Source: Myxococcus sp. RHSTA-1-4
GTDB lineage: Bacteria > Myxococcota > Myxococcia > Myxococcales > Myxococcaceae
Direction of reading: 5' to 3'
Length of the DNA stretch: 64,000 bases
Assembly: GCF_020037125.1 (NCBI RefSeq)
Contig: NZ_JAIQDG010000022.1
Coordinates: 124,001-188,000, forward strand
The notes below the pieces were generated by a model, which was not told where the DNA came from, did no database searches, and worked only from the letters and a program-made list of their open reading frames with translations. This document shows positions 1-64,000 of this stretch, piece after piece (within the stretch, counting starts at the first letter, position 1; the number at the start of each line of letters is the position of its first letter). The position numbers and the translations under genes are program-made.

Positions 1-962
1 TTCTCGGCGTACACCACCGCGTACTCGTCGCAGTTGAAGAGGGTGCTCCACTGCAGCTGCTCGGCGGGCGTCTGCCGGGCACGCAGCACGTCCTCGCGCA
101 CCCGGGCGAGCGACGTGGCCCCGGGCTGGCGCGCCGCGGCCGTCATCCCGCGCAGCGCCACGAGCGCGGTGTTGACCGCGGGGTAGACGTCCGCCGAGAT
201 GGACTCCAGCCGCGCCTTCTGGAATCCCGCCCGCGCCAGCTCCGCGAGGTATCGCTGCGCCGTCCAGACGTTGGCCTCCGGGAAGGCAATCCGGCCGCGC
301 CAGTAGCGGTGGCGCAGGCGGCGGCGCAGCCCGGCGCCGGACTCCCGGTCCGTCTTCTGGCACATGTCCGCCATGACGAGCCGTCCCCCGGGCCGCAGCA
401 CCCGGAACGCCTCACGCAGGAAGGCGTCGCGCGTCCGGAAGTGCATGGCGGACTCGAGCGCGAAGACGACGTCGAACTCGCCGGCCCGGAAGGGCATGTC
501 CGTCGCGGAGCCCTGCAGCAGGCGAACCACCTCGTCGAGCCCCGTGAGCCGCACGCGCTCCCGGCCCACGCGGACCTGGTTCGGAGTGATGTTCAGCCCG
601 ACGATGCGCGCCGGGCGGTACTCCTCGGCCCAGAGGATGTCCTGGTCCGCGTAGCCGAAGCCACAGTCCAACACCGCGTCGCCCGCGCCCAGGCGCGCCG
701 TCTTCGCCAGCAGGTGCGCCATCCCCGCCTGGGCGGACCTGAACAGCTCACCCACGCGCTCGAAGTTGTTCTCGTCCACCCGCTCCACGTCGCGCCAGTA
801 GCCGAGGTTGATCCAGTACGGCTCGCGCCCCGTGCTGACGCGGATCTCCTGGGGCGTGGGAAGGCCGGTAACCCAGGCCCCCGTCTCGTTCGTGTAGAAG
901 CGCTCCGGATCCGCGAGGACCGCGCTCTTGAGCTGCCTTGCCACCTTCACGACGTCGAACAT
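1..962 (-). CDS. SAM-dependent class I methyltransferase (3' end cut by window edge)
   Basis: Reading leftward from an ATG at 960-962, the frame stays open to base 1, so about 320 residues are visible and the C-terminus lies outside the window. A Rossmann motif I (VLDCGFGYADQDI, about residues 98-110) is followed by a GLNITPNQV segment and a post-I region ending in FDVVFALESAMHF, with LRPGGRLVMADM further on. This is the usual class I methyltransferase layout, and the N-terminal WINLGYW segment resembles small-molecule and sugar O-methyltransferases of secondary metabolism. A Shine-Dalgarno GGAGG (complement of 971-975) lies about 8 bases before the ATG. It is divergent from the kinase at 1184. 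The substrate cannot be told; the methyltransferase assignment is firm. Confidence 0.85.
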   Translation of the reverse strand, partial: MFDVVKVARQLKSAVLADPERFYTNETGAWVTGLPTPQEIRVSTGREPYWINLGYWRDVERVDENNFERVGELFRSAQAGMAHLLAKTARLGAGDAVLDCGFGYADQDILWAEEYRPARIVGLNITPNQVRVGRERVRLTGLDEVVRLLQGSATDMPFRAGEFDVVFALESAMHFRTRDAFLREAFRVLRPGGRLVMADMCQKTDRESGAGLRRRLRHRYWRGRIAFPEANVWTAQRYLAELARAGFQKARLESISADVYPAVNTALVALRGMTAAARQPGATSLARVREDVLRARQTPAEQLQWSTLFNCDEYAVVYAE

Positions 963-1183
963 CCCGGGCCTCCTTGACTCCAGCGGCGCGCAGAGCCACC
1001 AATCTCGGATTTCAGGTATCGCACGGTATGCGCGTTTGAATGCGAGGGCAGCGAAGCGGCGGGCGGCGTAGTTTTCAGCTTCTGACGATTGGACGGGCAC
1101 GCGGCGCGTCCTGCACGTACCGCGGGTGATGAGCACCTTGGAACCAGACCAGGGAGCATCCAGCTCGCGCCCAGGAGAGGCCC

Positions 1184-3259
1184 TTGTCCAAGCCCCCACT
1201 TGGAAATTCCGACTCCGCCCTGGCGCTCCGGCCCGATGGGAGGAATGGCCAGGACGCGCTTGCCCGGAGTGAGGAGCTCTGCCGTCAGGCCGTCGAGAGC
1301 ATCGAGGACTTCGCCGTCATCACCACGGACCCTCAGGGGCTCATCACCGGCTGGAACACGGGGGCGGAGCGGATCTTCGGTTACCGGAAGGAAGAGGCCC
1401 TGGGCAAGCCCGCCTCCCTCCTGTTCACACGGGAGGACCGCGAGCGGCACACGCCCGAGCACGAGCTGGAGACGGCCCTCAAGGAGGGGAAGGCCACGGA
1501 CGAGCGGTGGCTCGTGCGCAAGGACGGCAGCCGTTTCTGGGGCAGCGGAAGCACCAAGGCGCTCCGGGATGGCGAGGGCCGGCTCCTCGGCTTCGCCAGA
1601 GTCGGGCGGGACCTCACCGAGAAGAAGCTCGCCGCCGATGTGCTCGGAGCGGAGGCGGAGCAGCGGCGCCTCACCGCCATCCTCGAGGCCACCCCCGACC
1701 TGGTGGGCACCTTCGATACGGGGGGGCGGCTGCTCTACCTCAACAGCGCGGGGCGGCGGATGCTCGGCATGGGCGATGAGCCGCTCACCCGGTGGACGCT
1801 CGCCGGCATCCACCCGGAGTGGGCGGTGTCGCTGCTCCACCGCGAGGGCATCCCCGGTGCCATGCGCGAGGGCACCTGGAGCGGGGAGACGGCGGTGGTG
1901 TGCAGGAGCGGCAAGGAACTGCCCACCTCGCAGGTCATCATCGCCCACCGGCAGCCGGACGGCGCGGTGGCGTACCTCTCCACCATCGTGCGCGACATCG
2001 AGGAGCGCAAGCAGCTCGAGGAGGCGCAGCACTTCCTCTCCGAGGCCAGCCGGACCTTCGCCGGCACGCTCGAGCATCAGGCCATCTTCAACAGGCTGAC
2101 CCGGCTGGTGGTGCCTCGCCTGGCGGACTGCTGCATCGTCTACTTCGTGGAGAAGGACTGCGGGGTGCGGCCCGTGGCGGCGGCCCACCGGAGGAAGGAC
2201 GGACAGGAGCTGCTCGAGCGGCTGCGCGGCCTCCCCCCGGAGGGAGACCGGATGTCGGGCATCTGCCGGGTGGCACGGGGGGGCGTGCCGCAGCGGGTGA
2301 GCGAGGTCACCCTGGCCTGGCTGCGGGCCATCAGCGGGAGCGAGGAGCACTTCCTCCTCCTGCGTGAACTCGCCCCCACCTCGGTGATGATCGTCCCGAT
2401 GTCCTTCAGGGAGCACGACCTCGGCGCGCTGTTCCTCGCCTCGGAGCGGCCGGAGCGGCGCTACGGTCCGGCGGACCTCGCGCTCGCGGAGGAGCTCGCG
2501 AGCCGCGCGGGACTGGCCATCGAGGGGGCCCGCCTCTACCAGGAGTCCCAGCGCGCCACTCGCGCCCGCGACGAGGTGCTGGCCATCGTCTCCCATGACC
2601 TGCGCAATCCCCTCAACACCATCTCCATGAGCGGCAGGCTGCTGCTGGAGAAGACGCCCCCGGAGCGCACGCGCGAGCGAAGGCAGCTCGAGGTCATCCA
2701 GCGTTCCGCGGGGCGGATGAACCGCCTCATCCAGGACCTCCTCGACGTGGCGCGCATGGAGGCCGGGCGCCTGTCGGTGGAGCGGCGGCGCGAGGAGGTG
2801 GCGCCGCTGGTGCACGACGCGCTGGAGCTGCAGCGCATGCTGGCCGAGGAGAAGGGCATCCAGCTCGAGGCGTCCGTGGCGGAGTCCCTGCCCACGGTGG
2901 AGGTGGACCGGGAGCGCCTGCTGCAGGTGCTGCAGAACCTGATGGGCAATGCCCTCCGCTTCACCCCCGAAGGCGGGCGCATCTCCCTGCGTGCCTGGCA
3001 GGTGGGGCCGGTGGTGTACATGTCGGTGACGGACACAGGGCCGGGCATCGCCGAGGAGTTCCTTCCCCACCTCTTCGAGCCCTTCTGGCAGGCCCGGCAC
3101 ACCGAGGGGGCCGGGCTGGGCCTGGCCATCGTCAAGGGCATCGTCGAGGCGCACGGCGGCCGCATCTGGGTGGAGAGCAGGCTGGGGCAGGGGACGACCT
3201 TCGTGTTCACCGTGCCAGTGCCCTGCGGTACGGCCCCGGAGGCCCACCCGGCGCATTGA
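1184..3259 (+). CDS. PAS-PAS-GAF sensor histidine kinase
   Basis: Cytoplasmic two-component sensor kinase of 691 aa with no membrane segment. Two PAS domains (about residues 28-150 and 165-275) are followed by a GAF domain (about 285-450), a HisKA dimerisation domain with the phospho-acceptor in SHDLRNP (His471), and a HATPase domain with an N box (NLMGNALRF), DTGPGI and GAGLGLAIVKGIVEAHGG. No receiver domain and no adjacent response regulator, so it is an orphan kinase. The start is a TTG at 1184, chosen because AGGAGAGG at 1173-1180 sits immediately upstream. It converges on the stressosome operon with only 15 bp between stop codons. The signal is unknown; its C-terminal half resembles that of the kinase at 54653. 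Confidence 0.93.
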   Translation: MSKPPLGNSDSALALRPDGRNGQDALARSEELCRQAVESIEDFAVITTDPQGLITGWNTGAERIFGYRKEEALGKPASLLFTREDRERHTPEHELETALKEGKATDERWLVRKDGSRFWGSGSTKALRDGEGRLLGFARVGRDLTEKKLAADVLGAEAEQRRLTAILEATPDLVGTFDTGGRLLYLNSAGRRMLGMGDEPLTRWTLAGIHPEWAVSLLHREGIPGAMREGTWSGETAVVCRSGKELPTSQVIIAHRQPDGAVAYLSTIVRDIEERKQLEEAQHFLSEASRTFAGTLEHQAIFNRLTRLVVPRLADCCIVYFVEKDCGVRPVAAAHRRKDGQELLERLRGLPPEGDRMSGICRVARGGVPQRVSEVTLAWLRAISGSEEHFLLLRELAPTSVMIVPMSFREHDLGALFLASERPERRYGPADLALAEELASRAGLAIEGARLYQESQRATRARDEVLAIVSHDLRNPLNTISMSGRLLLEKTPPERTRERRQLEVIQRSAGRMNRLIQDLLDVARMEAGRLSVERRREEVAPLVHDALELQRMLAEEKGIQLEASVAESLPTVEVDRERLLQVLQNLMGNALRFTPEGGRISLRAWQVGPVVYMSVTDTGPGIAEEFLPHLFEPFWQARHTEGAGLGLAIVKGIVEAHGGRIWVESRLGQGTTFVFTVPVPCGTAPEAHPAH

Positions 3260-3274
3260 GCGTGGAGCGCCGGC

Positions 3275-4291
3275 TCAGCCGCCGCGGGCCACCACCACCA
3301 GCGCGTCGTCGTGCTGCTTGCCGAAGCGCAGGAGGAGCGCGTGGGCCACCTCGATGGGGGGGCGCCGCAGCAGCACCGGGTCGTCCACCGTGGTGCGAGT
3401 GGCCAGCCCGTCGGTGTGCATGACGAGCAGGCCGCCGGGGGGCAGCCGCGCGCTCTGTCCCCGCGGCCTGGGCGTGCGCTGGGGCACGCCCAGCGCTCCG
3501 GACATGCAGGTCATGGCTTCCATGTGTCCGGGTGCACACAGCAGGGTGTGCACGTTGCCGACGCAGGACTGCCGCACGAGCCCGCTGCCGAGCTCCAGGG
3601 ACACCACGCCCACGGCCGCGCCACGTGTACCGTGCAGGCGGGTGGCACAGCGATTGAGCACCTCCTCGGGTGCGAGGCCGGGACAGGCGCGCAGCTCCGC
3701 CACGGCGTGGTCCGCGGCCACGCGCGCCTCGGGCCCGTGGCCGAGCCCGTCCACCACGCCCAGCACCAGCGTGTCGTCTCTCCATTCCCACGACGCATGG
3801 TCTCCGCTGACTGACTCGCCCTGGTAGGGCCTGCCGAGCACTCCCAGCTCGCGGCGCACGAGGGGCGGTGTGGCGAACTTGCGCGCGCGCACGCAGGTGC
3901 CCTCGTCCCAGCGCACGTCGAAGTCCACCTCGTCCGCCTGGTGCAGCACGCCGGCGAGCCCCGCGCCCAGCGAGCCGGTGCTCCTGGGCAGGCCGCGGAG
4001 GGCCGCCGTGGGGTCCGCGATGCCGGGGCCCCGGTCCGCGGCGATGACCTCCAGGCCCGGCACGCCTCCGCGCCACAGCGGGCGCACCACCACCGCGCCT
4101 CCCCGGCCGTGGGAGAGCTGGTTGTTCGCGAGCTCGCTCACCACCAGCGTCATCCGCTCCACGCTCGTCTCGGGAAGCCCCTGCGCCCGACCCACCGCGC
4201 GCACCCGCTCGCGCACCTCCGAGACCGAGGCCACGTCCAGGACCGAGGTGGCCTCGCCACCGTCCAACCACTGTGTCAGAAGCGTTTCCAT
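3275..4291 (-). CDS. RsbT-like ATPase fused to SpoIIE/RsbX-type PP2C phosphatase
   Basis: 338 aa. The N-terminal part (about residues 20-135) is a GHKL anti-sigma kinase domain with ELANNQLSHGRGG and an ADRGPGI motif. The C-terminal part (about 150-335) is a SpoIIE-type PP2C phosphatase with a VVDGLGHGPEA metal-binding signature, a GNVHTLL segment and HTDGLATR. It is the last gene of the leftward stressosome operon and its ATG (4291) overlaps the end of rsbT by 16 bp. In Bacillus the RsbX phosphatase resets the stressosome by dephosphorylating RsbR and RsbS; here that activity seems to be joined to an ATP-binding module on one chain. Longer upstream extensions of the frame run into rsbT and were not used. 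Confidence 0.88.
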   Translation of the reverse strand: METLLTQWLDGGEATSVLDVASVSEVRERVRAVGRAQGLPETSVERMTLVVSELANNQLSHGRGGAVVVRPLWRGGVPGLEVIAADRGPGIADPTAALRGLPRSTGSLGAGLAGVLHQADEVDFDVRWDEGTCVRARKFATPPLVRRELGVLGRPYQGESVSGDHASWEWRDDTLVLGVVDGLGHGPEARVAADHAVAELRACPGLAPEEVLNRCATRLHGTRGAAVGVVSLELGSGLVRQSCVGNVHTLLCAPGHMEAMTCMSGALGVPQRTPRPRGQSARLPPGGLLVMHTDGLATRTTVDDPVLLRRPPIEVAHALLLRFGKQHDDALVVVARGG

Positions 4292-4692
4292 TTGGTGATT
4301 CGTACCCGGGTGCCCTTGCCGGGCTCGGACTCGATGTGGAAGGCGTCCACCAGGCGCTTGCTGCCGCTCAGCCCCAGGCCCAGCGACTTCGCGGTGCTGT
4401 GGCCGCCGGCCATGGACCACTCGATGTCGGGGATGCCGGGCCCCTGGTCGACGAACTCCACCTGGATGCCGGTCCGGTCCCCATCCGTCACCTCCTCGAT
4501 GAAGGCCTTGCCCTTGCGGGCGTGTACCCAGACGTTGCGGCTCAGCTCGGTGGCGGCGGTGGTGAGGGCCGAGACGGCGAACGAGTCGAACCCCCGGGCC
4601 TCCGCCAGCGTCCGCACGGCGCGGCGCACGAGCACCACGTCGTCCTCGTTGTCGATGTTCATCTCCTGGTGGGAGAGCACGCGGACCGTCAT
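4276..4692 (-). CDS. rsbT: RsbT-type serine/threonine kinase, stressosome output
   Basis: 138 aa, the usual size of RsbT. A GHKL fold is shown by TTAATELSRNVWVHA (N box), DQGPGIPDIEW and the glycine-rich lid SLGLGLSGSKRLVD, and the C-terminal GKGTRVRITKW is typical of RsbT. In the family this kinase phosphorylates the STAS proteins RsbS and RsbR and, once released, activates a downstream partner. It lies 9 bp after rsbS with a GAGGCGG ribosome-binding site and overlaps the next gene. No RsbU or sigma-B gene is nearby; in Gram-negative bacteria stressosomes usually feed other outputs, so the target is open. Confidence 0.93.
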   Translation of the reverse strand: MTVRVLSHQEMNIDNEDDVVLVRRAVRTLAEARGFDSFAVSALTTAATELSRNVWVHARKGKAFIEEVTDGDRTGIQVEFVDQGPGIPDIEWSMAGGHSTAKSLGLGLSGSKRLVDAFHIESEPGKGTRVRITKWKRF

Positions 4693-4701
4693 GGGGCCGC
4701 C

Positions 4702-5085
4702 TCAGGTGGGCATCGGACGGGCGCCGACGAGCCGGGCCAGCAGGGCAAGGCCTTCCTCGACGTTCAGCGCCGTGTGCACCCCCTGCATGCTGAAGCCCAT
4801 GCGCGCCAGCGTGGCGGCCACCTCCGGCCGCATGCCCACCAGGACCGTGTGCGTGCCCATCAGCCGGGCCATGCGCCCGGTGTCGGTGAGGACGCGCGCG
4901 ACGAAGGTGTCCACGGTGTCCAGGCCGGTGATGTCGAGCACGAGCCCCCGGGCTCCCTCCTTCTCGAGGACGCTGAGCATGTCGGCCTGCAAGGCCTGGG
5001 CGGTGGTGTCCTTCAGCTCGACCTGGATGGATGCCAGCAGCGTGGAGCCGATGCGCAGGATGGGAATCTGCCCGCGCACCGTCAC
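4702..5085 (-). CDS. rsbS: RsbS-type STAS-domain stressosome scaffold
   Basis: 127 aa single STAS domain: an N-terminal strand PILRIGSTLLASIQ, then RGLVLDITGLDTVDTFVARVL and a C-terminal MGTHTVLVGMRPEVA segment, in RsbS order. The start is a GTG at 5085 whose last bases form the TGA of the upstream rsbR gene (GTGA overlap), a strong sign of translational coupling. RsbS and RsbR together form the stressosome core that holds RsbT. At the site corresponding to the phosphorylated serine of Bacillus RsbS (DIS in that protein, by eye) this protein has threonine (DIT), which could still be phosphorylated. Confidence 0.92.
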   Translation of the reverse strand: MTVRGQIPILRIGSTLLASIQVELKDTTAQALQADMLSVLEKEGARGLVLDITGLDTVDTFVARVLTDTGRMARLMGTHTVLVGMRPEVAATLARMGFSMQGVHTALNVEEGLALLARLVGARPMPT

Positions 5086-6008
5086 GCCCCCCGGGTGGTG
5101 ATGGCCCGTCCCGTCATGCTCAGTGCCATCTCCAGTCCCTCCTGAAGGCTGGAGCAGGTGTGCATGGTCGACAGGTCCACCCCGAGCTGCACCAGCGTCT
5201 GCGCCACCTGGGCGCGAATGCCGGTGAGGATGGTGGTGGCGCCCAGCAGCCGGACCGCCTCGGTCGTCTGGAGCAGGTGGTTGGCCACGCGCGTGTCCAC
5301 CACCGGTACACCCGCGATGTCCAGGATGATGACCCGGGCCTGCGCTTCCACCACGCGCGCCAGCATCTTCTCCATCACCTGCTGGGCCCGGACGGTGTCG
5401 ATGGTGCCGATGAGCGGCAGCAGCAGCACGCGCTCGGAAATCTGGATGACGGGCGTGGACAGCTCGCGGATGGCGGACTGGTGCCGTTGGATCGCCTCCA
5501 CGCCCGCCGCGATGTACGTCTCGATGGCGATGGACATGTCGAAGAAGACGATCTTCTGGATGCTCCGATTGGACAGCTCGGAGTCGGGCGAGGAGCCCTG
5601 CTCGCGGAAGAGGTGACTGGAGATGAGCCGCAGATAGTGGGCGTAGGCGCCGAGGTACCACTTGGGGGCCACGCCGATGCGCTGATGGGTGGTGCCCACG
5701 CGCAGCCGGTCCTCCATGTAGTCCAAATCACAGACGCCGGAGAAGAGCTGGAGGAAGTAGCGCTTCTGCGCGGTGACGGCCCGCCGGAAGACGGCCTGGT
5801 CGGTGAAGAAGAGGCGGCTCTCCGGGTGCTGAAGGAGCAGCTCGTTGTAGAAGGCGTCGATGATGGCGTCGTTGTGCCGCTCGGCGAACGGCCGGAGCGC
5901 GGCCAGGCGCGCGAGGTCCTCGTCGGTCAGTTGAAAGAAGTGACGGCGGCTGGAGAGCTCCTGCGCGTCGAACCCCAGCCTGGCCATGTAATCCCGTGAG
6001 TTCGGCAT
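5082..6008 (-). CDS. rsbR: Globin-coupled RsbR-type stressosome sensor
   Basis: 308 aa. The first ~165 residues are a globin-coupled-sensor domain: RRHFFQLTDEDL, the long helix around RHNDAIIDAFYNELL, and THQRIGVAPKWYLGAY, whose His108 is the expected proximal haem ligand. A linker helix leads to a C-terminal STAS domain (about 190-300) with LPLIGTIDTVRA and GVPVVDTRVANHLL. It should sense O2, NO or CO through haem and pass this to RsbS and RsbT. Start ATG 6008 has GGGGAGGA just upstream, and upstream in-frame codons lack homology. Oddity: at the conserved STAS phosphosite (DI[S/T]GVP) this protein reads DIAGVP, so one phospho-acceptor appears to be missing. Confidence 0.92.
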   Translation of the reverse strand: MPNSRDYMARLGFDAQELSSRRHFFQLTDEDLARLAALRPFAERHNDAIIDAFYNELLLQHPESRLFFTDQAVFRRAVTAQKRYFLQLFSGVCDLDYMEDRLRVGTTHQRIGVAPKWYLGAYAHYLRLISSHLFREQGSSPDSELSNRSIQKIVFFDMSIAIETYIAAGVEAIQRHQSAIRELSTPVIQISERVLLLPLIGTIDTVRAQQVMEKMLARVVEAQARVIILDIAGVPVVDTRVANHLLQTTEAVRLLGATTILTGIRAQVAQTLVQLGVDLSTMHTCSSLQEGLEMALSMTGRAITTRGA

Positions 6009-6186
6009 CCGCGGTCCTCCCCTCGCGGATGGTGGGGCGGCGGGGGCAGGCCGACAAGGGACGCGTGTGTCGAGTTCCCCGCCGTGATGACTGGTTGACG
6101 CAAGGAGCCATCGCCGCGGGCAGGCGGCAACCCCCATCCGCGTGGGGTTGCGGCCACATCCGTGCCCGCGTATATGCGAGGGCACC

Positions 6187-6588
6187 GTGTCCCAGGCCCT
6201 GCGCATCTTCACGCTCGCGCTTCTGCTCGGCTGGCAGGCTGTCGCCGCCGGCGCGGGCGGCCCCGCGCATTTCTGCCAGAAGCAGGTCGAGACACGCTCC
6301 GCCGAATGTCACTGTCCCCACGGTGAGATGAAGGCGGAGAAGGCTCCACACGGTCAGCCGGCGCTGCGGATGGACTGCTGTGAGGAGCCGGGCTGGGAGA
6401 TGCCCCCGCCGGCCTTCGCGGATGTCTCCAGCCACTCCCACCTGGTTGCGCCCCCGCCAGCCCTGCTCCCCAGGTGGCTGAGCATTCGTCCTCCCGAGGG
6501 TGGCCGTCTCCCAATGCTCGCGCGCTGGGAAACGCCTCCCGCTCAAGGGCCACCCGTCTTCCTCCGCATCCGCTCGCTCCTCATCTGA
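6187..6588 (+). CDS. Small exported Cys/His-rich protein
   Basis: 133 aa from a GTG at 6187. A signal peptide is clear (QALRIFTLALLLGWQAVAAGAGG). The mature part holds several closely placed Cys and His residues (HFCQK, ECHCPHG, DCCEE), a proline-rich middle and a hydrophobic C-terminus (VFLRIRSLLI). I do not recognise the family. The Cys/His clusters and the multicopper oxidase downstream suggest a periplasmic metal-handling protein, perhaps for copper, but this is inference. A longer in-frame start at 6142 is possible but would put charged, Cys-containing residues before the signal peptide. Confidence 0.6.
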   Translation: MSQALRIFTLALLLGWQAVAAGAGGPAHFCQKQVETRSAECHCPHGEMKAEKAPHGQPALRMDCCEEPGWEMPPPAFADVSSHSHLVAPPPALLPRWLSIRPPEGGRLPMLARWETPPAQGPPVFLRIRSLLI

Positions 6589-6593
6589 GTGCT

Positions 6594-6610
6594 CCCGGCG
6601 CACGCCCGGG
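6594..6610 (+). terminator. Weak GC hairpin after the Cys-rich gene
   Basis: CCCGG at 6594-6598 can pair with CCGGG at 6606-6610 across a 7-base loop, 6 bases after the stop codon of the small exported protein. No T-run follows, so a terminator role is only possible. Confidence 0.25.
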
Positions 6611-6791
6611 CCTCTGTCTCCCTCCGTGATGTCGCGAGGGGAGCCCGAGGGCCAGGACGCTGTGCCGAAGGGGAGAGGCGCGGCGTGACGCATCACCGTC
6701 ACGTCCCCTCGACCTCCTGGACGCATCGAGGAGCCGGGCACGCATCGCTGCTCCGGCCAGCCGTTTTCCCCTGCCCTGGAGCACGACTCAC

Positions 6792-8261
6792 GTGCCGACA
6801 CTCTTCCGTTACCCGCGAGCCCTCGTGGCCGGCGCGGGCCGTCTTCCCTTCACCTCCCTCATGCCGCTGGTGCTCGCGGTGGCCCTCACGGCGGGCGCCT
6901 GCAAGCCGCGCGAGAAGGCGCCGCCCCAGGTCGCGCGGGCGCTGCGCGAGTTCGAGGGGGCCTACCCGCTGGAGGCCCGTCCCAACGGTACGGTGCGCGC
7001 CTTCGACATCGTGGCCGAGCCCACCGAGGTGGCACTCGTCAACGGCCACCGGCTGCGCGTCTGGGCCTACAACGGCCAGGTGCCGGGGCCCCAGTTGCGC
7101 ATCCGTCTGGGCGAGACGCTGCGGGTCCGCTTCACCAACCGGCTGCCGCAGGAGACGACCATCCACTGGCATGGCGTGAGGCTGCCCAATGCCATGGATG
7201 GAGTCCCGCATGCCACCCAGCCCCCGGTGCAGCCGGGTGAGACGTTCGTCTACGAGTTCACCCCCAAGGACGCCGGCACCTTCTGGTTCCATCCCCACGT
7301 GCGCAGCAGCGAGCAGGTGGAGCGTGGACTCTACGGCGTGCTCATCGTCGAGGACGCCGAGCCGCCGCCCTACAGCCGCGACGCGATGTGGGTCATCGAC
7401 GACTGGCTGCTCGACGAGACGGGGCAGGTTCTCCCGCGCTTCAACACGCGGCATGACCTCGCGCATGACGGGCGGTGGGGCAACGTCCTCACGGTGAACG
7501 GGCGCACCGACGAGGTGCTGCGCGTCCGCCCCGGGGAGCGCATCCGGCTGCGGCTGCTCAACTCCGCGAATGGACGCGTGGTGATGCCGGACTTCTCCGC
7601 CTTGGAGGCGAAGCTCATCGCGGTGGATGGGATGTACCTGCGGGAGCCCATCGACCCCGCGGGCTTCGAGCTCGCGCCGGGCAACCGCATCGACCTCGAC
7701 ATCACCTTCAATCAGAACATGGCCGCGCCGCTGCCCATCTTCGACCGGTTCTCCTCGCGCCGCCCGAACCGCCTGGCGGACATCGTCGTCGAAGGCGAGC
7801 CCGTCATCCCCGCCGGCTTCGCCTCTCCGGCACGGGCGCACGTGCCCGCCTGGAAGGAAGGGCTCCAGGTTCCGGAGCACCACGGCTTCCGGCTGAACGC
7901 GCGCCGGGGCGGGCCCTTCGGCATCGAGTGGACCATCGACGACAAGGCCTTCGCGGGACACTCGCACCACCATGAGCCCCTGCTCACGCTGAAGCAGGGC
8001 CGGTTCTACCGGCTGCGCTTCGTGAACGAGTCAGCGCGGCTGCACCCCATCCACCTGCACGGGATGTTCTTCCGGCTGCTCGCGCGTGACGGGGTGCCGG
8101 TGGACGAGCCGTTCTTCCGCGACACCGTGCTCGTCCATGGACGCGAGTCGGTGGACATCGCGCTCGTCCCCACGGACGTGGGCTCCTGGATGATGCACTG
8201 CCACATCCTCGAGCACGCCGAGGCCGGAATGATGACCCTGCTGGAGGTCACCTCCGGGTAG
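6792..8261 (+). CDS. Lipoprotein multicopper oxidase
   Basis: 489 aa from a GTG at 6792. An N-terminal hydrophobic stretch ends in a lipobox (LTAGAC, Cys37), so the enzyme is probably membrane-anchored outside the cytoplasm. All four copper-binding blocks are present: HWHG (His125), FHPH (about 167), HPIHLHG (about 416) and HCHILEHAEAGM near residue 469; the last supplies the type 1 Cys, His and Met and type 3 histidines. The spacing fits the three-cupredoxin CueO/CotA group. Such enzymes oxidise Cu(I), Mn(II) or phenolic substrates with O2. The Cys/His-rich exported protein directly upstream supports a metal-related role; the substrate is not readable from the sequence. Confidence 0.93.
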   Translation: MPTLFRYPRALVAGAGRLPFTSLMPLVLAVALTAGACKPREKAPPQVARALREFEGAYPLEARPNGTVRAFDIVAEPTEVALVNGHRLRVWAYNGQVPGPQLRIRLGETLRVRFTNRLPQETTIHWHGVRLPNAMDGVPHATQPPVQPGETFVYEFTPKDAGTFWFHPHVRSSEQVERGLYGVLIVEDAEPPPYSRDAMWVIDDWLLDETGQVLPRFNTRHDLAHDGRWGNVLTVNGRTDEVLRVRPGERIRLRLLNSANGRVVMPDFSALEAKLIAVDGMYLREPIDPAGFELAPGNRIDLDITFNQNMAAPLPIFDRFSSRRPNRLADIVVEGEPVIPAGFASPARAHVPAWKEGLQVPEHHGFRLNARRGGPFGIEWTIDDKAFAGHSHHHEPLLTLKQGRFYRLRFVNESARLHPIHLHGMFFRLLARDGVPVDEPFFRDTVLVHGRESVDIALVPTDVGSWMMHCHILEHAEAGMMTLLEVTSG

Positions 8262-8331
8262 CTCGCGGCTCAGACAGTCAAGCCATCAAACAGTCTCGAT
8301 TCCACACTCAATCAGAAAGCGCAGGCTGGAC

Positions 8332-8481
8332 ATGCTCGTGGAACTTCTCATCGGCGTCGTGTTGATGACGGCCCTCATCGTGGTGCTCGGGCCCGCATTG
8401 TGGAGCTCCCGGCTCAGCATCACCGAGGAGCAGAAGCAGTGGGAGGAGCAGAGCAGGAAGCGCCCCAGGTCGGATACCTGA
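8332..8481 (+). CDS. 49-aa single-pass membrane peptide
   Basis: A short open frame starts MLVELLIGVVLMTALIVVLG, giving one membrane helix (about residues 3-26), followed by a charged tail rich in Glu, Gln, Lys and Arg and ending RKRPRSDT. It follows the multicopper oxidase by 70 bp on the same strand. The AT-richer spacer before it has no strong Shine-Dalgarno (GCAGG at 8321-8325 is weak). The helix-plus-charged-tail design resembles small subunits or regulators of membrane complexes, but no family is recognised and expression is unproven. Confidence 0.45.
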   Translation: MLVELLIGVVLMTALIVVLGPALWSSRLSITEEQKQWEEQSRKRPRSDT

Positions 8482-8536
8482 GGCGCCTCCTCGCGGTGCG
8501 GCTCCGCATCAGCGGAGCATCAGTGAACGGCGGACC

Positions 8537-9598
<1,062 letters not shown>

Positions 9599-9636
9599 CG
9601 AAGCGCCGGGTGGCTGAAGCAGGCTCCGTTGTAACT

Positions 9637-9665
9637 ACACGCCTTGTGCGTCGCAAGCGGCGTGT
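9637..9665. repeat. Inverted repeat in a divergent promoter region
   Basis: ACACGCC-TTG at 9637-9646 is mirrored by CAA-gc-GGCGTGT at 9654-9665, giving a 10-bp stem with a 2-base bulge and a 7-base loop. It lies between the divergent starts at 9598 and 9770, nearer the leftward gene (39 bp upstream of its start). It could be an operator shared by both genes or an RNA hairpin in one 5' leader. Confidence 0.5.
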
Positions 9666-9769
9666 CCCAGGCGGGTGGACATCCCGTGTGTGAAATCGAC
9701 GCTCGTGGGGCAGGCGTGCGTCAGCGCACCCATTTCCCATTCTGTTTGTTTGAAGACAAAATTTGAGAC

Positions 9770-11962
9770 ATGGCCGCAAGTATCACTCCCGAGCCGGACC
9801 TCACGCCCATCTTCGCGACTCCCGAACCCCTGCTCTCGCTCTTTCCGGAGGCCCCCGAGAGAAAGGCGCTGCTGAGCGAGCTGCACGCGCTGCTGGCCTC
9901 GGCCTCCGCGCTGGCGCCGCTCCCGGAGCGCCTGGCCTGGCTGGAGCGGATGGTGCGCTGGCTCCGGGCGGGTGGGGCGGTACCGTCCCGGCGCGGGATG
10001 CTGACCCCGGTGGAGTCCCCGGGCTCCGCGCGTCTGCGGCTGCTGGTGGAGGTGCTGTCGCAGGTCCCCGTGTGGCGTGAGGCCGTGAGTGACGTCCTCC
10101 GCACGGTGCTCACCGAGACGTCCGCGCTGAGGCTGCTCTCCGAGCCGGGGCTGCCCACCGGCCGAGGCCTGCTGGGTGATTTCGCCGCCCGGCTCGGCCA
10201 GCGGCTGGTGCCGGCGGTGGCCGACGAGCGGGACCTGGCATCGTGGCTGTGGCGGTTGTTCCCGGACGCCGCCGGAGCCGCGTGGCTGGAGGAGCTGGCC
10301 GACGAGCACGTGTCCGCCCTCCGCGAGCTGCTGGGCCCCGCGTGCTTCGCCCCGCTGACGGCGGCGGTGGAGGACACGGTGGCCGTGCTCGCCTCGCGCG
10401 CCAGCGCCCTCGGCCTCGGGGGGGACGTGCTGGCGCGGCTGCCTCCGGCGCCTCTCACGGACTCCGCCTTCGTCCAGTTGCCGCGCGCCTGCGAGGCCCT
10501 GTGCGCCGCGGTGCGGGCGGGCGCCAGTGAGCAGGACCTCGGCCCGGAGCGGGCCGCCTGTGCCGAGGTCATCGCCGGCTGCCGCGCCGCCGCGCGGACG
10601 GTGCTGCACCACCTGCATGCGCACGCGGTGGATACGGACCTCGTCTACCGGATGGAGCTGCTCGGCCACGTGCTGGACCGGCTGGAGGCGCTGCTGTGGC
10701 TGCTCGCGCCGGACGGCTCCCACTCCCCGCCGTGTGCCGCGGTCCGGATGCTGGCATCGCTGGTGCGGGCCCACGCGCAGGGGCGCAGCCTCGCCGGGCT
10801 GTTCCGCGGCAGCGTGCGCTGCATCTCGCGCCGCATCTTCGAGCACACCGGTGAAGTGGGCCGCCACTACATCACCCAGGGGCCGGACGACTATCACCGG
10901 ATGGTGAGCGCGGCGGCCGGAGGCGGGCTCATCACCACGGGCACCGCGGCCTTCAAGCTGCTCATCGGCTTCGCGGCGCTGCCGCTCTTCTTCCAGGGGC
11001 TGGCGGCCTCCGCGAACTATGCAATCAGCTTCCTGCTCATCCAGCTCCTCGGCTTCACGCTGTCCACCAAGCAGCCCTCCATGACGGCCGCGGCCCTGGC
11101 GGCCTCGCTGGACGTGGAGGCCGGCGACAAGGGGATGCGCAGCCTCGTGGAGCACCTGGCCTGCATCACCCGCTCCCAGCTCGCGTCGGTCTTCGGCAAC
11201 CTGGGCGCCGTGGTGACGGCGGTCACCTTCGTGGGAATCGCCCTCCAGGCGCTGTGGGGCCAGTCGCTGTTGGAGCGGCATGAGGCGGAGTACGTGGTGC
11301 GTTCGATGCATCCCTTCCGGAGTGGCACGCTGCCCTTCGCCGCGCTCACCGGCGTGCTGCTCTGGTGCTCCAGCGTCTTCGGTGGCTGGCTGGAGAACTG
11401 GGTGCATTACCGGCGGATTCCGGAGGCGCTCGCGCGCCATCCCGGCGTCATCCACCTGCTGGGGGAGACGCGGGCCCGGAAGCTGGGCTCCGCGCTCGCG
11501 CGCCACGCCTGTGGCCTGGGCGCCAACGTCAGCCTGGGGGTGCTGCTGGGCATGACGCCCGCGGTGGGCAGCTTCTTCGGGCTGCCCCTGGACGTGCGGC
11601 ACGTCACCCTCAGCGCCGGCACGCTCACCTTCGCGGGAGCGGCGCTGGGGCCGGAGCGGCTGCTGACGCCGGACTTCCTCTGGGCGGTGGTGGGGCTCTT
11701 CCTGGTGGGCGTCGTCAACCTGGGCGTCAGCTTCTCGCTGGGCCTGTCCGCCGCGGTGCGGGCGCGAGGCCTGGAGCCGGTGGGCTTCCTGCGGCTGGCG
11801 CGCGTGGTGCTCGCCGGCGGCATCCGTTCCCTCTCCGACTTCGTGCTCCCACCCCAGCACCTCCTGCCCGCCCGCCGCCCCACCTCTCCCTATGGCGTGC
11901 GGTCCGCCGCCCGTCCGCGCGCCGCCCACCGCCCGGGGCAGGGAGGCACCGTCCACCACTGA
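9770..11962 (+). CDS. SpecificRecomb-family (PF10136-type) membrane protein
   Basis: 730 aa. The first ~370 residues are soluble, helical and Leu/Arg-rich. The second half has several membrane segments (about residues 385-430 and 480-510 and a cluster at 575-680) around the family hallmark HYITQGPDDYHRMVSAAAGGG and LLGFTLSTKQPSMTAAALA. Databases call this family 'site-specific recombinase' because of an early Neisseria gcr assignment, but nothing here looks like a recombinase; it is a multi-pass membrane protein of unknown function. Start ATG 9770 follows an AT-rich leader (9740-9765) with little Shine-Dalgarno. The C-terminal ~25 residues are Arg/Pro-rich. Confidence 0.85.
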   Translation: MAASITPEPDLTPIFATPEPLLSLFPEAPERKALLSELHALLASASALAPLPERLAWLERMVRWLRAGGAVPSRRGMLTPVESPGSARLRLLVEVLSQVPVWREAVSDVLRTVLTETSALRLLSEPGLPTGRGLLGDFAARLGQRLVPAVADERDLASWLWRLFPDAAGAAWLEELADEHVSALRELLGPACFAPLTAAVEDTVAVLASRASALGLGGDVLARLPPAPLTDSAFVQLPRACEALCAAVRAGASEQDLGPERAACAEVIAGCRAAARTVLHHLHAHAVDTDLVYRMELLGHVLDRLEALLWLLAPDGSHSPPCAAVRMLASLVRAHAQGRSLAGLFRGSVRCISRRIFEHTGEVGRHYITQGPDDYHRMVSAAAGGGLITTGTAAFKLLIGFAALPLFFQGLAASANYAISFLLIQLLGFTLSTKQPSMTAAALAASLDVEAGDKGMRSLVEHLACITRSQLASVFGNLGAVVTAVTFVGIALQALWGQSLLERHEAEYVVRSMHPFRSGTLPFAALTGVLLWCSSVFGGWLENWVHYRRIPEALARHPGVIHLLGETRARKLGSALARHACGLGANVSLGVLLGMTPAVGSFFGLPLDVRHVTLSAGTLTFAGAALGPERLLTPDFLWAVVGLFLVGVVNLGVSFSLGLSAAVRARGLEPVGFLRLARVVLAGGIRSLSDFVLPPQHLLPARRPTSPYGVRSAARPRAAHRPGQGGTVHH

Positions 11963-12090
11963 GCCTCGCGGGGCTCCCTGGTGTCCGGCTTCGGCCGGAG
12001 GTGGCGCCCGGGGGCAGCCCGCGTGGCAACTGGCTGACGTCTGGCAACCGTCAGCCTGTCGCGGCTCGAGAGGGGACCCAGAATCCCCTC

Positions 12091-13914
12091 ATGAGCGGCA
12101 GCGCACTGAAGAAGGAGATGGCGGGCGAGGGACAGGTCTCGCTCGCCCCGGAGGCCCACCTGCTCCAACCCCTGCTGGAGCACGCAAGCAGGACACCGGA
12201 CAAGCCCCTGTTCACCCGTCGCGTCGGGGCGCGGTTCGAACCCCTGTCAGCGGGGGACATCGTCCAGACGGTGCGGCGGCTCGCCCGCGGGCTGATGGCG
12301 CTGGGCGTCGAGCCGGGCCAGCGCGTGGCGCTGATGTCCAGGACACGTGTCGAGTGGGCGCTGCTCGACTACGCCATCATGGCCACCGGGGCCGTCACGG
12401 TGCCCCTCTACGAGACCTCCTCCGCCTCCCAGGTGGAGTGGATCCTCCAGGACAGCGAGGCGGTGGTGGCCTTCTTCGAGACGGACGCCCTGCATGCCCT
12501 CTACCGCCGGTCCGCCGAGCGGCTCCCCGCGTGCCGCCATACCTTCGTCATCGACCTGGCCGCGCTCGAGCACCTCCAGCAGCGTGGGGACGAGGTCGAC
12601 GAGGCCCGGCTGAACGAACGGCTGGCCGGCCTGCGGGCCGACCAGCTGGCCACGCTCATCTACACGTCGGGTACCACGGGCAGGCCCCGGGGCTGCGAGC
12701 TCACGCACGGCAACCTGCGGATGAACATCGCGCAGGTGCTCACCTACGCGGGCAGCATGATTACCGGGCAGGACCGGACGATTCTCTTCCTGCCGCTCGC
12801 CCACTCGCTGGCCAAGATTCTCTTCCTGGCGGCGGTGGAGCAGGGCGTCAGCGTGGCCTTCGCCACCAGCGCGGCGAAGGTGAGCGAGGAGCTGCGCCTG
12901 GTGCGGCCCCACTGGTTCGGCACGGTGCCCCGGGTCCTGGAGAAGATCTTCCAGGCGGCGCAGCAGAAGGCGGAGAACGCGGGCCGGGCGAAGGTGTTCG
13001 AGCTCGCGGCGGAGACGGCCGTCCAGTTCTCGCGGGACCGCGCGGCGGGTGCGCGCGGCCTCGCCACGCGGCTGCGGCACGCGGTGTTCGAGCGGCTCGT
13101 GTACCGCAAGTTCCGCCAGGCCTTCGGCGGACAGCTCCGCTTCGTGGTGTCGGGCGGCGGGCCCCTGCCGGAGCGGCTGAACCACTTCTACAACGGCATC
13201 GGCGTGCTGGCGCTCGAGGGCTACGGCATGACGGAGACGAGCCCGGTGCAGACCCTCAACACCGACAGGGTGAACCGGATTGGAACGGTGGGCCGGCCGC
13301 TGCCGGGCACCACCCTGCGCATCGCGGACGACGGGGAAATCCTCGTGAAGGGGCCGCAGGTCTTCCGCGGCTACTGGCGCAACGAGGAGGCCACGCGGCG
13401 CACCTTCACCCCGGACGGGTGGCTGCTGACGGGAGACCTCGGCGGCCTGGACGACGCGGGCTTCCTGCGCATCACCGGCCGCAAGAAGGAGATCCTCGTC
13501 ACCGCGGCCGGAAAGAACGTGGCGCCGGGCCCCCTGGAGGACCACATCCGGGAGCACCCGCTCGTCAGCCAGGCGATGGTGGTGGGCGAGGGCAAGCCCT
13601 TCGTGGCGGCGCTCGTCACGCTCGATGCCGAGGCCTTCGGCCGCTGGGCCCGGAAGCACGGCAAGGAGGGCCAGCCGCTGGAGTCCCTGGTGAACGACGC
13701 CGCGCTGCGCGCCGAGGTGGGCCACGCCATCGAAACGGCCAACCACACCGTGTCGCGCGCGGAGTCCATCCGCAAGTTCGCCATCCTCGCGAACGACTTC
13801 ACCATCGACCGGGACGAGATAACCCCCTCGCTCAAGGTTCGCCGCCACATCGTCAGCAAGCACTACGCCGAGCTCATCGAGGGCCTGTACCGCCACGGCG
13901 GTGGCGAGGGCTGA
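12091..13914 (+). CDS. fadD: Long-chain acyl-CoA ligase (AMP-forming)
   Basis: 607 aa adenylate-forming enzyme of the FACL/AMP-dependent long-chain acyl-CoA synthetase group. It shows YTSGTTGRPRG (about residues 190-200), LPLAHSLAK, the ETSP-type motif YGMTETSPVQT (about 383-393), LTGDLGGLD and the hinge RITGRKKEILVTAAGKNVAP. It should activate fatty acids through acyl-AMP to acyl-CoA for degradation or lipid synthesis. The ATG at 12091 gives the normal family N-terminus; the frame is open much further upstream (to 11365) but that part overlaps the preceding gene in another frame and was discarded. It converges with the TauE gene, 21 bp between stops. Confidence 0.93.
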   Translation: MSGSALKKEMAGEGQVSLAPEAHLLQPLLEHASRTPDKPLFTRRVGARFEPLSAGDIVQTVRRLARGLMALGVEPGQRVALMSRTRVEWALLDYAIMATGAVTVPLYETSSASQVEWILQDSEAVVAFFETDALHALYRRSAERLPACRHTFVIDLAALEHLQQRGDEVDEARLNERLAGLRADQLATLIYTSGTTGRPRGCELTHGNLRMNIAQVLTYAGSMITGQDRTILFLPLAHSLAKILFLAAVEQGVSVAFATSAAKVSEELRLVRPHWFGTVPRVLEKIFQAAQQKAENAGRAKVFELAAETAVQFSRDRAAGARGLATRLRHAVFERLVYRKFRQAFGGQLRFVVSGGGPLPERLNHFYNGIGVLALEGYGMTETSPVQTLNTDRVNRIGTVGRPLPGTTLRIADDGEILVKGPQVFRGYWRNEEATRRTFTPDGWLLTGDLGGLDDAGFLRITGRKKEILVTAAGKNVAPGPLEDHIREHPLVSQAMVVGEGKPFVAALVTLDAEAFGRWARKHGKEGQPLESLVNDAALRAEVGHAIETANHTVSRAESIRKFAILANDFTIDRDEITPSLKVRRHIVSKHYAELIEGLYRHGGGEG

Positions 13915-13935
13915 ACGGCCGGGCGGCGAGGCCCT

Positions 13936-14772
13936 TCAGCGAGGCGCCGGGACGGCCGCGGCCGCGGCGTGCTCCGCGCCCGCGTGTGTCAGGGCATCCC
14001 GGTTCTTGTAGAGGATGAAGACGCCCATCACCACGAGGAAGGCCGAGAAGGCCCGCTTGAGCGCCGCCTGCGACACGTAGTGCGACGCCCACGTGCCGGC
14101 GAGAATCCCCGCCACCGCGATGGCCGTGAAGATGCCCAGGTACCCCCAGGGCACGTCGACGTGGCCGAGGTAACCGGCGAAGCCCACGAAGGAGTTGACG
14201 GCGATGACGAGCAGGCTGGTGCCCACCGCCTGCTTCATGGGCAGGCCCACCAGGAGCACCAGCGCGGGGACGATGAGGAAGCCGCCGCCCACGCCCACGA
14301 GTCCCGTGAGGCCGCCCACGCCCAGCGCGGCCAGGGCCATCACCGGGAAGGGCGCCTTGTGGGGCTCGGGCACGTGCGCCGTCTCCCTACGCGCCGCCAG
14401 GGCGGCCTCCTTGCGGCCGTTGCGGAACATGAAGAAGGCGGCCACGAGCATCACCGTGGCGAAGAGCAACAACTGCACGGCGCCCGAGACGAGGGCGGAC
14501 AGGCGCGCTCCCGCGTACGTGCCCACCATGGCCACCGCGCCGAAGACCAGGGCGGCGCGGAACTGGAGGTTGCCCCGGCGCCAGTGGCCCGCGGCGCCGA
14601 AGAGGCTGGTGACGCCCACCACCGCCAGGCCCATGGCGATGGACTCCTTGGCTCCGAAGCCCAGGACGTACACGAGGATGGGAACGGTGAGGATGGAGCC
14701 ACCACCACCAAGAAGGCCCAGTGACAGGCCGATGAGCGCCGCGAGCGAGAATCCGATGATTGGCATGGCCAT
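13936..14772 (-). CDS. TauE/SafE-family sulfite/organosulfur exporter
   Basis: 278 aa integral membrane protein with two homologous halves, each opening with a glycine-rich helix: GLSLGLLGGGGSILTVPILV (N half) and GGLTGLVGVGGGFLIVPALV (C half). About seven to eight membrane segments. Family members export sulfite, sulfoacetate or related anions. Last gene of the leftward arm persulfide dioxygenase - rhodanese - exporter, 24 bp after the rhodanese, so the likely job is removing sulfite made by the dioxygenase. The start may be the ATG at 14772 or the Met two codons later. Confidence 0.9.
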   Translation of the reverse strand: MAMPIIGFSLAALIGLSLGLLGGGGSILTVPILVYVLGFGAKESIAMGLAVVGVTSLFGAAGHWRRGNLQFRAALVFGAVAMVGTYAGARLSALVSGAVQLLLFATVMLVAAFFMFRNGRKEAALAARRETAHVPEPHKAPFPVMALAALGVGGLTGLVGVGGGFLIVPALVLLVGLPMKQAVGTSLLVIAVNSFVGFAGYLGHVDVPWGYLGIFTAIAVAGILAGTWASHYVSQAALKRAFSAFLVVMGVFILYKNRDALTHAGAEHAAAAAVPAPR

Positions 14773-14796
14773 GGTGTCCTTCCGTTCCGGGCCTGT

Positions 14797-15123
14797 TCAG
14801 CCCTGGGGAGGGGCGGCGGGCGTCTCGCGGACCGCGAGCATGCCGCCGGCAAGGTTGTAGAGGTGTCTGAAGCCACGCTGGGCGAGCGCCTGCGCGGCCC
14901 GCGCGGAGCGTGCGCCCGAGCGGCAGATGAGCAGCAGCGGCTGCTCGCGCGGCCACGAGGCGGAAGCCGCCTCCAGCGTGCCCAGCGGGACGAGCTCCGC
15001 CCCGGGCAGGTGGCCCAACGGACCGGTGTACTCGTCCGGCTCGCGCACGTCGATGCGCCGCACGTCGGGGCCGAGCCTGTCGAGGTGGACGGGAGGAATG
15101 TCCTGGTAGGGCTGTGAGGTCAT
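14797..15123 (-). CDS. Single-domain rhodanese sulfurtransferase
   Basis: 108 aa cytosolic rhodanese. The active loop is CRSGARS (Cys at about residue 68), preceded by RRIDVREPDEY and followed by HLYNLAGGMLAV. It transfers sulfane sulfur between persulfides, thiosulfate, cyanide or sulfite. Start ATG 15123 has GGAGAA just upstream; the stop of the dioxygenase gene is 30 bp before it. Between a persulfide dioxygenase and a sulfite exporter, its probable reaction is sulfite plus persulfide to thiosulfate. Confidence 0.94.
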   Translation of the reverse strand: MTSQPYQDIPPVHLDRLGPDVRRIDVREPDEYTGPLGHLPGAELVPLGTLEAASASWPREQPLLLICRSGARSARAAQALAQRGFRHLYNLAGGMLAVRETPAAPPQG

Positions 15124-15153
15124 GATGGGTTCTCCAGGGTGAGGGCAGGGGGC

Positions 15154-15855
15154 TCAGGCTCCCTGCGGTGAGGGCGCCGTGTGTCCGCAGGCGCGGTTGG
15201 CCGGGACGGCGATGTCGATCTTCTTGGGCTTGGGCAGGTTGAGGTTCTCCATGATGTGGATGAACTCCTCACGGCTCTTGCCGGCCACGCGGGGGTTGTG
15301 CCGCTTCTCCTCGGCGATGCTCGTCACCGTGCGGCCCTTGTAGTCGTGGGCGGGGTACACGAGCGTCTCGTCCGGAAGACTGAAGAGGACGCGGGTGATG
15401 GAGTCGTGGAGCTGGCCCGCGTTCCCATTCTGGAAGTCGGTGCGGCCGTTGCCCCGGATGAGGAGCGCGTCCCCGGTGAAGACGCGGTCACCGACGAGGT
15501 AGCTGACGCTGTCGTCCGTGTGCCCCGGCGTGGCGAGCACCTGGAAGACGAGCTTCCCCACGCGCACCTCGTCTCCATGACGCACCTGGAGGTTGGCGCA
15601 CGCGGCCCCGCCCACGCCTCCCACCACGGTGGCCTGCGTGCGCTCGCGCAGCACGCCCGACGCGGTGACGTGGTCGGCGTGGACGTGGGTGTCGAAGACG
15701 TGGGTGAGGGTGAGGCCGAGCTCCTGTACGAGCTGCAGGTCACGGTCGACCTGCTCCAGCACGGGGTCGATGAGGACAGCCTGGCGCGTCGTCTCATCAC
15801 CAAGCAGATAGGTGTAGGTCGAGGATTCTGAGTCGAAGAGCTGTCGGAAAATCAT
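15154..15855 (-). CDS. Persulfide dioxygenase (ETHE1-like MBL-fold)
   Basis: 233 aa metallo-beta-lactamase-fold protein. The metal motif is HVHADHVT (about residues 57-64), with further ligands in ATPGHTDDS, FTGDALLIRG and YPAHDYKG, and the ETHE1-type RTDFQNGNAGQL. ETHE1 enzymes oxidise glutathione persulfide to sulfite with a mononuclear iron. First gene of the leftward sulfur arm; 34 bp upstream of its start is one arm of the 14-bp inverted repeat shared with the rightward arm. It ends with a short tail (NRACGHTAPSPQGA). No sulfide:quinone oxidoreductase is seen in the window. Confidence 0.92.
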   Translation of the reverse strand: MIFRQLFDSESSTYTYLLGDETTRQAVLIDPVLEQVDRDLQLVQELGLTLTHVFDTHVHADHVTASGVLRERTQATVVGGVGGAACANLQVRHGDEVRVGKLVFQVLATPGHTDDSVSYLVGDRVFTGDALLIRGNGRTDFQNGNAGQLHDSITRVLFSLPDETLVYPAHDYKGRTVTSIAEEKRHNPRVAGKSREEFIHIMENLNLPKPKKIDIAVPANRACGHTAPSPQGA

Positions 15856-16020
15856 GGTGAAGCCTCCGTATCGTCAGAGTCTGGGGGGCCGGAAAAGGAT
15901 TCGGGGAGTCAGGGTGGGGGCAGGTAGGGAGACAGGCGCCCTCCGGACCGGATTCCCCCTGGGCGACCGGTGAATCCTCCCGGGTGAATCCTTTTCCGGC
16001 GGATCCGACTCAAACCGGAC
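15856..16020. promoter_or_regulatory. Divergent control region with matched 14-bp element
   Basis: GAATCCTTTTCCGG occurs at 15986-15999 reading toward the rightward gene (start 16021) and, as its exact reverse complement, at 15889-15902 reading toward the leftward gene (start 15855). A partial copy GAATCCTCCCGG lies at 15973-15984, and GAATCCTT recurs at 16957-16964 just before the membrane rhodanese gene. Each full copy sits 21-33 bp before its start codon and points the same way relative to its gene. This suggests a shared operator or a core promoter element that co-controls both arms. Confidence 0.6.
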
Positions 16021-16446
16021 ATGATCTCCTCCATCCTCCTTCCCCTGCTGGGCGGAGCGCTCATCGGATTGAGCGCTTCGCTCCTGCTCCTGGCCAACGG
16101 CCGGGTCGCCGGCATCAGCGGCGTGGTGGGTTCGCTGCTGAACCCCATCCGCGGTGACGTCGCCTGGCGCATCCTGTTCTTCGCGGGGCTGCTCGGCGGC
16201 GGATTGCTGCTCGTCTTGCTGCGCCCCCAGTCCTTCCCATCCCCGGCGTCGCTGAACCCGGGCGGCGTCGCCGTGCTGGTGGCGGCGGGGCTGCTGGTGG
16301 GGCTCGGCACGCGGATTGGCAACGGCTGCACCAGCGGTCACGGCATCTGCGGCATCAGCCGCGGCGCGGTCCGCTCCATCGCCGCCACCCTCACGTTCAT
16401 GGCCACCGGTGCCATCACCGTCTTCGTGGCCCGCCACGTCTTCTGA
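16021..16446 (+). CDS. YeeE/YedE-family sulfur transporter half
   Basis: 141 aa with about four membrane helices. Contains the family signature [15 protein letters not shown] (about residues 100-114), whose conserved cysteine relays thiosulfate or sulfane sulfur in YeeE (TsuA), and [10 protein letters not shown] in the N-terminal half. It is half the length of full YeeE; the second half is encoded by the next gene, which overlaps it by one base (TGATG). The pair probably forms a single channel for thiosulfate or persulfide sulfur. Confidence 0.92.
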
Positions 16447-16919
16447 TGGGAGTCCCCATGCGTCCCTTGATCAGCGCGTTCCTCAGCGGTCTCATCTTCG
16501 CCATCGGCCTGGGCATCAGCGGCATGACGGACCCGGCCAACGTCACCAACTTCCTGGACTTCGCCGGGAGCTGGGACTACCGGCTCGCCTTCGTGATGGT
16601 GGGCGGTATCGCCGTCCATGCGGCGCTCCGTCCCCTCATCCTCAAGCGGAAGCGGCCGTTCTACGCCACCAGCTTCCCCTCCTTCTCCATCACCCAGGTG
16701 GACCGGAAGCTCCTGGTGGGCGCGGGCCTCTTCGGCGTGGGCTGGGGACTCGGCGGTTTCTGCCCCGGCCCCGCGCTCACCTCGCTGGCCACCGGCGCGC
16801 CGGCGGTCCTCATCTTCGTGGCCTCCATGTTCGCCGGCATGTACCTGGCCCAGGTGCTCCAGAACCGGAGTGGCGCGAGCGCGCCGGCTCCGCGCCTGAA
16901 CGCGACGCCTTCACGCTGA
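16446..16919 (+). CDS. YeeE/YedE-family (DUF6691-type) second half
   Basis: 157 aa, four membrane helices. It carries the matching half signature GGFCPGPALTSL (Cys at about residue 105) and ISGMTDPANVTNFLD near the N-terminus, both typical of the split YedE partner. Its ATG overlaps the stop codon of the first half, indicating coupled translation and a 1:1 complex. The last 20 residues are a polar Ala/Pro/Arg tail. Confidence 0.92.
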   Translation: MGVPMRPLISAFLSGLIFAIGLGISGMTDPANVTNFLDFAGSWDYRLAFVMVGGIAVHAALRPLILKRKRPFYATSFPSFSITQVDRKLLVGAGLFGVGWGLGGFCPGPALTSLATGAPAVLIFVASMFAGMYLAQVLQNRSGASAPAPRLNATPSR

Positions 16920-16979
16920 CCCCCGGCGCCCGGCCGGGTGCTGTTCGACGTTCGCCGAATCCTTCGTTGGAGTCGCGTC

Positions 16980-17318
16980 ATGAAGGCCGTTCTCGTCGTT
17001 GCCGCCGTGCTCGTCGTTCTGTTCCTCTTCGTCCGTGTGCGCCAGCGGCGGGTCGGGGCCGAGGCCCACCGGCGGGTGGAGGCGGGTGCCACGCTGGTGG
17101 ACGTCCGCACTCCGGAGGAGTTCGCCTCCGGGCATCTGCCCGGTGCGCTGAACATCCCGGTGGATGAGCTGTCGCGGCGGCTCGGAGAGCTCGGCTCGCC
17201 GGAGAAGCCCCTGGTCGTCTACTGCCGCAGTGGCGCGCGCAGCACCCGGGCCGAGCAGCTGTTGAAGGAGCGTGGCTTCCAGCAGGTCCTCAATCTCGGC
17301 CCCATGTGGGCCTGGTAG
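16980..17318 (+). CDS. Membrane-anchored rhodanese
   Basis: 112 aa. One N-terminal membrane helix (VLVVAAVLVVLFLFVRV) is followed by a rhodanese domain with LVDVRTPEEFASGHLPGA and the active loop CRSGARS. The ATG at 16980 is preferred over an in-frame GTG-type start 14 codons earlier because GGAG (16970-16973) precedes it and the helix then begins at the N-terminus. GAATCCTT, a copy of the sulfur-island element, lies at 16957-16964. Its position beside the YeeE pair suggests it accepts incoming sulfur at the membrane, on whichever face the domain lies. Confidence 0.88.
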   Translation: MKAVLVVAAVLVVLFLFVRVRQRRVGAEAHRRVEAGATLVDVRTPEEFASGHLPGALNIPVDELSRRLGELGSPEKPLVVYCRSGARSTRAEQLLKERGFQQVLNLGPMWAW

Positions 17319-17338
17319 CAGTGCACCGGGAACCCGAC

Positions 17339-18382
17339 ATGACATCCCCGCTCGCCGCATCCGAACCAGCCCCTGTTGCCTCTTCGCCCGGAAGCGTCTG
17401 GCGCCGCCGTCTGCCGGGGCTCTCGCTCGCCGCCGTGCTGGCGGTGGTCAGCTACTGGCTCGCCACGCTCCCGGGCCTCAAGGTGGTAGGGCCCCTCACG
17501 GTGGCCCTGCTCATCGGCATCGCGCTGCGCACGGCCCTGGGGCTGCCCGGCGCGCTCGTGGAAGGCACGCGCTACTCCGCGCGCACGGTGCTGCGGCTGG
17601 GCATCGTGCTGATGGGAGCCCGGCTGGACTTCGCGCTCGTGGCGAAGGTGGGCCCGCGCGTGCTGTTGCTCGCGCTGGCCGTCATCGTCGGCGGAATCAC
17701 GGGCATCCGCTGGGTGACCCGGCGCTTCGGCGTACCGGAGAAGCTGGGCACGCTGCTGGCCGTGGGCACCTCCATCTGCGGCGCCAGCGCGGTGGTGGCC
17801 GCCAGCTCCGTCACCCGCGCCGAGGAGGAGGACACCACGCTGGCGGTGGGCCTGTGCGGCATCCTCGGTACCACGGGTGTCCTCTTCTACGTCTTCGCCG
17901 GACCGCTGCTGGGGTTGAGCACGGCGCAGCTCGCCATCCTCTCGGGCGCCACGCTGCACGAGGTGGCGCAGGTGATGGCCGCCGCCTTCACCTGGGGCAC
18001 CGCCGCGGGTGACCTGGGCACGCTGGTGAAGCTCACCCGCGTGGTGCTGCTGGCCCCCACGCTCGTCGTGCTGGGCCTCGTCTCCGGCGCGGGTGGGAAG
18101 GTGCGTTACTCGTGGAAGGAGCCGCCCATCCCCTGGTTCGTGCTGGGCTTCCTCGCGGTGGGCAGCCTCGGCTCGGCGGGGGTGCTGCCCGCCGCCGTGA
18201 AGGCCGAGCTCTCCACGGCCAGCGTCTTCCTCATGGTGATGGCCATGGCGGCGATGGGGCTGGGCACCCACGTGAGCATGATTCGCCGCGCCGGCATGCG
18301 CGTCGTCTACGCGGGCCTCGTCGGCTTCGCGGGCCTGGCGCTGTGCGCCTGGGGCCTCATCCAGTTGCTGGCCATCCGCTGA
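17339..18382 (+). CDS. YeiH-family (PF03601) putative sulfate exporter
   Basis: 347 aa with about ten membrane segments. Family landmarks: LRLGIVLMGARLDF (about residues 83-96), VGTSICGASAVVAASSV, the loop ATLHEVAQVMAAAF and MGLGTHVSM near the C-terminus. The family is annotated as putative sulfate exporters; activity is little tested. Start ATG 17339 follows the rhodanese stop by 20 bp, so it closes the rightward sulfur operon. A strong hairpin follows its stop codon. Confidence 0.9.
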   Translation: MTSPLAASEPAPVASSPGSVWRRRLPGLSLAAVLAVVSYWLATLPGLKVVGPLTVALLIGIALRTALGLPGALVEGTRYSARTVLRLGIVLMGARLDFALVAKVGPRVLLLALAVIVGGITGIRWVTRRFGVPEKLGTLLAVGTSICGASAVVAASSVTRAEEEDTTLAVGLCGILGTTGVLFYVFAGPLLGLSTAQLAILSGATLHEVAQVMAAAFTWGTAAGDLGTLVKLTRVVLLAPTLVVLGLVSGAGGKVRYSWKEPPIPWFVLGFLAVGSLGSAGVLPAAVKAELSTASVFLMVMAMAAMGLGTHVSMIRRAGMRVVYAGLVGFAGLALCAWGLIQLLAIR

Positions 18383-18414
18383 CCCTCAGCGCCCGCCTGG
18401 GGCCTGGGAAGCGG

Positions 18415-18447
18415 GGGAGCGGGCGGAGGGCAGGCCGCCCCCCTCCC
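18415..18447 (+). terminator. GC-rich hairpin ending the sulfur operon
   Basis: GGGAG-c-GGGCGG (18415-18426) pairs with CCGCCC-cc-CTCCC (18435-18447) across an 8-base loop: an 11-bp stem with a small bulge, 32 bp after the YeiH stop and before the next gene. There is no T-run, as is common in very GC-rich genomes, so it may work with Rho or as a 3'-end stabiliser. Confidence 0.5.
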
Positions 18448-18503
18448 TGGCGCCGGTTGTCAGGCTCCGCCCGGTACTCCAGCTTCCCCCTGGTACTCCG
18501 GCC

Positions 18504-21053
18504 ATGCGAATCCCCGTTCCCGCCCGCCGCCTTCCGGGGCCGCTCGATGACGTGCAGGGCCTCGGCGCGAACGAGGTGCGAGCGCGGCGCGCGCGCCACG
18601 GGGCCAATGACGTGCTGGCGCGGCCGCGCCGCTCGGCGCTCCAGGTGCTGTGGGAGACGGCCGGGGACCCGATGCTCTGGTTCCTCGTGGGAGCGAGCGT
18701 GCTCTACCTCGTCCTCGGCGAGCGGACGGAGGGAGTGGTGCTGCTGCTGGCCATCGTCCCCCTGCTCGGCATGGACGCCTTCCTCCACCGCCGGACGCGC
18801 GCCTCCATGGCGGGCCTCCAGAGCCGGCTGGCCGCGCGCGCCACGGTGCTGCGCGACGGGCGCGAGCAGGAGGTGCCCGCGGACGAGGTGGTCGTGGGCG
18901 ACCTGGCACGCGTCGAGGCCGGCGAGCACTTCCCCGCGGATGGAATCATCGTGCGCGGCGAGGGCCTGCAGGCCGAGGAGTCCTCGCTCACCGGAGAGTC
19001 GCTGCCCGTGCGCAAGCGCCCGCTGGCCCGCCTGCCTCCGGGGGATGAGCCGGCGGTGGAGGGGGCACACTGGGGACTGGCCGGAACGCGGCTGCTGACC
19101 GGGACGGCCTGGGTGCGCATCGTCTTCACCGGGCAGCACACGCTCTACGGGAGCATCGTCCGCTCCGCCACGCAGGGCGAACACGCGCGCACGCCGCTCC
19201 AGCAGGCCGTGGCCCACCTGGTGACGGTGCTGATGGGCGTGGCCCTGGTGATGTGCGCGGTGCTCGCGTTCGTGCGCTGGCGCCAGGGCTTCGGGTGGAT
19301 GGATGCGCTGCTGAGCGCGGCCACGCTGGGCGTGGCGGCACTGCCCGAGGAGTTCCCGGTGGCCTTCACCTTCTTCCTCGGCGCCGGCGTGTACCGGCTG
19401 GCGCGGCGGCAGGCCCTGGTGCGGCGCGCGGTCTCCGTGGAGAACATCGGCCGAATCACCTGCATCTGCTCGGACAAGACGGGCACGCTGACGGAGGGGC
19501 GCCTTCGTGTGGCACGCGTGCTGCCCGCGCCGGATATCCCGATGGACTCGCTGCTCGGAGCGGCGGCGCTCGCGTCCCGCGAGGAGGGGAGGGACCCGCT
19601 CGATGCCGCGCTGCTGGAGGAAGCCGCGCGCGCGACGCCCGGCGCGCTCCCTCCGAAGCGCGAGGCCACCTTCCCCTTCACCGAGGAGCGCCAGCGGGAG
19701 ACGGCTGTGGTGGAGACCGCGGACGGGAGGCTGCTCGCCGCCGTGAAGGGCGCGCCCGAGCGGGTGCTGGACCTCTGCACGCTGGACGCCGACGAGCGCG
19801 CGGAGTGGGCCCGGCGGGTGTCGGCGCTCGCGAGCGAGGGGCGCAAGGTCATTGCCTGTGCGCGCCAGCCGCTGGAGGCCGCGTCGTGGCGGGGCGGTGA
19901 GCCGGACCGGGGCTTCCGCTTCCTGGGGCTGGTGGCCTTCGAGGACCCGGTGCGTCCGGGGGTGCCGGAAGCGGTGCGGGAGTGCCGCGAGGCCGGCCTG
20001 CGCACGGTGATGGTGACGGGGGACCATCCCGCCACGGCCCTGGAGGTGGCGCGGCGGCTGGGCCTCGGTGGGGAGCGGCCCGTGGTGCTCACCGGTGACG
20101 AGCTGGAGGCCCGGCTGCGCGAGGACGGTGCGGTGCCGCACGTGGACGTGGTGGCCCGCGCGGTGCCGGCGCAGAAGCACGCGCTGATCTCCGCGCTGCG
20201 GCGGCAGGGAGAAATCGTGGCGGCCACGGGCGACGGCGTGAACGACGTGCCCGCGCTCCAGGCCGCCGACGTGGGCATCGCCATGGGAGAGCGGGGAACC
20301 CGGAGCGCGCGAGAGGTGGCCTCCATCGTCCTGCTGGACGACGACTTCGGCACGCTGGTGCGGGCCATCGCCGAGGGCCGCCAGCTCTTCCGCAACCTCC
20401 AGGGCTGTTTCCTCTACCTGCTGCTCATCCACATTCCTCTCGTGGCGACGGCGGCGCTGCTGCCCCTGGCGGGCTATCCGCTGCTGTACCTGCCCATCCA
20501 CATCGTCTGGCTGGAGCTCATCATCCACCCCACCGCGATGCTGGCCTTCCAGGCGGCGGCGCGCCCGGAACGCCTGGCTCCGATGCGGCGGCACGAGGGC
20601 CCCGCGCGCTTCTTCTCGGCATGGGAGTGGGGCACCGTCGTGCTGGTGGGCGGGCTGATGACGGTGGGCCTGGTGTGGGGCTACGACCGGAGCCTGGGGG
20701 CGTGGCGCGACGTGGAGCACGGGCGCGCGGTGGCGCTGGCGTCCCTGACGCTCGCGAGCGCCGTGTTCACCACGGTGCTCACCGGACTGCGGACGCGCAC
20801 GGCCCGCTGGGTCTGCGGGGTGACGCTGGGCGTGTCGGTGCTGCTCATCCAGGTGCGTCCCCTGGCGGACCTGCTGGGGCTATTTCCGCTGCACGAGGAT
20901 GACTGGGCGCGCGTCGTCGTGGGCGTGGCGGTGGCCTCGCTCCCGCTGATGCTCTCACGGCTGCGCCCTCGCTCACGGGGCGCCACCGCCACTCCGCGAG
21001 CAGGTGGCGCGGCCCCGTGGACTCGAGGGGAGGCCCGGAGCGGGGTGGGGTGA
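18504..21053 (+). CDS. P-type cation-transporting ATPase (P2-like)
   Basis: 849 aa. Actuator motif SSLTGESLP (about residues 158-166), phosphorylation site SDKTGTLTE (Asp324), hinge TGDGVNDVPALQAADVGIAMG and a C-terminal six-helix bundle. The fourth membrane helix reads PEEFPVAFTFF, unlike the PEGLP of calcium and sodium/potassium pumps. With acidic residues in place of the usual Gly-Leu, ion specificity may differ; I would not name the ion. It stands alone after a terminator-like hairpin. It is the first of three P-type pumps in this window and differs in length and helix-4 motif from the one at 23229. Confidence 0.92.
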   Translation: MRIPVPARRLPGPLDDVQGLGANEVRARRARHGANDVLARPRRSALQVLWETAGDPMLWFLVGASVLYLVLGERTEGVVLLLAIVPLLGMDAFLHRRTRASMAGLQSRLAARATVLRDGREQEVPADEVVVGDLARVEAGEHFPADGIIVRGEGLQAEESSLTGESLPVRKRPLARLPPGDEPAVEGAHWGLAGTRLLTGTAWVRIVFTGQHTLYGSIVRSATQGEHARTPLQQAVAHLVTVLMGVALVMCAVLAFVRWRQGFGWMDALLSAATLGVAALPEEFPVAFTFFLGAGVYRLARRQALVRRAVSVENIGRITCICSDKTGTLTEGRLRVARVLPAPDIPMDSLLGAAALASREEGRDPLDAALLEEAARATPGALPPKREATFPFTEERQRETAVVETADGRLLAAVKGAPERVLDLCTLDADERAEWARRVSALASEGRKVIACARQPLEAASWRGGEPDRGFRFLGLVAFEDPVRPGVPEAVRECREAGLRTVMVTGDHPATALEVARRLGLGGERPVVLTGDELEARLREDGAVPHVDVVARAVPAQKHALISALRRQGEIVAATGDGVNDVPALQAADVGIAMGERGTRSAREVASIVLLDDDFGTLVRAIAEGRQLFRNLQGCFLYLLLIHIPLVATAALLPLAGYPLLYLPIHIVWLELIIHPTAMLAFQAAARPERLAPMRRHEGPARFFSAWEWGTVVLVGGLMTVGLVWGYDRSLGAWRDVEHGRAVALASLTLASAVFTTVLTGLRTRTARWVCGVTLGVSVLLIQVRPLADLLGLFPLHEDDWARVVVGVAVASLPLMLSRLRPRSRGATATPRAGGAAPWTRGEARSGVG

Positions 21054-21084
21054 CAGCCGCTCGAAGGGGGGAGGGGGACAAGCA

Positions 21085-21129
21085 GCGCAAGGGCTGCGCG
21101 CCTGCCTGGCTGTCCGCGCAAGGGCTGCG
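21085..21129. repeat. Tandem 14-bp direct repeat, 31 bp apart
   Basis: GCGCAAGGGCTGCG occurs at 21085-21098 and again at 21116-21129, exactly 31 bp (about three helical turns) apart. The first copy also forms the dyad GCAGC-N6-GCTGC. Both lie upstream of a sigma-54-like promoter (21162-21177), at about -103 and -72 relative to its predicted start, where enhancer-binding proteins usually bind. Confidence 0.6.
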
Positions 21130-21161
21130 TTCGGAGGGGACCGTCCCGGCGTGCGCGCCGC

Positions 21162-21177
21162 TGGAACGCGGAGTGCT
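21162..21177 (+). promoter_or_regulatory. Candidate sigma-54 (-24/-12) promoter
   Basis: TGGAACGCGGAGTGCT matches the consensus TGGCACG-N4-TTGCW at 10 of 12 defined positions with exact GG-to-GC spacing of 12. Predicted transcription start is near 21188, only about two bases before the ATG at 21190. That would make the mRNA nearly leaderless and exclude the GGAG at 21181-21184, an argument against it unless translation starts differently. Confidence 0.4.
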
Positions 21178-21189
21178 TAACGGAGCGGT

Positions 21190-23070
21190 ATGCATGCGCA
21201 ACGAGATTGGCGTCAGCGGTACGCGGACAAGGTCGTCACCGCCGAGGAGGCGATTCGCGGCATTCTTCCGGGAAGGCGCATCCTCATCGGCTCGGGTGCC
21301 GCGGAGCCGGTGACGCTGGTACGGGCCATGGTGGAGCAGGGCAGGCACCTGGCCGACAACGAGGTGGTGCACCTGCTGACGCTCGGCCCGGCGCCCTACG
21401 TCGAGCCCGAGCACGCGAGGCGTTTCCGCCACACCGCCTTCTTCATCGGGCCCAACGTGCGCCAGGCCGTGCAGGAGGGCCGGGCGGACTTCATGCCGGT
21501 GTTCCTCTCGGAGATTCCGGAGCTCATCCGCAGCCGGCGCGTGCGCATCGACGTGGCGCTGCTCCAGGTGAGCCCTCCGGACGCCCACGGCTACGTCAGC
21601 CTCGGCGTGTCCGTGGACGTGGTGCGCAGCGCGGTGGACTCGGCCTCGCTGCTCATCGCCGAGGTGAATCCGAACATGCCGCGCACGCATGGCGACTCGT
21701 TCCTCGACGTGCGCCGCATCCACCACCTCGTGCCGGTGGACGTGCCCCTGCTGGAGGCCCACTCCGAGCCGGCGGACGAGGTGTCCCGGCAGATTGGCGC
21801 GCACATCGCAGCGCTCATCCCGGACGGGGCCACGCTGCAGACGGGGATTGGGAAGATTCCCGACTCGGTGCTGGCACAGCTCGATGGCCACAAAGAGCTG
21901 GGCGTCCACACGGAGATGCTGTCCGACGGCGTCATGCGTCTGGTGGAGGCGGGTGTCATCACCGGGCGCCGGAAGACGCTCCTGCCGGGCAAGCTGGTGA
22001 CGTCCTTCATCATGGGCAGCCGCGAGCTCTACGCCTGGGCGCATGAGAATCCGGCCATCGAGATGCGGCCGAGTGACTTCACCAACGACCCGCTGACGGT
22101 GGCGCGTAACGACAACATGATTGCCATCAACGGCGCGCTGGCGGTGGACCTCACCGGGCAGGTGGCGGCGGACACGCTGGGCGGGCGCTTCTTCTCCGGC
22201 ATCGGCGGGCAGGTGGACTTCATGCGCGGGGCGCGCCGCAGCCGGGGCGGCAAGCCCATCATCGCGCTGCCCTCGACGGCGAAGGACGGCACGGTGAGCC
22301 GCATCCAGGTGGCGCTGGAAGCGGGGACGGGCGTCGTCACCAGCCGGGGCGACGTGCACTACGTGGTGACGGAGTACGGCGTGGCGGACCTGTGGGGGAA
22401 GAACATCCGCGAGCGCGCGCTGGCCCTCATCGACATCGCCCACCCGGACTTCCGAGGCGAGCTGATGGCGGCGGCCAAGGGGCGCAAGTGGGTGCTGCCG
22501 GACCAGGTGGTGCCCCGCGCGCGCTACCCGTGGACCGAGGCGCGGCTGGAGCGCACGCTGTCCGGGGACGAGCTCATCATCCGCCCGGCGCGCATCACCG
22601 ACGAACGCGCGTTGCAGGAGCTGATGTACCGGCTCAGCGGCGACAGCTGCTACCGGCGCTTCCTCGAGTACAAGAAGGTGCACCCGCACGAGGAGATGCA
22701 GCAGCTCGTGGACCTCGATTACGAGCACAACATGGCGCTGGTGGCCTGCCCGCCGGGGACGGACGAGGTGGTGGGCGTGGTGCGCTACGACGTGGACCCG
22801 GCCACGCGGCTGGCGGACGTGGCCTTCGTGGTGCGCGACGACTGGCAGGGCCGGGGTGTGGGCACGGTGCTGATGCGGCGCATCCGCGAGGCGGCCGCCG
22901 CGCGGGGCATCCCCGGCTTCCAGGCGGACGTGCTGGTGACGAACAAGCCCATGCTCGACGTCTTCCAGGAGAGCGGCCTGCCCATCCGCACGCACCGCGA
23001 GGGTGGCGTGTACCACCTGGAGCTTCACTTCCCGGCGGGCCCGCCGGCGGAGCCGCATCCCCCGGGCTGA
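21190..23070 (+). CDS. Acetyl-CoA hydrolase/CoA-transferase with C-terminal GNAT domain
   Basis: 626 aa fusion. Residues 1 to about 455 form a class I CoA-transferase of the acetyl-CoA hydrolase / 4-hydroxybutyrate CoA-transferase type: GRRILIGSGAAEPVTL, GATLQTGIGKIPDSVL, and HYVVTEYGVADLWGKNIRERA, where the glutamate of TEYG is a candidate for the catalytic residue. Residues about 465-610 are a GNAT acetyltransferase (VRDDWQGRGVGTVLMRRI). The fusion could move acyl groups from CoA thioesters to protein lysines or small amines, or use the GNAT part as a regulator. ATG 21190 is 5 bp after GGAG. It lies between two P-type ATPases on the same strand, each separated by about 140-160 bp. Confidence 0.9.
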   Translation: MHAQRDWRQRYADKVVTAEEAIRGILPGRRILIGSGAAEPVTLVRAMVEQGRHLADNEVVHLLTLGPAPYVEPEHARRFRHTAFFIGPNVRQAVQEGRADFMPVFLSEIPELIRSRRVRIDVALLQVSPPDAHGYVSLGVSVDVVRSAVDSASLLIAEVNPNMPRTHGDSFLDVRRIHHLVPVDVPLLEAHSEPADEVSRQIGAHIAALIPDGATLQTGIGKIPDSVLAQLDGHKELGVHTEMLSDGVMRLVEAGVITGRRKTLLPGKLVTSFIMGSRELYAWAHENPAIEMRPSDFTNDPLTVARNDNMIAINGALAVDLTGQVAADTLGGRFFSGIGGQVDFMRGARRSRGGKPIIALPSTAKDGTVSRIQVALEAGTGVVTSRGDVHYVVTEYGVADLWGKNIRERALALIDIAHPDFRGELMAAAKGRKWVLPDQVVPRARYPWTEARLERTLSGDELIIRPARITDERALQELMYRLSGDSCYRRFLEYKKVHPHEEMQQLVDLDYEHNMALVACPPGTDEVVGVVRYDVDPATRLADVAFVVRDDWQGRGVGTVLMRRIREAAAARGIPGFQADVLVTNKPMLDVFQESGLPIRTHREGGVYHLELHFPAGPPAEPHPPG

Positions 23071-23228
23071 GCCCCGCCGGGCGGCGTGCCACGGCGGAAG
23101 GGAGACGGGCGTCCGGACCAACGGAGGCACGGCCGTCCCGCTGCCCGGGATGGGGGGCTCCGGCGCTTCCTTCCCCGGGCCTCCCGCCCTCCGCCCGGCA
23201 CTGAGCAGGTTCCCCGGAAGGCGGAGCC

Positions 23229-26015
23229 ATGAAGATTCATCACCTCACGGTGGAGGAGAGCCTGCGCAGCCTGGGCAGCCGGGCCGACGGGCTCACCAGC
23301 GCCGAGGCGGAGCGCCGCCTGCAAGAGTTCGGCCCCAACCAGGTCTCCCATGCCCGGCGGGAGTCGCTGGCGCACCGGCTGTCGCGGCAGTTCACCCACT
23401 TCTTCGCGCTCGTGCTCTGGGCGGCGGCGGCCCTGGCCTTCGTGTCGGCGTGGCGGGAGCCCGGGCAGGGCATGGAGACGCTGGGCTTCGCCATCCTGGG
23501 CGTCATCCTCGTCAACGGGCTGTTCTCCTTCGTCCAGGAGTACCGCGCGGAGCGGGCGCTCGCGTCGCTGCGGCGGCTGCTGCCGGGCGAGGTGAAGGTG
23601 CTGCGCGACGGAGAGGTCTCCCTGCTGCCCGCCGAGACACTGGTGCCCGGGGACGTGCTCCTCCTGGAGGAGGGCGACTCCGTGCCCGCGGACGCGCGCG
23701 TACTGGAGGCGCATGCCGCGCGGGTGAACAACGCCACCATCACCGGCGAGTCCACGCCGGAGCCTCGTGAGGCCGGGCCCGTCCAGGAAGAGGACCTGGT
23801 GCACAGCCCCAACGTGGTGCTGGCGGGCACCTTTCTCACCACCGGCCGGCTGCGGGCGCTCGTCTTCGCCACCGGCATGCAGTCGGAGTTCGGGCGGATT
23901 GCCCACCTCACGCAGGCGACACGGGCGGGGCTGTCACCGCTCCAGCTGGAAATCGTCCGGCTGGGCCGCATCGTGGCGGTGCTGGCCACCGCGCTCGGTG
24001 TGGCCTTCTTCCTCATCGGCCAGTCGCTGGGGCTGCCGCTCTGGGCGAACCTCCTGTTCGCCATCGGCATCATCGTGGCCAACGTACCCGAGGGGCTGCT
24101 GCCCACTGTCACGCTGGCCCTGGCCCTGGCCTCGCAGCGCATGGCCCGGCGCAACGTGGTGGTGCGCAACCTCATCTCCGTGGAGACGCTGGGCTCCGCC
24201 ACCGTCATCTGTACCGACAAGACGGGCACCCTCACCGAGAACCGGATGGAGGCGCGCGTCCTCTTCGTCGCCAGCGGCCGCCACACCGCCTCGTCCGAGG
24301 CGCTGCGCGGGCTGGCCGGTCCCCACCGGCGCCTCTTCGAAGGAGCGCGGCTGTGCAACACCCTCCAGGAGGTGCGCAGGAATGGCGAGCTGTCGCTGGC
24401 CGGCGAGCCGATGGAGGTGGCGCTCCTGCACCTGGGCACCCGCGCGCTGCCAGGGCCGCTGGAGGCGCCGCGCGAGGACGAGCTGCCCTTCGACCCCGAG
24501 CGCAAGCGCCTCTCCACCCTCCACCGCATCGCCGGAAGCCGCGTCCTGCACACCAAGGGCGCGCTGGAGGCGGTGCTGCCCCTGTGCCGGGAGGTGGAGG
24601 CGGAGGAGGGCGTGCGCCCACTGACGCCCGGGGTGGCCGAGCGCTTCCAGCGCGAGGGCGAGGCACTGGCGCGCGAGGGGCTGCGGGTGCTCGCCTTCGC
24701 GTACCGGCGGCTCCCGGATGGCGTGGAGCGCTCCCAGTGGGAGGAGGGACTGGTGCTCGCGGGGCTGGTGGGCCTGGAGGACCCCATCCGCCCGGAGGTG
24801 CCGGCGGCCATCCAGCGCTGCCGCGAGGCGGGCATCCGCGTCATCCTCGTCACCGGGGACCACCCCCGTACGGCGGAAGCGGTGGCGCGGCAGGCGGGCC
24901 TGGTGCGCACGGAGCGGCCGGTGGTGTTCACCAGCGCGGAGGTGCGGCGGCTGTCGGATGCCCAGCTCCAGATTGCCCTGGATGCACCGGAGGTGCTGTT
25001 CGCCCGTGTGGCGCCGGTGGACAAGCGGCGCGTGGTGATGGCCCTCAAGCGCAAGCGGGAGGTGGTGGCCGTCACCGGTGACGGAGTGAATGACGCGCCC
25101 GCGTTGAAGGAGGCGCACATCGGCGTGGCCATGGGGCTGGCGGGCACGGACGTGGCACGCGAGGCCGCGGATGTGGTGCTCGCGGACGACAACTTCGCCA
25201 GCATCGTCGCGGCGGTGGAGGAGGGGCGCGCCGTCTACTCCAACATCCGCAAGTTCCTCACGTACATCCTCACGTCCAACGTCCCGGAAATCGTCCCCTA
25301 CCTGGCCTGCGTGCTGCTGCGAATCCCGCTGCCGCTGAGCATCCTGCAGATTCTCGCGGTGGACCTGGGCACGGACATCCTCCCGGCGCTGGCGCTGGGC
25401 GCCGAGCCGCCCCACGCCCGGGTGATGCATCAGCCGCCCTCGGACTTCCGGCGGAGGCTGCTGGACGCGCGGCTCCTCCTGCGCGCCTACCTCTTCCTCG
25501 GGGTGATGGAGGCCACCGCCGCCATGGCCGCCTTCTTCTTCGTGCTGGAGCGCGGTGGCTGGCGCTACGGCGACGCGCTGCCGTGGAACGCCCCGCTGCA
25601 CCTCCAGGCGATGGGCGCCTGCCTGGGCGCCATCGTCGTGATGCAGGTGGTGAACGTCCTCCTGTGCCGGACGGAGCGCGCCCCCACCTTCTCCGCGCGG
25701 CTGCGTGACAACCCGCTGCTGCTGCTGGGCGTGGCCGTGGAGTTGTTGCTCCTCGCGTTCATCCTCTACACGCCGTGGGGCAATCGAATCTTCACCACGG
25801 CACCCCCGCCGGCGGCGCTGTGGCTCTTCGTGCTTCCGTTCGCCGCCGGGATGCTGGCGCTGGAGGAGGCTCGCAAGGCGTGGGTCCGCCGCGTGGCCGG
25901 GCACGAGGAGACGCTCCGTGCTCGCATCCCCCAGCGAGCGCGCCCGTTCAGAACAGGAGCGCGCGAGGCCAGACGAGCAGCAGCAGTCCGAGGAGGAGCA
26001 TCACCGCGCCGCTGA
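23229..26015 (+). CDS. P-type cation ATPase (P2, calcium/sodium-pump-like)
   Basis: 928 aa. An N-terminal cation-ATPase domain (SLRSLGSRADGLTSAEAERRL) is followed by TITGESTPEP, membrane helix 4 NVPEGLLPTVTLALALA, phosphorylation site TDKTGTLTE (Asp330), TGDGVNDAPALKEAHIGVAMG and six C-terminal helices including NVPEIVPYLACVL and AVDLGTDILPALALG. Similarity is to bacterial P2A/P2C pumps. The frame runs about 40 residues past the last helix as an Arg/Ala-rich tail that overlaps the convergent gene at 25948 by 68 bp, so that tail may not be conserved. Start ATG 23229 has GGAAGGCGGAG upstream. Confidence 0.92.
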   Translation: MKIHHLTVEESLRSLGSRADGLTSAEAERRLQEFGPNQVSHARRESLAHRLSRQFTHFFALVLWAAAALAFVSAWREPGQGMETLGFAILGVILVNGLFSFVQEYRAERALASLRRLLPGEVKVLRDGEVSLLPAETLVPGDVLLLEEGDSVPADARVLEAHAARVNNATITGESTPEPREAGPVQEEDLVHSPNVVLAGTFLTTGRLRALVFATGMQSEFGRIAHLTQATRAGLSPLQLEIVRLGRIVAVLATALGVAFFLIGQSLGLPLWANLLFAIGIIVANVPEGLLPTVTLALALASQRMARRNVVVRNLISVETLGSATVICTDKTGTLTENRMEARVLFVASGRHTASSEALRGLAGPHRRLFEGARLCNTLQEVRRNGELSLAGEPMEVALLHLGTRALPGPLEAPREDELPFDPERKRLSTLHRIAGSRVLHTKGALEAVLPLCREVEAEEGVRPLTPGVAERFQREGEALAREGLRVLAFAYRRLPDGVERSQWEEGLVLAGLVGLEDPIRPEVPAAIQRCREAGIRVILVTGDHPRTAEAVARQAGLVRTERPVVFTSAEVRRLSDAQLQIALDAPEVLFARVAPVDKRRVVMALKRKREVVAVTGDGVNDAPALKEAHIGVAMGLAGTDVAREAADVVLADDNFASIVAAVEEGRAVYSNIRKFLTYILTSNVPEIVPYLACVLLRIPLPLSILQILAVDLGTDILPALALGAEPPHARVMHQPPSDFRRRLLDARLLLRAYLFLGVMEATAAMAAFFFVLERGGWRYGDALPWNAPLHLQAMGACLGAIVVMQVVNVLLCRTERAPTFSARLRDNPLLLLGVAVELLLLAFILYTPWGNRIFTTAPPPAALWLFVLPFAAGMLALEEARKAWVRRVAGHEETLRARIPQRARPFRTGAREARRAAAVRGGASPRR

Positions 26016-27117
26016 GCAGCTTGAGCCACCGGCCCGCCTTCTGCTGGAGCTTGCGCTGGCTGAGCGTCACCACGGCGATGACCAGCATCACCGAGTCGTC
26101 GAGGATGTAGGCCGCGTTGTAGAGCGCCAGGTACGCGTAGTACTGCCAGCCCGGCAGCCGCCGCAGGGCGAGCACCTGTGTGTAGACCGCGGGGAGCCCC
26201 GCCGTGCAGGCCAGCTCGACGAGGTTGACGAGCAGGGCGAGCACCACCACGCCGCCCATCGCCGACAGCAGTGGTTGTTGTTCGAGCAGCCGCCGCGTCC
26301 GGGCATACAGCCCCGGCTTCGCCCGCTCGGGGATGGACAGCGTCGGGCCGCGGTGGAAGGCGAAGAAGTCCTTCACGTTGAGCAGGCCGATGCCGAGCGC
26401 GACGACGCCCAGGAGCACCTGCGTCAGGCGCGAGAAGCCCACGAGCAGGAAGACGTTGAGCCAGGCCGCCATGAAGGCGAAGTAGACGAGGCCGCTGGTG
26501 AGCACGAAGGTGCCGCCGACCACGAACATCTTCCGGCGGTCCCCCAGGCGGATGAGCAGTGACAGCAGGAACAGCAGGACCCACATCGCGCACGGGTTGA
26601 AGCCGTCGATGAGTCCGAGGACCACCGTGAAGGCGGGCAGCCCCAGCTCGCCCACGCTCACCCGTCCCACCCAGGGAAGCTCGACGGTGTCACGGGGGAG
26701 TGTGGAGGCCGGAGGAGGGCAGCTCGTGTCCTCGAGGGGGCACACTCCTTCCGCGCCGCCCGGGCCACCACCGCCCTCCAGGAGCGTCAGGAGCTGGCGC
26801 CCGGAGGTCTCCCTTCCGCTGAAGCCGACGAGGAGCTGCCCCCGCGCATGGAAGGCTGGAACGCCCACGACGGGGAGCGAGTGCTCCGCCGCCAGCGCCG
26901 CGAGCCGTTCCCTTGCGGCGGTGTCCCTTCCCACGTCGAGGTAGCGCACCTGGACCTCCGGGTGCGTGACTCGCAGCTCCGCGAGGAAGGCCTTGGCGTC
27001 CTCGCACCGGGGGCAGCTCTCCCGGACGAAGACCTCGAGCTCGACGGGGGAGGGCGCCGCGGCTTCCGCGGTGGAGAAGAACAGGAGCGCCAGGGCGAGG
27101 AGGTGGAGGAGTCTCAT
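25948..27117 (-). CDS. Thioredoxin/glutaredoxin-like domain plus DsbD-like membrane protein
   Basis: 389 aa from the ATG at 27117. A signal sequence (LLHLLALALLFFSTAEA) is followed by a thioredoxin-like domain with CPRC (Cys35 and Cys38) and a cis-Pro region VVGVPAF. A spacer with two further Cys (GVCPLEDTSCPPP) leads to a DsbD/CcdA-like bundle of about six helices starting FTVVLGLIDGFNPCAMWVLLFLLSLL; the NPCAMW Cys and VELACTAGLPA Cys are the expected electron-relay pair. Probable role: passing reducing power across the inner membrane to periplasmic thiols. It is divergent from the RADAR-linked block starting at 27340. Confidence 0.85.
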   Translation of the reverse strand: MRLLHLLALALLFFSTAEAAAPSPVELEVFVRESCPRCEDAKAFLAELRVTHPEVQVRYLDVGRDTAARERLAALAAEHSLPVVGVPAFHARGQLLVGFSGRETSGRQLLTLLEGGGGPGGAEGVCPLEDTSCPPPASTLPRDTVELPWVGRVSVGELGLPAFTVVLGLIDGFNPCAMWVLLFLLSLLIRLGDRRKMFVVGGTFVLTSGLVYFAFMAAWLNVFLLVGFSRLTQVLLGVVALGIGLLNVKDFFAFHRGPTLSIPERAKPGLYARTRRLLEQQPLLSAMGGVVVLALLVNLVELACTAGLPAVYTQVLALRRLPGWQYYAYLALYNAAYILDDSVMLVIAVVTLSQRKLQQKAGRWLKLLSGAVMLLLGLLLLVWPRALLF

Positions 27118-27339
27118 GACAGCGCTCCCACCGTCCAAGATGGGCAGGGGCGCAGGGATGCTCCCGGTCGAGCAGGGGAGCCCGTGGCGGCCCGCCTGTG
27201 GCGCCCTTCACGCGGCCCCTTCCATGGGCCCGGACGCCCACGGGCGTTCTGTCGGCTGGCGTACCTTCCGTGGCGTTCCAGGGCGTGAGCCGGCGAGAGC
27301 CGTGACAGGGATAATCGGACCAACGAGGCGGGGAGCCCG

Positions 27340-27858
27340 GTGATGCCAGAAGGCGCGAAGATAGCCCTCTACTCCGGGGCCGTGGCCGCGGTCCTGGCCC
27401 TGGCTTTTGGCCTGAGCAGTGCCTGCACCGGCGGACCCGAGCGTGGCATCCAGGGAGACAGTCCGAACACGACGGGCGCGGTGAAGCCGTTGTCCCCCGA
27501 CGAGTGCGTACGGCTCCAGCAGGTGATGACCACACGGGAGGCGACACGGTCGAGTCATGCAGCCCTCGCCTTCGCCCTCGTCTGCGCATCCGCCGGGCTG
27601 GGGATTCTCCTGTACTCCGCGGCGTCCGCTTCCACGCGCGTCACGTGGGTCACTGATGAGCAGCCCGCGCTCGGTCCCGGGACCGTGGGACTGATTCTCG
27701 TTGTCATCGCCGCACTGGTCGTCCTCCTCGCCCCTCGAAACGCGGCCCGCCTGCTGAACCCGCCCAAGGAGCCAGCCAGGACCGAGGACAAGACATGGGC
27801 AGAGAGAGCTCCGCCTCCGAAGGACGCGGGCGCCGACGCGGGAACCCAGGCTCCGTGA
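27340..27858 (+). CDS. Small three-helix membrane protein at head of RADAR block
   Basis: 172 aa (GTG 27340; the next codon is ATG 27343, and GGGGAG at 27330-27335 fits either). Hydrophobic segments at about residues 8-28, 73-95 and 115-132 are separated by polar loops; the first ends in LSSACTGG, which could be read as a lipobox. A Pro/Asp/Ala-rich soluble tail follows (about 138-172). No known family recognised. It is the first gene of the co-directional block leading to rdrA and rdrB, with 34 bp to the next gene. A GATAAT at 27310-27315 is a candidate -10 element. It could be a membrane partner of the defence system or unrelated. Confidence 0.6.
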   Translation: MMPEGAKIALYSGAVAAVLALAFGLSSACTGGPERGIQGDSPNTTGAVKPLSPDECVRLQQVMTTREATRSSHAALAFALVCASAGLGILLYSAASASTRVTWVTDEQPALGPGTVGLILVVIAALVVLLAPRNAARLLNPPKEPARTEDKTWAERAPPPKDAGADAGTQAP

Positions 27859-27892
27859 GCCTTCCCCCTCAGGCAGAGGAGCCACGCACGTA

Positions 27893-28648
27893 ATGGAGCA
27901 GACCATCCAGAGCATCTTCCAGACCTTCGAGGGGCTGATCCGCAGACAGTTCGCGCCCTCCATGACGTTCTTCGCCATCGTGGTCCTGGGGGAGTTCATC
28001 CGGGCCGCGCTGACCGGGGAACCTGCGGGGGCCTGGTTCAAGGACTTCCGCGGCTATCTGGAGGGGGAGGGCAAGCCGTCGGTCTTCATCACCCTCTTCA
28101 TCCTGCTGGCCATCGGGCTCAGCTACGCACTCGGCGCCATCCAGCAGCTCCTCTTCGACGACATGCTGAAGCGGAACTTCGACCCCACCACCCGCTTCAG
28201 CCGCTCCGTGGTGAGCGAGGCTCGGGCCCTCACGGAGCTCCGTGCCAAGGTGAAGCAGCGGCTCGTCGAGGAAGAGGCGGTCGGGGACCTGAGGAACCTT
28301 CAGGAGGCCTCGGACTACGTGCTCTACGAAATCCTCGGAGGCATCGATCCAACGGACACGTACCGCTTCGTCGACGCGGCGAAGGCGACAGGGATTGTCT
28401 GCGTCTCGGTCATCCTGGTGTTATTGGGCCATGTCCTGGTCTACTTCGAGGAGCTCGGCACGTGGGTCGCGCCCCTGTTGTTGCTGGCCGTCTTGTTCTA
28501 CTGGTGGGGGAGGGAGGCGGCCCTTTCCCAATATCGGGCCCGGGCCCTGCGGCTCTATGTGAACTTCCTGGCCATGCCGACAGCGCGGATCACGCGCCGG
28601 CTCCTCCGGCCGGATGAGGATCCAACGCTCACCTCCCAGGACAAGTAG
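27893..28648 (+). CDS. Four-helix membrane protein, candidate RADAR accessory
   Basis: 251 aa. Hydrophobic helices at about residues 21-40, 63-87, 165-185 and 190-206 flank a charged cytosolic section (about 90-160) rich in Glu, Arg and Lys with predicted helices (RALTELRAKVKQRLVEEEA). The C-terminus is basic then acidic (RRLLRPDEDPTLTSQDK). I cannot assign a family from sequence. Many RADAR loci carry a small membrane gene (SLATT-type or Csx27-like) beside rdrA and rdrB; position, size and topology here fit such a role, but SLATT proteins usually have two helices, so it is not an obvious member. It has AGAGGAG upstream and only 9 bp to the next gene, implying one operon. Confidence 0.65.
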   Translation: MEQTIQSIFQTFEGLIRRQFAPSMTFFAIVVLGEFIRAALTGEPAGAWFKDFRGYLEGEGKPSVFITLFILLAIGLSYALGAIQQLLFDDMLKRNFDPTTRFSRSVVSEARALTELRAKVKQRLVEEEAVGDLRNLQEASDYVLYEILGGIDPTDTYRFVDAAKATGIVCVSVILVLLGHVLVYFEELGTWVAPLLLLAVLFYWWGREAALSQYRARALRLYVNFLAMPTARITRRLLRPDEDPTLTSQDK

Positions 28649-28657
28649 TAGGAAACC

Positions 28658-29116
28658 ATGACGCCTCCCATCCATCCGCGCGGCACATATGTCGCGCTCT
28701 ACGGCAGTCACGGCGCGGAGTGGCGCCGCCGCGCCAAGGTGCTGCTCGACGCGGCGAACGTCCCCTGGCACGACCCCAGCGATGCGCGCTGGGAGGGCAT
28801 CACCCACGAGAACGGAGACGCGCACCAGGCGCTCATCGACCAACTGGTGACAGAGGAGCAGGACGCCTTGCTCAGGGCGGGATGCGCCGTCGTCCACTTC
28901 GCGGGCAGCAGGCCCTCGCTGGCGGCTCGTTTCGAGCTGGGCGTGCTCGCCGGCCGGGGCGTGAAGGCCTTCGTCCACGTCGAACCCGACGTGCAGGGCC
29001 GCAACTACATCTGGGCGGCGGTGAAGTACCACCATCCACACCTGGAGCGCTGCGACTCGCTGGAGGAGGCGGTGCGCCGGGCCATCGAGCACATGGGAGG
29101 CGCTTCTCGCCGGTGA
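28658..29116 (+). CDS. Nucleoside 2-deoxyribosyltransferase-like protein in RADAR block
   Basis: 152 aa. The pattern fits the nucleoside 2-deoxyribosyltransferase / SLOG-like Rossmannoid fold: first strand TYVALYGSHG, a helix beginning EWRRRAKVLL, NVPWHDPSD, then LLRAGCAVVHFAGS and SLAARFELGVLAGRGVKAFVHVEP. In deoxyribosyltransferases the ELG glutamate is the nucleophile; here that would be Glu93. Such enzymes exchange or hydrolyse the base of deoxynucleosides, and relatives serve as nucleotide sensors in defence operons. It is coupled to the membrane gene (9 bp gap, AGGAAA ribosome-binding site) and followed 153 bp later by rdrA. Assignment is by motif reading only; a TIR-like fold is the main alternative. 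I do not know this as a described RADAR component. Confidence 0.6.
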   Translation: MTPPIHPRGTYVALYGSHGAEWRRRAKVLLDAANVPWHDPSDARWEGITHENGDAHQALIDQLVTEEQDALLRAGCAVVHFAGSRPSLAARFELGVLAGRGVKAFVHVEPDVQGRNYIWAAVKYHHPHLERCDSLEEAVRRAIEHMGGASRR

Positions 29117-29269
29117 GCACGCCCCCCGGGGCAGGGGGAACATCCACACGCGCACAGCGTGGCAATTATTGACGGTCGTCCCTCCCTCCGGCCGTTGTCG
29201 TGCATGACCACCGGGCTCCATATGTCCCACCTACACGAGGCCGACTATCGGCCCGGAGGAGGGGACGAC

Positions 29270-32059
29270 ATGGCCAACGACGCGGGAAGTGCCTCGACTC
29301 CACGCTCCAGCTCCGACCGCAGTCCCAGGCCGGAGGCACTGCCGCTCAAGTGGAACGAGCTCCTGCCGACGACCCAGAAGGCCACCAGGGACCTCATCCA
29401 ATGGCTGTGTTCGGCCGTCCGCTCACTCCCCACGAGAGACGCCGGGGCGTCGAGAGAGCCAGACGCCTCGGATACCTCCCGGGCCACCCGGGAGCAGCTC
29501 GCGACCAGCGTGCTCGTCGCTGGCGACAGGGGCTTTGGGAAGACGACGGTCCTGCTGTCCGCCGCCTACGCCTTCCGGCAGCCCGATGACTTCCTCCCGG
29601 AAATCGAAACGTCCACCCAGGCGCGTGAGTTGCGCAGCCAGCTCAAGGAGTTCACGCGGCACATGGTCTGGTTGGAGCCCCTGGACATGGAGCCCCTGCC
29701 GGCGGAGGCCAACCTGCTGGCCACCCTGCTGGTGCGTGTGCGCGACGCGCTGGAGCTCGACCTCTCCGGGAACAAGAGCCAGAAGCTCATCCCCGCCGTC
29801 CTTCCCGAAGAGGGGGCCGACGACCCGTGGGGGAAGGTCGACACGCTTGTCCGGGATGCCACGTTCATGTGGGACGACAAGCCGGTGCAGGGGCAGGACG
29901 CCCGCCAGCGCGCCGAGTACCAGCTCAAGGCAGCCGAAATCTACGCCGACTTCCGGAGCCGTCTCTTCGGGGCCATTGACGCTGTGTCCAGACACCTCGC
30001 GCGGCGCAGGTACGGAAGTGAATCGAGCGAGGGAGTCATCCTCGTCCTGCCCATCGACAACGTGGACCGGAGCATCCAGCACCTCCACCTCATCCTGAAG
30101 CTGACGCGGATGGTGGCCAGCCGGAGGCTCTGGTTCGTCCTCGCCTCCGGGCGCCAGGAGTTCCAACTCTTCCTCGAGCGGACCTTCCAGGCGGAACTGG
30201 CCGAGTCCGGCAAGGCCGCCCCCAGCCCGAAGGAGCAGGACGAGACACGGTCCATTGCCCGGCGGCAGGCCGCCGCCGCGATGCGCAGGGTGCTGCCCCT
30301 GGTGCACCGCATCGAAATCGAGCCCCTGTCTCCACAGGCGGTCTGGGATTTCTACGCTCCTGCCTCCATCGCAGGTACGGCCTCGGGAAGAAAGCCACTC
30401 TGGGAGTATCTGGAGGCGCTCCGCCTGAAGGCCCCCCACCAGGAAGAGTCCGGGGCCCGCGACCAGGATCCGTACCGCTTCGCCGACCTCTTCGACGTCC
30501 GTGAGCGGCTTCTCGTCGAGGCGGACAATGGGCTGCTGCTGAAGCACCTCCTCGATGCCATGGAGAGGGAAAAGGAGGAGAAAGAGGAGGAGTTGGGTGG
30601 CCCCAGAGAGAAGCGGAAACACCTCCTGAGCGTCGATGAGCAGGGTGCACTCTACGTCGATTCGGACGGCGGCCAGCAGCCCCTGGAGGAGTTCCGCAAG
30701 CAGCAGGAGGCGCACGCGCGGAAGGAGCCGGATAGACTCCCCGTCTTCACGTACGCGGCGAAGCTCGCCCTGTCCATGTCCGCGCGAACCGCGCTGGATC
30801 TCTGGCAGGAGGCTCGCCATGCGTGCCAGCTTCAAGATGCATGTGATCAGCGCGACACGGCGGCAGGCAGAGCCCAGCGCGGTTTCGAGACGCTGGCCAT
30901 TGATATCGCCCATCGGATGCTGCTGATGGCCATTGATGAGAGTGACCTGCCGAGCTGGGGCAGCGAGCAACTCCTCCATCGAGTCATTCGTCGCGATCCG
31001 GCGGGACGCGTCACGCTGGACCTGACCGGCGAGCCCATACAACGCATCAAACTGTCTGCGCTGTCCGATGCACTGGAGTGGCGCGGCAAGCTGGGAGTGA
31101 ACAGCAAGCGGGAGAAGCACGGCGACGTGATGCTCCGCAGCGAGCTGCACCTGCGCTACTTCAAGGACATCATCCTCGAACTGCACGACCTGGAGCATCC
31201 CAACCGCAGCGTCCCCATTCCCCCGCAGGTGTCTGGCTGGTTCATGCTGTTGCACGACCTGCTGGTGATTTCCAATCAGTCGCGGGTGCTCAACCGCAAG
31301 CTGGCGCCACTCGACGTGACGCCCGAGCTCGTCGTGACGAGGCACGAGGCGCTGTTGCATGCCGACTCGATCGTCGAGCTCAACTTCCAGTGGTTGCTTC
31401 CCCAATGGGATACCTACTTCGACTCCTTCATCTTCACCATGCAGTGGAAGGCGTTCACCCAGCGCATCGACTGTCTCCTCCAGAACTCGAAGAGCTGGTC
31501 CGACAGTGTGGAGCGCTGTCTCTTCCGGCTCATCCTGGCCGCATGGGTGGACAACGTCCGCGCGGTGGCGGGCAGCGGCCGCGGTGAATGGAACTGGAGC
31601 AGGCTCCACGAACTTTGCGACCAGGCTGGGAAATCGCCTCCTCTCGATGAAAAGAAGCTGCTGGAGACAACGGACGGCTACGAGAAAGCGGTTGTCCAAG
31701 GTGTCCAAACGCTCCACGCAGAGACCCAGTCGAAGCGAGTTCGCTACGGCAGGCCCCGGATTGCGCGCGACTGGCTCGAGCTGTTCCTGCCCCTGATGGT
31801 GGAACCCGAGCTCATGCCCGGTGACAGCGGCAACTCCTTCCGTAACGCCCTGGGGCTGGAGCAGGCCCTCAGCGCCTCCCAGGCCGTCCACCCCTTGTCG
31901 GCCGCCTGGAAGCACAACGCGACGCTGCTTACCCAGCGCCGGTACGCCATGGTCCGCGCGGCAGCGCAGGCGGCCTACAGCCCTGACACGGCCGGGGAGC
32001 TCTCCAAGCCGGCATGGGCCGACGGCGCCTGGAAGACCTGGCGCGACACCTGGGAGTGA
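29270..32059 (+). CDS. rdrA: RADAR ATPase RdrA
   Basis: 929 aa. P-loop GDRGFGKT at about residues 85-92, Walker B VILVLPIDNVD at about 256-266, followed by a sensor-like WFVLASGRQEF. The remaining two thirds is a large, mostly helical region without recognised domains, as in RdrA, a AAA+-like ATPase that forms multimeric rings. ATG 29270 is chosen because GGAGGAGGGG (29256-29265) lies just before it; in-frame starts at 29159, 29204 and 29222 lack this. A 153-bp gap before it contains an AT-rich patch (caattatt, 29163-29170), perhaps an internal promoter. The RdrB gene follows after 6 bp, and that pairing makes the identification secure. Confidence 0.93.
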   Translation: MANDAGSASTPRSSSDRSPRPEALPLKWNELLPTTQKATRDLIQWLCSAVRSLPTRDAGASREPDASDTSRATREQLATSVLVAGDRGFGKTTVLLSAAYAFRQPDDFLPEIETSTQARELRSQLKEFTRHMVWLEPLDMEPLPAEANLLATLLVRVRDALELDLSGNKSQKLIPAVLPEEGADDPWGKVDTLVRDATFMWDDKPVQGQDARQRAEYQLKAAEIYADFRSRLFGAIDAVSRHLARRRYGSESSEGVILVLPIDNVDRSIQHLHLILKLTRMVASRRLWFVLASGRQEFQLFLERTFQAELAESGKAAPSPKEQDETRSIARRQAAAAMRRVLPLVHRIEIEPLSPQAVWDFYAPASIAGTASGRKPLWEYLEALRLKAPHQEESGARDQDPYRFADLFDVRERLLVEADNGLLLKHLLDAMEREKEEKEEELGGPREKRKHLLSVDEQGALYVDSDGGQQPLEEFRKQQEAHARKEPDRLPVFTYAAKLALSMSARTALDLWQEARHACQLQDACDQRDTAAGRAQRGFETLAIDIAHRMLLMAIDESDLPSWGSEQLLHRVIRRDPAGRVTLDLTGEPIQRIKLSALSDALEWRGKLGVNSKREKHGDVMLRSELHLRYFKDIILELHDLEHPNRSVPIPPQVSGWFMLLHDLLVISNQSRVLNRKLAPLDVTPELVVTRHEALLHADSIVELNFQWLLPQWDTYFDSFIFTMQWKAFTQRIDCLLQNSKSWSDSVERCLFRLILAAWVDNVRAVAGSGRGEWNWSRLHELCDQAGKSPPLDEKKLLETTDGYEKAVVQGVQTLHAETQSKRVRYGRPRIARDWLELFLPLMVEPELMPGDSGNSFRNALGLEQALSASQAVHPLSAAWKHNATLLTQRRYAMVRAAAQAAYSPDTAGELSKPAWADGAWKTWRDTWE

Positions 32060-32065
32060 GCGGCC

Positions 32066-34873
32066 ATGGGTGACGTCGTCACGCCTCCGGGCATCCCCCT
32101 GGCGCCCCGGCGCGTCCCCGAGGCCTATCTCCGGGCGGAGATCGCCAGCTTTCCCTTGGGCCGCGTCGAGGCCTTCCGCAGTTCCATGGTGGAGCTGGAC
32201 CCCACGCTCGAGGGGAAGACCCGCGACCTGTGGAGCGCCTGCGAGAAGGAACTCGCGCAGCATGCCGGCGGCTGGTCCCTGGACCGGCTCATCATGACGC
32301 GGGACTTCTTCTGGTTCGGCTGCGGGCCGAACGCCCCTCGCAACGTGGCCACCGGCCCCGTCTCCATGACCCGCTACCTGCGCGACCTGTCGCGCGACTT
32401 CCTCGACGCCTACCCGGGCATCACCGTGCTCAGCCAGCGGCACGACGCCAATGCCTTCGACGCGTACATCCACTACCGCTGGCTCACCTTCGCCCTGCCG
32501 GAGGACCTGCTGCTCGCGGCCGCGCCCACGGAGGTGCCTCCCACGCAGGTGAACGTGGAGTACCCCCTGCTGCTGCAACACCTGGTGGACCGCGGGGCGC
32601 CGGAGGTGCACCACCACGTGGGCGCGGGCATGGACTTCCCGCTGCTGTGGGCCTCGCTCCTGGCGAAGCTGACGGACTCGACGCTCTCCCCCCGCGCGGC
32701 GAACAGCCCGGACCTTCCCTTCGACCTGGGGGAGCGGCTGTTGCGCTGGCTGGTGGCCGCCGCCGTGGCCCGCTGTGTGCTCGCCGAGTTCCTCCTCCAA
32801 TGCTCCGGTACCGGCGCCGGGTTGAAGGACTTCCTCGAGCGCCTCTACCGCTCACCCTCCTGGCCCCAGGCCCGTGCCCGGCTGTTGAACGAGACGCTCC
32901 AGGCCCTCTCGCGGGGACAGGTCTCGGAGCTGCCCGAGTACTACGCGCTGCAGGACCTCTACGGGAGCCTCCACCCGGCGGCGTCCTGGCTCGCCTCGAA
33001 GCGGCCCGAGACGGTGGACGAGGTGTGGCGCAGGTGCGACCCCATCGCCGTGCGCCTGGGCCTGAGCAACCCCAATGGCGGCGAGCGCTGGCTGATACGC
33101 CACGGACTGGAGTGGCTGGAGCGCGAGCGGGCGCGCGCCCGGAATGACCCGAGCTACCACTACTTCAACCAGCTCTTCTGGCAGGTGCAGCGGGTGCGGT
33201 GCATCTACTACCGCACCGTGGTGCAGCGTCCGCTGACGTCCGGCCTGCAGTGGTTCGTCCGCTTCTATGACCGGCTCTGGTGGGCCCGCGAGCCCCTGCG
33301 CGCCGCGCGCGCCGAGGTGTCCTACCAGGTGGCGGGACGGGGCAGGCCGCTCTCCTCGCTGGAGGTTCGCATCACGCCCCACGCCAACTCCTTCTCGCTG
33401 GCCGAGGACCTCCATGAGCTCACCCGCTCGTGGACGCGGGTGCTGGAGAAGAGCCACGGCCCGCGGTATGGCGCGCGGGCTCCCGAGTTCGGGGTCATCC
33501 TCCACTTCGTCAAGGAGAGAGACCCGGAGCAGCGCTGGGCCACCGGAGCTCCGCCGGCGGCCGAGCTGGGCACGCATGCCGAGCCCCGCGCCCAGCGGGG
33601 ACTGCGGCTGGGAGGCCGGTTCGCGAGCTTCTTCTCGGACCAGTCCGTCAGGGCCCGGTCCATCGCGGCGCTGCTGGGTGCCGTGCCGCAGGCGCTCTGG
33701 CTGGTGCGGGGGCTGGACGTGGCGGCGGACGAGCTGAGCGTGCCCACGTGGGTGCTGGTGCCCCTCTACCGCTACATCCACCGGCAGGCGACCCTGGCCT
33801 CCATGTCACCCGCGGCGGACGGAGCCCCGCCGCTGCGGCTGACGGCGCACGTAGGTGAGGACTACCGCCACCTCATGGAGGGACTGCGGCGCGTCTTCGA
33901 GTGCATCCAGTACCTGCTGGAGCGCTTCGGGGGGCGGCTGGGGCACGCCACGGCGCTGGGCGTGGAGCCGCGCCTGTGGGCGGAGTCGGCGGGCTCGGTG
34001 ATGACGCCCGCCGAGGAGCGGATGTGGGACCTCGTCTTCGAGTGGCGGCTGTACAGCGGCTACCGCATCGCGCCCCACTTCCTGGCGGAGGCGCCCCCCG
34101 GGCGCCCGGAGCACGTGGAGAACCTCATCCGCGAGCTCTCGAGCAACATCTTCGGCAGGTGCTACGAACCACAGGTGATGGCCGAGGCCCACCACATCCT
34201 GCACCGGCTCCTGAGCCGGCCCGAGTCGAGGATTGGCAGCCAGGAGGGAGGGCTGGAGTCCCTCACCCGCGCGCTGCACACCCTGGATCCGCGCCACGTG
34301 CGCTACCCGATGGAGGTCCGTGAAATCATCCGGGCCTACCGGGAGGATGAACAGACCTTCAAGCGTGGGCAGGAGTTGGTGGACATCACCCTGGATGCCT
34401 CGGAGATAGCCGCGCTCTACGCCGCGCAGAACGCGCTGCGCCGGGGAGTGGGCCTGCGCAACATCGTCGTCGAGGTGAACCCGTCCAGCAACCTGTTGAC
34501 GGGAGACATGCTGGACCTGCGCAACCATCCCATCCTGCGGCTCTTCCCACCGGAGCGTCAGGAGAAGGAACCTCCGCCGGTGCCCATCGCGGTGGGCTCG
34601 GACGACCCGATGACGTTCAGCACCTGGCTGCTGCACGAATACTCGCTGCTGTTCGAGGCGGCCCTCACCGCGGGCTATCCGGAGCGGGTGGTGCACTCGT
34701 GGCTGGAGAACATCCAGAAGATGGGCATGGATGCCCGCTTTACCGTGGCCTGGCTGCCGACGGCCCGGAAGCGGGCGGACGCCCTGCTGCGCGAGCTCGA
34801 ACGCTACCTCCTGCTCCCGGACTCCAGGCGCCCCCGGCGGTCACCGGGGAGGCCCCTTCATCCGAGTAACTGA
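32066..34873 (+). CDS. rdrB: RADAR adenosine deaminase RdrB
   Basis: 935 aa. All adenosine-deaminase zinc-site motifs are present but far apart: VHHHVGAGMDF (His182-184), the catalytic HVGEDY (His at about 595, with Glu), NPSSN (about 805-809) and the metal-binding SDDPM (Asp846-847). Normal adenosine deaminases are about 350 aa; the large insertion between the first and second motifs and the total length are typical of RdrB, which builds a dodecameric shell that docks RdrA. The complex is reported to deaminate adenosine in RNA and/or ATP to ITP during phage infection. Start ATG 32066 lies 6 bp after rdrA, so the two are translationally linked. No catalytic residue looks lost. Confidence 0.95.
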   Translation: MGDVVTPPGIPLAPRRVPEAYLRAEIASFPLGRVEAFRSSMVELDPTLEGKTRDLWSACEKELAQHAGGWSLDRLIMTRDFFWFGCGPNAPRNVATGPVSMTRYLRDLSRDFLDAYPGITVLSQRHDANAFDAYIHYRWLTFALPEDLLLAAAPTEVPPTQVNVEYPLLLQHLVDRGAPEVHHHVGAGMDFPLLWASLLAKLTDSTLSPRAANSPDLPFDLGERLLRWLVAAAVARCVLAEFLLQCSGTGAGLKDFLERLYRSPSWPQARARLLNETLQALSRGQVSELPEYYALQDLYGSLHPAASWLASKRPETVDEVWRRCDPIAVRLGLSNPNGGERWLIRHGLEWLERERARARNDPSYHYFNQLFWQVQRVRCIYYRTVVQRPLTSGLQWFVRFYDRLWWAREPLRAARAEVSYQVAGRGRPLSSLEVRITPHANSFSLAEDLHELTRSWTRVLEKSHGPRYGARAPEFGVILHFVKERDPEQRWATGAPPAAELGTHAEPRAQRGLRLGGRFASFFSDQSVRARSIAALLGAVPQALWLVRGLDVAADELSVPTWVLVPLYRYIHRQATLASMSPAADGAPPLRLTAHVGEDYRHLMEGLRRVFECIQYLLERFGGRLGHATALGVEPRLWAESAGSVMTPAEERMWDLVFEWRLYSGYRIAPHFLAEAPPGRPEHVENLIRELSSNIFGRCYEPQVMAEAHHILHRLLSRPESRIGSQEGGLESLTRALHTLDPRHVRYPMEVREIIRAYREDEQTFKRGQELVDITLDASEIAALYAAQNALRRGVGLRNIVVEVNPSSNLLTGDMLDLRNHPILRLFPPERQEKEPPPVPIAVGSDDPMTFSTWLLHEYSLLFEAALTAGYPERVVHSWLENIQKMGMDARFTVAWLPTARKRADALLRELERYLLLPDSRRPRRSPGRPLHPSN

Positions 34874-34904
34874 CCCGGCCGCCCCGAGGTCAGGGGACCG
34901 GGTC
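34872..34904 (+). terminator. Hairpin at the end of the RADAR block
   Basis: GACCCGG at 34872-34878 (starting within the rdrB stop codon) pairs with CCGGGTC at 34898-34904; inside it CCCC (34882-34885) can pair with GGGG (34893-34896). No T-run follows. Likely 3' end of the RADAR transcript or an attenuator before the next gene. Confidence 0.45.
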
Positions 34905-35064
34905 CGGGGAGTGGGTGACTGGACAACAGTCCACCCCTACCCGGGGGCCGGCCGCGGCGCCCGCTGCCGGCCTGCCCGGCCGCCCTCCATGGAGACGGGA
35001 TTCGGCGGGTTGGCCATCCGGGCCCGCCGCGCACAGCCTCGTTCAGAAGGGGGGGACTCCAGCC

Positions 35065-36501
35065 ATGTTCTTCCAGGCCCTGAAGACGCCCGGCATCGCC
35101 CATGTGGCCTACCTGCTCGGCAGCGACGGCGACGCGCTCGTGGTCGACCCGCGGCGCGACGTCGACGTGTACCTCGAGGTGCTCCAGGCCCAGGGCCTGC
35201 GCCTCCGCTACATCCTCCAGACGCACCGCCAGGAGGACTTCGTGATGGGCACGGCCGAGCTGGCCCGGCGCACCGGTGCCCCGGTGGTCGCGGGCAAGCA
35301 CCCCATCACCGGGTATGCCGACATGCGGCTCGGCGAGCACGAGCGGCTCCACCTCGGGAGCCTCACCCTGGAGGCCCTCCACACGCCCGGCCACACCCCG
35401 GAGAGCACGAGCTGGTCCGTCTACCTGGACCCCCACCGCTCGGTGGCCTGGGGTGTCTTCACCGGTGACGCGCTCTTCGCCGGGGAGACAGGACGCACGG
35501 ACCTGCCCGGCGTCGAGCACACCGGGGAGAACGCCGGGCACCTCTACGACTCGCTCCACCGCAAGGTGCTGCCCCTGGGAGACCAGGCGCTCGTCTTCCC
35601 CGCGCACGGGGCGGGCTCGGTGTGCGGGAGCGCCATCGCCGACCGCGACCTGACGACGCTGGGCGTCGAGCGCCACAAGAATCCCGTGTTCGTCCTGGGG
35701 CGCGAGGACTTCATCCAGCACAAGCTGCACGAGCGCCTGCCGCGGCCGCCCTACTTCACGCGCATGGAGGAGCTCAATCTGACGGGAGGCCACCCGCTGG
35801 CCTGGAACCCACACGACGTCCCGATGCTGTCCCCGCGAGACTTCGCGAGGTCCGCGCTGGGCGGGCTCGTCATCGACACGCGCGAGCCCGAGGCGTTCGC
35901 CGGTGGCCACATTCCCGGCTCGGTGAGCGTCTGGCTGGGGGGCCTGCCCCTGTTCGGCGGCTGGGTGGCCCGCGAGGACATGCCTCTCTTCCTGGTGCTG
36001 CCGGAAGCGGCGGACCCGGCCGAGGCGGTGCTGGCGCTGGCGCGCATCGGCCTGGACCGGGTGGAAGGCCTCCTCTCCGGTGGCTTCGGCGCCTGGCGCA
36101 GGGCGGGGCAGCCCATCGAGCGGAGCGGGACGCTCACCCCTCTCGAGCTTCATGTGAATGCCGCGAGCTACCAGGTGCTCGACGTGCGGGAGGTGGGCGA
36201 GTTCGAGGAGGGCCACATCCGGGGCGCGCGCCATGCCTACGTGGGCGGGCTGGAAGCACGGCTGCCGGAGCTGGGGCTGAGGACGGAGGACCCGGTCGCG
36301 GTGGTGTGCAGCGTGGGCCACCGCGCGGGGCTGGCCACCAGCCTGCTCCTGCGCAACGGGTTCCGGCGGGTGGCCAACGTGCTCGGCGGGATGACCGCGT
36401 GGAAGATGCAGGACCTGCCCGTGGAGGAGGGCGTGAGGAGGGCCCAGCCGGCTCCCTCCTCCGCGGAGGAGGCCCGCACCGCTTCCTCGCCGCCGTACTG
36501 A
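35065..36501 (+). CDS. MBL-fold protein with two rhodanese domains
   Basis: 478 aa. Residues 1 to about 235 form a metallo-beta-lactamase fold of the persulfide-dioxygenase/glyoxalase II group, with HTPGHTPES, FTGDALFAGETGRTDL and FPAHGAGSVCG. The first metal motif is THRQEDF (His54-Asp58), where ETHE1 has HxHxD, so one His ligand is Gln. Rhodanese domain 1 (about 255-355) has LFLVLPEA where the active Cys should be, so it is probably inactive; domain 2 (about 365-460) keeps CSVGHRA. ATG 35065 begins the fold (MFFQALKTPGIAHVAYLL), although no good Shine-Dalgarno is visible and the frame is open 50 codons further upstream. Likely role: persulfide sulfur transfer. It lies between the RADAR block and archease. 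Confidence 0.88.
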   Translation: MFFQALKTPGIAHVAYLLGSDGDALVVDPRRDVDVYLEVLQAQGLRLRYILQTHRQEDFVMGTAELARRTGAPVVAGKHPITGYADMRLGEHERLHLGSLTLEALHTPGHTPESTSWSVYLDPHRSVAWGVFTGDALFAGETGRTDLPGVEHTGENAGHLYDSLHRKVLPLGDQALVFPAHGAGSVCGSAIADRDLTTLGVERHKNPVFVLGREDFIQHKLHERLPRPPYFTRMEELNLTGGHPLAWNPHDVPMLSPRDFARSALGGLVIDTREPEAFAGGHIPGSVSVWLGGLPLFGGWVAREDMPLFLVLPEAADPAEAVLALARIGLDRVEGLLSGGFGAWRRAGQPIERSGTLTPLELHVNAASYQVLDVREVGEFEEGHIRGARHAYVGGLEARLPELGLRTEDPVAVVCSVGHRAGLATSLLLRNGFRRVANVLGGMTAWKMQDLPVEEGVRRAQPAPSSAEEARTASSPPY

Positions 36502-36558
36502 ACCGGAGCGTGGGGGCCTCCACCTTGAGCAGTGAGCCCACCAACCGGGGAGGTGGCC

Positions 36559-36978
36559 GTGCAGCCGGGGACCTACCAGTTCGAACCTCACACCGCCGAG
36601 GTCCAGTTCCGCGTCGAGGGCACCAGCCTGCCGGAGCTCTTCGAGGAGTCGGGGTATGCGCTGGCCGAGCTCATGCTCGGTGAGTCGCCGCCGGAGCCGC
36701 CGCGCGACGCGGAGGAAGAGCAGGTCACGCTCGAGTCGGCGGACACCGAGGCGCTGCTCGTCGACTGGCTCAACGAGCTCATCTCCCGCGCGGACACGAA
36801 GAAGCGGGTCTACACGCACATCGTGGTGGACGACGTCTCCGAGCGGAAGCTTCGCGCGCGCATCCGCGGCTTCACGCCCGAGGTGCTGAAGACCGCGGTG
36901 AAGGCCGCCACCTTCCATGGGCTGGAGATTCGCGAGCACGAAGAAGGCTTCAACGCCACCGTCGTGCTCGACGTGTGA
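36559..36978 (+). CDS. Archease, RtcB cofactor
   Basis: 139 aa from the GTG at 36559, preferred because GGGGAGG (36547-36553) is 5 bp upstream; an in-frame start at 36532 would add nine residues that do not match the family. The sequence begins YQFEPHTAEVQFRVEG, the archease N-terminal pattern, and contains ALLVDWLNELISRAD and the C-terminal GLEIREHEEGFNATVVLDV. Archease speeds guanylation and turnover of RtcB RNA ligase. The rtcB gene follows after 9 bp, confirming the pair. Confidence 0.92.
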   Translation: MQPGTYQFEPHTAEVQFRVEGTSLPELFEESGYALAELMLGESPPEPPRDAEEEQVTLESADTEALLVDWLNELISRADTKKRVYTHIVVDDVSERKLRARIRGFTPEVLKTAVKAATFHGLEIREHEEGFNATVVLDV

Positions 36979-36987
36979 GAGGCGAGC

Positions 36988-38451
36988 ATGGAACCCACCG
37001 TCGAAGTCCCACAGCAGCCCACGCCGCTTCTTCGCCAGATTGGCCCGGCGCTCCATGAGCTGGACATGAGCTTCCGCGCGGACATGCGCGTGCCGGCCCG
37101 CATCGTCGCCGACGAGGAGCTGCTTCAACGGATGACCCAGGACCGCAGCATCGTCCAGCTGGTCAACGTGACGACGCTGCCGGGCATCCAGGGCTTCGCC
37201 ATCGGCATGCCGGACATGCACGAGGGCTATGGCTTCCCCGTGGGCGGCGTGGCGGGCACGTTGCTGCCCGACGGCGTCATCTCTCCCGGGGGAATCGGCT
37301 TCGACATCAACTGCGGCGTGCGGCTGCTCTCCACCGGGCTGCGCCACGAGGACCTGAAGGAGGTCCTGCCGGCCCTGGCCCATGACCTGGCCCGGAGTAT
37401 TCCCACGGGCTTCGGCCGCCACGGGCGGCTGTCGCTGAGCGCGGCGGAGCTGGACCGGGTCCTCGACGAAGGCGTTCCGTACGTGGTGGAGGTGCTGGGG
37501 CTGGGGAGCCGGGAGGACCTCGCGCACATCGAGGCGGGGGGGCACCTGCCCGGCGCGGATGCGGGGCGGGTCACCGTGCGGGCCCGGGAGCGGGGGCATG
37601 ACCAGCTCGGCACCCTGGGCGGCGGCAATCACTTCATCGAGGTGCAGCGCGTGGAGCACATCCACGACGCGGAGGCCGCCACGGCCTTCGGACTGTTCGA
37701 GGGGCAGCTCACCGTCCTCATCCACACGGGCTCGCGCGGGCTGGGACATCAGGTCTGCACGGATGCCGTGCGGAAGATGGACCAGGTCCTGGCGCGGGAG
37801 GGCATCCGGCTGGTGGACCGGCAGCTCGCCTGCGCGCCATTCTCCTCGCCCGAGGGCCAGGACTACTTCGCGGCCATGTGCGCCGCGGCCAACTTCGCGT
37901 GGTCCAACCGGCAGGTGCTCACGCACCGCGTGCGCGAGGTGTTCGGCCGAAGGCTCGGTGAGCGCGCCGAGGCGTGGCCGCGAGTCGTCTATGACGTGGC
38001 CCACAACATCGCCAAGGTGGAGACGTACGGCGGGCAGCAGCTGTGCGTGCACCGCAAGGGCGCGACGCGGGCGTTCGGCCCGGGGGACCCGGAGCTGCCC
38101 TCGGCCTACGCGGAGGCCGGCCAGCCGGTATTCATCCCCGGCAGCATGGGCACGGCGTCCTTCGTGCTGGCGGGGCAGGGCGAGTCCCGGTCCATCTCGC
38201 TCGGCAGTGCCTGCCACGGGGCGGGGCGGCAGCTCAGCCGGGCCGCCGCGAAGCGGCAGGTGGTGGGCGCGGAGCTGCGCAAGGCGCTGAACGCGCGGGG
38301 CATCATCGTGGAGTGCCCGTCGAACGCGGAGCTCGCGGAGGAAGCCCCCACGGCCTACAAGGACGTGGACCGGGTGGTGGACGCGGTGGAGACGGCGGGC
38401 ATCGCCCGGAAGGTGGCGCGGTTGGTGCCGCTGGCGGTGCTCAAGGGCTGA
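36988..38451 (+). CDS. rtcB: RtcB RNA-splicing ligase
   Basis: 487 aa. Mn-binding and catalytic blocks are intact: GMPDMHEGYGFPVGGVAG, FDINCGVRLL (metal Cys), GTLGGGNHFIEVQ, HTGSRGLGHQ, and HRKGATRAFGPG with the histidine that is guanylated. RtcB joins 2',3'-cyclic-phosphate or 3'-phosphate RNA ends to 5'-OH ends, repairing RNAs cut by ribonucleases and toxins. It is encoded directly after archease and about 2.1 kb downstream of the RADAR genes on the same strand, an interesting but possibly coincidental arrangement since archease-rtcB pairs are common. Its 3' end overlaps the convergent CapA gene by 11 bp. Confidence 0.97.
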   Translation: MEPTVEVPQQPTPLLRQIGPALHELDMSFRADMRVPARIVADEELLQRMTQDRSIVQLVNVTTLPGIQGFAIGMPDMHEGYGFPVGGVAGTLLPDGVISPGGIGFDINCGVRLLSTGLRHEDLKEVLPALAHDLARSIPTGFGRHGRLSLSAAELDRVLDEGVPYVVEVLGLGSREDLAHIEAGGHLPGADAGRVTVRARERGHDQLGTLGGGNHFIEVQRVEHIHDAEAATAFGLFEGQLTVLIHTGSRGLGHQVCTDAVRKMDQVLAREGIRLVDRQLACAPFSSPEGQDYFAAMCAAANFAWSNRQVLTHRVREVFGRRLGERAEAWPRVVYDVAHNIAKVETYGGQQLCVHRKGATRAFGPGDPELPSAYAEAGQPVFIPGSMGTASFVLAGQGESRSISLGSACHGAGRQLSRAAAKRQVVGAELRKALNARGIIVECPSNAELAEEAPTAYKDVDRVVDAVETAGIARKVARLVPLAVLKG

Positions 38452-39598
38452 GCGGGGGCGCCGCCGGCCACGAGGCCTGCTCCCATTGGAGGACGAGCGC
38501 GCCGGTTTCGTCCAGGCGTGTCCCGGTCCCCAGGAAGCGCCCCTCCCGGTCCAGCACGCCGCACAGCCACCCGGCGTCGGCGCTCGAGGCCCGATGGAGC
38601 TTGAGCTGGCGCAGTTGCATGGGGAGCATGCGCAGGCCGACGAGCCGGCCCGTCGCCGGGTCCACCGACGCGAAGTACATCAACGTCAGGTCGCCGCGGA
38701 AGTCCTCGTAGCCGGAGATGCCCTCGTAGTCGTTCAGGAAGTCACCGCAGCCGTAGAGGATGAGGTGGCCCTGGTGCACCTCGATGCCGCGGGGGTGGTG
38801 GGAGGAGTGGCCGTGGATGAGGTCCACTCCGGCCTTCTCGATGAGGGCATGGGCGAAGGCCCGATGCTCGGGGAGCGCCCTGTAGCCCCAGTTGCCCCCC
38901 CAGTGGATGGAGGCGATGACGACGTCCCCGGCGCGCTTGACGGACGCCACCCGCTCGCCGATGCGCCGCGCGGTGGAGGGGGACAGGTCCGGCAGGTAGT
39001 CCACACCGGGCGTGTCCGCCGTCGCGGCCCAGTCCGGTGGAACGCCGCTGCCGTCCTCTCCGAAGGAGAACACGATGACGCGGCCCCTGGAGCCCAGGTC
39101 CAGCACGGCGGGCCGCAGCGCTGTATCCACGTCCTCGCCCGCTCCGGCGGTGGCGATGCCCAGGCGGCGGAGGGTGGCCAGCGTCTCGCGCAGCCCCGCG
39201 TATCCCCAGTCCAGCACGTGGTTGTTCGCCAGCGCGCAGCAGTTGATGCGGGCCGCCGTGAGGCACGGGGCGTTCGCCGGGTGCATCCGGTAGTGGATGC
39301 CCTTGGCCCGCCACCAGGCCTCGCTGGTGGTGATGCTCGTCTCCAGGTTGATCAACCGCACGTCCGGCGCGGCCTGCTTCAGCGCGGCGAGCGCGTCGCC
39401 CCAGATGGCGTCGAAGCCGAGGGGCGCGCGGATGGGGCCGTTCCGTGCCTCCGCCAGCTCGACGTAGACCCGGGCATCCCGCACGTAGGACTCGTAGAGG
39501 TTCGGAGGGACGGGGTGGGGCAGCACCTGGTCGACGCCTCGCCCGGTCATCACGTCGCCGCACAGGAAGAGGGTGAGTGCCCCCTGGGACGGAGTCAT
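38441..39598 (-). CDS. CapA-family (PgsA-like) metallophosphatase
   Basis: 385 aa of the CapA/poly-gamma-glutamate-synthesis family, a calcineurin-like metallophosphoesterase fold. Landmarks: LFLCGDVMTGRGVDQ at the N-terminus, RLINLETSITTS, CALANNHVLDWGYAGL, ASIHWGGNWGYRALPEHR and IHGHSSHHPRGIEV. No signal peptide or membrane helix is seen, unlike capsule-biosynthesis CapA proteins, so it may act in the cytoplasm. Start ATG 39598 is preceded by AGGAG. Last gene of the leftward SRPBCC - phosphoribosyltransferase - CapA operon; 10 bp separate it from the phosphoribosyltransferase gene. Confidence 0.88.
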   Translation of the reverse strand: MTPSQGALTLFLCGDVMTGRGVDQVLPHPVPPNLYESYVRDARVYVELAEARNGPIRAPLGFDAIWGDALAALKQAAPDVRLINLETSITTSEAWWRAKGIHYRMHPANAPCLTAARINCCALANNHVLDWGYAGLRETLATLRRLGIATAGAGEDVDTALRPAVLDLGSRGRVIVFSFGEDGSGVPPDWAATADTPGVDYLPDLSPSTARRIGERVASVKRAGDVVIASIHWGGNWGYRALPEHRAFAHALIEKAGVDLIHGHSSHHPRGIEVHQGHLILYGCGDFLNDYEGISGYEDFRGDLTLMYFASVDPATGRLVGLRMLPMQLRQLKLHRASSADAGWLCGVLDREGRFLGTGTRLDETGALVLQWEQASWPAAPPLSP

Positions 39599-39608
39599 CT
39601 CCCGGCTC

Positions 39609-40298
39609 CTAGACGTGGGCGGGCTCGGTGGACGGGGAGGGCCGTCCCCGGGGCAGGGTGCTCCGGGCCCGCTCCAGCAGTTCCACCACGTCCTCATCCG
39701 GCACCTGGCGGAAGTCGGAGTACCACTGGCCAATGGCATACAGCTCCGGTGTCGGGAACACGCACACCACGTCGTCCACCCGGGGCTGGAGCTCCTCCAA
39801 CGTCTGGGTCGCCGCCACGGGGACGGCGAGGACGAGGCGTCCCGGCCGCCGCACCTGGAGCGCCTGGATGGCCGCCCGCACGGTGCCTCCCGTCGCGATT
39901 CCGTCATCGACGAGGATGACCGTCTTCCCCTCGAGCGCGGGCGGCTCGGCGCCCCCGCGGAAGCGCGCCACGCGCTCCTCCACCTCGGCGCTCTTTCGCC
40001 GGATGGTCTCCTTCAGCTCGTCCTCCGTGACGCCCACCTCCTCCATCAGCCGCGGGTTGAGGAAGGCGATGCCGCCTTCCGCCACCGCGCCCATCCCCAG
40101 CTCCTCGAAGCCCGGCGCGCCCACCTTCCGCACCACGCACACGTCCAGGGGCGCGCCCAGCGCCGCCGCCACCTCGTAGGCCACCGGGACGCCGCCCCGG
40201 GGCAACCCCAGGACGATGGTGTTCTCACCCGTATAGCCCCGCTCCAGCAGCAGCTCCGCGAGCCTGCGGCCCGCATCGATTCGGTCCTCGAAGTACAT
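39609..40298 (-). CDS. Phosphoribosyltransferase-family protein
   Basis: 229 aa. The PRPP-binding loop VILVDDGIATGGTV (about residues 124-137) and an upstream LGLPRGGVPVAYEVA define a type I phosphoribosyltransferase fold. The long helical insertion in the middle (ELKETIRRKSAEVEERVARF) and the absence of a defined base-binding hood match a stress-island group often annotated simply as phosphoribosyltransferase; substrate unknown. ATG 40298 has GAGGGGG upstream. It follows the SRPBCC gene by 13 bp. Confidence 0.9.
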   Translation of the reverse strand: MYFEDRIDAGRRLAELLLERGYTGENTIVLGLPRGGVPVAYEVAAALGAPLDVCVVRKVGAPGFEELGMGAVAEGGIAFLNPRLMEEVGVTEDELKETIRRKSAEVEERVARFRGGAEPPALEGKTVILVDDGIATGGTVRAAIQALQVRRPGRLVLAVPVAATQTLEELQPRVDDVVCVFPTPELYAIGQWYSDFRQVPDEDVVELLERARSTLPRGRPSPSTEPAHV

Positions 40299-40311
40299 GT
40301 CGGCCCCCTCT

Positions 40312-41154
40312 TCAGGCCCAGGTGGCGGCACCCAGCGCGTGCGCCGCCTTCTCGGCCCGTTTCTTCAGACCCAGCATCATCTTCCGCTCCATGACGAAGT
40401 GAGGGAACTCGATGAGCTGGCCCAGTGCCCGCATCCCCCACCTTCGCGGATCTCCCCCCGACCGGCCGCGCACCAGCAGGCGCGTCTTCCTCCCTCCGAT
40501 GGGTTCGAGCACGAACGCCCAGCTCGACACGCCCCAGGGCGGAGCCTCTTCCTCAATCACCGACCGGAGGACGAGCGCGCGCGCCGGCACCAACTCCGCC
40601 ACCTGCATCCCCGTCCAGCGGCTCATGGGGATGATGTCCCCGACCTTCAGGTCCTGGAACCGCGGAAGGATGTGCTCCGCGGAGTGCCCCTCGACGAACT
40701 GCCCGGCACCCGCTGCCTGCTCCAGCAGGTCGTAGCTGTACCAGCCCGCACGGCGGAAGCCGATCTGCACCAGCCACGGCCAGACGTCCTCGGGACGTGC
40801 GTCGATGGTGATGGCACGCGTGCTCCCTCCCACCGGGTTGGGAACGATTCCGTCTCCGGGGAGGGCGCGGGTGACTTCCGCCGGGTTCGCTCCCCAGTAC
40901 AACATTCGCGGGCGGAGGAGCAGCCAGCCCCACGGCATGAGCGACGCCACGGAGGTGGCCACCCGGAACGCCCGGCTCCTCGGACGCCCACCGAGGAGCG
41001 TCGCGGTCACCGCCGAAGCCCACATCAGGTCGAGCACCAGCGAGGGGCCCAGGGTCACCCCCATGCCAAGCGCCGGCCCCAGGAAGGAGGTCGGCCGCTC
41101 CAGCGGAGGGCGGGGTGTCCGAGGCACTTCGCGAGACTGCGTCGTCGTCTCCAT
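40312..41154 (-). CDS. SRPBCC-family lipid-binding-fold protein (paralogue 1)
   Basis: 280 aa. One or two N-terminal hydrophobic segments (about residues 25-75) precede a START/Bet v 1-like domain: ITIDARPEDVWPWLVQIG, GWYSYDLLEQAAGAG, then RFQDLKVGDIIPM and a C-terminal helix HFVMERKMMLGLKKRAE. A close paralogue lies at 52578-53264 (same WPWLVQ, FYSYEWFE and HFVLERKMLLGIKGRAE segments). Such proteins bind hydrophobic ligands or remodel lipids; role unknown. First gene of the leftward operon and divergent from an ELWxxDGT lipoprotein. Confidence 0.83.
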   Translation of the reverse strand: METTTQSREVPRTPRPPLERPTSFLGPALGMGVTLGPSLVLDLMWASAVTATLLGGRPRSRAFRVATSVASLMPWGWLLLRPRMLYWGANPAEVTRALPGDGIVPNPVGGSTRAITIDARPEDVWPWLVQIGFRRAGWYSYDLLEQAAGAGQFVEGHSAEHILPRFQDLKVGDIIPMSRWTGMQVAELVPARALVLRSVIEEEAPPWGVSSWAFVLEPIGGRKTRLLVRGRSGGDPRRWGMRALGQLIEFPHFVMERKMMLGLKKRAEKAAHALGAATWA

Positions 41155-41250
41155 GTTCCGGCACCTCTCTTCCTTCCACGGCCCGGGCCTCGCCACGACA
41201 GGCGCTGTGCCTCGTGCCTTCTTCAAGGTAGGGGCGCTCCGGCGCGACGT

Positions 41251-41280
41251 CCGCGAACGCTCGCGTGCGACCCGCGAACG
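41251..41280. promoter_or_regulatory. Tandem CCGCGAACG sites in divergent promoter
   Basis: CCGCGAACG occurs at 41251-41259 and 41272-41280, exactly 21 bp (two helical turns) apart, in the 207-bp gap between the SRPBCC gene (leftward, start 41154) and the ELWxxDGT lipoprotein (rightward, start 41362). A CCCGCGAAC also lies at 51508-51516, upstream of the second ELWxxDGT gene. Candidate operator for a dimeric regulator. Confidence 0.45.
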
Positions 41281-41361
41281 ATGGGTTCCCAGGCGGGCGC
41301 TCCGCAGGTTGCTGCCCGGTCCGCGCTCATGGGAGCCGGCGAGTTACGAGGGGGTCGGGAT

Positions 41362-42873
41362 ATGAAGAGGCGTGGGGGGACGGTCTCCATTCTGGTGTCC
41401 ACGGTGTCGGCGATGGCGCTCGCCGGCTGCGGAGGAGGCCTGGAGGTGGCGTCGGAGGGGGAGGGGTTGGCCGACACGGAGGCCGGTGAGACCGAGGCGG
41501 CGGAGGAGCGGCGGTGGGAGCCCTGCTCCCTGGAGCCCGAGCGCGTGAAGGACATCTACCGGGGGGCGGCGAGCAGCAACCCGACGGAGCTGACCCACGC
41601 CGACGGCACGCTCCTGTTCGCCGCGGATGACGGGGCGCACGGCCGCGAGCTGTGGAAGAGCAGCGGCACGCAGGGGCCCGGCACGAAGAAGGTGAAGGAC
41701 ATCCGCCCGGGCCCGGCCGGCTCGGACCCGGAGCTGTTGACCCGCGTGGGGGACACCGTCTTCTTCACCGCGGACGACGGAACGACGGGCCGCGAGCTGT
41801 GGAAGACGGACGGCACGCGCTCCGGCACGAAGCGGGTGAAGGACATCTACCCGGGCCCGGCCGGCTCGGAGCCGGAGAGCCTGATTGAGTTCAACGGGCT
41901 GCTCTACTTCGCCGCGGATGATGGCGTGCACGGCCGGGAGGTATGGCGCAGCGACGGCACTCCCGGCGGCACGTTCATGGTCCGGGACCTCACCACCGAG
42001 CCGGGTGCCGAGAACCGGTCGTTCGAGATGGCCGTCGCGGGCGACTACCTCTACATCCAGTACTACGTGGCGACCCCGGACCTGTCCATCGCCGACCTGG
42101 TGTTCTGGAGCACCGACGGCACCGCCGCGGGCTTCGAGGAGCTGATTCGCACGGGGGAGGACAACACCATCGACGAGATGACGGAGGTGGGCGGCCGGCT
42201 GTTCTTCAGCCGCAACATCGACGAGCCGGACGAGTACCTCTACGTGTCGGACGGCACGGCCGCGGGCACGGTCTCCATCCGGCGGTTCCCGGGGCCGCTG
42301 AACGGCCTGACCGAGTTCAAGGGGAAGCTCTACTTCGCGTCCGGGCACGACTTCGACACCGCGCCCCCCGACTACCGGGGGGATGAGCTGTGGAAGAGCG
42401 ACGGCACCCTCGCGGGCACGGTGATGGTGAAGGACATCCGTCCGGGCGCGGAAGACTCGTCGCCGCGCGGGCTGGTGGCGTCGAATGGCTACCTCTACTT
42501 CTCCGCGGATGACGGCGTGCACGGCCGGGAGCCGTGGCGCAGCGACGGCACGACGGCGGGCACGGTGCTGCTGAAGGACGTCGAGCCCGGTGCCACGGGC
42601 TCCTCGCCGGAGGAGCTGACGGCCATCTACGGCTGGCTCTTCTTCAGCGCGGAGACGTCCGGCCACGGGCGGGAGCCCTGGGTGAGCAACGGCACGACGG
42701 CGGGCACGGTGCCGCTCGAGGAGATTGCCCCCGGCGCCGCCTCGTCCAACCCGCGGGACTTCGTGCGCTCCGGCTGGGACGTCTTCTTCTCCGCGGAGAA
42801 CGCGCGCAAGGGCCGCGAGCTGTACGCGCTGCCCTTCCGGCCCGAAGGGGAGTGCAACGGGGACGACCACTGA
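41362..42873 (+). CDS. ELWxxDGT-repeat lipoprotein (paralogue 1)
   Basis: 503 aa. The signal peptide ends in the lipobox MALAGC (Cys about 22), so this is a secreted or surface lipoprotein. The mature part has eight repeats of about 45-55 residues, each ending ELW-[KR]-x-DGT-x-x-GT-x-x-(V)KDI-x-PG (for example ELWKTDGTRSGTKRVKDI), a pattern read as blades of a beta-propeller. It ends with KGRELYALPFRPEGECNG. A paralogue with the same repeat number and tail is at 49987-51432. ELWxxDGT proteins are abundant in myxobacteria; the function is unknown, perhaps binding or adhesion. ATG 41362 is preceded by a GAGGGGG purine run. Confidence 0.9.
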   Translation: MKRRGGTVSILVSTVSAMALAGCGGGLEVASEGEGLADTEAGETEAAEERRWEPCSLEPERVKDIYRGAASSNPTELTHADGTLLFAADDGAHGRELWKSSGTQGPGTKKVKDIRPGPAGSDPELLTRVGDTVFFTADDGTTGRELWKTDGTRSGTKRVKDIYPGPAGSEPESLIEFNGLLYFAADDGVHGREVWRSDGTPGGTFMVRDLTTEPGAENRSFEMAVAGDYLYIQYYVATPDLSIADLVFWSTDGTAAGFEELIRTGEDNTIDEMTEVGGRLFFSRNIDEPDEYLYVSDGTAAGTVSIRRFPGPLNGLTEFKGKLYFASGHDFDTAPPDYRGDELWKSDGTLAGTVMVKDIRPGAEDSSPRGLVASNGYLYFSADDGVHGREPWRSDGTTAGTVLLKDVEPGATGSSPEELTAIYGWLFFSAETSGHGREPWVSNGTTAGTVPLEEIAPGAASSNPRDFVRSGWDVFFSAENARKGRELYALPFRPEGECNGDDH

Positions 42874-42896
42874 GCCGGGGGCCCACCGGTACGCTC

Positions 42897-42911
42897 GCCG
42901 GGGGGGCCGGC
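42897..42911 (+). terminator. GC hairpin after the ELWxxDGT gene
   Basis: GCCGG (42897-42901) pairs with CCGGC (42907-42911) around a five-G loop, 24 bp after the stop codon. Short and without a T-run; weak candidate. Confidence 0.25.
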
Positions 42912-42986
42912 CGTTGCTCCGGCGTGCGCGCCTGCCCATGTTCGTGAGTGGGCAGGCGGGGCGCACGGGCCCCTCGGAGGCAGGCC

Positions 42987-44759
42987 GTGGAGAACGCGGA
43001 CGTCGCACGGGTCTTCGCCGAGATGGCGGACCTGCTGGAGCTGACCGGGGGCAACCCGTTCAAGGTCCGCGCGTACCGGCAGGCGGCACAGTTCATCGAG
43101 ATGTTGCCCGAGCCCCTGTCCGAGCTGTGGAGGCAGGGCCGGCTGACGGAGCTGCCCTCCGTGGGCGCCCGCCTGGCGGACCACATCCAGGAGATGCTCG
43201 TCACGGGGCACTATGCGGAGCATGACCAGCTCGCGGAGCGCGTGCCCCCCGGTGTCCTGGAGATGCTCCGGCTGGAGGGAGTGGGCCCGAAGACGGTGGC
43301 GCTCGCCTGGAAGGAGCTGGGCATCCAGGACGTCGCGGGCCTGGAGGCGGCCTGCCACGACGGGCGGCTCGCCGCGCTGCCGCACCTGGGGCGCCGCCGG
43401 GCGGAGGGCATCCTCCATGCCATCCAGCGGTACGAGGCGCGGCGGGGGCGCACACCGCTCCACCATGCCCTGCCACAGGCGGAGGCGCTGGTGGAGCGGC
43501 TGCGCCGCGTTCCGAAGGTGGCGCGGGTGGAGGTGGCCGGCAGCCTCCGCCGCCGCAGGGACACCGTGGGGGACATCGACCTGCTGGTCGCGACGCTGGA
43601 GCCCGGTCCGGTGAGCCGCGCCTTCACGGGGGCGCCGGAGGTGGGGCAGGTGCTCGCGTCGGGTCCCACGAAGTGCACCGTGCGGCTCCACGGAGGCCTG
43701 CAGGCGGACCTGCGCGTGGTGGCCCCGGTGTCATTTGGCGCGGCGCTCCACTACTTCACTGGTGGCAAGGCCCACAACATCGCGCTGCGCACGCGCGCGG
43801 TGCACCGGGGCCTCAAGCTGAACGAGTACGGTGTCTTCGACCGCAAGGGCCGGCGGCTGGGCGGGGCGACGGAGGAAGAGGTCTTCCGCGCCGTGGGACT
43901 GCCGTGGATTCCTCCCGAGCTGCGCGAGGGGGAGGGGGAGCTGGAGGCCGCGGAGGCGGGCACGCTTCCGGACCTGGTGACGGTGGAGGACCTCCTCGGG
44001 GACCTGCACGTACACAGCGATGCGTCCACGGACGCGCGCTCGGACGTGGACGCGCTGGTCCACGAGGCCCGCCGGCTGGGACGCCGCTACCTGGCCATCA
44101 CCGACCACTCCCGCTCGCGGCCGCGCGGGCTCGCCGCGGGTCCGCTGGCGCTCCACGCCGCGGAGCTGCGCCGCAAGGACAAGACGCTGCGCGGGCGCCC
44201 GCACCTGCTCGCCGGCGTGGAGGTGGACATCCTCCCCGACGGCACGCTGGACCTGCCGCTGGAGCTGCTCGCCGCGCTCGACTGTGTCGTGGCCAGCGTC
44301 CACTCGGCCTTCCACCAGGGCCGCGAGGAGATGACGGAGCGCATCTGCCGGGCGCTCCGCTCGGGAGTGGTCCACGTCCTGGGCCACCCGAGCGGCAGGC
44401 TGCTGGGGACGCGGGATGCGTATGACTTCGACCTGGAGCGGGTGCTGGAGGCCGCCCGTGAGCACGGCGTGGCGCTGGAGGTGAACGCGATGCCGGACCG
44501 GCTGGATTTGACGGACCGGGCGTGCCGGGTGGCGAAGGCCGCGGGCGTGCCCGTCGTCATCTCCTCGGACAGCCACCACGTCAGCCACCTGTCCAACCTC
44601 CGCTATGGCGTGTGGACGGCGCGGCGAGGCTGGCTGGAGGCCTCGGAGGTCCTCAACACCCGGACGCTCCAGCAGCTCCGCCACGCGTGGCTCCATCCGC
44701 GCGGTGTGGGCCGGGCGGCCGCACCGATTTCCTATCCGCCCACGGACGCCCACCCGTGA
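42987..44759 (+). CDS. polX: Family X DNA polymerase with PHP domain (PolX)
   Basis: 590 aa from the GTG at 42987 (GGAGG at 42976-42980). Order: helix-hairpin-helix region (VARVFAEMADLLELTGGNPFKVRAYRQAA, then the second hairpin LEGVGPKTVALAWKELGI), nucleotidyltransferase palm with GSLRRRRDTVGDIDLLV and QADLRVV (three catalytic Asp intact), and a C-terminal PHP domain with LHVHSDAS, AITDHSRS, HSAFHQ, HPSG and SDSHHVSHL. Bacterial PolX fills short gaps in base-excision and end-joining repair, and the PHP domain gives Mn-dependent 3'-5' exonuclease and AP-endonuclease activity. It stands alone between an ELWxxDGT gene and a convergent exporter operon. Confidence 0.95.
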   Translation: MENADVARVFAEMADLLELTGGNPFKVRAYRQAAQFIEMLPEPLSELWRQGRLTELPSVGARLADHIQEMLVTGHYAEHDQLAERVPPGVLEMLRLEGVGPKTVALAWKELGIQDVAGLEAACHDGRLAALPHLGRRRAEGILHAIQRYEARRGRTPLHHALPQAEALVERLRRVPKVARVEVAGSLRRRRDTVGDIDLLVATLEPGPVSRAFTGAPEVGQVLASGPTKCTVRLHGGLQADLRVVAPVSFGAALHYFTGGKAHNIALRTRAVHRGLKLNEYGVFDRKGRRLGGATEEEVFRAVGLPWIPPELREGEGELEAAEAGTLPDLVTVEDLLGDLHVHSDASTDARSDVDALVHEARRLGRRYLAITDHSRSRPRGLAAGPLALHAAELRRKDKTLRGRPHLLAGVEVDILPDGTLDLPLELLAALDCVVASVHSAFHQGREEMTERICRALRSGVVHVLGHPSGRLLGTRDAYDFDLERVLEAAREHGVALEVNAMPDRLDLTDRACRVAKAAGVPVVISSDSHHVSHLSNLRYGVWTARRGWLEASEVLNTRTLQQLRHAWLHPRGVGRAAAPISYPPTDAHP

Positions 44760-44771
44760 CGCGCGGAGGAC

Positions 44772-45968
44772 CTACCTCGGGGCGACACGAGCGCCCTCTC
44801 GCACGGTGTCCCCTGGGTGGAGGATGACGCGCTCGCCGGGGCGCAGCCCTTCCTCCACGATGACCTCCAGGCCATTGTCCTCTCCCACGCGCACGGTGCG
44901 CGCGCGGGCGCGGCCGTCCTCCACGACGAACACGGCCCAGGTGTCCCCCTGGCGGAAGAGGGCGCCCTCGGGAACCTTCACCACGTCCGCGGTGCGCTGG
45001 ACTCCGATGCGCGCCTCCACGCGGTAGCCGTCTCCCAGCGTGCGCCAGGTTTCCGGCGGAGAGGTGAAGTCGATGAGCACGTCCACGCGCTGCTCCTCCA
45101 CGCCCAGCGCGGACACCTTCGTCACGGCCGAGGGCTCTACCCGCCGCACCCGGCCCCGAAGCTCCGTCCGGCCCCCCCAGTCAAGCAGCTCCACCTCCTG
45201 CCCCGGCCGCACGTGCACCGCCTCCGTGGTGAGCAGGTCCACCACCACCTCCAGCGCCTCCGGGTTGCCCAGCTCGAAGAGGGGCTCGCCCGAGGCGACG
45301 AAGCCCGCGCTCTCCTTGAAGACCCGCAGCACCGCGCCCCGGATGGGCGAGCGCAGCTCCCAGCCTCCACTCCCGCTGCCCCCCACCCCCGGGCCTCCGC
45401 CGAGCATCGCGCGAGCCTGCTCCAGCTCGTGTGCCGCCTGGTGCTCCCCGGCCCGTGCCGCTTCCAGCTCCCGCGCCGCCTCCCGCAGCTTCAGCTCCGC
45501 GCGCTCCAACTCGCGGGCAGTCACCGCCCCCTGGCGCTCCAGCACCCGCGCGCGACTCACCTCCGACAGCGCGAAGCGATGCCCCGCCTCCGCCCGGGAC
45601 AGCGCGGCCCGTGCCTGCTCCCGAGCCGCTTCCGCCGCGCCCACGCGGGCCTCCAGCGCCGTCCGCGTGCGCACGTCCTGCAAGGGAGGGACGAGGGGAT
45701 GGATGATGGCCAGCAGCGTGCCCGGCTCCACCGCGTCACCCGCCTTCACCCGGCTGCGGTCCAGCATGCCCGTGAGGGGCGCGTTGACGGCGTAGCGCTC
45801 ACGCACGCGCGTCCTGCCATCCTCTTCCACCGCCCGCACGAACTCCCCCCGCGTCACCTCGGCCACCTCCACTCGCGCCGGGGACGGGCGCAGCAGCAGC
45901 GCCAGCGCCAGTACGCCCAGTGCCAGCAGCCCGAACCCCACGCGTCGATTCCAGGGCCGCATGTTCAC
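44772..45968 (-). CDS. HlyD-type membrane fusion subunit of an ABC exporter
   Basis: 398 aa. One N-terminal membrane helix (VGFGLLALGVLALALLL) anchors a periplasmic adaptor: an N-terminal biotinyl-lipoyl half, a long coiled coil (about residues 85-190, Ala/Glu/Arg-rich), the second lipoyl half SPIRGAVLRVFKESAGFVASGEPL, a beta barrel and the C-terminal LRPGERVILHPGD. Last gene of the leftward operon ATPase - permease - adaptor; its start (45968) overlaps the permease stop by 4 bp. The three together resemble MacAB-like tripartite exporters. A Met two codons later (45962) is an alternative start. Confidence 0.9.
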   Translation of the reverse strand: MNMRPWNRRVGFGLLALGVLALALLLRPSPARVEVAEVTRGEFVRAVEEDGRTRVRERYAVNAPLTGMLDRSRVKAGDAVEPGTLLAIIHPLVPPLQDVRTRTALEARVGAAEAAREQARAALSRAEAGHRFALSEVSRARVLERQGAVTARELERAELKLREAARELEAARAGEHQAAHELEQARAMLGGGPGVGGSGSGGWELRSPIRGAVLRVFKESAGFVASGEPLFELGNPEALEVVVDLLTTEAVHVRPGQEVELLDWGGRTELRGRVRRVEPSAVTKVSALGVEEQRVDVLIDFTSPPETWRTLGDGYRVEARIGVQRTADVVKVPEGALFRQGDTWAVFVVEDGRARARTVRVGEDNGLEVIVEEGLRPGERVILHPGDTVREGARVAPR

Positions 45969-48328
45969 TCCCGCGTCTTGAGCACCGCGACCAGGTCCAG
46001 CCGGTCCAGCCGCCGCCGTACGAGCAGCGCGCTCAGCCCGCCCGCCACCGCCACCGCCACCCCGGTGAAGGCGTAGGTGCCCGGAGCGATGACCAGGGGG
46101 ATACGCATTGTCTCCGGCCCCATGACGGTGAGGGCGAGGGCGGCCAGCCCGTAGCCGAAGGCGAGTCCCAGGGGGATTCCGGCTACGAGCACCACCGCCA
46201 GCTCGCCCAGCAGCACCGTCGAGATTTCCCGCCGAGTGAAGCCGAGCACTCGCAGGCTGGCCAACTCCCGCTCCTTCTCCGCCACCAGCAGGCGCGCTCC
46301 GTTGTAGACGACACCCACGACGATGACCGAGCCGAAGGCGGTGAGGATGCCGCTGAAGACGAGCAGCACGCGGAAGAACGTCTCGTGAAGGGTGTCCACC
46401 AACGCGCGCTTGAGCGTCACCCCCGCCACGGTGGGCAGCTCCTCCAGCCGGGCGTACAACGTCCGCTCGTGGCGCGGATCCACCGTGAGCAGCGCCACGG
46501 AGAGGGCGGGGCCCTCACCCAGCAGCCGGTGCAGGGCACCCGTGTCCATGTACGCCGCGAACCCCAGCGGCTCGTCCACTACACCGGCCACCCGTACGGA
46601 GCGCTCGCGGCGGTTGCCCTCCAGCACCTCCACCCGCAGCACGTCCCCCGCGCGTGCGCCGAGCCGTGTGGCCAGCCGCTCCGACAACAGCACGCCTTCG
46701 GAAGGCAGCGGCACGCGGCGCAGTCGGGCGTCCAACAGCGGGTGCAGCCGCGAGTCGCGCGGCAGCCCGAGCAACTCCACCCGGCGGGAGCGGCTCCCGG
46801 CGCGCAGCGCGACGGGCACCGCGCGCATGCCCTCCACGGTGCGCACTCCTGGCAGGTGCCGCAGCTCCCTCGCGGCGCGCTCCGAGACGGGCCGGTTGAA
46901 GGTGACGGTGGCGTCCTCCCGCTGCACTTCGGAGAACTGCACGTCCACGAGGTGGCCCAGCGCGTCCCGCCAGAAAGCGCCGGCCAGGACGATGCCGGTG
47001 GCCGCCGCCACGCCCACCACGGAGAGCGCCGAGCGCAGCGGCCGCCGCGCCAGGCTTCGCGCCACCATGCGCGCCTGCGCCGAGGCCAGCCGGCTGACGG
47101 CCGCGTGCTCGAGCGCCGAGGGACGGAAGGAGGGAGGCGCCTCGGGCCGCATGGCCTCGGCGGGGGCCAGCCGCGCCACCCGCCGCACCGAGGTGAGTGT
47201 CCCCAGCGCCGCCGCCACCAGCGCCACGGCCGCCGCCGCGAGGGGAATCCAGGGCCGCAGCCGGTAGAGCGTCTCCGGGAAGCGGAAGAAGCCCGCGTAC
47301 ATCTCCGCCCAGGCCTTCCCCAGCCACGCGCCGAGGGCGATGCCCAGGAGCACGCCCGCGAGGGTGGTGGCGCCCACCCACTCCAGGTAGTGCAGCGCCA
47401 GCCGCGTGTCGCCGTAGCCAAGCGCCTTCAGCGTGCCGATGCGCGTGCGCTCCGTCTGCACGAGCCGGCTCACCACCACGTTGAGGAGGAAGGCGGCGAC
47501 GCCCAGGAAGATGGCGGGCAGCAGGGTGGCCTCGGTGCGAAGTTCCTCCAATTCGTCGCTGACGAAGCGGTGCGAGGGCTGCTCGTCGCGCCCGTACGCG
47601 CCCCGTCCGCCGTAGGGCGCCAGCAGTACGTCCAGCCGCTCCAGCACCGCCGCTCGCGAGGCCCCTGGCGCGAGCGCCACCGCCACGTCGTTGAAGCCGC
47701 CCTTCATGTCCAGCGCGGCGGCCAGGGCGTCACGTTCCATCCACAGCACGCCGAAGTGCAGGTCGTCGGGGAGGACGGCCCCCGGGCGCATGGCGGCGAT
47801 GTATTCGGGGGACATGCCCAGCCCCACCACCCGCAGCCGCTGGCGCCTGCCGTTGAGCAGCGCGACGAGCGTGTCCCCGAGCACGAGCCGGTGCGCGGTG
47901 GCGAAGGGCTCGCCCACCACCACCTCGTCGGAGCGGCCCGGGGCGGGAAGCCGTCCCTGGCGGAGCGAGAGGCCGTTGAGGCCCGGTGCGCCTTCGCGGG
48001 GCAGCGACACGAAGCGCCCCTCGGCCGGCTCACGCGCTCCCTCCACGTCCAGCGAGACGTCCTCGACGATGCGCGCCTCCACCGCGGCCACGCCGGGGAT
48101 TCGCGCCAGCCGCTCCACCAGCGGTTCGGGGGCGCGCGTCAGCGAGGCGAACACGTCCGCGAAGCGCAGGCGCGCATAGTACGCGTGGCGGTTCTCCGAC
48201 AGCGAGTCGTGGGTGCTGAGGGCGGCGACGAAGATGGCCACCCCGCTCGCCACCACCAGCCCGATGCTGAGGGCCTGCCCCCGCAGGCGGTCGAGGTCCC
48301 TCAGCAGCTTCCGCTCCAGGGCCCTCAC
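45965..48328 (-). CDS. FtsX-family ABC exporter permease
   Basis: 787 aa. A first membrane helix ([17 protein letters not shown]) is followed by a large extracytoplasmic domain (about residues 40-240), an FtsX three-helix block (about 265-400, [18 protein letters not shown]), a second single helix and extracytoplasmic domain (about 420-640), and a second FtsX block (about 655-787, [16 protein letters not shown] through [20 protein letters not shown]). This duplicated ten-helix form is typical of permeases exporting lipids, lipoproteins or peptides. It overlaps both neighbouring genes by 4 bp, so all three subunits are co-translated. Confidence 0.92.
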
Positions 48329-49074
48329 CAGCTCAGCTCCTCCGGGCCGAGCCGCCGCGCCGGCCGCTCCTCGGACACCAGCCGTCCGTCCGCCATGCGG
48401 AGCACCCGGTCCGCCATGCCGCCAATGGCTGCGTTGTGGGTGATGATGACGGTGGTGGTGCCCAGCTCCGTGTTGACGCGTGAGAGCGTCTCCAGCACCC
48501 GCTTGCCCGTGGTGTAGTCGAGGGCGCCGGTGGGCTCGTCACACAGGAGCAGGTCCGGCCGCTTCGCCACCGCGCGGGCAATGGCCACCCGTTGCTGCTC
48601 TCCGCCCGAGAGCTGCGAGGGGAAGTGGTCCATCCGCTGCTCCAGCCCCACCCGCGCCAGCGCCTCCTCCGGGGTGAGGGGGTGCTCGGAGATTTCCGTC
48701 ACCAGCGCCACGTTCTCGCGCGCGGTGAGGCTGGGGATGAGGTTGTAGAACTGGAAGACGAAGCCCACGTGCTCGCGGCGGTAGCGCGTCAGCTCGCGCT
48801 CGTCGGCGCGGCCCAGGTCATGGTCGCGGTAGGTGAGCTCCCCCGACGTGGGCACGTCCAGCCCGCCCAGGATGTTGACCAGCGTGGACTTGCCGCTGCC
48901 CGAAGGGCCCAGCAGCACGACAAGCTCGCCGTCGGCGAGGTCCAGGTCCACGCCCCGCAGTGCGTGCACCTCCACCTCGCCCGTGCGGTAGACCTTGGTG
49001 AGGCCACGCGCCACGAGCACGGCCTTGTCGGAGCCGGAGCCCATGCGGGGAAACATGTCCACTCGGGCAGGCAC
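48325..49074 (-). CDS. LolD/MacB-type ABC transporter ATPase
   Basis: 249 aa. Walker [11 protein letters not shown]-loop [16 protein letters not shown], signature [14 protein letters not shown], Walker [13 protein letters not shown] and the switch His in [10 protein letters not shown]. The start is a GTG at 49074, preferred because GGAGGGAGG (complement of 49081-49089) lies 6 bp upstream; downstream ATGs at 49056 and 49044 have none. First gene of the leftward exporter operon and divergent from the LiaF-like gene at 49223. Confidence 0.94.
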
Positions 49075-49222
49075 CCGCGTCCTCCCTCCAGGGCAGGCCG
49101 GTGTCGCCAGGGTGGCAGGCGGGGGCTCCCGTGCCCGGCGGTGGCGGGCATCCGGGAGATGGAGGCCAGGGGGCCCGTGCACAGGTTCTCCGGTAGGGCC
49201 TCGGTCTCAGGAGGAGCCCACC

Positions 49223-49963
49223 ATGACCACCGCCGCTCCCTCTCCCGCGCCACACCACTTCGGTGGCCGTGTCGTCGTCGGACTCGGCTTCATCGCGCTC
49301 GGGGTGCTGTTCCTGCTCTCCCAGCTCGGCATCGGCGACCTGGGCTGGCTCATCGGCACCTGGTGGCCCATGGTCCTCGTCGTCATCGCCATCGGCAACC
49401 TCGTGTCGAGCGGCGGCAGGAGCTTCGGCGCACTCATCCTGCTCGTCATCGGCGTGGCGCTGCAGGTCGACCAGCTCGACTGGTTCGGCGTGGACGTCTG
49501 GTCGCTCGCCTGGCCGCTCCTCATCCTCGTCATCGGAATCCGCCTGCTCGCCGAGCCGCGCGGGCGCCCGAGACCGACGAGCGTCCACGTGTCATCCCTC
49601 GCGAGGTCCACCGTGGCGGGGGATCGGCTCTCGCTCGCCAGTGTCATGGCGGGCCGCGACGAGCGCGTCGTGTCGAAGTCCTGGACCGGCGGTGAGGTCA
49701 CCGCCGTCATGGGGGCCGCGGAGCTCCACCTGTCCGACGCGGCCCCCGTGGAGGAGGGGGCCCACCTCCGGGCCACCGCCGTCCTGGGCGGCATCGACAT
49801 CTTCGTGCCGCGCCACTGGGAGGTCGCCCTCCATGGCACGCCGCTGCTCGGCGGCATCGAGGACAGCCGCCACCCGGAAGTGCCCCAGGCCGGCCAGCCG
49901 CGTCCCAGGCTCACCATCGACGCGACGGCCGTCCTGGGCGGCATCGAAATCAAGGACGAGTGA
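49223..49963 (+). CDS. LiaF-like membrane protein with cell-wall-stress sensor fold
   Basis: 246 aa from ATG 49223 (AGGAGGA upstream). The N-terminal half has about four membrane helices (VVVGLGFIALGVLFLLSQLG, WPMVLVVIAIGNLV, FGALILLVIGVALQV, AWPLLILVIGIRLL), a LiaF/DUF5668-type arrangement. The C-terminal half (about 130-246) is a soluble beta-helical repeat, AVMGAAELHLSDA, TAVLGGIDIFVP, TPLLGGIEDS, TAVLGGIEIKDE, typical of LiaF C-terminal domains, which regulate cell-envelope-stress kinases. No LiaRS pair is beside it; the exporter operon is divergent. Confidence 0.87.
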   Translation: MTTAAPSPAPHHFGGRVVVGLGFIALGVLFLLSQLGIGDLGWLIGTWWPMVLVVIAIGNLVSSGGRSFGALILLVIGVALQVDQLDWFGVDVWSLAWPLLILVIGIRLLAEPRGRPRPTSVHVSSLARSTVAGDRLSLASVMAGRDERVVSKSWTGGEVTAVMGAAELHLSDAAPVEEGAHLRATAVLGGIDIFVPRHWEVALHGTPLLGGIEDSRHPEVPQAGQPRPRLTIDATAVLGGIEIKDE

Positions 49964-49986
49964 GCGCCGCCGCTTCCAGGGGCATC

Positions 49987-51432
49987 TCAGTGGAGGTCCT
50001 CGTCGCATTCGTCCGAGGGCCGGAAGGGCAGGGCGTACAGCTCGCGGCCGCGGCTGCCGTCGTCCGCGGTGAAGAAGACATCCCAGCCGGACTGGATGAA
50101 GCCCCGGGGGGAAGAGGAGAGGGTGCCCGGCGCGATTTCGCGCAGCGGCACGGTGCCCTCGGGTGTGCCGTCACTCACCCAGGGCTCTCGGCCGCGCCCC
50201 CGCGTCTCCGCGCTGAAGAAGAGGTAGCCGTCGACGACGGTCAGCGCCTCCGGCGCGGAGCTGAGCACGCCGGGTGCCAGGTCCTTGAAGAGGACGGTGC
50301 CCGCGTCCGTGCCGTCGCTCACCCACAGCTCGCGCCCGTGTGTGGCGTCCTCCGCCGTGAAGAAGAGGCGGCCCTTGAAGGCCGTCAGCTCCAGGGGCTG
50401 CGAGCCGAGGTCCTTCACCAGCACCGTCCCCGCCACCGTTCCATCGCTCTTCAGCAGCTCGGTCCCCGAGCGGTAGCGAAAGAAGATGCCGCGCCCCACC
50501 GCCGTCAGCTCGGCGAGGTCCCGCGTGGACTCCTCCGTGAGGGTGACGGTGCCCTCGCGCGTTCCGTCCGTCCTGCGCAGCGAGTCCTCGCCCTCGTCGC
50601 TGCCGATGTAGAAGAGCACGTCATCTCCCACGGGCGTCAGCTCCCGGATGTTGTCGGGGCCGCTGTCCAGGCTGAAGGTGCCTCCCGGCGTGCCGTCGCT
50701 CCGCCACAGCGCGATGAAGTCGTCCTCGTCCTCGTCGGCGGTGAAGAAGAACAGGTCGTCGCTCAGAGCCGTCAGGTTGCGAGGGTTGGTGTCGATGGGC
50801 TCGCCCGAGGAGTGCGTGCCTGGAGTGAGGTCCACCAGCAGCCGGGTGCCGCCCGTCGTCCCATCACTGCGCCACAGCTCGTCCCCGTGTACCCCGTCAT
50901 TGGCGGCGAAGTAGAGGCGGCCGTCGAAGGCGAGCAGGGCCCTGGGGCCGGAGCCCTCGGCGCCCGGGCGGATGTCCTTCACGCGACGGGTGCCGTCGCG
51001 GGTGCCGTCGCTCTTCCAGAGCTCGCGCCCGAACCTGCCGTCATCCGCCGCGAAGAAAACCTCGTCGTGCAGCCGGGTGAGGTCCGAGGGCGCCGAGCTG
51101 GCCGCGCCCGGGAAGATGTCGCGGACCCGGTAGGTGCCCTCGCCGCCGGTGCCGGTGCTCGCCCACAGCTCGCGGCCGCGGATTCCGTCATCCGCGGTGA
51201 AGAAGAGGAGCCGGTCCCCCCGCGTCAGCTCCATCGGGTCCGAACCCGTCGGCCCGCGCCAGATGTCTCTCAGCAGATACGAACGGGCGCCGCAGGGGCG
51301 CAGGGGGGACTCTCGCTGCTCGGACACGGTGCCCGCCGTACCGTCACCCGGTGGCATCTCCAGCTCGGTGGACATGGGACCACAGCCGGCGAGGAGTGCC
51401 AGCGACAAGGGAAGCCGCTTCCAGGTACGCAT
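49987..51432 (-). CDS. ELWxxDGT-repeat lipoprotein (paralogue 2)
   Basis: 481 aa. Signal peptide with lipobox LALLAGC. Eight ELWxxDGT-type repeats (clear examples ELWKSDGTRDGTRRVKDI and ELWVSDGTDAGTVLFKDL; two are degenerate, SLRRTDGT and ELLKSDGT), then the tail RGRELYALPFRPSDECDED, nearly identical to that of the lipoprotein at 41362. Repeat number and order match that protein blade by blade, so the two are recent or constrained paralogues. The 244-bp upstream gap (51433-51676) contains a CCCGCGAAC motif and no obvious gene. Confidence 0.9.
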   Translation of the reverse strand: MRTWKRLPLSLALLAGCGPMSTELEMPPGDGTAGTVSEQRESPLRPCGARSYLLRDIWRGPTGSDPMELTRGDRLLFFTADDGIRGRELWASTGTGGEGTYRVRDIFPGAASSAPSDLTRLHDEVFFAADDGRFGRELWKSDGTRDGTRRVKDIRPGAEGSGPRALLAFDGRLYFAANDGVHGDELWRSDGTTGGTRLLVDLTPGTHSSGEPIDTNPRNLTALSDDLFFFTADEDEDDFIALWRSDGTPGGTFSLDSGPDNIRELTPVGDDVLFYIGSDEGEDSLRRTDGTREGTVTLTEESTRDLAELTAVGRGIFFRYRSGTELLKSDGTVAGTVLVKDLGSQPLELTAFKGRLFFTAEDATHGRELWVSDGTDAGTVLFKDLAPGVLSSAPEALTVVDGYLFFSAETRGRGREPWVSDGTPEGTVPLREIAPGTLSSSPRGFIQSGWDVFFTADDGSRGRELYALPFRPSDECDEDLH

Positions 51433-51676
51433 TGCGTTGCTCCTTGGCGGGCGGACGCGACGGATGCCCTTTCCACCCGGTGGAGACGCAATCTGGGAAG
51501 CGCGCCGCCCGCGAACAGATGCGCTCGGGTCGCAGCGGCGCGGGCGCGGGAGGACGTTCGGGCCATCCTCGCGGGCACGTCCTCGAGACGCGAAAGCGGG
51601 AGCGTTGGCGATGCCGGCGAGATGGCGCTCACGGCCTCGGAGAAGCCGGAGCGCTACGGCTCCCTCGCACGGTGTC

Positions 51677-51853
51677 TCAGTAGGTCAGCCACTTCTTGGT
51701 CGTGACGGTGTGCACGGCGGCGATGCGCTTCTCCACTTCCTTCGCCTGCTGGCAGCGCGGGCACTTCGGTACCTGCTCGTCATGCTGCTTGACGCTCATG
51801 ATTTCGGTGAAGGGCTCCTTGCACTTGCGGCAGAAGTATTCGTAGACGGGCAT
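51677..51853 (-). CDS. FmdB-family zinc-ribbon protein
   Basis: 58 aa from ATG 51853. MPVYEYFCRKCKEPF and CPRCQQAKEV supply the four Cys of the FmdB/CxxC_CxxC_SSSS zinc ribbon. The family is small, regulatory or unknown; FmdB was first linked to formamidase/amidase regulation. The C-terminal TKKWLTY is unlike the usual Ser-rich tail. It sits 96 bp downstream of the Hsp20 gene on the same strand, so they may share a stress promoter. Confidence 0.88.
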   Translation of the reverse strand: MPVYEYFCRKCKEPFTEIMSVKQHDEQVPKCPRCQQAKEVEKRIAAVHTVTTKKWLTY

Positions 51854-51949
51854 GACGTTCCCCCTGAAGCTCGAGTGATCTTCCTGGAATACGGTGCGGC
51901 TCGCCGGCGGCACATGCCAGGCCGCTGGCGGCCGGGCCCGTCCCCTCGC

Positions 51950-52444
51950 TCAAGCCTTGACCTTGCCCTGTTTCTTCTCGCCGCCCAGGGTGATGCGCTT
52001 CGCCTGCACCTCGGGCCGTTTGGGGAGCATCAGGGAGAGGACACCGTCCTTCAGCTCCGCCTGGATGTGGTCGCTGTCCACGCCCTCGGGCAGGGAGAAG
52101 GAGCGGCTGAAGCTGCCGTGCCTGCGCTCATAGGTGTAGTAGCGCTCGCCCTCCTCGCGCTTCTCCTCCTCGCGCTTGCCGCTCACCGTGAGCTGGTTGC
52201 CGGTGAGGGAGATTTCCACGTCCTCCTCCTTCACCCCCGGCACGTCAGCCTTGAAGATGTAGCCGTCCTTCGTCTCCTTGACGTCGAAGTCCGGGGCGAG
52301 CGTCCACTCCTCGCCTCCGGGCGCCATGGCACGAAGGCGTGCCAGCGGCTCCATCTGCATCCACTCACGCATCCGCTCGAAGGGGTCCCACGTCACTTCA
52401 CCCCGCGACAGGTCACGCGAACGTTGGATGGGAAAGCGAGCCAT
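51950..52444 (-). CDS. Hsp20 / alpha-crystallin small heat-shock protein
   Basis: 164 aa. N-terminal WDPFERMREWMQM motif, then the alpha-crystallin domain (about residues 50-145): PDFDVKETKDGYIFKADVPG, EISLTGNQLTVSGKRE, GSFSRSFSLPEGVD and AELKDGVLSLMLPK. ATP-independent holdase of the cytoplasm. Start ATG 52444 has GGCAAGGAGAC upstream. Neighbours (FmdB, SRPBCC, alcohol dehydrogenase, all leftward) suggest a stress-induced group. Confidence 0.96.
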   Translation of the reverse strand: MARFPIQRSRDLSRGEVTWDPFERMREWMQMEPLARLRAMAPGGEEWTLAPDFDVKETKDGYIFKADVPGVKEEDVEISLTGNQLTVSGKREEEKREEGERYYTYERRHGSFSRSFSLPEGVDSDHIQAELKDGVLSLMLPKRPEVQAKRITLGGEKKQGKVKA

Positions 52445-52577
52445 GATTCGTCTCCTTGCCGGCCCGGTTGCCGCACGGCATGTACGGCATGACACCGGCA
52501 CGAGGAAGGATGGGGAGGCGGGTCCCGGGAGCAAGGCAAGCCCAGGCGCGGGGCCCGGGGCCCGGCTCCCGGGCTGC

Positions 52578-53264
52578 TCACACGGTGGCGCTCGGAGCGC
52601 GAAGCCCCGGCCGTTGAGCGCTCCGGGCGGCGAAGGACTCCGCGCGGCCCTTGATGCCGAGCAGCATCTTCCGCTCCAGGACGAAGTGCGCGGGCCCCAG
52701 GAAGAAGGCGAGGAGCGGACTGCCCGGCCTCCAACGGAACGACGAACGGACGCGGGAGACGAGGCGGGTGGACCCGTTGGTGGGGTAGAGCCCGAGAGAC
52801 CAGCTCACCTGGGCCTCGCCCACGGGCGCCTCCGGACGCTCGCCGATGACGAGCGAGGCGAAGGGCTCTACCGCGCGCACCGGCAGGTGGCGGCCCCGGC
52901 CCGCGGGGATGGACTCCCCGGCCTCCAGGCCCTGGAACTCGGGCAGCAGGTGCTCCACCGTGGTGGTGCTCAGCCCGGTGAGCCGCTCGAACCACTCGTA
53001 GCTGTAGAAGCCGCCGCGCCCCATGCCGAGCTGCACCAGCCAGGGCCAGATGGCGTCGGGCCGGGCGTGGATGGTGATGGCGCGGTTGGAGACGTAGGTG
53101 GGCCGCGCTACCAGCTCGTCGCCGGGCATGGGGCGGGCGAGCTCCTCGTCGCTCGCGCCCCACCGCATGTGCCAGGGCTTCGCGACGAGGTAGTAGCCCG
53201 CCAGTGCCCCGGTCCCCAGGGTGGCCAGGGGGGCGAGTGCGCCGATGCCGCGGGTGCGTCTCAT
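52578..53264 (-). CDS. SRPBCC-family protein (paralogue 2)
   Basis: 228 aa from ATG 53264, with GGAGGAG 7 bp upstream. One N-terminal hydrophobic helix (LAPLATLGTGALAGYYLVA) and a START-like domain sharing AITIHARPDAIWPWLVQLG, FYSYEWFE and the end helix HFVLERKMLLGIKG with the paralogue at 40312. It is shorter because the second hydrophobic segment of that protein is missing. It lies between the alcohol dehydrogenase and Hsp20 genes; ligand unknown. Confidence 0.83.
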   Translation of the reverse strand: MRRTRGIGALAPLATLGTGALAGYYLVAKPWHMRWGASDEELARPMPGDELVARPTYVSNRAITIHARPDAIWPWLVQLGMGRGGFYSYEWFERLTGLSTTTVEHLLPEFQGLEAGESIPAGRGRHLPVRAVEPFASLVIGERPEAPVGEAQVSWSLGLYPTNGSTRLVSRVRSSFRWRPGSPLLAFFLGPAHFVLERKMLLGIKGRAESFAARSAQRPGLRAPSATV

Positions 53265-53332
53265 GTCGTGCTCCTCCGCATGGGTGTGGAGGTTGGGCGC
53301 GCGCCGGAGGGGCGCAAGGGGCCCCGGAGTCC

Positions 53333-54388
53333 TCACGGATGGATGGCGACCTTGATGACGCCGTCCCGGCGCTGGCCGAAGAGCTCGTACGCCTCGCGGA
53401 TGTCCTTCAGCGCGAAGCGGTGGGTCAGCAGGGGTGTGAGGTCCACGCGTCCGGTCTGGACCATGGCCATGAGCCGCCGCATGCGCTCCTTGCCACCCGG
53501 GCACAGGGTGGTGACGATGCGCTGGTCCCCCAGCCCCGCCGCGAAGGCGTCATAGGGGAGCTGCAGCTTGCCGGAGTACACGCCCAGGCTGGAGAGCGTG
53601 CCCCCGGGCCGCAGGCACCGGAGCGCGCTCTCGAAGGTCTGCTGCGTCCCCAGCGCCTCGATGGCCACGTCGGCGCCGCCTCCGGTGAGCCGCTTCACCT
53701 CGGCCACCACGTCCCGGCCCCGGAAGTCGAGCGCCACGTCCACTCCCATCCTGCGCGCCATGGCCAGCCGTGCGTCGTCTCCGTCGACGCCGATGACACG
53801 CGCGGCGCCCATCAGCCTGGCGCCAATGGACGCGCACAGTCCGATGGGGCCCTGGGCGAAGACGACCACCGTGTCGCCGATGCGCACACCGCCCGACTCC
53901 GCGCCGCTGAAGCCCGTGGAGGCGATGTCCGCCAGCAGCACCGTCTGTTCGTCGGTGAGGCCGTCGGGAATGAGCGCCAGGTTGGCCTGCGCATCCGGGA
54001 TGCGCACGTACTCGGCCTGCGCGCCGTGCAGGGTGTTGCCCAGCCGCCATCCGCCCAGGGCCTCGTACCCGCCGCCATGCCCGCACTGGGACAGGTGGCC
54101 GGAGAGGCACGCCTGGCATTGGCCGCACGGGGTGATGGCGCCCACCAGCACACGCTCGCCCTTCCGGTAGCCGGTGACACCGGGGCCGAGCTCCTCGATG
54201 ACGCCCACCATCTCGTGGCCGATGATGAGCCCCGGCTTCACGGGATATTCCCCGCGGACGATGTGCAGGTCCGTCCCGCAGATGGTCGTCAGGGTGACGC
54301 GGACGACCGCCTCCCCCGCACCCGCGTGGGGCTGCTCGACGTCCTCGAGCCCGAACTGGTTGACGCCGCGGAACACCGTCGCTCGCAT
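53333..54388 (-). CDS. Zinc-dependent alcohol dehydrogenase (MDR superfamily)
   Basis: 351 aa medium-chain dehydrogenase. Catalytic zinc ligands in TICGTDLH and GHEMVGVIEELG, and four structural-zinc Cys in CGQCQACLSGHLSQC (spacing 2, 2, 7). The NAD(P) Rossmann domain reads VVVFAQGPIGLCASIGA, followed by RVIGVDGDDARL; the acidic Asp at the end of strand 2 favours NAD. The closest family is the NAD-dependent alcohol dehydrogenases acting on short-chain or secondary alcohols. It is the most upstream gene of the leftward stress group, 68 bp before the SRPBCC gene. Confidence 0.93.
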   Translation of the reverse strand: MRATVFRGVNQFGLEDVEQPHAGAGEAVVRVTLTTICGTDLHIVRGEYPVKPGLIIGHEMVGVIEELGPGVTGYRKGERVLVGAITPCGQCQACLSGHLSQCGHGGGYEALGGWRLGNTLHGAQAEYVRIPDAQANLALIPDGLTDEQTVLLADIASTGFSGAESGGVRIGDTVVVFAQGPIGLCASIGARLMGAARVIGVDGDDARLAMARRMGVDVALDFRGRDVVAEVKRLTGGGADVAIEALGTQQTFESALRCLRPGGTLSSLGVYSGKLQLPYDAFAAGLGDQRIVTTLCPGGKERMRRLMAMVQTGRVDLTPLLTHRFALKDIREAYELFGQRRDGVIKVAIHP

Positions 54389-54607
54389 GGGCTTCCTCCC
54401 AACATCTCAAGCTCGGGTGGCCCGCCGCCGCGTGCAACCAGACCCGTGGCCGTGGGTCCCGGAGGCCCCGGTGCGAGTACGGCCCTGCCTCGGAGCCTCC
54501 GGCTGCCCGCTCGCGTCATGGCGTGAGCTTCGGGTCGCCGGGCAGGGATGCCCGGGCCCCGCGCTTCGCATGCCATCCGGAGGCCCGAACGCCCCCTCCA
54601 CAAAAAA

Positions 54608-54652
54608 CGCGGAGCACACATGATTTGAAGGAACCGTCGGGGGAACTCCGCG
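54608..54652. repeat. Inverted repeat abutting a kinase start codon
   Basis: CGCGGAG at 54608-54614 is matched by CTCCGCG at 54646-54652, the base before the ATG at 54653. The intervening 31 bases contain the purine-rich GGGGGAA ribosome-binding site (54639-54645). In RNA the stem would hold the Shine-Dalgarno in its loop and lie against the start codon; as DNA it could be an operator. Confidence 0.45.
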
Positions 54653-57061
54653 ATGTCCGAGCCTGGTGGCCGCAATCCCGACTTTGGGGCCATCTTCGAG
54701 TCCGCCCCGGAGCCCTTCCTCGTCCTCGCTCCCGACCCGCCGCGCTTCACCATCATCGCGGTGAACGATGCGTACCTCCGGGTGACGATGACGCGCCGTC
54801 ACGAAATCATGGGCCGCGGGCTGTTCGAGGTCTTCCCGGACAATCCCACCGAGCCGGGAGCCACCGGCGTGCGCAACCTCCGGGCCTCGCTCGAACGGGT
54901 GCTTCGCGACCGCGCGCCGGATGCCCTGGACACGCAGAAGTACGACATTCCCAGCGCGGAGGGCGGGTTCGAGGAGCGTTACTGGAGCCCGGTGAATGCA
55001 CCGGTGCTGGGGCCACACGGTGAGGTCACCTGCATCATCCACTGCACCGAGGACGTGACGCGGCTCGTCCGCCTCCAGCAGCGGGAGCGGGACGAGCTGC
55101 GCGCCCGGGCCGAGGTCGCCGAGGAGCGTGTCACCCGGATCCTCGAGCGCATCACCGACGCGTTCTGCTCCCTGGACACGGACTGGCGCTTCACCTACGT
55201 GAATGCGGGCGCGATGCGGCTCATCTCCTCGCAGGGAAGCAAGGGGCCCGTGCTCGGCAGGTCCATCTGGGATGTGCTCCCGGCGCTGAAGGGCACGCGC
55301 TTCGAGCACGAATACCTCCGGGCCCGGCTGGAGCAACAGGCCGTCCACTTCGAGGAGCGCTATCCACCCACCGATGCCTGGTTCGCGGTCCACGCCTACC
55401 CTTCGCCGGACGGGCTCTCCATCTTCTTCCGGGACGTGACGGAGAGACGGCGCGCCGAGAGGCGGCTGCGGACGCTCGAGTCGGTGGTGACCACCGCCAA
55501 CGATGCCATCGTCATCACCGAGCCGGGCCCGCTGGATGAGCCGGGCCCGCGAGTCGTCTATGTCAACGAGGGCTTCACCCGGATGACGGGGTACACGGCG
55601 GAGGAGATCCTCGGCCGGACACCGCGCACGATGCAGGGGCCGGACACGGACCGCACGGCGACGGCCCGGATCCGCGCCGCGCTGGAGCGCTGGGAGCCTG
55701 TCCGGGTCGAGCTCCTCAACTACAAGAAGGACGGAACCCCCTTCTGGGTGGATGTCAGCATCGTCCCCGTGATGGACGCGGAGGGCTCGCTGGCGCACTG
55801 GGCCGCCGTGCAGCGCGACATGACCGAGCGCAAGGCAGCCGAGGCGACCGCGCTCCGCCTCGCCCGTGAGGAGGCCGCGCGCACCCAGGCGGAAGCGTCC
55901 GAGCGGAAGCTCCGCGAGAGCGAGCGCCGCTACCGGGCCCTCTTCGACAACAGCATGGATGGCATCCTCCTGACGGCACCGGATGGGCGCATCGTCAAGG
56001 CGAACCGCGCCTGCACGGAGATGCTGGGCTACACCGAGGAGGAGCTGCGGGGATTGGCGCGGGAGGACCTGACCGACCCTTCCGACCCGCGGCTCCAGGC
56101 GGCCATCGAGGAGCGCTGCCGGAGCGGGCGGTTCCGTGGTGAGCTCACGATGAAGCGCAAGGACGGCACTCGCTTCCCGGTGGAGGTCTCGTCGGCGCTC
56201 TTCCGCGACGAGCAGGGGGCGGAGTGGGCGAGCATGTTCATCCGCGACATCTCCCACCGCAAGGCGGTGGAGACGGAGCGGGAGCGGCTGCTGGGTGAGC
56301 TCGATGCGGACATCACGAAGCTGAAGGAGGCCGAGGAGGCGCTGATCCGCGCCGTGCGCCTACGGGACGACATCCTGGGCATCGTCGCCCACGACCTCCG
56401 GAACCCGCTGAACGCAATCCTCCTGCACATCCAGTTCCTTCTCCGGATGGGCGGGCCGCTCGAGCCCCGGCGGCAGCAGGCCGTCGAGGCCGTCGAACGC
56501 AACGCGAAGCGGATGAGCCGGCTCATCCAGGACCTGCTGGACATCGCGCGGCTGGAGGCGGGGGCGTTCTCCATCCAGCGGGAGCGTGTCGCCACGAAGC
56601 AGCTCGTCTCCGAGGTCTGCGAGAGCCAGCAGGCCATCGCCTCGGCGGAAGCCGTGGACCTTCAGCTCGACATCCGGGGAGAGCCGCCGGAGCCGTGGGG
56701 CGACAGGGAGCGGCTCGTCCAGGTGCTGGAGAACCTCATCGGCAACGCGGTCAAGTTCAGCCGGCCGGGAGGACACATCCGGGTCGGTGCCGCGGCCAGG
56801 GCCGGCGAGGTCCTCTTCTGGGTGGCCGACGACGGCCCTGGCATTCCGGCCGAGCACCTTCCCCGCCTCTTCGACCGGTTCTGGCAGGCCAGCCGGACGG
56901 ACAAGCGTGGAGCGGGGCTCGGGCTCGCCATCGTCAAGGGCATCGTCGAGTCACATGGGGGGCGTGTCTGGGTCGAGAGCCAGGTCGGGGTCGGCTCGAC
57001 GTTCTTCTTCACGATACCGGCCGCGCGCCCGGCCGAGGCCGGGGTGGGCGACACGTGGTAG
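54653..57061 (+). CDS. Four-PAS sensor histidine kinase with a LOV-like PAS lacking Cys
   Basis: 802 aa, soluble. PAS domains at about residues 12-140, 155-270, 280-400 and 425-545 are followed by HisKA with AHDLRNP (His580) and HATPase (NLIGNAVKFSRPGG, DDGPGI, GAGLGLAIVKGIVESHGG). The third PAS looks like a LOV domain (RMTGYTAEEILGRTPRTMQG), but where photoactive LOV domains have NCRFLQ it has TPRTMQ: the adduct-forming Cys is Pro, so blue-light photochemistry is not expected. A coiled coil (about 400-425) links PAS 3 to PAS 4. No adjacent response regulator. It converges with the ATPase fusion, 9 bp apart. Confidence 0.93.
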   Translation: MSEPGGRNPDFGAIFESAPEPFLVLAPDPPRFTIIAVNDAYLRVTMTRRHEIMGRGLFEVFPDNPTEPGATGVRNLRASLERVLRDRAPDALDTQKYDIPSAEGGFEERYWSPVNAPVLGPHGEVTCIIHCTEDVTRLVRLQQRERDELRARAEVAEERVTRILERITDAFCSLDTDWRFTYVNAGAMRLISSQGSKGPVLGRSIWDVLPALKGTRFEHEYLRARLEQQAVHFEERYPPTDAWFAVHAYPSPDGLSIFFRDVTERRRAERRLRTLESVVTTANDAIVITEPGPLDEPGPRVVYVNEGFTRMTGYTAEEILGRTPRTMQGPDTDRTATARIRAALERWEPVRVELLNYKKDGTPFWVDVSIVPVMDAEGSLAHWAAVQRDMTERKAAEATALRLAREEAARTQAEASERKLRESERRYRALFDNSMDGILLTAPDGRIVKANRACTEMLGYTEEELRGLAREDLTDPSDPRLQAAIEERCRSGRFRGELTMKRKDGTRFPVEVSSALFRDEQGAEWASMFIRDISHRKAVETERERLLGELDADITKLKEAEEALIRAVRLRDDILGIVAHDLRNPLNAILLHIQFLLRMGGPLEPRRQQAVEAVERNAKRMSRLIQDLLDIARLEAGAFSIQRERVATKQLVSEVCESQQAIASAEAVDLQLDIRGEPPEPWGDRERLVQVLENLIGNAVKFSRPGGHIRVGAAARAGEVLFWVADDGPGIPAEHLPRLFDRFWQASRTDKRGAGLGLAIVKGIVESHGGRVWVESQVGVGSTFFFTIPAARPAEAGVGDTW

Positions 57062-57070
57062 GCCGCCTCC

Positions 57071-60000
57071 TCACGCCTGTTCCCGGAAGAAGCGCTTCTT
57101 CGCCTGCTCCGCGGCCACGACGTAGAGGCCGGTGATGGCGAGGACCACCAGGAGCAGCGTGCCGGGAGGATGGACGAAGCCGAGCGCGCCCGAGAGCGGG
57201 AGGAAGGGCACGAGGAACGTGAGCACGGCGACGGCGACGGTGGAGACGAGCAGGAAGGTGCCAGGGCGGCTGCGATGGAGGGGCCGGCGCGTGCGCACCA
57301 CCAGCGCGATGACCAGCTCCGTCAGCAGCGACTCGATGAACCAGCCCGTGCGGAACAGCTCGGGGCCGGCCTGGAAGAGCTTCAGGAGCGCGCCGAAGGT
57401 GAGGAAGTCGAAGACGGAGCTGAGCAGGCCGAAGGCCACCATGAACTTCCCGATGAAGCGCATGTTCCAGCGCCGGGGCCTGTCCATCAGCTCGGGGTCG
57501 ACGCTGTCGCCGGCCAGCCCCACGGCGGGGATGTCGGAGAGGAAGTTGTTGAGGAGGATCTGCCCCGCGAGGAGCGGGAGGAAGGGCAGGAACAGCGAGG
57601 CGACCGCCATGCTGACCATGTTGCCGAGGTTGGCGCTCATCGTGGTGAGGATGTACTTGAGCGTGTTGGCGAACGTCCTGCGCCCCGCGTCGATGCCGCG
57701 CCGGACGACGTCCAGGTGGCGATGGAGGAGGACGAAGTCCGCGGCCTCCCGGGCCACGTCCGCGGCCTGGTCGACGGAGATGCTCGCATCGGCCGCGTGC
57801 ATGGCCGGGGCGTCGTTCACCCCGTCCCCCAGGAAGCCCACCACGTGCCCCTTCTTCTTCAGGGCGAGGATGATGCGCTCCTTCTGGGTGGGGTCCACCT
57901 CGACGAAGAGCTCCGCCAGCTCGGCCTGGTGCCACAGCGCCTCGTCCGTCAGTTGGTGGAGCTGCGCGCCCGTGAGCACCCGTGAGGTGCCCAGGCCCAC
58001 CTGGCGGGCCACGTGCTCCGCCACCTGCCGGCTGTCGCCGGTGATGAGCTTGATGTCCACCCCCATCCGGGACAGCTCGAGGATGGCCTCGCGCACGCCC
58101 TCCTTGGGCCGGTCCGTGAAGGCCAGGAACCCCATGAAGGTGAGCTCACGCTCCTCCTCGCGCGCGTAGCGCTCCCGGGGCTCGATGGAGCGGGTGGCGA
58201 GGGCCAGGACGCGGATGCCCTCCCGGCTCCACGCCTCGAAGCGGCGCTGGAGCCCTTCCCGGAGCGGCGCATCCAGGGGAGCCCCACCGGCGACCCGGGT
58301 ACAGGACTCCAGCACCTGCGCGAAGGCCCCCTTGGTGATGAGCCGGACGTCCTCGCCCTGGCGGGCGATGACCGACAGGCGCTTGCGGACGAAGTCGTAG
58401 GGAATCTCACCGAGCTTCTCGGCGGACTCCGGCGCGGGCCGCCGTGCCCGGAGGATGGCCTCGTCCAGCGGATTCGACAGGCCGGACTGGAGCGCGGCGT
58501 TGAGGGCCGCCAGCGCGAGCACGTCCTCGGACCGCCGGCCCTCGGCGTCATGGGCGCCTTCGAGGTTGACGACGCCCTCCGTCAGCGTCCCTGTCTTGTC
58601 GGTGCACAACACGTCCATGCTGCCCAGGTTCTCGATGGCGCTGAGCCTGCGCACGAGGACGCCCCGCGCGGCCATGGTCTGCGAGCCGACGGCGAGATTC
58701 ACGTTGAGGATGGCCGGCAGCAGCTCCGGGCTGAGCCCCACCGCGAGGGCCAGGGAGAAGAGGAGCGTCTCCACGGGAGGCCGCTCCAGCAGGACGTTGG
58801 CGGCGACGACGACCAGCACCATCACCACCATCGTGGTGAGGAGGACGTAGCCGAATCGCCGGATGCCCCGGTCGAACTCCGTCTCGGGTGCGCGCAGGGA
58901 CAGCCGCCCGGCGATGGCGCCGAAGGCCGTGTCGCGCCCGGTCGTGGCAACGAGACACCTGCCGGTGCCGCTGCGCACGTGGGTGCCGCGGAAGACACAG
59001 TTGCCGCGCTGGGCCAGCGCCGCCTCGGGCGTGGCGCTCCCCGGCCGCTTCTCCACGGGGAAGCTCTCGCCCGTCAGCACCGCCTGGCTGACGAACAGGT
59101 CCGTCGCCTCCAGCACCCGCGCGTCCGCGGGCACCACGCTCCCGGCCGACAGCAGCACGACATCACCCGGGACGATGTCCGGCAGCGGCATGGAGCATTC
59201 CCGCCCGCCCCGGAGGACCCTCACCATGGTGGTGATGCGCTCCCGCAGCTTCGCGACAGCGGCCTGGGCCTTGTACTCGCGTGAATAGCCGAGCACCACG
59301 CTGCCAAGGACGATGGCCACGACGATGACCGCATCGGTCCAGTCCCCGGTGAACGCGGAGATGACCGCCGCGACGAGCAGGAGGAGGACCAGGGGGCTCT
59401 TCATCTGCTGCCAGATGACACCGAGGCGGGACAGCCGCCGGGACTCCTCCAGCTCGTTCGAGCCGTACCGCTCCAGCCGCTGTGCGGCTTCTTCCTCCGA
59501 GAGCCCGTCAGGCGTCGTGTGCAGGGCGTCGAGAAGGGCCTGGGGAGGAAGGGCCCAGTACGCTTCGAGGACCGGAGTCCGGGCCGCCGCCCGTTGCTCC
59601 CGGAGCTCGTTCCGGGAGAGCAGCAGGCCCGGCACGAGGGGGAGATAGAAGCTGAAGCCCCGGAACAGGATGGTCGACGAGAGCGCCGCTTCCAGGGAGA
59701 CGCCCATGAGATTCAGCAGGCCGATGGAGGCGGCCTCGAATGTCCCGAGCCCTCCGGGGATGACGCCCAGCGTCCGGGCCAGGGTGGACAGCATGAAGGC
59801 GGTGAAGACTCCCGTGGGCGGCGCGTCCACGCCCACCGAGCGCAGGAGGGCCCAGAGCGTCCCCGCGTCGAGCAGGTGGATGATGAAGTTGAAGCCCGTC
59901 GCCTCGGTCAGCACGCGCGGGTGGTGCGCGAGCCCGGGCGGGGCCTCGGAGAGGGCCTTGAGGAGCGTCCTCGCGCCGGGAACCCGGGTGAAGGCTCGCG

Positions 60001-60568
60001 GCGGATGGCCGGGCCCGTCTCCCCGGGACAGGCGCAGGAGGAAGGCGATGAGCGCGGCGCTGAGCACGATGAGCACCGCCGTGGCGAGCCACACCAGCAC
60101 CCGCGCATCCCCGAGCCAGCTCGCCAAGCCGAGGGCGAGCAGGAGCGCGAGGATCTGCGCGGTGTAGTTGGTCATGGTCTCCACGACGACGCAGGCCATC
60201 GTCGGGCCCCTGCCGACGCCGCGCCGTTCCAGGCCGTGGACGATGAGCGCCGCGCCACTGATGCCGGCGGTAGGGAGTGCCTGGTCGATGAAGAGCTTCG
60301 CGACGCTCAGCGAGTAGAGGGCGCCCAGGGGGACGTGGACGCGGGCCCTCGTCAGCACGGAGTGCCACACCGCGGACTGGGACAGGTAGGTGGCCGCCTG
60401 GAGCAGCGCGGCGAGCAACAGCCAGGCGGGTTCCGAGCGCTTCAGCAGGAGCGCGAACTCACGTTGTTCCGACCAGCGCGCCGCGACCAGGATGACCGCC
60501 GCCAGCAGGGCCAGTCCGAAGCCCCACCTCCGCCAGTTCAGCCGAGCCGGCACGCCGGGCAAGCCCAC
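57071..60568 (-). CDS. Fusion of LPG-synthase-type membrane domain with MgtA-type P-type ATPase
   Basis: 1165 aa from a GTG at 60568 with AGGAGGT 9 bp upstream. Residues about 10-320 form a multi-helix lysylphosphatidylglycerol-synthase/UPF0104-type membrane domain (LFIDQALPTAGISGAALIVHGL, ARTLGVIPGGLGTFEAASIGLL) without the catalytic aminoacyl-transfer domain. Residues about 335-1165 form a complete P3B ATPase of the magnesium (MgtA/MgtB) type: LTGESFPVEK, helix 4 LSPELLPAILN, TDKTGTLTE (Asp657), LGDGVNDAPAMHAADASISV, and MSANLGNMVSMAV with NNFLSDIPAVGLAGD, typical of MgtA. The frame is continuous, so this is a true gene fusion. UPF0104 domains are thought to move lipids or polyprenols; here one may tune the pump. 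Confidence 0.9.
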   Translation of the reverse strand: MGLPGVPARLNWRRWGFGLALLAAVILVAARWSEQREFALLLKRSEPAWLLLAALLQAATYLSQSAVWHSVLTRARVHVPLGALYSLSVAKLFIDQALPTAGISGAALIVHGLERRGVGRGPTMACVVVETMTNYTAQILALLLALGLASWLGDARVLVWLATAVLIVLSAALIAFLLRLSRGDGPGHPPRAFTRVPGARTLLKALSEAPPGLAHHPRVLTEATGFNFIIHLLDAGTLWALLRSVGVDAPPTGVFTAFMLSTLARTLGVIPGGLGTFEAASIGLLNLMGVSLEAALSSTILFRGFSFYLPLVPGLLLSRNELREQRAAARTPVLEAYWALPPQALLDALHTTPDGLSEEEAAQRLERYGSNELEESRRLSRLGVIWQQMKSPLVLLLLVAAVISAFTGDWTDAVIVVAIVLGSVVLGYSREYKAQAAVAKLRERITTMVRVLRGGRECSMPLPDIVPGDVVLLSAGSVVPADARVLEATDLFVSQAVLTGESFPVEKRPGSATPEAALAQRGNCVFRGTHVRSGTGRCLVATTGRDTAFGAIAGRLSLRAPETEFDRGIRRFGYVLLTTMVVMVLVVVAANVLLERPPVETLLFSLALAVGLSPELLPAILNVNLAVGSQTMAARGVLVRRLSAIENLGSMDVLCTDKTGTLTEGVVNLEGAHDAEGRRSEDVLALAALNAALQSGLSNPLDEAILRARRPAPESAEKLGEIPYDFVRKRLSVIARQGEDVRLITKGAFAQVLESCTRVAGGAPLDAPLREGLQRRFEAWSREGIRVLALATRSIEPRERYAREEERELTFMGFLAFTDRPKEGVREAILELSRMGVDIKLITGDSRQVAEHVARQVGLGTSRVLTGAQLHQLTDEALWHQAELAELFVEVDPTQKERIILALKKKGHVVGFLGDGVNDAPAMHAADASISVDQAADVAREAADFVLLHRHLDVVRRGIDAGRRTFANTLKYILTTMSANLGNMVSMAVASLFLPFLPLLAGQILLNNFLSDIPAVGLAGDSVDPELMDRPRRWNMRFIGKFMVAFGLLSSVFDFLTFGALLKLFQAGPELFRTGWFIESLLTELVIALVVRTRRPLHRSRPGTFLLVSTVAVAVLTFLVPFLPLSGALGFVHPPGTLLLVVLAITGLYVVAAEQAKKRFFREQA

Positions 60569-60620
60569 CGCTTTCGCACCTCCTTCCGGAGCGCTGCCCG
60601 GCAGGTGCCGGGCGCGGTCG

Positions 60621-61742
60621 TCAACGGCCAGCGGCACGGCTCCAGCGCCGCGAGCGCATGGCCTCGCGCACGCGCCGCTCGGCGATTGCCACCGCGGCCT
60701 GCCGGGGGAGGGTGCCGGTGCGCCGCGACTCCTCCACCACCACACGGGTGTTGTGGCGGATCTTCTCGTCGATGGCCTCGAAGGCCGCGCGGCGGGAGCC
60801 GCCGTGGTACTCGGTGACGGCGCAGATGACGCCGCCGGCGTTGGCGATGAAGTCCGGCAGGAGCAGCACGCCGCGCTGGTGCAGGGCCTTCTCCGCCTCG
60901 GGCGTGCAGGGGATGTTGGCGCCCGGGGCCACCAGCTTCGCCTTCAGCCGTCCCACGTTGTCCGCGCGGAGCACGTCCGGCCGGGCCGCCGGAATCCAGA
61001 CGTCGCACTCCACGTCCACCACCGCGTCCCGGTCCAGCTTCCGCCCGCGAGGGTACTCCGACACGCTCCGGCCCTCCTCCTTGAGCGCGAGCAGTGTGGC
61101 CACGTCCAGTCCCTCCGGGTCCACCACCGTGCCGCCCAGGTCGCAGGCCCCCACCAGCACCGCGCCCTTCTCCGCCAGCACCCGCGCCGCGTGTCTACCC
61201 ACCGCGCCGAACCCTTGCACCACCACCCGGGCGCCCTTCAGCTCCAGGCCGATGAAGGTGCGCGCCACGTCGATGGCCGAGGCCAGCCCGAAGCCCGTGG
61301 CGCCCAGCGTGTCGAGGGGGATTCCGCCAAGCACCTCGGGCAGCCCCACCACGCGCCCGATTTCGTCGTGAATCCAGCCCATGCACTGCTCGTCCGTGCC
61401 CATGTCCGGACCGGGGATGTAGTCGGTCAGCCCTCGGATGGCGGTGGCGAAGGCGCGGAGGAGCTGCTCCTTCTGAGCGGGAGGCATCCCCGGGTCCGCG
61501 GCGATGACCGCCTTGCCGCCCCCATGCGGCAGCCCGGCGGCGGAGTTCTTGAAGGTCATCGCGCGAGCCAGCCGGAAGCACTCCTCGGTGCTGACGTCCG
61601 GCGCCATCCGCACTCCGCCCACCGCCGGGCCGCACGCCACGTTGTCCACCACCACCGTGGCCTTCAGCCCCACCGAGGGTTGGTGCAGGTGGAGAATCTG
61701 GTACGGCCCGAGCTCATCGGCGAAGCGGGTGATTTCCATCAT
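60621..61742 (-). CDS. Glu/Leu/Phe/Val-type amino-acid dehydrogenase
   Basis: 373 aa. Substrate domain with GPAVGGVRMAPD and the catalytic-lysine region AAGLPHGGGKAVIAADPG, then GPDMGTDEQCMGWI and an NAD(P)-binding domain VVVQGFGAVGRHAARVL; the C-terminal LLPDFIANAGGVICAVTEYHGG is standard. ATG 61742 overlaps the stop of the acyl-carrier-protein gene (ATGA). In this operon it could turn branched-chain amino acids into the 2-oxo acids used by the E1/E2 enzymes; glutamate dehydrogenase is the alternative, as substrate residues cannot be judged by eye. Confidence 0.9.
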   Translation of the reverse strand: MMEITRFADELGPYQILHLHQPSVGLKATVVVDNVACGPAVGGVRMAPDVSTEECFRLARAMTFKNSAAGLPHGGGKAVIAADPGMPPAQKEQLLRAFATAIRGLTDYIPGPDMGTDEQCMGWIHDEIGRVVGLPEVLGGIPLDTLGATGFGLASAIDVARTFIGLELKGARVVVQGFGAVGRHAARVLAEKGAVLVGACDLGGTVVDPEGLDVATLLALKEEGRSVSEYPRGRKLDRDAVVDVECDVWIPAARPDVLRADNVGRLKAKLVAPGANIPCTPEAEKALHQRGVLLLPDFIANAGGVICAVTEYHGGSRRAAFEAIDEKIRHNTRVVVEESRRTGTLPRQAAVAIAERRVREAMRSRRWSRAAGR

Positions 61743-62029
61743 CGGCCTGACTCCTGCGTCGGAAGGGAGGACTGTGTCCCCGGCGCGGCGAGCCGCCGCG
61801 CGAGGTAGTCCACGAAGCCGTCGAGCGTGGCGAGCCGCCCGTAGTCCTCCTCGGGGATGGAGACGCCGAGGACGCGGTCCACCTCGACGATGCACTGGAG
61901 GAAGTCGAATGAGTCGATGTCGAGCTGCTCGCGCAGCGGCTCATCCGGACGGAGGGTGGAGGGGGCCAGCTCGGGGGCCACGGTGGACAGCGCGTCCAGC
62001 ACGGTCTTCTTCAGCGCGTCGCGGTTCAT
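61739..62029 (-). CDS. Acyl carrier protein
   Basis: 96 aa. The carrier motif is LDIDSFDFLQCIVEVD with Ser40 as the phosphopantetheine site (DSF instead of the common DSL). It starts [14 protein letters not shown] and ends with about 15 extra polar residues. ATG 62029 overlaps the E2 stop (ATGA) and its own stop overlaps the dehydrogenase start, so it is translationally locked between them. This is not a fatty-acid-synthase cluster, so it is a dedicated ACP for this operon. Confidence 0.92.
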   Translation of the reverse strand: MNRDALKKTVLDALSTVAPELAPSTLRPDEPLREQLDIDSFDFLQCIVEVDRVLGVSIPEEDYGRLATLDGFVDYLARRLAAPGTQSSLPTQESGR

Positions 62030-63231
62030 AGCTTCTCCGGCTCCAGCAAGAGGCGCTCCACGTGCGAGAGGAAGGCGGCGCCCCGGTGGCCATCGCTCGC
62101 GCGGTGGTCCGCCGCGAGGCTGACGGTGACGAGGGGGCGCGGCACGCACCGGCCCTCCACCACCCACGGGGCCTCGCGCACCGAGCCGAAGCCCACGATT
62201 GCCACCTGCGGCGGGAAGATGACGCCCAGCACGCGGTCCGCGCCCGGGTCGCCCAGGCTGGTGACGGTGAGCGTCGAGTCCGCCAGCTCCGAGCTGCGCA
62301 GCGTGCCGCGCCGCGCGCGCTGGATGAGGTCGCCCAGCTCGCGCATCAGCGTGCCCAGGGGCTTGTCCGGCACGTCGTGCAGCGCCGGCACCACGATGCC
62401 ACCCTGGCGTAGCGATACCACCATTCCCACGTGCACCGCCTTCGCGGGCCGGAAGGCGCCGTCCACCCAGGTGCCGTTGAGCTCGGGGAACTCCCGCGCC
62501 GAGAGCCCCACCGCCTTGAGGTAGAGCACCGCGGGCAGCAGCCGCTCCGTGACCGGACGGGCCGCGTTCTGCTCGCGCAGCCAGTCCATGGCCCGGCCCA
62601 CGTCCACGCGCGTGTCCAGGTAGTAGTGGGGAATCTCCCGCTTCGAGCGGGACATGGCCGCGGCGATGGCCTGCCGCATCGCCTGCTGGCGGGCCTCGGG
62701 CGTGGGGGCGGGCGGGGGCGTGGGAGCTTCGGGTGCTCGTGGAGCCCGTGCCTGGGCGGCGCGCTCCACGTCCGCCAAGGTGAGCGCGCCCCCGGGGCCC
62801 GTACCGGTGAGGACCGACAGGTCTACACCGAGCCGGGTTGCCGCGGCCCTCGCGGCGGGCGAGGCACGGGGCCGGTGCGCTCCTGGCGGGGGGGCTTCCA
62901 CGCGCCTCGCGGGTGCGCCGGCCGTCAGAGGAGCGGCGGTGGGAGGCTGGACGGTCGCGGCCGTGGGGGCTGCCACGGAGGGCGCCGGAGCCTGGCCCAC
63001 GCCCCGCACGCGCGCGAGCACCGCGCCCACCGGCACCTTCCGTCCGGGCTCCACGAGCAGCGCCTCGACGGTGCCGTCCTCGAAGATCTCCACCTCGATG
63101 GTGCCCTTCTGCGTCTCCACCACCGCGACGATGTCGCCCCGCTTCACCACGTCGCCGGGCTTCACCTTCCACTCCACCAGCGTCCCGTCCTCCATGTCCG
63201 CCCCCAGCGAGGGCATGCGGAACTCACCCAC
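62026..63231 (-). CDS. Dihydrolipoyl acyltransferase, 2-oxo acid dehydrogenase E2
   Basis: 401 aa from a GTG at 63231 (GGGAGG upstream), overlapping the E1-beta stop by 8 bp; the Met five codons later is possible. One N-terminal lipoyl domain with [15 protein letters not shown] (lipoyl Lys about 44; the usual motif is ETDKA, so this is the ETQKG variant), a Pro/Ala linker, an E3/E1-binding domain ([18 protein letters not shown], then [15 protein letters not shown]), and a catalytic domain ending [14 protein letters not shown] with the active His and Asp. It transfers acyl groups from lipoate to CoA. Confidence 0.93.
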
Positions 63232-64000
63232 GGCCGCCTCCCAGGACGCGCCGCACCGCCTCGATGATGCGGTCCGGCTGAGGCAGCGCCGCGTCCTCCA
63301 GGTGCTTGGGGTAGGGAATGGGCACCTCCTCCGTGCACACGCGCAGCACGGGCGCGTCCAGCTCGTAGAAGACGTTCTCGGTAATCCGGGCGGAGATTTC
63401 GGCGGACAGGCTGCCGGTGCGCCAGCCCTCGTCGACGATGACGGCGTGCCGGGTGCGCGCCACCGAGCCCAGCACCGTGTCGTCGTCCAGCGGCCGCAGC
63501 GAGCGCAGGTCCACCACCTCCGCCTCCACGCCCTCGCGCGCCAGCGCCTCGGCCGCCGCGAGCGTCTTGAAGAGGCTGCCCCCATAGGTGATGAGCGACA
63601 CGTCCCGGCCCGGCCGCCGGATGGCCGCGTGCTCGATGTCCACCGGGCCCGCGTCCCCGGGCAGCTCGCCCTCCATGGCGTACAGGAGCGCGTGCTCGAA
63701 GATGAGGACCGGGTCCGGTTCCTGGAGCGCGCTCCACAACATGCCGCGCACGTCCTCCAGCGTGGCCGGGGCGAGGATGCGCAGGCCCGGAATGTGCGCG
63801 AACCAGCCCTCGAAGCTGTGTGAGTGCTGTGCGGCCACCTGCCGCCCCGCGCCCGTGGCCAACCGCACGACGAGCGGCACGCTGAGCTGCCCGCCGGACA
63901 TGTGCCGCAGCGTGGCCGCGTTGTTCACCAACTGGTCCAGCGCGAGCAGCCCGAAGTTCACCGTCATGATTTCGACGATGGGCTTCATCCCTCCGAGCGC
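63224..64000 (-). CDS. 2-oxo acid dehydrogenase E1 beta subunit (5' end cut by window edge)
   Basis: 258 residues visible; the frame continues past base 64000, and the true start lies outside. Recognisable transketolase-like E1-beta blocks: [62 protein letters not shown] and a C-terminal domain with [15 protein letters not shown] and [13 protein letters not shown]. With E1-alpha it decarboxylates pyruvate or branched-chain 2-oxo acids with thiamine diphosphate. First visible gene of the operon E1-beta - E2 - ACP - dehydrogenase. Confidence 0.93.

Follow-up and report, generated by a model that had tools for sequence, protein, structure and literature searches.

A candidate two-gene cassette of an NDT-fold protein and a membrane protein adjoining RADAR in Myxococcus sp. 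RHSTA-1-4

In the 64,000-nucleotide stretch of the Myxococcus sp. RHSTA-1-4 genome analysed here (contig NZ_JAIQDG010000022.1, positions 124,001-188,000; the window), a gene for a protein related to nucleoside deoxyribosyltransferases (NDT) lies just upstream of rdrA and rdrB, the genes of the bacterial anti-phage system RADAR. Sequence comparison is best read as placing this gene in a separate, tightly coupled two-gene cassette (27893-29116), together with a gene for a membrane protein, TMB; the cassette appears to be independent of RADAR and merely to adjoin it in a variable defence region. NDT-type conflict proteins are already known or proposed; what would be new is a putative conflict enzyme of this type whose membrane partner falls in no recognised family, and no open-access paper describing the TMB-NDT pair was found. 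The case also corrects an easy mistake, in that a nucleoside enzyme beside RADAR resembles a new RADAR part, while the comparative data separate the two cleanly.

The NDT gene and the family of its product

A 152 AA frame with an ATG start is found at 28658-29116 on the forward strand, where the first-pass annotation had put it. It is judged to be a genuine coding gene from its GC3 of 0.88 and from a dN/dS of about 0.25 (NG86; dN 0.22, dS 0.87) against its relative in Archangium lansinium, to which its product is 72% identical. Using Pfam, the product matches PF15891 (Nuc_deoxyri_tr2) with an E value of 1e-6 and 29.4 bits, the curated cutoff being 30 bits; the score comes to 30 when neighbouring frame residues are included, and the Archangium protein, at 30.2 bits, lies above the cutoff. 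Viral PF15891 proteins were gathered as a family comparison set, and hhalign against 26 of these gave a probability of 93% and an E value of 3.1e-7. The AF2 model obtained from an alignment of 41 viral PF15891 proteins and the Archangium relative has a pLDDT of 85 and a pTM of 0.81, while the one made from the window protein and its Archangium relative alone, with a pLDDT of 43, was unusable; since the model leaned on PF15891 relatives, model and family are not fully independent evidence for the fold. The solved folds closest to the model are Enterococcus 7m5h, the PF15891 member 4mcj (Parabacteroides distasonis BDI_0649), YtoQ, DNPH1, NDTs and MilB, with Z of about 11-13.5 (13.2 for the VIA-align alignment to 4mcj), and Foldseek agrees on NDT/DNPH1/MilB-type folds, with a best E value of 2e-3 and a probability of 1.00. 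A PDB search with the single sequence gave no match, and nothing among the PADLOC, NCBIfam and PHROGs models matched the protein.

As judged from these profiles and the predicted structure, the protein is a divergent branch of PF15891 with an NDT-type fold, and an atypical member of that family. The deoxyribosyltransferase-type pattern described in the first-pass annotation, which had also proposed a profile-profile comparison and structure prediction, is borne out by Pfam, hhalign, AF2 and the solved-fold neighbours; its further label of "SLOG-like" is superfluous, the fold matches being to NDT/DNPH1/MilB. Additional PF15891-like frames seen in the same genome (contig C80) and in genome G114 belong to a different protein.

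Across 48 aligned family sequences, residues G16, P40, V64, E67, E93 and G95 are invariant. Glu93 (codon 28934-28936, + strand; FELG) stands at the nucleophile position, for which it had earlier been named as candidate, and Glu67 (codon 28856-28858, + strand) corresponds in placement to the general-acid Asp of NDT/DNPH1, whose role it may share; they match the invariant E of LELG and of QVxWE, respectively, in PF15891. NPRR, a motif conserved in 44-45 of the 45 collected viral members rather than a curated PF15891 criterion, is replaced by DPSD in both NDT copies, so that the substrate site is altered. Residue 13 (codon 28694-28696, + strand) is Ala in the window protein and Gly in that of Archangium, as against Phe in 45/45 viral PF15891 relatives. 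On the strength of the family alignment and of what is generally known about NDT sequences, rather than of superposed coordinates, we take this residue to be the Tyr position of true NDT/DNPH1, so that neither copy has the strand-1 Tyr of those enzymes. That Tyr hydrogen-bonds the catalytic Glu and accompanies 2'-deoxy specificity, and NADase TIR domains carry Phe or Ala in its place (PMC11204291). As residue 13 is non-aromatic in both copies, we infer that the protein is probably not deoxy-selective. Compared with 4mcj and its family, then, the window protein shares the fold and the six invariant residues and differs in DPSD, in Ala13, in three residues that the alignment shows inserted ahead of F92-E93, and in having a membrane-protein partner. 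With the N-glycosidases NDT, DNPH1 and MilB it has in common the fold (Z of about 11-13) and the position of the nucleophile glutamate, but only some 10-17% identity; it lacks the active-site Tyr of NDT/DNPH1, and again has a membrane partner.

The membrane partner and the extent of the cassette

TMB (27893-28648, + strand) is a 251 AA protein with four predicted transmembrane segments, and its gene adjoins that of NDT in both known loci, with a gap of 9 bp in the window and a 4-base GTGA overlap in Archangium lansinium, where the second NDT copy lies at 13.64 Mb. The short spacing by which the gene had earlier been tied to those before rdrA is thereby upheld. Of the 147 genomes from the class, two yielded NDT, and TMB turned up in those two only, next to NDT each time, the pairing being based on n=2 copies and the association with defence on two neighbourhoods; the genome-collection scan used short patterns, with a reach of close relatives only. 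When 195 genomes of the phylum were searched with profiles, the only additions were marginal matches to the NDT profile (E 0.004-0.008), lying within larger frames, and a single marginal match to TMB (E 0.012). No NDT relative was detected in the plasmids, phages or viral contigs searched, nor any TMB relative in the plasmids or viral contigs searched, and TMB belongs to no family recognised by Pfam, PADLOC, NCBIfam or PHROGs.

The DNA similarity between the window and the Archangium locus is confined to approximately 27918-29097, that is, to TMB and NDT; because it ends at these two genes, the cassette is taken to consist of them, edge to edge. TMB diverges faster than NDT between the loci (dN 0.38 vs 0.22). 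No flanking repeats that might mark an insertion were found around the cassette. Upstream of TMB lies TMA (27340-27858, + strand), a 172 AA predicted membrane protein with three predicted transmembrane segments; it is absent from the Archangium pair, and its membership in the cassette is doubtful.

In Archangium, TMB-NDT is preceded on the same strand by genes for a TIR-nSTAND protein, a TIR-caspase and a large membrane protein, giving two defence neighbourhoods for the pair: RADAR in the window, TIR-caspase and TIR-nSTAND in Archangium. The latter three genes (L036:1960-9022) stand directly before TMB-NDT, in the order large membrane protein, TIR-caspase, TIR-nSTAND, and resemble a conflict island of their own. 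Within 27340-34873 of the window, the membrane genes, NDT and rdrA have a G+C content of about 64-69%; most of the flanking DNA has 70-74%, a difference of the kind seen with acquired DNA. Shortly after RADAR, at 36532-38451, are genes for a 148 AA and a 487 AA protein that look by eye archease-like and RtcB-like, with a gene likewise read by eye as metallo-hydrolase/rhodanese-like also lying between them and RADAR.

Possible functions of the pair

The explanation that, taken as a whole, seems on balance somewhat probable is that TMB-NDT is a RADAR-independent cassette comprising an active N-glycosidase and a membrane anchor or effector, with an anti-phage role; most likely the pair acts as a membrane-linked nucleotide-cleaving or nucleotide-sensing effector. 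The glycosidase would be of the NDT/DNPH1/MilB/TIR-like kind, with Glu93 attacking the sugar C1' and Glu67 serving as acid/base, and its substrate would probably be of ribonucleotide type, such as NAD+ or NMP, rather than a deoxynucleoside, since the 2'-deoxy-selecting tyrosine is absent. TMB may anchor NDT or be gated by it, and activation during phage infection would then lead to a drained nucleotide or a breached membrane. The pair makes a small candidate conflict module, membrane-linked and nucleotide-cleaving, that is open to experiment, since E93, E67 and Ala13 give specific predictions of substrate and mechanism. An NDT-like fold in a phage-defence setting is known from the filament-forming effector of Retron-Eco1 (PMC12887533), a likeness drawn here by description; the window protein differs in being single-domain and in having a membrane protein as its partner, and no reverse transcriptase was seen among the neighbouring proteins scanned.

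A more specific form of this, put forward tentatively, is an anti-phage system in which the NDT-fold glycosidase would cleave or make a ribonucleotide signal driving the four-segment TMB, as a TIR-free analogue of membrane-type Thoeris. There, TIR protein ThsB is combined with TM-macro ThsA, a membrane effector driven by a nucleotide signal (PMC11204291); effectors of this sort, SLATT proteins (PMC7159879) among them, are a well-established theme. The analogy is one of function, a TIR-type nucleotide enzyme together with a transmembrane effector; TMB-NDT contains no TIR, and no macro domain is recognised in TMB.

Clearly less likely than the glycosidase reading is a role of NDT as a sensor, whereby a nucleotide signal bound in its pocket would open TMB in the manner of SLATT membrane proteins, which have been described as pore formers responding to nucleotide signals (PMC7159879). 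The coupling of NDT to a protein with four transmembrane segments and the loss of the family's NPRR motif are consistent with this, the altered substrate site possibly being that of a catalytically dead sensor, and a signal-making gene would be unneeded if the TIR or RADAR neighbours alter the nucleotide pool. However, both catalytic-type acids, E67 and E93, have been kept despite wide divergence, which favours an enzyme over a sensor. A toxin-antitoxin pair, in which either TMB or NDT would be toxic and the other would neutralise it, is unlikely: two small coupled genes of sparse distribution, with similarity limited to the two as for a mobile unit, would suit it, as would the occurrence of NDT domains as toxin-like parts of Abi proteins, in AbiJ-type fusions (PMC3710099), but TMB matches no toxin or antitoxin family.

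Relation to RADAR

The neighbours downstream, outside the cassette, are rdrA (29270-32059, + strand), encoding the AAA ATPase of RADAR, and rdrB (32066-34873, + strand), encoding its adenosine deaminase. Both proteins are divergent: against the PADLOC and NCBIfam models, RdrA gives weak matches (E 2e-4 and 2e-7), whereas RdrB gives E values of 3e-32 and 5e-39 and also matches the solved RdrB 8fnv/8fnw with 3e-28. For the start of rdrA, ATG 29270 is the best choice, and not GTG 29159, since homologues align from about there with their own ATG and the strong Shine-Dalgarno sequence GGAGGAGGGG lies just upstream. This leaves 153 bp (29117-29269, + strand) between the NDT stop and rdrA, where the similarity to Archangium is already over, as compared with 9 bp between TMB and NDT and 6 bp between rdrA and rdrB. 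Scans of these 153 bp for promoters and terminators gave nothing clear, and because of this NDT may be co-transcribed with rdrA in this strain. The first-pass annotation had placed the gene inside the RADAR operon; that it adjoins RADAR holds, with RdrA and RdrB confirmed by the models, but at 153 bp from rdrA its membership in the operon is unsupported.

RdrB relatives are present in 30 of the 147 genomes of the class, 28 of them without NDT, and linkage of NDT to rdrA/rdrB is seen in 1 of the 30. In Archangium lansinium, RADAR lies at 2.65 Mb, approximately 11 Mb from the NDT gene. NDT and TMB are absent from 19 fetched RADAR loci, for 16 of which the sequence covered 4 kb or more before rdrA, and no NDT gene is listed, in an incomplete gene table, at four plasmid RADAR-like loci of Rhizobium, Pantoea and Cetobacterium. 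In many of the 19 loci the gene before rdrA is on the opposite strand, and RADAR is therefore its own unit there; the DNA upstream of rdrA is not conserved between RADAR loci, and no shared RADAR promoter was found. TMB-NDT adjoins RADAR in this genome only and appears to be a separate unit, not conserved with it; by these comparisons, NDT as a RADAR component is not supported. The first-pass annotation had suggested a linked RADAR step acting on inosine products of RdrB, and had proposed a survey of other rdrA/rdrB loci, absence of the gene from which was to count against its idea; the gene is absent from all the others examined, and the suggestion is contradicted by the sole close relative, paired with TMB far from RADAR. 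It is accordingly very improbable that NDT is a RADAR accessory processing or sensing inosine nucleotides made by RdrB: it is adjacent and on the same strand, much of the block is lower in G+C than the flanks, and the chemistry is plausible, ITP/dITP being produced by RADAR (PMC9994260), but it is missing from every other RADAR locus examined, the one further copy known lies 11 Mb away from RADAR, RADAR has been described as a two-gene system of rdrA and rdrB (PMC9994260), and residue 13 speaks against a 2'-deoxy preference.

Two more RdrB-like genes are present in the same genome, on contigs C42 (125071-127692; 37% identity) and C71 (31447-33972; 33%), and it may hold three RADAR-like loci; genome G084 likewise gives three RdrB matches. 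On Rhizobium leguminosarum plasmid pRLN3 (L137:4075-12094), a gene in the same orientation that comes after the RADAR-like ones encodes adenylosuccinate synthetase, a purine enzyme using IMP. At most of the loci from one genus (g6) and at L051, rdrB is followed on the opposite strand by a gene for a membrane protein of about 365-477 AA, which is not found in the window; this protein forms a family (c2) seen at 12 loci among L042-L055, and is a possible RADAR neighbour.

What the first reader, a model, noticed from the sequence alone, without database searches (positions are those of the whole stretch)
29270..34873. Intact RADAR anti-phage system (rdrA-rdrB)
Directly seen: a 929-aa ATPase with P-loop GDRGFGKT and Walker B, followed after 6 bp by a 935-aa protein with every adenosine-deaminase metal and catalytic motif (HHH, HVGEDY, NPSSN, SDDP) spread over about 660 residues. 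From established knowledge: this pair and the oversized deaminase are diagnostic of RADAR (phage restriction by an adenosine deaminase acting on RNA). No catalytic residue appears lost, so the system is predicted active.
Basis: partly seen in the sequence, partly recalled or inferred. Interest (0 to 1): 0.85.

Follow-up and report, generated by a model that had tools for sequence, protein, structure and literature searches.

The report
RADAR variant with altered ATPase motif
This is a real two-gene RADAR-type phage-defence pair in a myxobacterium, but it belongs to a divergent branch in which the sensor protein's ATP-hydrolysis motif carries a fixed Asp-to-Asn change, so the claim that nothing catalytic is lost is wrong and the role of ATP hydrolysis in RADAR becomes testable.

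Summary
A 929-aa P-loop protein (29270-32059) is followed after 6 bp by a 935-aa protein (32066-34873) with every adenosine-deaminase motif. Both are RADAR proteins. RdrB matches RdrB profiles and PDB chains by sequence, and its model matches solved RdrB best. RdrA is nearly invisible to sequence search, but solved RdrA chains are the only significant structural matches to its model.

Two parts of the interpretation fail. First, the deaminase should not be called an RNA editor: published work on E. coli RADAR shows (d)ATP-to-(d)ITP conversion, not RNA editing. Second, a catalytic-motif residue is altered. RdrA Walker B reads PIDNVDRS, with Asn where E. coli RdrA has Asp222. This Asn is fixed in 29/29 non-redundant relatives of this branch (Myxococcota, beta/gammaproteobacteria, one Fibrobacter MAG) and absent from 57/57 other RdrAs. 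It fits one change on a tree built without those columns. The sensor-1 Asp is also gone in most of the branch.

Both genes remain under purifying selection, so this is a maintained variant, not decay. Most likely it is an ATP/dATP-deaminating RADAR whose RdrA uses ATP differently: binding with little hydrolysis, or hydrolysis through an NLR-like displaced acid. The adjacent upstream genes are a separate cassette.

The parts
29270..32059 (+). rdrA-like gene, 929 aa AAA+ protein; Walker A GDRGFGKT (85-92), Walker B PIDNVDRS (D263, N264, D266), sensor-1 position G294, putative sensor-2 R506
30056..30067 (+). codons of Walker B residues D263-N264-V265-D266 (residue n begins at 29270+3(n-1)); N264 is the clade-defining substitution
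32066..34873 (+). rdrB-like gene, 935 aa adenosine-deaminase-fold protein; H182, H184, H595, E598, H627, D846, D847 intact

Best explanation
The locus is a two-gene RADAR operon of a divergent branch. By homology, RdrB forms a multimeric shell whose zinc deaminase sites convert ATP and dATP to ITP and dITP during phage infection. RdrA forms an AAA+ ring that docks on RdrB, senses infection through its C-terminal lobe and switches RdrB on. In this branch RdrA keeps the P-loop, the Mg-binding Walker B Asp and the putative sensor-2 Arg, but carries a fixed Asn at the usual catalytic-base position. Its ATP cycle is therefore probably altered: it binds ATP and either hydrolyses it slowly or uses the downstream invariant Asp266 as the base. 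Shown here: gene pair, fold identity, intact RdrB residues, the fixed D-to-N change, and purifying selection. Inferred: ATP deamination, assembly, phage sensing, and the effect on hydrolysis.
For: RdrB: PADLOC RdrB E 3e-32, NCBIfam RdrB E 5e-39, PDB RdrB 8fnv/8fnw E 3e-28; AlphaFold model pLDDT 90, pTM 0.91 matches E. coli RdrB first (Foldseek E 5e-25, TM 0.62/0.74), with ordinary adenosine deaminases far behind. RdrA: model pTM 0.81; all 15 significant Foldseek matches are RdrA; VIA Z 20.9 to 8hr8 and 19.0 to E. coli 8fnt, next family (BrxC) 13.4. Tandem order is kept across the branch. N264 in 29/29 branch members against D in 57/57 others; one change, support 100, on an RdrA tree built without those columns; the RdrB tree gives the same branch, support 100. 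dN/dS among Corallococcus 0.28-0.61 (RdrA) and 0.14-0.30 (RdrB). ATP-to-ITP chemistry and the need for both enzymes: PMC9994260.
Against: Neither protein reaches NCBIfam's naming cut-offs. RdrB is 18% identical to E. coli RdrB over its whole length, so substrate choice, shell assembly and docking could differ. No phage, metabolite or expression data exist. Flanking genes do not look like a defence island, and in Corallococcus the pair is nearly genus-wide (14 of 16 genomes), which is unusual for a defence system.
Confidence: 0.8

Rival explanations
1. RdrA of this branch binds ATP but does not hydrolyse it; ATP binding alone assembles the ring and licenses RdrB, so this RADAR works without an ATPase cycle.
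For: N264 fixed at the Walker B base position in 29/29 members; sensor-1 Asp also lost in 22/29. Changing this Walker B residue in other AAA+ proteins leaves binding and assembly but blocks hydrolysis: McrB E280Q (PMC6344862). In ClpB the Walker B Glu is held to activate the attacking water, and a sensor-1 mutant is about 30-fold slower (PMC3940203).
Against: The E. coli RdrA Walker A mutant K82A abolishes ITP build-up, but that mutation may also stop binding. D266, two residues after N264, is invariant and could serve as base. Sensor-1 Asp also varies among other RdrAs (16 of 57 lack it).
Confidence: 0.4
2. Hydrolysis is kept through a displaced base: D-N-x-D works like the degenerate hhhhDGxDE motif of NLR/NACHT proteins, with Asp266 about one helical turn after the first Asp doing the chemistry.
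For: D266 invariant in 86/86 RdrAs. Human NLRP3 has Gly right after the Walker B Asp, needs D305 at the same +3 spacing, and loses activity when a standard DE is restored (PMC9633759). Clade-specific fixed R267-S268 next to it suggests a rebuilt local site.
Against: NLRP3 has Asp-Glu at +3/+4; here +4 is Arg. All 57 other RdrAs keep both acids, which argues that the second one normally matters.
Confidence: 0.4
3. RdrA is a decaying pseudo-enzyme and the system is inactive.
For: Loss of two ATPase motif residues.
Against: Same substitution kept in 29 diverse relatives, full-length open frames, dN/dS below 1; Walker A, D263, D266 and R506 intact.
Confidence: 0.05
4. The pair is not defensive: an adapted housekeeping nucleotide deaminase with its own regulator, e.g. 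controlling the purine pool in myxobacterial development.
For: Found in 14 of 16 Corallococcus genomes, often with the same gene downstream; no defence genes recognised beside the window copy.
Against: Patchy in the window's own genus and in unrelated phyla; different upstream neighbours; three different RADAR-type copies in this one genome.
Confidence: 0.1
5. RdrB of this branch edits RNA rather than free nucleotides.
For: The original RADAR claim as recorded in PMC9994260; RdrA structures described as RNA-loading exist in the PDB (8hra, 8hrb titles).
Against: E. coli RdrB does not edit hairpin RNA in vitro and gives no strong A-to-G signal in vivo (PMC9994260); the fold is that of mononucleoside/nucleotide deaminases.
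Confidence: 0.05

Closest known systems
RADAR system (RdrA-RdrB; E. coli, Citrobacter rodentium, Streptococcus suis)
   Same: Tandem gene pair; RdrA and RdrB folds; histidine tetrad and catalytic Glu of RdrB; Walker A, Mg-binding Asp and putative sensor-2 Arg of RdrA
   Different: About 18% identity to E. coli RdrB over the whole length; RdrA hardly detectable by sequence; Walker B second acid is Asn; sensor-1 Asp missing; below curated profile cut-offs
Other RADAR-type copies of myxobacteria (e.g. window genome C42 and C71; loci L055, L061)
   Same: rdrA-rdrB pair, RdrB 30-37% identical, same deaminase motifs
   Different: Normal DD Walker B; RdrA about 780-1260 aa; separate branch of the RdrB tree
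Cad1 (CARF-fused adenosine deaminase of type III CRISPR)
   Same: Deaminase fold and ATP-to-ITP chemistry (PMC11645235 title and abstract)
   Different: Activated by cyclic oligoadenylate through a CARF domain; no RdrA partner
NLR/NACHT and McrB/ClpB AAA+ ATPases
   Same: Useful models for a changed Walker B
   Different: Unrelated partners and functions

Membership tests
RADAR | rdrA and rdrB encoded in tandem | tested here: met
   6-bp spacing; pair kept in the relatives whose contigs reach that far
RADAR | RdrB homologous to known RdrB | tested here: met
   E 5e-39 NCBIfam, 3e-32 PADLOC, 3e-28 PDB 8fnw; below NCBIfam's 800-bit naming cut-off, as are all RdrB-bearing genomes of the order
RADAR | RdrB histidine tetrad and catalytic Glu (E. 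coli H152, H154, H498, H530, E501) | tested here: met
   H182, H184, H595, H627, E598
RADAR | RdrB fold with the deaminase core and large insertions | tested here: met
   Foldseek top hits are RdrB, TM 0.62/0.74
RADAR | RdrA fold | tested here: met
   only RdrA entries significant in Foldseek; VIA Z 20.9, rmsd 9.8 over 502 residues; best compact match 8fnw_M Z 18.6, rmsd 4.0 over 371
RADAR | RdrA Walker A GxxGxGK[TS] | tested here: met
   GDRGFGKT
RADAR | RdrA Walker B acid pair (E. coli D221-D222) | tested here: not met
   D263-N264; N in 29/29 of the branch, D in 57/57 others
RADAR | RdrA sensor-1 Asp (E. coli D253) | tested here: not met
   Gly294; position also varies in other RdrAs
RADAR | RdrB trimer-interface glutamates (E. 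coli E595-E597) | tested here: inconclusive
   region aligns to 'LIRELSS', alignment too loose to judge
RADAR | dodecameric RdrB, heptameric RdrA, giant co-complex | not testable with these tools
   needs EM
RADAR | ATP/dATP to ITP/dITP conversion and phage restriction | not testable with these tools
   needs biochemistry and plating

The most novel reading that the evidence does not exclude
A branch of RADAR spread over several phyla has dispensed with ATP hydrolysis by RdrA: the ring is an ATP-binding switch rather than a motor, and ATP occupancy alone controls RdrB, which itself consumes ATP.
Probability: 0.35. Interest if true: 0.7.

Novelty: new variant of a known kind. Interest (0 to 1): 0.5.

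Why it matters
What RdrA does with ATP is an open question in RADAR: it is an ATPase and enhances RdrB activity, but whether hydrolysis powers sensing, docking or substrate feeding is unknown. A natural branch that has fixed a change at the presumed catalytic base answers part of this by nature's own mutagenesis and makes the question testable with one residue. It also shows that curated RADAR profiles pass over the divergent RADAR pairs of myxobacteria, where 30 of 145 genomes of this order carry a homologue, against fewer than 1% of genomes in the published survey, which used other methods (PMC9994260).

Tried and rejected
Upstream genes as RADAR accessories (27340-27858, 27893-28648, 28658-29116): rejected. 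They are absent beside all other copies, and the last two occur elsewhere only as a pair in Archangium lansinium, far from its RADAR loci. A conserved third gene beside the non-myxobacterial members: none in three or more loci. Sensor-1 loss as a defining trait: rejected, because 7 of 29 branch members keep the Asp and 16 of 57 others lack it. An early tree count gave two changes of the Walker B label because a pattern misread L140; the alignment shows DD there and the count is one. Phage origin: no relative in 50,697 phage records or in the viral contigs. PDB sequence search for RdrA: nothing significant. A broad alignment of all RdrBs was too diverse to scan with. Literature search for RADAR in myxobacteria: none in the held library, which lacks most subscription papers.

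Full report
OBSERVATION. The window lies at G000:C49:124001-188000 of an 11.2-Mb genome. By matching contig lengths, its genus group includes Pyxidicoccus caerfyrddinensis and P. fallax, so the host is a Myxococcus/Pyxidicoccus-type myxobacterium (inference).

IDENTITY OF RdrB. Profiles: PADLOC RdrB E 3e-32, NCBIfam RdrB E 5e-39 but 134 bits against an 800-bit naming cut-off. Sequence match to PDB chains of E. coli RdrB, E 3e-28, residues 520-864. In 46 homologues H182, H184, H595, E598, H627, N805, P806, S808, N809 and D846 are invariant. The AlphaFold model (pLDDT 90, pTM 0.91) hits RdrB chains first (E 5e-25, TM 0.62/0.74) and ordinary adenosine deaminases next (E 8e-6). In the model the motif residues lie at or just after the ends of successive strands (179-184, 591-596, 624-627, 841-843), as in adenosine deaminases.

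IDENTITY OF RdrA. Sequence evidence is weak: PADLOC E 1.6e-4, NCBIfam E 2e-7 with 30 of 600 bits, and nothing in the PDB. Structure settles it: the model (pLDDT 79, pTM 0.81) has 15 significant Foldseek matches, all RdrA, and VIA Z scores of 20.9 (8hr8), 19.0 (E. coli 8fnt) and 17.8 (S. suis 8fnu), against 13.4 for the next family. Published RADAR systems share only 22-28% identity in their conserved parts (PMC9994260), so divergence alone does not exclude membership.

A DISTINCT BRANCH. In the host's order 30 of 145 genomes carry an RdrB homologue: 22 have the window type (56-66% identity to P0002, besides the window itself) and others a 30-37% type. The window genome has three copies: the window's own, and two of the second type. 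No genome in the order exceeds NCBIfam's RdrB cut-off. A genome-wide scan extends the window branch at 45-50% identity to Methylococcales, Burkholderiales (including Oxalobacteraceae), Sulfuriferula and one Fibrobacter MAG. The RdrB tree of 100 proteins puts 33 rows in this branch with SH-aLRT 100, sister to two Deltaproteobacteria/Myxococcota MAG copies.

THE WALKER B CHANGE. E. coli RdrA has Walker B D221-D222 and sensor-1 D253 (PMC9994260). The window RdrA reads LVLPI-D263-N264-V-D266-R-S. In an alignment of 86 non-redundant RdrAs, position 264 is Asn in 29/29 branch members and Asp in 57/57 others; K91, D263 and D266 are invariant in all, R506 in all but one gap; the pair R267-S268 is fixed in the branch, and Arg at 267 occurs nowhere else. 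On a tree of the RdrA ATPase region built without these columns the Asn group is one side of a single branch with support 100. The sensor-1 Asp is Gly or Val in 22 of 29 branch members, but it also varies in 16 of 57 others, so it is a weaker signal.

NOT DECAY. Frames are full length in many species. Pairwise dN/dS among Corallococcus pairs is 0.28-0.61 for RdrA and 0.14-0.30 for RdrB; for the more distant window/L034 pair both are 0.57, with high divergence. 14 of 16 Corallococcus genomes carry the window type (the genus name is inferred from matching contig lengths).

WHAT IT MEANS. In AAA+ proteins the residue after the Walker B Asp is held to activate the attacking water (PMC3940203), and changing it can leave nucleotide binding and assembly intact while blocking hydrolysis (McrB E280A/E280Q, PMC6344862). 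But NLRP3 shows that a motif hhhhDGxDE, with the acid displaced by three residues, still hydrolyses ATP and needs that displaced Asp (PMC9633759). RdrA's invariant D266 is at the same spacing. I cannot choose between a binding-only ring and a displaced base; both are open and separable with single mutants. The E. coli K82A mutant abolishes ITP accumulation, so ATP handling by RdrA matters in E. coli, but that mutant does not separate binding from hydrolysis.

MECHANISM COMMITTED TO. RdrB deaminates ATP/dATP to ITP/dITP on infection; RdrA docks, senses and activates. The chemistry is inferred from E. coli RADAR, in which RdrB acts on triphosphates and not on AMP, adenosine or hairpin RNA (PMC9994260). 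'Acting on RNA' should be dropped as the default reading.

SURROUNDINGS. Ten flanking genes have no convincing PADLOC match. They include two P-type ATPases, an acetyl-CoA hydrolase, a rhodanese/metallo-beta-lactamase fusion, archease and RtcB. No third gene is conserved with the pair in all groups. The pair is not in phage records or viral contigs. The genes at 27893-29116 form a separate two-gene cassette: their only relatives in 145 genomes of the order lie in Archangium lansinium, at 13.64 Mb, next to TIR-caspase and TIR-nSTAND1 genes and far from its RADAR loci.

VERDICT. A genuine RADAR-family pair of a divergent branch, filed as a variant because the Walker B acid pair was tested and not met. 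The residue change is firm; its consequence is not yet known.

Noticed in passing
window 27893-28648 and 28658-29116 (+): Two-gene cassette: membrane protein plus a nucleoside 2-deoxyribosyltransferase-like protein (PF15891, E 1e-6). Its only relatives in 145 genomes sit in Archangium lansinium (L165) directly after a TIR-caspase gene and a TIR-nSTAND1 gene, which suggests a rare signalling or defence module.
   Followed up: partly
L055 (G000:C42) and L061 (G000:C71): The same genome carries two further rdrA-rdrB pairs of a different branch with a normal DD Walker B; three RADAR-type systems in one genome is unusual for a system reported in under 1% of genomes.
   Followed up: partly
L058, L061, L062, L063: Other-branch RADAR copies in the window's genus group share conserved upstream and downstream neighbours (clusters c12-c17), i.e. 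a stable locus with possible extra components.
   Followed up: no
L077 (Rhizobium leguminosarum pRLN3): Unannotated RADAR pair followed downstream by an adenylosuccinate synthetase gene, an enzyme of the same purine pool.
   Followed up: no
L079 (Aureibacter tunicatorum pAT1): RADAR-type pair followed by a SLATT-domain membrane protein; its RdrA lacks the sensor-1 GD motif but keeps DD.
   Followed up: no
window 36559-38451 (+): Archease and RtcB RNA-ligase genes lie shortly downstream of the RADAR pair; not conserved next to other copies.
   Followed up: partly
L092/L053 (Corallococcus sp. AS-1-6): Second window-type RdrB copy at a contig end in a genome that already has one; its fourth-histidine motif reads RLGHAIALG instead of RLGHATALG.
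   Followed up: no
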